Shown: positions 1-10,045 of the stretch, piece after piece
How the letters are laid out: every line of letters begins with the position of its first letter
Numbering within the stretch: the first letter of the stretch is position 1
DNA from: Reyranella sp.
Lineage (GTDB): Bacteria > Pseudomonadota > Alphaproteobacteria > Reyranellales > Reyranellaceae
Direction of reading: 5' to 3'
NCBI GenBank assembly: GCA_016780605.1
Contig: JADHLS010000118.1
Location: 1 to 10,045 of the forward strand
Length of the DNA: 10,045 nucleotides
Made by a program: the position numbers and the translations under genes
The notes under the pieces: model-generated
Databases searched by the model: none
The model's input: only the letters and a program-made list of their open reading frames with translations
Told to the model about the DNA's origin: nothing

Positions 1-2
1 AG

Positions 3-803
3 CCCGCCATCACCGACCTCGACGGCGTCAAGGCGATCGGCCGCGAGGTGCGCGAGAAGGGCTTTACCGCGATGAAGACCAACATCTTCATCTACGACGC
101 CGACAAGAGGAATCCCAAAGGCTGGCGGCCGGGCTTCGGCTCACCCAGTTACCCCGAGCGCAATGTCGACCGGCACGTGCTGCGCAATCTGCGCATGCAT
201 CTGGAAGCGATCCGCGAGGGCGCGGGACCCGATGTCGATCTGCTGCTCGACCTCAACTTCAACGCCAGCACCGAAGGCTATCTGAAGATCCTGCGCGCCA
301 TCCGCGACCTCGACATGTTCTGGGTCGAGATCGACACCTACAATCCCGACGCGCTGGGCCTGATCCGCAGCCAGAGCCCGCACCCCATCTCTTCGTGCGA
401 GACGCTTCTGGGCATCCGCGAGTTCCTGCCCTACTTCAAGGCGCAGGCGATGGACGTGGCCATCATCGACACGCCGTGGAACGGCGTCTGGCAGTCGATG
501 AAGATCGCCAACCTCGCCGAAGCGCACGAGGTGAACGTCGCGCCGCATAATTTCTATGGCCATCTCTGCACCATGATGAACGCGCACTTCGCGGCGTGTG
601 TGCCCAACCTGCGCATCATGGAGACCGACATCGATCGCCTGGACTGGGACCACGAGCTCTTCACGCACGTGCCCGAGTTCAAGGACGGCCACCTCGTGAT
701 GCCATCGCGCCCCGGCTGGGGCACCGAGCCGGTGGAAGAGGCGCTGGCCAAGCACCCGCCCAAGCAGTTGGCCGGCGGCCTCGCCGGCAATCCGCGGAAG
801 TAA
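3..803 (+). CDS. Mandelate racemase/muconate lactonizing enzyme family protein (enolase superfamily), C-terminal part
   Basis: The reading frame is open from the window edge, so the N-terminal capping domain and true start lie upstream. The GTG at position 48 is internal. What remains is the (beta/alpha)7-beta barrel of a Mg-dependent enolase-superfamily enzyme, which abstracts a proton alpha to a carboxylate (sugar-acid dehydratase or racemase). Counting from the codon at 48, the visible sites are 'AMKTN' with K10, 'LLDLNFN' with metal ligand D68 and N70, 'FWVEID' with E94, 'SSCETL' with E118, 'IIDTPWNG' with D141, and 'APHNFYGH' with H167. The order K, D-x-N, E, E, D, H matches mandelate racemase. 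The second lysine of the KxK motif is Asn here (N12), so a single-base (D141/H167) dehydratase-like reaction is more likely than a two-base racemization; this is inference. The 'HLVMPSRPGWG' near the C terminus is typical of the family. Substrate unknown. The gene ends (TAA) next to a large palindrome, convergent with the metallopeptidase. Confidence 0.9.
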   Translation, partial: PAITDLDGVKAIGREVREKGFTAMKTNIFIYDADKRNPKGWRPGFGSPSYPERNVDRHVLRNLRMHLEAIREGAGPDVDLLLDLNFNASTEGYLKILRAIRDLDMFWVEIDTYNPDALGLIRSQSPHPISSCETLLGIREFLPYFKAQAMDVAIIDTPWNGVWQSMKIANLAEAHEVNVAPHNFYGHLCTMMNAHFAACVPNLRIMETDIDRLDWDHELFTHVPEFKDGHLVMPSRPGWGTEPVEEALAKHPPKQLAGGLAGNPRK

Positions 804-913
804 TCTTGCCGGACCGCGGGCCTCCAGGCCCGCTCTTCTCATGGTCTTCTGGACCGCGCGCATCCTGCGCGCCATGACCATGAGCGGGCCTGGAAGCCCG
901 CGGTCCGGCAAGA
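804..913. repeat. 110-bp composite palindrome between convergent genes
   Basis: A 32-bp left arm (804-835) is the reverse complement of the right arm (882-913) with one mismatch. Each arm is itself a hairpin: GCGGGCC-TCCA-GGCCCGC at 816-833, and its partner with loop TGGA at 884-901. A third hairpin (GCGCGCA-TCC-TGCGCGC, 856-872) sits in the middle, and CTCATGGTC (838-846) pairs with GACCATGAG (876-884). The element fills the whole gap between the TAA of the enolase-superfamily gene and the TAG of the minus-strand metallopeptidase. It could therefore act as a bidirectional terminator or mRNA 3'-end stabilizer. Its architecture matches the element at 3566-3709, which suggests a dispersed REP/BIME-like or MITE-like family rather than a one-off terminator. 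No transposase or RAYT gene is visible in the window. Confidence 0.9.
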
Positions 914-916
914 GAC

Positions 917-1858
917 CTAAAGCTGCTTCGCGCTGAACGTATCGCACTTGCGCGGATCGCCGCTTTCCAGGCCGATGTTGAACCAGCGCATGCGCTGGGC
1001 GCTGGTGCCGTGGGTGAAGCTGTCGGGCACGACGCGGCCCTGGGCCTGGCGTTGGAGACGGTCGTCGCCGATCGCCGAGGCGGCGGTGAGCGCCTGTTCG
1101 ACATCGCGGTCGCCGATCATCTTGCCGCCGCGCGCGGCGTCGGCGCGGTTGGCCCAGACGCCGGCGAAGCAATCGGCCTGCAACTCGACCCGCACCGACA
1201 GCGCATTGGCGTCGCGCTTGCTCATGCGCTCCTTCATCTGCTCCGTCTTGGCCGTGATGCCAAAAAGGTTCTGCACGTGATGGCCGACCTCGTGGGCGAT
1301 CACATAGGCCTGCGGGAACTGGCCCGGCGCGTGAAAGCGACGGGCGAGATCGTCGAAAAAGGCGAGGTCGAGATAGACCCGTTGGTCGACCGGACAATAA
1401 AACGGACCCATCGCCGACTGGCCGACGCCGCATTCGGTGCGCGTGGCGTCGCGATAGAGCACCAGCTTGGGATCGCGGTACTGCCGCCCGAGGCTGCGGA
1501 AGACGTCGCTCCAGACATCCTCGGTGCTTTTCAGCACCCGCGAGACGAACTGGGTCTCGGCGTCGCTGGCCGGCGCCTGGCGCGACGTCGTGCGGCTCGC
1601 CCGGGAAGCCTGCTCGGAGGGCCGCTCGTAAGTCGTGCCGCCGCCTCCCATCCCGCTCAGCAGGGCGAAGGGATCGGCGCCGAAGATCAGGGCGATGACG
1701 ATGAAGGCGATGAAGCCCAGGCCGCCCTTGAACAGGCCGCCGCCGATGGGAATGGGGATGCCGCCGCCCATGCCGTAACCGCCGCCGCCGCCACCGAAAT
1801 AGCCGCCCTCGCCGCGGCGATCCTCGATGTTGCTGCTTTCGTCACCGTCCATCTGCAT
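917..1858 (-). CDS. ypfJ: Neutral zinc metallopeptidase, YpfJ type (Zn_peptidase family)
   Basis: 313 residues, consistent with the family length. The N terminus (about 18-45) is glycine-rich and precedes a single hydrophobic segment at about 46-62, so the protein is probably anchored in the inner membrane with the catalytic domain outside the cytoplasm. The zinc-binding motif is HEVGHH (H189, E190, H193), and the conserved downstream 'ELQADCFAG' (E225 to about G233) supplies the likely third ligand and the family signature. Cysteines at 143 and 155 flank 'GPFYC' and could form a disulfide. The start is the ATG at 1858: AGGAG lies 8 nt upstream, whereas the in-frame ATG two codons later is too far from it. 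The gene is divergent from exonuclease III across 53 bp. The physiological substrate of this family is not established. The family call is secure from the motifs; the gene symbol is by resemblance only. Confidence 0.93.
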   Translation of the reverse strand: MQMDGDESSNIEDRRGEGGYFGGGGGGYGMGGGIPIPIGGGLFKGGLGFIAFIVIALIFGADPFALLSGMGGGGTTYERPSEQASRASRTTSRQAPASDAETQFVSRVLKSTEDVWSDVFRSLGRQYRDPKLVLYRDATRTECGVGQSAMGPFYCPVDQRVYLDLAFFDDLARRFHAPGQFPQAYVIAHEVGHHVQNLFGITAKTEQMKERMSKRDANALSVRVELQADCFAGVWANRADAARGGKMIGDRDVEQALTAASAIGDDRLQRQAQGRVVPDSFTHGTSAQRMRWFNIGLESGDPRKCDTFSAKQL

Positions 1859-1896
1859 AGAAGGGTCTCCTGGGTCGAGATCGGCCCGAGATTCAC

Positions 1897-1902
1897 TATA
1901 TT
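1897..1902 (+). promoter_or_regulatory. Possible -10 element for the exonuclease III gene
   Basis: TATATT lies 9 nt before the ATG at 1912, in the only 53-bp gap between two divergent genes. No good -35 is seen at the usual distance (the region is GGTCGAG). If this is the -10 box, transcription would begin at about 1909-1912 and the mRNA would be nearly or fully leaderless. The GGGGG run at 1903-1907 could instead be a weak ribosome-binding site on a longer transcript. Low confidence without start-site mapping. Confidence 0.3.
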
Positions 1903-1911
1903 GGGGGCGAG

Positions 1912-2733
1912 ATGAGCCTTTCCATCGCCACCTGGAACATCAATTCGGTCCGCCTCAGGATCAACAACGTCAAACGCTATCTTCGGCTGCGCAAGCCCGA
2001 CGTGCTCTGCCTGCAGGAAACCAAGTGCCCGGACGAGTTCTTCCCGCACAAGGCTTTCGAGGCGCTGGGCTACGGCCACCGGCTGGTCAAGGGCATGAAG
2101 TCCTATAACGGCGTGGCGATCCTCTCCAAGGTGCCGTTCACCGCCGCCGAGGTCCATCATCGCTGCGGCAAGGAGGATTGCCGGCACATCGAGGTCTCGC
2201 TCGATGTCGGCGCCGACCCCATCCTGCTGGACAATCTCTACATTCCGGCGGGCGGCGATGTCCCCGATCCCGCGGTCAACGACAAGTTTGCGCACAAGCT
2301 CGATTTTTACCGCGAGATGGCCCAGTGGTTCGCCGACCGCAGGCCGAAGGCCGGTGCCGCCAAGGGCCTGCGGCGGGTTGCCGTCGGCGACCTCAACGTG
2401 GCGCCGCTGGAGCATGACGTCTGGAGCCACAAGCAGCTTCTCAAGATCGTGTCGCACACGCCGGTCGAGGTCGAGCTGTTCGGGCGGCTGCAGGCCTCGC
2501 TCGACTGGATCGACGTGCCGCGTCGCTTCGTGCCCGACGACAAGAAGCTCTATTCGTGGTGGAGCTATCGCAACAACGACTGGCGCGCCTCCAATCGCGG
2601 CCGCAGGCTCGACCATATCCTCGCCTCACCGGGCCTGTCGGGTGCCATCAGCAGCCATCGCATCGACGTCGATCTGCGCGACTGGAAGCAAGCGTCGGAT
2701 CACGTCCCGGTCATGGCGACGTTCGAGGTGTGA
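1912..2733 (+). CDS. xthA: Exodeoxyribonuclease III (AP endonuclease, EEP fold)
   Basis: 273 residues against about 268 in E. coli ExoIII. It cleaves DNA 5' to abasic sites, removes blocked 3' ends in base-excision repair, and degrades one strand from the 3' end; it acts on chromosomal DNA in the cytoplasm. All catalytic motifs are present in order: TWNINSVR (N9), LQETK (E36), 'NLYIPAGG' (Y110), GDLNVAP (D160, N162), 'SWWSYR' (215-220), 'NRGRRLDHIL' (D234), and SDHVPV (D263, H264). These correspond to the known E. coli residues N7, E34, Y109, D151, N153, D229 and H259. The ATG at 1912 gives the expected N terminus directly before the first beta strand. It is followed after 12 nt by a small stress-type membrane protein gene, so the two are probably co-transcribed. 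Confidence 0.96.
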   Translation: MSLSIATWNINSVRLRINNVKRYLRLRKPDVLCLQETKCPDEFFPHKAFEALGYGHRLVKGMKSYNGVAILSKVPFTAAEVHHRCGKEDCRHIEVSLDVGADPILLDNLYIPAGGDVPDPAVNDKFAHKLDFYREMAQWFADRRPKAGAAKGLRRVAVGDLNVAPLEHDVWSHKQLLKIVSHTPVEVELFGRLQASLDWIDVPRRFVPDDKKLYSWWSYRNNDWRASNRGRRLDHILASPGLSGAISSHRIDVDLRDWKQASDHVPVMATFEV

Positions 2734-2745
2734 AGGGAGAAGCAC

Positions 2746-2997
2746 ATGACGTTCGGTAGCATCATCGGTGTTCTGGTCATCGGCCTGGTCATTGGCCTCC
2801 TGGCTCGGCTCGTCACCCCGGGCCCTAACCCGCGCGGCATCATCGTCACCATCGTGATCGGCATCGTCGGCGCGGTGATCGCGACCTTCGGCGGCCAGGC
2901 CCTCGGCCTCTATGCGCCGGGCGAGCCGGCCGGCTTCATCGGCTCGGTGATCGGCGCGGTCGTCCTGCTGGTGCTGATGCGGCTGTTCGGGCGGTGA
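2746..2997 (+). CDS. GlsB/YeaQ/YmgE family small membrane protein
   Basis: 83 residues, almost all hydrophobic, with three predicted membrane helices at about 4-22, 32-50 and 60-80. The 'LLARLVTPGPNP' at the end of helix 1 and the Gly-rich helices (GIVGAVIATF, FIGSVIGAVV) are typical of the transglycosylase-associated/GlsB family. This is a widespread set of inner-membrane proteins linked to stress responses, with no established biochemical activity. AGGGAGA sits about 6-12 nt before the ATG and forms a good ribosome-binding site. The 12-nt gap to exonuclease III suggests a shared transcript, ending at the hairpin downstream. Confidence 0.9.
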   Translation: MTFGSIIGVLVIGLVIGLLARLVTPGPNPRGIIVTIVIGIVGAVIATFGGQALGLYAPGEPAGFIGSVIGAVVLLVLMRLFGR

Positions 2998-3028
2998 GCT
3001 CATTCACCTCCCTTTTCTTCCTCATGCT

Positions 3029-3050
3029 CCTCTCCCCCAAGGGGGAGAGG
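3029..3050. terminator. Bidirectional terminator hairpin between convergent genes
   Basis: CCTCTCCCCC and GGGGGAGAGG form a perfect 10-bp stem around AA. Outer CTCAT (3021-3025) and ATGAG (3054-3058) can extend it. It sits in the 80-bp gap between the stop of the GlsB-type gene (+) and the stop of the methyltransferase (-). No clean T tract follows on either strand; the + strand has AATATGAG after the stem, and the minus strand has only a pyrimidine/purine mix. It may therefore stall or protect 3' ends rather than terminate in the textbook way. Hairpins of this CTCTCCCCC type are common between genes in alphaproteobacteria. Confidence 0.7.
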
Positions 3051-3077
3051 AATATGAGAGGGAGAAGCCAAACGAAG

Positions 3078-3566
3078 TCAGCCCACCCGATACAGAAAAT
3101 ACCGGTCCTTCGGCACGCCGGGCGGATCGGACTCGCGCTTCCACCGCGCCACCTCGAGCGGCTGGTTGGCGAGGATATAGCCGCCGGTCGCCGCCAGCGT
3201 ATCGAGCGCCGGACCGAGCCATTTCCCCATCGCCACGTTGGCCGCGTGATCGCCGGTGCCGAGGTCGGTATGGATCAACGCCGCGGCGGCGCCGAGCTTC
3301 TTCGCGGCCTCAGGGATCGCCGCCCGCGCCTCGCCCAGGAACAGGCGGTCGTCCGGCGGGATGCAGTCGGGATGGGCGGCCACCTTGCGCTCGAAGACGT
3401 AGATGTCGCGGCCGGGAAAGAGATCGCGCAGATGGTCGTAGGTACGGCCGTTGCCCAGGCCGACTTCCAGGATCGGACCGGACAACCGGTCGACGAGCGG
3501 CTTCAGATAGTTGAGGCAGTCGCGCTGCGCCTGCATGCGCGCGATGAAGCTATCGAGGCGACTCAT
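3078..3566 (-). CDS. Small class I SAM-dependent methyltransferase
   Basis: 162 residues with a Rossmann-type SAM site. Motif I is 'ILEVGLGNGRTYDHL' (about 32-46; E34, G36, G38, G40). The acidic end of strand 2 is E59 in 'IYVFERK'. 'LIHTDLGTGD' (about 97-106) occupies the motif III/IV position, and 'GGYILANQPLEV' (128-139) is the late strand region. The size and motif layout resemble the short methyltransferase family Methyltransf_17; that assignment is from memory, not a search. The methyl acceptor is unknown. The ATG at 3566 directly abuts the 144-bp palindrome and no Shine-Dalgarno sequence is visible before it. The alternative ATG at 3536 also lacks one. The gene may start leaderless, or its translation may depend on how the upstream hairpin folds. 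It lies downstream of the ABC/CNBD operon on the same strand but is separated from it by that palindrome. Confidence 0.85.
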   Translation of the reverse strand: MSRLDSFIARMQAQRDCLNYLKPLVDRLSGPILEVGLGNGRTYDHLRDLFPGRDIYVFERKVAAHPDCIPPDDRLFLGEARAAIPEAAKKLGAAAALIHTDLGTGDHAANVAMGKWLGPALDTLAATGGYILANQPLEVARWKRESDPPGVPKDRYFLYRVG

Positions 3567-3709
3567 TGCCGGGAGCGCGCCACGCCAGTGGCGCTCATAG
3601 TCTTTGGGACGGCCGGCTTCGAGCCGGCATCATGAACATGGGCCGGCAAGATGCCGCTGGTCCGGCAGAATATCAGAAGAGCGCCACTGGAGTGGCGCGC
3701 TCCCGGCAA
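3566..3709. repeat. 144-bp composite palindrome abutting the methyltransferase start
   Basis: 30-31 bp arms (3567-3596 and 3679-3708, plus one flanking pair) are inverted copies with one mismatch. Each arm is its own hairpin: GCGCCAC-GCCA-GTGGCGC at 3577-3594 and GCGCCAC-TGGA-GTGGCGC at 3681-3698. The interior contains a further hairpin, GCCGGC-TTCGA-GCCGGC (3612-3628), and a related GC-rich inverted stretch at 3641-3660. The outermost bases TTGCCGG match those of the 804-913 element, the loops are alike (YCCA/TGGA), but the stems differ. It lies between the CNBD gene (upstream in transcription) and the methyltransferase, and its left end overlaps the last base of the start codon's complement. 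It may act as a terminator for the ABC/CNBD operon and as the 5' leader of the methyltransferase. Confidence 0.9.
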
Positions 3710-3737
3710 AGACATCATGACATCCCTCAGACACCTC

Positions 3738-4193
3738 TCAGGCCGCCTTGGTCGCGGTCGCCTCGCGCAGCTTCTTGTTGGTGTCCTCCACGCGATGCGC
3801 CAGCTCGCGCATGATCTCGATGGCCATCTGCGGGAACTCGCCGACCATGCGATAGAACGTATCCTTGGAGATCTTGAGCGTATTCAGGGGCTCGCGCGCC
3901 TTGATGGTGGCGGTGCGGGGCACGTCGCACAGGATGGCGATCTCGCCCAGGAAGTCGTTCTTCTTCATCTCGGCAACGCGGATCTGGCCGGTCGGCGTGT
4001 CGATCAGCACGTCGGCCACGCCGCCCAGGATGACGTACATGGCGTCGCCCGGATCGCCCTGATGGCAAAGCTCCTGGCCCTCGGCATAGTTCACGCGCTC
4101 GCTGGTGAAGGCCAGCAGCTTGAGCTTGGCCGGTTCGATCTTGGACAGAATCGGAACGCCCTTCAGCAGTTCCACTTCTTCATTGAGGTTCAT
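3738..4193 (-). CDS. Stand-alone cyclic nucleotide-binding domain protein
   Basis: 151 residues forming a single CRP/PKA-type cNMP-binding beta-barrel. 'VNYAEGQELCHQGDPGDAMY' (35-54) is the early strand/turn region. The phosphate-binding cassette is 'FLGEIAILCDVPRTATIKA' (81-99), with G83, E84 (ribose contact) and R93 (phosphate contact) intact, so cAMP or cGMP binding is plausible. After the C helix (about 110-142) there is no helix-turn-helix, kinase, channel or signal peptide, so the protein has no output domain of its own and probably acts by binding a partner. It starts 19 nt after the ABC transporter stop, with AGGAGG 5 nt before the ATG, and is almost certainly translated from the same mRNA. 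The likely partner is therefore the ABC protein; that is inference from context. A scaffold or stress-sensor role unrelated to transport is possible. Confidence 0.92.
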   Translation of the reverse strand: MNLNEEVELLKGVPILSKIEPAKLKLLAFTSERVNYAEGQELCHQGDPGDAMYVILGGVADVLIDTPTGQIRVAEMKKNDFLGEIAILCDVPRTATIKAREPLNTLKISKDTFYRMVGEFPQMAIEIMRELAHRVEDTNKKLREATATKAA

Positions 4194-4212
4194 CGCATCC
4201 TCCTCAATCGGG

Positions 4213-6933
4213 CTATGCCGCCGCCATCAGCTCGGCATAGAGCCCGCCTTTTGCCGCCAGCTCCGACGGCGCTCCATGGGCGACGACACGGCCGCCCTGC
4301 ATGACCACGATCTGTTCGAACGGCTCGGCCTGCGAAGGCCGGTTGGCGATCCACACCACGCCGCGGCCGTCCTTCCTGGCCGCCGTCAGGATATTGTCAC
4401 GGATACGGTCCTGCGTCCGGCCGTCGAACGAGGCGACGGCCTCGTTGACGATCAAGAACTGTGGCCGTTTGATGAGTGCACGGGCAATGCCGAGTTTCTG
4501 GCGTTGGCTTGCCGTCAGGCGCTTGCCGCCGACACCGACATTGTAGTCGAGCCCGACCTCGACCACCGAGTTTCGTAGGCCAAGCCCGTTGAGCACATCG
4601 GAGATAAGCGTGCCGATGCGCTGCTCGCCCTGGGCCTGGCCGTAGACCAGGCGGCCGAACAGGATGTTGTCCTGCAGGGTGGCGGCGCTGTTGTAGCGCT
4701 CGAAGTCGTAGAACTCGACGGCCCCGCGCAGCGGCGCGGGCAGGCCCTGGGCAAAGGCATGGCGTGCCGTGAGGAGCCGCTCCTCCATCGCCGCGTCGAC
4801 CAGGCCCAGGCGATGGCGCGCCTCGATGTAGCGGAAGGGCAGCGTCATCAGGCGCGGGCGGTCGGCCTCGGGCACGGCATCGATGCCCTTGCCGCCGAGG
4901 CGTTGCAGCAACAGCCGCACGTTGGGCAATTCGTCGGCCGAGATGAAGCTGTACTGCTCGAACAGCGGGTTGTCGGGCGACAGGCCGGAGAACAGCTCGA
5001 CCATGGTCTCGGCGATGGTGAGACCCATGCGCTGCAGGTCGAGCTCGATGCCGGTCGCCTTCAGCACCGACTGCATGTAGGGATCGAAGGCGATGCTGTC
5101 GCCGGACAGCTCCTTGCCGAGCGGCGTGCCGAACAGGATGTTCTCGGCGACCGACAGGTTGCGGTTGTAGGCGTCGGCGTTGAAGGTCTCGATCAGGCCG
5201 GCGTAGCTGGGATCCTTCAGGCGGCCGTGCAGCTCGTGCCGCGCCTTGAGGAACCGCTCCGCGAGGTCGGGGCGCAGCGCGGCATCGATGCTGCCGCGCA
5301 GGCCGAGGCCGTAGATGTCCTCGTCGAGCTCGACCTGCTTCAGCACTTCGACGATGCGCGGCAGGAGGTCGGCCGGGCCGCTGGCGCCGGCCAGCTCGTA
5401 GTCGATCCAGTCGGCGTGGGGGTCGAACGGCGGATTGCCGGCGCGCACCGATTCCTCCCAGAAGGCCTCGCGCTCGGCCTTCAGCGCCTCGTCGTAGTTG
5501 GCGGGTGCGATCGGCCGGATCTTCAGGCCGAACAGCAGATTGTCCCGCACCGATTGTGGGAAGAGGTAGGTCTCCTGCCCGACATAGGCGGTGCGCGCGC
5601 CAAGCACGTACTCGGGCAGCTGGAAGAAATCGTTGCCGTCGAGCTTGATCGAGCCGCTGCTCGGCAGGGTGAGACGCGCCAGGACCTGCCCCAGCACTTC
5701 CTTGCCCGAGCTCGAGCCGCCGATCACCGCCATCTTTGTATCGGTCGGCAGGACCATCGACACGCCGTCGAGCTGCTTCACGCGGCCGTCCTCGGAGACG
5801 GTGACGCCTGCCAGCGCGAGTTCCTTGCCGAGCGGCGGCGGCGGACCCTCGGGCAGGGCCTGCAGCTCCTGGGGCATCATGCCCTCGGGCTGGAACTGGT
5901 CGATCACCTGCTCGTACTTGATCTGCACGTCCTGGCGTTGCTGGTCCCAGTCGATCAGCTCCTTGATGGGGCCCGGCAGGTCCTTGTAGGCCAGCAGCAC
6001 GCCGACCACGGCGCCGACGTTCATGTGGCCGGTGATGGCGAAGTAGCCGCCGACCAGGTAGATAGCGAAGGGCGTCGCCTGCGACAGGATGTTGTTCCAG
6101 AACTTCGCGACGAACTTCTTCTGATAGAGATCGAAGCGGATCTTGTAGATCTTGCCCAGGCGGTCGGCGATGTCGGCGCGCTCGTAGTTGGCGGCACCGT
6201 GGATATGGATCTCGTGCACGCCGTCCGCGGTCTCGGCGATGCGGCCGGCGAGCTGGCGCGCCGTGATCTGGCGCTCGCGTCCCAGGATCAGCACCGGCCG
6301 GCGCAGGCGCGGGATGATCACCATTTGCACGCCCAGCAGGGCGACGACGATGATCCCGAGCAGCCAGTTCTGCAGCATGATGAAGATGATGGCCGTGAGC
6401 GCCTGGCCGCCCAGGAACATCGGCTGGACGAAGGCATCGCCGATGAAGCCGCCGAGAGGCTCGACCTCGTCCTTGATCATGGTTGCGAGCTCGGCCTGCT
6501 TGACCTTGCGAAAGTGGGCCGGCGGGAAGCGCAGGATGCGATCATAGAGCTCGTAGCGCAGGCGGCGCAGCATGCGCTCGCCCATGCGGCCCTTCTGGGT
6601 ATTGATGGTCTTCTTGAACTGGCTGTTGATGATCACCGCGCCCAGGAAGACGAAGCTCATGGTCACCAGGTAACCCAGCTGGTCGACCTGGAAGCCGTCG
6701 AAGATGCGCAGCACCTTGCCCGGCAGGATGGCCGAGAGGTCGAGCTCCCAGACCAGGAAGGGGATGGTCTGGTGGTTCTTGAAAGCGTTTCCCTGGATGC
6801 CGTTGTTGACGATGTCCTTCGGCACGGTCAGCGACAGGAAGTAGAAAACCTGCGCCAACACCACGAGGCCGAGGATGAGGACCTGCTCGGGCCTGCTGTA
6901 CCGCCAGATGTAGGTGAACAGATTGCGTTGCAT
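4213..6933 (-). CDS. Atypical ABC exporter half-transporter with degenerate, expanded nucleotide-binding domain
   Basis: About 906 residues; the ATG at 6933 is preferred over the TTG one codon upstream (6936). Residues below are numbered from the TTG. Residues 1-345 are a type I exporter membrane domain, with hydrophobic segments at about 18-37, 88-104, 172-188, 190-208, 286-302 and 305-317. The NBD runs from about 372 to 907. The Walker A position reads 'GGSSSGKEVL' (406-415): K412 is kept, but the second Gly is Ser and the usual Ser/Thr is E413. The Q-loop is 'YVGQETYLF' (Q454). The signature is LTASQ (807-811) instead of LSGGQ. Walker B is 'FLIVNEA', with N831 for Asp and catalytic E832 kept. 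The D-loop is SFDG. The H-loop His is N865 ('WIANRPS'). Between Q-loop and signature there are about 350 residues instead of about 50. They include three copies of a helical-subdomain-like unit beginning at 'QSVRDNLLFG' (461), 'LSVAENILFG' (594) and 'ATLQDNILFG' (752). A typical half-transporter is about 580-620 residues. Substrate unknown; ATP turnover may be weak or absent. Confidence 0.9.
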   Translation of the reverse strand: MQRNLFTYIWRYSRPEQVLILGLVVLAQVFYFLSLTVPKDIVNNGIQGNAFKNHQTIPFLVWELDLSAILPGKVLRIFDGFQVDQLGYLVTMSFVFLGAVIINSQFKKTINTQKGRMGERMLRRLRYELYDRILRFPPAHFRKVKQAELATMIKDEVEPLGGFIGDAFVQPMFLGGQALTAIIFIMLQNWLLGIIVVALLGVQMVIIPRLRRPVLILGRERQITARQLAGRIAETADGVHEIHIHGAANYERADIADRLGKIYKIRFDLYQKKFVAKFWNNILSQATPFAIYLVGGYFAITGHMNVGAVVGVLLAYKDLPGPIKELIDWDQQRQDVQIKYEQVIDQFQPEGMMPQELQALPEGPPPPLGKELALAGVTVSEDGRVKQLDGVSMVLPTDTKMAVIGGSSSGKEVLGQVLARLTLPSSGSIKLDGNDFFQLPEYVLGARTAYVGQETYLFPQSVRDNLLFGLKIRPIAPANYDEALKAEREAFWEESVRAGNPPFDPHADWIDYELAGASGPADLLPRIVEVLKQVELDEDIYGLGLRGSIDAALRPDLAERFLKARHELHGRLKDPSYAGLIETFNADAYNRNLSVAENILFGTPLGKELSGDSIAFDPYMQSVLKATGIELDLQRMGLTIAETMVELFSGLSPDNPLFEQYSFISADELPNVRLLLQRLGGKGIDAVPEADRPRLMTLPFRYIEARHRLGLVDAAMEERLLTARHAFAQGLPAPLRGAVEFYDFERYNSAATLQDNILFGRLVYGQAQGEQRIGTLISDVLNGLGLRNSVVEVGLDYNVGVGGKRLTASQRQKLGIARALIKRPQFLIVNEAVASFDGRTQDRIRDNILTAARKDGRGVVWIANRPSQAEPFEQIVVMQGGRVVAHGAPSELAAKGGLYAELMAAA

Positions 6934-6936
6934 CAA

Positions 6937-7118
6937 AATCCGCGCCGGGGGCGGCCAGGGCCTGGCCCCCCTCTACTCCTATATTCGATCAGTGCCTTGA
7001 TTACATTCGATTTTTTGCATCCCGGAAGGGCTTCGCTCGGGTCGGGTCGTTATGGCATAGTCCGCCCGAATAAACCGGTCGGGGCAAGCTCGCGCTTCGG
7101 CAAGGGGAGAGGGGTCGC
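6937..7118. promoter_or_regulatory. Divergent intergenic region between ABC/CNBD operon and glycosyltransferase cluster
   Basis: This 182-bp gap must carry promoters for both directions. Its centre (about 6974-7020) is AT-rich compared with everything around it. It contains TATATT (6980-6985) and two direct ATTCGAT copies (6983-6989 and 7005-7011) 22 bp apart, about two helical turns. A weak rightward -10 candidate is CATAGT (7056-7061), without a good -35. I cannot assign a promoter firmly. GGGAGAGGGG ends about 5 nt before the ATG at 7119 and serves as that gene's ribosome-binding site; the ABC gene has only a weak GGA before its start. Confidence 0.5.
6947..6971 (-). promoter_or_regulatory. 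GC-rich hairpin in the ABC transporter leader
   Basis: GGCCAG (6953-6958) pairs with CTGGCC (6962-6967) across a 3-nt loop. GGGG (6948-6951) pairs with CCCC (6968-6971) after one bulged C. The base of the stem is about 14 nt upstream of the ABC start codon (6933) on the minus-strand transcript, where it could limit ribosome access. No T tract or anti-terminator partner is seen. Confidence 0.45.
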
Positions 7119-8402
7119 ATGCCTCAAAGCCGGTCCAAGCGTGTGCTGCTGTACAGCCACGACTCCTTTGGCCTCGGCCATGTCAGCCGCTGCCGCACTA
7201 TCGCCAATGCCCTGGTTGCGGCTGACCCCAATGTCTCGGTGCTTATCGTATCGGGTTCGCCGGTCATCGGCTCCTACGAGTTCCGTTCCGGTATCGACTT
7301 TGTGCGCATTCCGGGCGTGGTCAAGCTGATCGAGACCGGAGAGTACGATTCAGCCAACCTGCGGGTCGGCGTCGAGCATACGCTGGCGATGCGTACCCGG
7401 ATCATCCGCGACACCGCTGATATCTATCGCCCCGACCTCTTCATCGTCGACAAGGAGCCGACCGGATTGCGAGGCGAGGTCGTGCCGGCGCTCAAGCTGC
7501 TCCAGGAGCGCGGTACGCCGTTGGTGCTCGGCCTGCGCGATGTCATGGACGATCCGGCGGCTCTCGCAGCCGAATGGGAGCGTAAACACGTCGTGCCGAC
7601 GTTGCGCGACCTCTACGATGAGATCTGGATCTACGGGTTGCCGCAGATCAACAAGCCGCTCACCGGCATCGAGGTTCCGCCGTCGGTTCGCCACAAGATG
7701 GTCTATACCGGCTATCTGCGCCGCGACCTGCCGCTGCACACCGACGTCCCGCACGAGATGGAGGAGATCGACGGGCCCTTCATCCTGGTGACGGCGGGCG
7801 GCGGCGGCGACGGCGCCGATCTGATCGACTGGGTGCTCGCGGCCTACGAAAGCGACCCGCACATCCCCTACGGCGCGGTGATCGTTTTCGGGCCGTTCAT
7901 GTCTGCGGCCGAGCGCGAGGCCCTCAAGGAGCGCGCCGGGAAGTTCCCCAACATCCGCACGCTCACCTTCACCAACAATCTCGGCGCGTTGATGCAGCGG
8001 GCGGCGGGCGTGGTGGCCATGGGCGGCTACAACACTTTCTGCGAAATCCTGTCGTTCGACAAGAAAGCCATCATCGTGCCGCGCACCAAGCCCCGGCTCG
8101 AGCAGTTCATCCGCGCCCGGGCCGCGCGCAATGTCGGCCTGATCGAGATGCTCGATGCCGAACGCGGTCGCGACCCGCATGCCATGGCCACCGCTTTGCG
8201 CCAGCTTCCGCAGCAGGGCTTGCCGAGCGACGTCGTGGTGCCGGGCCTGCTCGATGGCCTGCCCAACGTCTGGCGCCTGGTTGCCAAGCAGCTCGCCCAT
8301 CCCCATCGCGGTCCCGCGCCGCTGTACGCAACCTGGGGCGAGGACAAGCCCACCGACTCCACGGCATCTCCCGCCGCGCCAACGGCGCGCGCCAGGACCT
8401 GA
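7119..8402 (+). CDS. Predicted glycosyltransferase, COG4671/GT28-like (MurG-type GT-B fold)
   Basis: 427 residues. The N-terminal 'YSHDSFGLGHVSRCRTIANAL' region has the G-L-G-H loop (G18-H21) used by MurG-type GT-B enzymes to hold the acceptor or donor phosphate. A glycine-rich loop, 'VTAGGGGDG' (224-232), opens the C-terminal Rossmann domain. 'AMGGYNTFCEILSFDKKAI' (300-318) is the donor-binding alpha/beta/alpha motif characteristic of family 28. The order and spacing match the predicted glycosyltransferases of COG4671. The last 35 or so residues are low-complexity (Ala/Pro/Thr/Arg) and probably disordered. It uses a nucleotide sugar in the cytoplasm; donor and acceptor are unknown. It is the first gene of a three-glycosyltransferase run and is divergent from the ABC/CNBD operon. 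The next gene begins 14 nt after its stop. Confidence 0.88.
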   Translation: MPQSRSKRVLLYSHDSFGLGHVSRCRTIANALVAADPNVSVLIVSGSPVIGSYEFRSGIDFVRIPGVVKLIETGEYDSANLRVGVEHTLAMRTRIIRDTADIYRPDLFIVDKEPTGLRGEVVPALKLLQERGTPLVLGLRDVMDDPAALAAEWERKHVVPTLRDLYDEIWIYGLPQINKPLTGIEVPPSVRHKMVYTGYLRRDLPLHTDVPHEMEEIDGPFILVTAGGGGDGADLIDWVLAAYESDPHIPYGAVIVFGPFMSAAEREALKERAGKFPNIRTLTFTNNLGALMQRAAGVVAMGGYNTFCEILSFDKKAIIVPRTKPRLEQFIRARAARNVGLIEMLDAERGRDPHAMATALRQLPQQGLPSDVVVPGLLDGLPNVWRLVAKQLAHPHRGPAPLYATWGEDKPTDSTASPAAPTARART

Positions 8403-8416
8403 ACGCCGGGATTTTC

Positions 8417-9712
8417 ATGTCTTCGCCAATGGACGCGCGTGTCGCGGTCGTACTCAAGGGCTGGCCGCGCCTGTCCGAGACCTTCATTGCCCAGGAGCTT
8501 GCAGGTCTCGAGGCGCGTGGCGTCGCGCTGGAGATCTGGTCGCTGCGCCGGCCGACCGACAAGCATCGCCATCCGGTGCACGATCGCGTGGCCGGCCGCG
8601 TCGTCTACCTGCCGGAGTACCTCAAGGACGATCCGGCCCGCGTATGGCGGGGTTGGCTGAAGGCGCGTCGCCTGCCCGGCTATCCGGCGGCGCGCGCGAG
8701 GTTTCTCGCCGACCTGCGGCGCGATCCAACGCCCAATCGGCTCCGGCGTTGGGGCCAGGCGCTCGTGATGGCCGCCGAGTTGCCGTCCGGCATCGAGCGT
8801 CTCTACGCTCATTTCCTGCACACGCCCTCGTCGGTCACACGCTACGCCGCCATCCTGCGCGGCCTGCCATGGAGCCTGTCGGCGCACGCCAAGGACATCT
8901 GGACCAGCGAGCCCTGGGAAGCCGCCGACAAGCTCGCCGACTGCACCTGGGCCGTGACCTGCACCGACATGGGGGCCACGCGGCTGCGCGACCTCGCCTC
9001 ACGCTCCGATAAAACCGGGGCTGACAAGGTGAAGCTCGTCTATCACGGCCTCGACTTCGCCCACCTCCCGGCACCGACACAGATTCGCTCGCAGCGTGAC
9101 GGATCGGATGCCAACGATCCCGTCGTCGTCCTGTCGATCGGCCGCAAGGTCGAGAAGAAGGGCTACGACGATCTCCTGCAGGCGCTGGCCGCCCTGCCGA
9201 GGACGGTGAGCTGGCGCTTCGAGCACATCGGCGCCGGCGAGCTTGGTGATGCGCTGAAAACCCAGGCCTCGCGACTCGGCATTGCCGAACGCTGCACGTG
9301 GCTCGGTGCCCAGCCGCAGAAGCAGGTGTTCGCCGCCTTGGCGCGCGCCGACCTTTTTGTGCTGGCGAGCAAGAAAGCGGCCGACGGCGACCAGGACGGC
9401 CTGCCTAACGTGCTGATGGAGGCTGCCCACCAGGGCCTCGCCATTGTCTCGACGCGCGCCGCCGCGATTGGCGAGTTCATCGACGATGGCGACAACGGAT
9501 TGCTGGTCGCGCCCGGCGCGCCCGACGCTCTGTCGGCGGCGCTGGCGCGCCTGATTACCCATCCCGAGCTGCGCCAGAAACTGGCGCATCGCGCCGGCGA
9601 GGTCGTGCGCACGCGCTTCTCCTTCGACGCCGGCGTGGACTGGATCGCCTCGGCCCTCGGCCACCCTGTCCAGCCCGAGGCCATCTTGTCGGAGGCAAGG
9701 GCTGCGGAGTGA
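8417..9712 (+). CDS. Glycosyltransferase family 4, WcaL-like
   Basis: 431 residues, GT-B fold, retaining type. The N-terminal domain has 'LKGWPRLSETFIAQELAGLE' (13-32), typical of colanic-acid WcaL-like enzymes. The acceptor side shows 'AHFLHTPSSVTRYAA' (131-145) and 'SAHAKDIW' (155-162). The donor side has 'SIGRKVEKKGYDDLL' (240-254; R243, K248 for phosphate binding). The EX7E-type element is 'DGLPNVLME' (D327 to E335), with Asp in the first position as in much of this subfamily. It is followed by 'GEFIDDGDNGLLVAPG' (about 355-370). It probably adds a sugar to a lipid-linked or surface glycan in the cytoplasm or at the inner membrane. The ATG at 8417 has only a weak GGG-type site upstream; a second ATG at 8429 has none. 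Tight spacing on both sides indicates an operon. Confidence 0.92.
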   Translation: MSSPMDARVAVVLKGWPRLSETFIAQELAGLEARGVALEIWSLRRPTDKHRHPVHDRVAGRVVYLPEYLKDDPARVWRGWLKARRLPGYPAARARFLADLRRDPTPNRLRRWGQALVMAAELPSGIERLYAHFLHTPSSVTRYAAILRGLPWSLSAHAKDIWTSEPWEAADKLADCTWAVTCTDMGATRLRDLASRSDKTGADKVKLVYHGLDFAHLPAPTQIRSQRDGSDANDPVVVLSIGRKVEKKGYDDLLQALAALPRTVSWRFEHIGAGELGDALKTQASRLGIAERCTWLGAQPQKQVFAALARADLFVLASKKAADGDQDGLPNVLMEAAHQGLAIVSTRAAAIGEFIDDGDNGLLVAPGAPDALSAALARLITHPELRQKLAHRAGEVVRTRFSFDAGVDWIASALGHPVQPEAILSEARAAE

Positions 9713-9716
9713 CCGA

Positions 9717-10045
9717 ATGCGCGTGCTGTTGCACACGCCGCTGAAGCCGCCGGACAGTCCCGTCCCTTCGGGCGACCGCGAGATGGCACGCGGCCTCGCC
9801 CGCCTGCTCCGGCGCCTTGGCTACACGGTGGTGATGCCGCCGCTGAGCCGCGTCCCGCCCGGCGTGCCAAGGCCTGCAGAGCATCTCGCCTGCGAGCGCC
9901 GCGCCCGCCGTCAGGCCGCGCGTCTGATCGCGCGCTGGCGCGCACTGCCACCCCGTCATCCCGAGCGCTTCGATCTCTGGCTCACCTATCACTGCTATTA
10001 CCGCAAGCCCGATTGGCTGGGCCCGATCGTGACCCGCGCGCTCGG
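9717..10045 (+). CDS. Putative glycosyltransferase, N-terminal part (cut by window edge)
   Basis: 109 codons are open to the window end. The protein begins 'MRVLLHTPLKPPDSPVPSGD', a beta strand plus loop as in GT-B glycosyltransferases. It continues with 'REMARGLARLLRRLGYTVVM' (21-40), the first helix and second strand, and later 'LTYHCYYRKPDWLGP' (about 89-103). The layout and position after two glycosyltransferases point to a third one, of the GT4/GT1 superfamily, but no catalytic motif is inside the window, so the family is only likely. GGAG (9706-9709) overlaps the stop region of the preceding gene and lies 7 nt before this ATG. The 4-nt gap to that gene's stop indicates translational coupling. 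Confidence 0.75.
   Translation, partial: MRVLLHTPLKPPDSPVPSGDREMARGLARLLRRLGYTVVMPPLSRVPPGVPRPAEHLACERRARRQAARLIARWRALPPRHPERFDLWLTYHCYYRKPDWLGPIVTRAL

Follow-up and report, generated by a model that had tools for sequence, protein, structure and literature searches.

ATP hydrolysis at two shared sites defines ABC transporters. Among soluble ABC ATPases, Rad50/SMC proteins (with their coiled coil), UvrA and ABC-F proteins (with their arm) carry domains inserted between the Q-loop and the signature; none of these inserts is known to be a copy of the helical subdomain, and the proteins have no transmembrane domain (TMD). The exporters TM287/288, TmrAB, ABCC1 and CFTR have one degenerate nucleotide site, where catalytic residues have been lost, and keep the exporter fold, as stated in the available sections of PMC7756269. 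HetC, a cyanobacterial peptidase ABC exporter, contains a peptidase domain, an essential ATPase residue and an N-terminal cyclic-nucleotide-binding domain, which is needed in vivo and binds ppGpp in vitro (PMC10986499, available sections). The cyclic-nucleotide-binding fusions named in the accessible text of PMC10710835 are MFS transporters. In Sinorhizobium meliloti, pSymB encodes the ABC exporter MsbA2 (SMb21191), for which a link with glycosyltransferases and with an uncharacterized polysaccharide has been described (PMC3687685 and PMC12239276, both in part). Among openly licensed PubMed Central papers, nothing was found on the family described below, with its tripled nucleotide-binding domain (NBD) segment, or on bacterial exporters that are degenerate throughout.

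The locus described here lies in a window of 10,045 nucleotides from Reyranella sp. (contig JADHLS010000118.1). It encodes an exporter-like protein in which a portion of the helical subdomain is present three times and the ATPase site has degenerate motifs; next to it lie genes for a predicted cyclic-nucleotide-binding protein and two glycosyltransferases (Table 1).

Table 1. Features of the window, with coordinates counted from its first nucleotide.
Feature	Coordinates	Strand	Remarks
Predicted cyclic-nucleotide-binding protein, 151 aa	3738..4193	-	PF00027; 19 bp downstream of pseudo-ATPase gene
ABC-exporter-like pseudo-ATPase gene, TMD and split NBD	4213..6933	-	906 aa, Reyranella-like
Degenerate H-loop WIANRP, His to Asn	4336..4353	-	His in 17/433
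Degenerate Walker B FLIVNEA, Asp to Asn, Glu kept	4438..4458	-	Reyranella group N 170/170, E 170/170
Degenerate signature RLTASQ	4504..4521	-	LSGGQ in 0/433
Helix 3 ISDVLNGLGLRNSVVEVGL, runs into signature	4549..4605	-	Residues 778-796; profile comparison
Head 3 ATLQDNILFG	4654..4683	-	Residues 752-761; profile comparisons; Asn 433/433
Family element (tail) 2, MEERLLTAR...YDFERYN	4690..4788	-	Profile comparison
Unique core between copy 2 and element 2	4798..5019	-	Unlike ordinary exporter segment
Helix 2 MQSVLKATGIELDLQRMGL	5020..5076	-	Residues 621-639; profile comparison
Head 2 LSVAENILFG	5128..5157	-	Residues 594-603; profile comparisons; Asn 433/433
Family element (tail) 1, LAERFLKAR...FNADAYN	5164..5265	-	Matches element 2, E 9e-14
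Helix 1 IVEVLKQVELDEDIYGLGL	5299..5355	-	Residues 528-546; profile comparison
Head 1 QSVRDNLLFG	5527..5556	-	Residues 461-470; profile comparisons
Q-loop VGQETY, present once	5566..5583	-	Profile comparison
Walker A GGSSSGKE, with Glu in place of Ser/Thr	5698..5721	-	Reyranella group K 170/170, D/E 170/170
RedA-like GT28-type glycosyltransferase, divergent neighbour	7119..8402	+	PF04101; 46% to R. leguminosarum RedA
RedB-like GT4 glycosyltransferase	8417..9712	+	PF00534; 52% to R. leguminosarum RedB

Architecture and Distribution of the Protein Family

Read from its ATG, the gene encodes 906 aa, with a TTG one codon before this start, and close homologues among the matches listed are 904-906 aa long. 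Its product matches ABC_membrane at residues 26-313 (PF00664, 60.1 bits; cut-off 28) and ABC_tran as two stretches (PF00005, 55.4 bits over both; cut-off 25), and these scores identify it, at the level of sequence, as a protein of ABC-exporter type by descent. At E 0.01, the two domains were found in 51/54 and 52/54 members of alignment A1, respectively; ABC_tran is missing from the precomputed Pfam list for most of the 120 Sulfitobacter/Moritella-type proteins among the matches listed. The NBD is split by about 290 residues between the Q-loop and the signature. The TMD is the best conserved of the long regions, with a mean pairwise identity of 0.40 over 336 columns; the insert and the two parts of the NBD reach 0.30-0.33.

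The family set of 433 sequences comprises the best 120 of 6143, the best 120 of 863 and the best 120 of 182 matches (E 0.001) together with fetched loci; the 6143 proteins will include ordinary ABC proteins, and this sampling means that clades are unevenly represented and that some rows duplicate others. Fragments were excluded, namely those shorter than 840 aa from the motif counts on 170 Reyranella sequences and P0299 and P0304 (<800 aa) from the set of 433. The copies are not a peculiarity of one genome, as matches were obtained in 31/398 genomes, including that of the window, with the window segment and in 30/398 with the profile. All of these matches fall within one class, and named Gammaproteobacteria occur among the matches of separate homologue searches. 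Among 11 Reyranella-like sequences, median dN/dS values were 0.13-0.25 by region, with 0.13 in the C-terminal NBD part; the gene is under purifying selection in the Reyranella group, and these medians rule out gene decay.

A Tripled Segment of the Helical Subdomain

A preliminary description of this DNA had proposed that a unit comprising the Q-loop and part of the helical subdomain, which occurs once in an ordinary NBD, occurs three times here, and all of the head and helix strings that it quoted are present at the residues given. The strict head pattern occurs three times in the window protein and at least three times in none of 2000 shuffled sequences. Of 21 NBD slices from ordinary exporters, 10 contain this pattern once, 11 lack it and none has it more than once; these slices, drawn from 26 loci and including two pairs that print alike, were picked for having GK[ST] and a signature, so that they serve as a control for the head segment but not for motif frequency. 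Across the family, three strict heads occur in 224/433 sequences, two in 63, one in 128 and none in 18.

In Smith-Waterman comparisons of the window sequence alone, copy 2 aligned with copy 3 at z 6.2 and, with the family element included, at z 11.4 over 82 residues (0/1000 shuffles as good in both cases), and copy 1 aligned with copies 2 and 3 at z 3.8 and 3.0, scores that 4 and 15 of 1000 shuffles equalled. No similarity of copy 1 to copies 2 or 3 was seen in L033, a distant relative (591 and 977 of 1000 shuffles as good). When family profiles of at most 34 sequences were compared by hhalign, the three copy pairs aligned over about 50 columns with E-values of 3e-9, 1e-12 and 1e-8; these are values for single pairs whose segment ends were picked after viewing the alignment, and column permutations, of which 0/100 were as good for any pair, serve as the control. 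The profiles of all three copies also match ordinary exporters, with scores unreached by any permuted control. Loss of the second and third copies among homologues would have spoken against duplication; instead, the Asn of the head is retained in 421/433 sequences for copy 1 and in 433/433 for each of copies 2 and 3. Mean-field DCA on the 433 sequences gave noisy couplings from a shallow alignment (Neff 124 for 373 columns), which were set aside. Homology at the sequence level supports an internal duplication that brought one part of the helical subdomain to three copies.

The repeated unit is narrower than first proposed. The strand ahead of copy 1, which carries the Q-loop, aligned weakly with the regions that precede copies 2 and 3 when the head was part of the profile (E 6e-4 and 9e-5). 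Once the head was excluded, no evidence of repetition was left (34 and 24 of 40 permutations scored as well), and the inclusion of this strand in the unit is not supported. Within the span of 4213-5570 originally assigned to the repeats, the repeats proper run from 5556 down to 4549, and the rest includes the ordinary C-terminal NBD part. The motif F/Y-N/D-x-x-x-Y-N, which had been noticed ahead of copies 2 and 3, belongs to a family-specific element, ARxxF...FDxxxYN, standing before both. Residues 648-715 did not match the ordinary exporter segment (6/40 permutations as good), and a PDB search with the profile of the whole insert yielded no relative (best E 0.32).

Degeneration of the ATPase Site

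The ATPase site is, judged by its motifs, degenerate throughout the family: LSGGQ was found in 0/433 sequences, GK[ST] in 47/433, the Walker B DE in 36/433 and the H-loop His in 17/433, and the full set of GK[ST], DE, His and signature that characterizes a working ABC ATPase in 0/433. A tree of 40 rows, midpoint-rooted and with long branches, requires three changes of the P-loop GK label. The degenerate site and the neighbouring cyclic-nucleotide gene had both been missed in the preliminary description; its suggestion that the repeats add coupling surfaces takes a working ATPase for granted, and the signature, Walker and H-loop motifs on which this would depend are largely lost in the family.

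A Cyclic-Nucleotide Partner and a Glycosyltransferase Locus

The 19-bp gap between the two genes on the minus strand contains a purine-rich ribosome site. The 151-aa protein scores 68.8 bits against PF00027 (cut-off 27.5) and contains a stretch resembling a phosphate-binding cassette, LGEIAILCDVPRTAT. Glu and Arg form the signature of the cyclic-nucleotide phosphate-binding cassette; both are present, leaving the ligand signature intact, and together with the domain score they make this protein a predicted cyclic-nucleotide binder. The domain adjoins or is fused to the transporter in 36/39 neighbourhoods, with fusion in the Thalassospira, Sulfitobacter and Moritella types, and a CAP match was absent at three f2-family loci among the 39 (L115, L125 and L128). 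In an alignment of 30 of the 36 matches (leaving out L034, L038, L048, L066, L077 and L162), GE was found in 24/30 rows, Arg in 29/30 and R-x-A-T in 17/30, the signature being worn in Rhodobacterales-type forms (L119-L124 and L161).

Glycosyltransferases of the recurrent locus occur in 24/39 neighbourhoods and in none of the other 15, so that the glycan link is not universal. These neighbourhoods extend no further than about 14 kb per side, often less, which makes the neighbour counts lower bounds, and they are non-independent, as seven are Reyranella-like, several share a genome and some supplied the reference genes. A class III cyclase gene heads the locus in Rhizobium leguminosarum 248 (PF00211) and, by annotation, in S. 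meliloti ml46, where the family member adjoins the cyclase, Opp genes and a Crp-like gene; the window's own genome, 61% complete, has 25 cyclase-family matches. The S. meliloti family member is not MsbA2, whose operon, SMb21188-21191, is another locus according to the accessible text. The MBL-fold neighbours may be cyclic-nucleotide phosphodiesterases: the L110 protein matches Pfam Apyc1 (101.7 bits; cut-off 50), but those at L107 and L095 score only 42-43 bits against an NCBIfam phosphodiesterase model with a cut-off of 400. No account of the rhizobial redA/redB locus was found in openly licensed PubMed Central papers; a match to "redB" in the part of PMC7950203 available is the cultivar name Redberry.

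Possible Function and Evolution

The tripled segment, the lost ATP-burning residues and the adjacent cyclic-nucleotide sensor suggest that the protein may be switched by a signal and not driven by ATP. Our tentative explanation, plausible at this stage, is an exporter-derived pseudo-ATPase that is controlled by a cyclic nucleotide and serves a surface-glycan locus; it builds on the repeats and their conservation, the loss of ATPase motifs, selection, the cyclic-nucleotide-binding domain and the glycosyltransferase locus, and its mechanism is inferred. In an old family derived from ABC exporters, the NBD would have ceased to be an ordinary ATPase; the head-and-helix piece would have been tandemly duplicated to three between the Q-loop and the signature, and the addition of two copies of the new element and a unique core would have enlarged the cytoplasmic lobe by about 290 residues. 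Binding of the cyclic nucleotide to the CAP-like domain may cause a homodimer to open or close its membrane domain, or to dock the glycosyltransferases. The repeated heads, like those of ordinary exporters, might receive coupling helices or a partner, and the cargo would be a product of the neighbouring enzymes, either a glycan or a glycolipid. The Rhizobium and Sulfitobacter types would be without ATP, whereas the Reyranella and Thalassospira types would bind it as a ligand and hydrolyse it little.

The protein could instead be a still ATP-driven exporter with unorthodox motifs, in which MgATP is bound with a changed metal site, the Walker B Glu hydrolyses slowly and the cyclic nucleotide regulates. 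The altered motifs are fixed and not drifting in the Reyranella group (GK[DE] 170/170, NE 170/170, Q 162/170), Thalassospira types keep GK[ST] and DE in 32/32, and dN/dS is low in the C-terminal NBD part; the retention of these residues in both groups makes nucleotide binding, and perhaps slow hydrolysis, possible. However, the signature and the full motif set occur in no member and the P-loop Lys is missing from the Rhizobium and Sulfitobacter forms, and this reading is rather unlikely. It is unlikely, too, that the protein is a membrane scaffold or sensor that transports nothing, its TMD acting as an anchor, its enlarged lobe recruiting glycosyltransferases and the cyclic nucleotide setting assembly. 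The glycosyltransferase neighbours and the retention of the insert despite the lost ATPase motifs would fit such a role, but the superior conservation of the TMD would also fit a working passage. Quite doubtful is an ABC fold that is independent of ATP altogether, in which the NBD pair is closed not by ATP but by a cyclic nucleotide bound to the CAP domain, fused or partner, and the tripled lobe relays this to the membrane domain; the protein would then be a cAMP-gated conduit for glycan intermediates, comparable to CFTR but bacterial and with another ligand.

It is very unlikely that the protein is the inactive partner in a heterodimer whose other half, an ordinary ABC half-transporter, is encoded elsewhere. 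Heterodimeric exporters in which one site is degenerate are well known (PMC7756269, in part) and other exporters are present in the same genomes, but damage to both the Walker and the signature sides would affect both composite sites, and among the identified neighbours a single ordinary exporter half occurs, a type I secretion ATPase close to one of the Sulfitobacter copies. That the heads are alike through convergence on a short helix cap, without duplication, is extremely improbable, since the weak similarity of copy 1 in single sequences is outweighed by the permutation-controlled profile alignments and by the long alignment of element and copy 2 with element and copy 3.

A widespread family under selection keeps an exporter TMD and an elaborated NBD, lacks the full hydrolysis motif set in all 433 members examined and has a cyclic-nucleotide sensor as its partner. 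The explanation that we tentatively prefer would, if confirmed, provide a natural test of the role of the helical subdomain without ordinary ATP turnover, and would indicate that Rhizobium, Sinorhizobium and Azospirillum have a glycan locus linked to cyclic nucleotides, of which we found no description in openly licensed PubMed Central papers.

Comparison with Known Systems

The TMD and the N-terminal part of the NBD align with MsbA-type homodimeric exporters (TIGR02203), the best NCBIfam match of the window protein at 182.4 bits, which is far below the equivalog cut-off of 602; in contrast to that type, its NBD is split by the repeat-bearing insert and the family's ATPase motifs are lost. As to exporters of the HetC/NHLM type with a cyclic-nucleotide-binding domain, the NHLM ABC1 equivalog scores 158 bits, below its cut-off of 853, and none of the window protein's three Pfam matches is a peptidase family. 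The insertion site is similar to that in Rad50/SMC, UvrA and ABC-F proteins. In exporters with one degenerate site, the other site stays consensus, whereas the single chain encoded here lacks the signature, H-loop and Walker residues. HetC resembles the family in being an ABC exporter with a cyclic-nucleotide-binding domain. The N-terminal position and ppGpp binding of that domain, the peptidase domain and the essential ATPase residue set HetC apart, and the available sections of PMC10986499 describe no NBD repeat in HetC, in contrast to the tripled segment of the window protein.

Triplication within the nucleotide-binding domain

The window protein comprises an ABC-exporter membrane domain and a nucleotide-binding domain (NBD) that Pfam splits into two stretches; close homologues are listed at 904-906 aa, and its named relatives include several Reyranella (82-89% identity). 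All motifs quoted in the preliminary description were found in this protein at the residues reported. From the Q-loop onward, the NBD consists of head 1 (QSVRDNLLFG, residue 461), a 57-residue stretch, helix 1, a family-specific element and head 2 (LSVAENILFG, 594), and continues with helix 2, a unique core, a second element, head 3 (ATLQDNILFG, 752), helix 3 and the signature.

In the window sequence alone, copies 2 and 3 align over 82 residues with their elements (z 11.4) and remain similar without them (z 6.2), and copy 1 resembles copies 2 and 3 weakly (z 3.8 and 3.0); in a distant relative (L033), single-sequence alignment detected no similarity of copy 1 to the others. With family profiles of up to 34 members, head plus helix matched in all three pairs (E 3e-9, 1e-12 and 1e-8), at scores reached in none of 100 control column permutations. 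Heads 1, 2 and 3 also matched the post-Q-loop segment of ordinary exporters, represented by 21 exporter slices (E 1.4e-8, 5.2e-6 and 1.4e-6; 0/40 permutations). The homologue at L024 has a compact unit 1, which can be aligned with its unit 3 (3/1000 shuffles as good).

The element before copy 2 matches its twin before copy 3 ("ARxxF...FDxxxYN"; E 9e-14). Without the head, the elements matched neither the Q-loop strand of the family itself (34/40 and 24/40 permutations as good) nor that of ordinary exporters (11/40 and 17/40); the Q-loop strand resembled the stretches before heads 2 and 3 weakly when the head was included in the comparison (E 6e-4 and 9e-5). Since the head-less elements match no Q-loop strand, nothing supports a Q-loop in the repeated unit. 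The three copies are confirmed, and their reading as a duplicated helical subdomain is partly supported: the head and helix recur, and recurrence of the Q-loop is unsupported. Because the Q-loop runs on into copy 1, and copy 3 into the signature, the surplus is copy 2 with its surrounding elements.

Conservation of copies 2 and 3, on which the proposal depended, is borne out by the head Asn, kept in 433/433 aligned homologues for each and in 421/433 for head 1 (best 120 of each of three larger match lists plus fetched loci; clades unevenly sampled), and the equivalent Asn occurs in 21/21 ordinary slices. The strict whole-head pattern is matched three times by 224/433, twice by 63, once by 128 and not at all by 18; in Sulfitobacter/Moritella types the letters around the Asn differ.

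Degeneration of the ATPase motifs

The ordinary ABC-exporter cycle depends on the signature, the H-loop and the Walker residues. Among the 433 homologues, none keeps LSGG[QE] or the full motif set; 47 retain GK[ST], 176 the Q, 36 the DE pair of Walker B and 17 the H-loop His. These losses are clade-specific. GK[DE], NE and H-loop N or S are nearly fixed in Reyranella (170 sequences); the P-loop Lys is absent from Rhizobium-type rows; and Thalassospira types keep GK[ST] and DE and have lost the signature and His (32/32). In Sulfitobacter/Moritella types the P-loop is unrecognisable, and ABC_tran is absent from most of their precomputed Pfam lists among the matches listed. Mapped onto a tree with 40 rows, the GK label required three changes. 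Since the signature, the H-loop and most Walker residues are lost, an ordinary ATPase cycle cannot, judging from sequence, be expected of this NBD, in line with what is established for ABC exporters and with a review (PMC7756269).

The transporter gene is under purifying selection in the Reyranella-like group, because median dN/dS (11 genes, 55 pairs) is 0.15 in the membrane domain, 0.25 in the N-terminal NBD, 0.23 in the insert and 0.13 in the C-terminal NBD.

Genomic context and cyclic-nucleotide module

The window comes from a 4.3-Mb genome (61% complete), in which it is contig 20.

Features of the window
Feature	Coordinates	Strand	Remark
Mandelate-racemase-like C-terminal domain	48-803		Near contig edge; no evident tie to finding
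Neutral zinc metallopeptidase	917-1858		No evident tie to finding
Endonuclease/exonuclease/phosphatase-family protein	1912-2733		No evident tie to finding
Transglycosylase-associated protein	2746-2997		No evident tie to finding
Methyltransf_17 protein	3078-3566		No evident tie to finding
ABC-exporter-like gene, 906 aa	4213-6933	minus	Alternative TTG at 6936, one codon 5' of ATG

The transporter gene is followed, 19 bp downstream, by an ORF that has a purine-rich ribosome site; its product is a cyclic-nucleotide-binding protein of 151 aa (cassette LGEIAILCDVPRTAT). Such a domain stands beside or is fused to the transporter in 36 of 39 neighbourhoods, which are not independent (seven are Reyranella-like); of the 30 among these 36 that were aligned, 24 retain the GE of the signature, 29 its Arg and 17 R-x-A-T. 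PF00027 lies in the same chain in nearly all full-length Sulfitobacter/Moritella/Granulosicoccus-type proteins among the matches listed, and likewise in Thalassospira types. Two family members (P0288, P0289) carry a GGDEF domain C-terminal to it, and another (P0307) fuses an N-terminal nSTAND1 NTPase (318 bits) to the degenerate exporter.

In R. leguminosarum 248 the locus starts with a class III cyclase gene, and the annotation of S. meliloti ml46 places one there too; the window's own genome has 25 matches to that cyclase family. Two Thalassospira-type genomes have a metallo-beta-lactamase (MBL)-fold gene directly upstream (L110:7047-7880, L127:7035-7847; proteins 83% identical), the L110 product scoring above the Pfam cut-off for anti-Pycsar Apyc1, whose family cleaves cyclic nucleotides.

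The search of the 39 neighbourhoods used reference genes taken from R. leguminosarum 248, Azospirillum lipoferum 4B, the window, L107 and L110. RedA-like and RedB-like glycosyltransferases were both present in 21, other glycosyltransferases of the set in three more (L095, L111, L116), and none of them was seen in 15; a deacetylase-like gene occurred in 16, a histidine phosphatase in 13, an Opp-type peptide-binding protein in 10, an MBL-fold gene in eight and a cyclase in six (several of these weak). redA and redB are so named in an R. etli CIAT 652 record; the openly licensed literature yielded no paper on them. This glycosyltransferase/histidine phosphatase/deacetylase-like/Opp-type importer locus is a conserved companion of the family in Rhizobium, Sinorhizobium, Azospirillum and Reyranella-like genomes (L163, L164, L165, L160, L107, L117, L095). 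The matches to RedA and to the third glycosyltransferase in S. meliloti ml46 (L165:9420-10620 and 11886-13002) are each broken in two and are missing from the gene table; each is a single match in the Rm41 record (L162). In a Sulfitobacter genome with three family members, genes for a PrtD-type secretion ATPase and an HlyD adaptor lie just upstream of one paralogue (L120:4776-7810). In the window, the transporter and RedA-like genes diverge from a 185-bp intergenic region (6934-7118), where a simple TGT-N8..10-ACA scan found no CRP-like palindrome.

A cyclic nucleotide would be the likeliest control of the transporter-like protein, because the sensor cassette is retained in a locus with a cyclase. 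The neighbouring genes are the basis for proposing a glycan as the cargo and for the putative direction in which the protein acts; alternatively, the family protein may be a scaffold, moving nothing.

Comparison with known systems

More surprising than the repeat is a widespread ABC-exporter family whose ATPase is degenerate and which combines an expanded helical subdomain with a cyclic-nucleotide module. No description of it was recognised in the openly licensed PubMed Central literature. S. meliloti MsbA2 was rejected as the family's member in that species, being encoded at another locus. The nearest exporter found with a cyclic-nucleotide-binding domain is HetC, which differs from the family in domain order, its peptidase and its working ATPase (PMC10986499).
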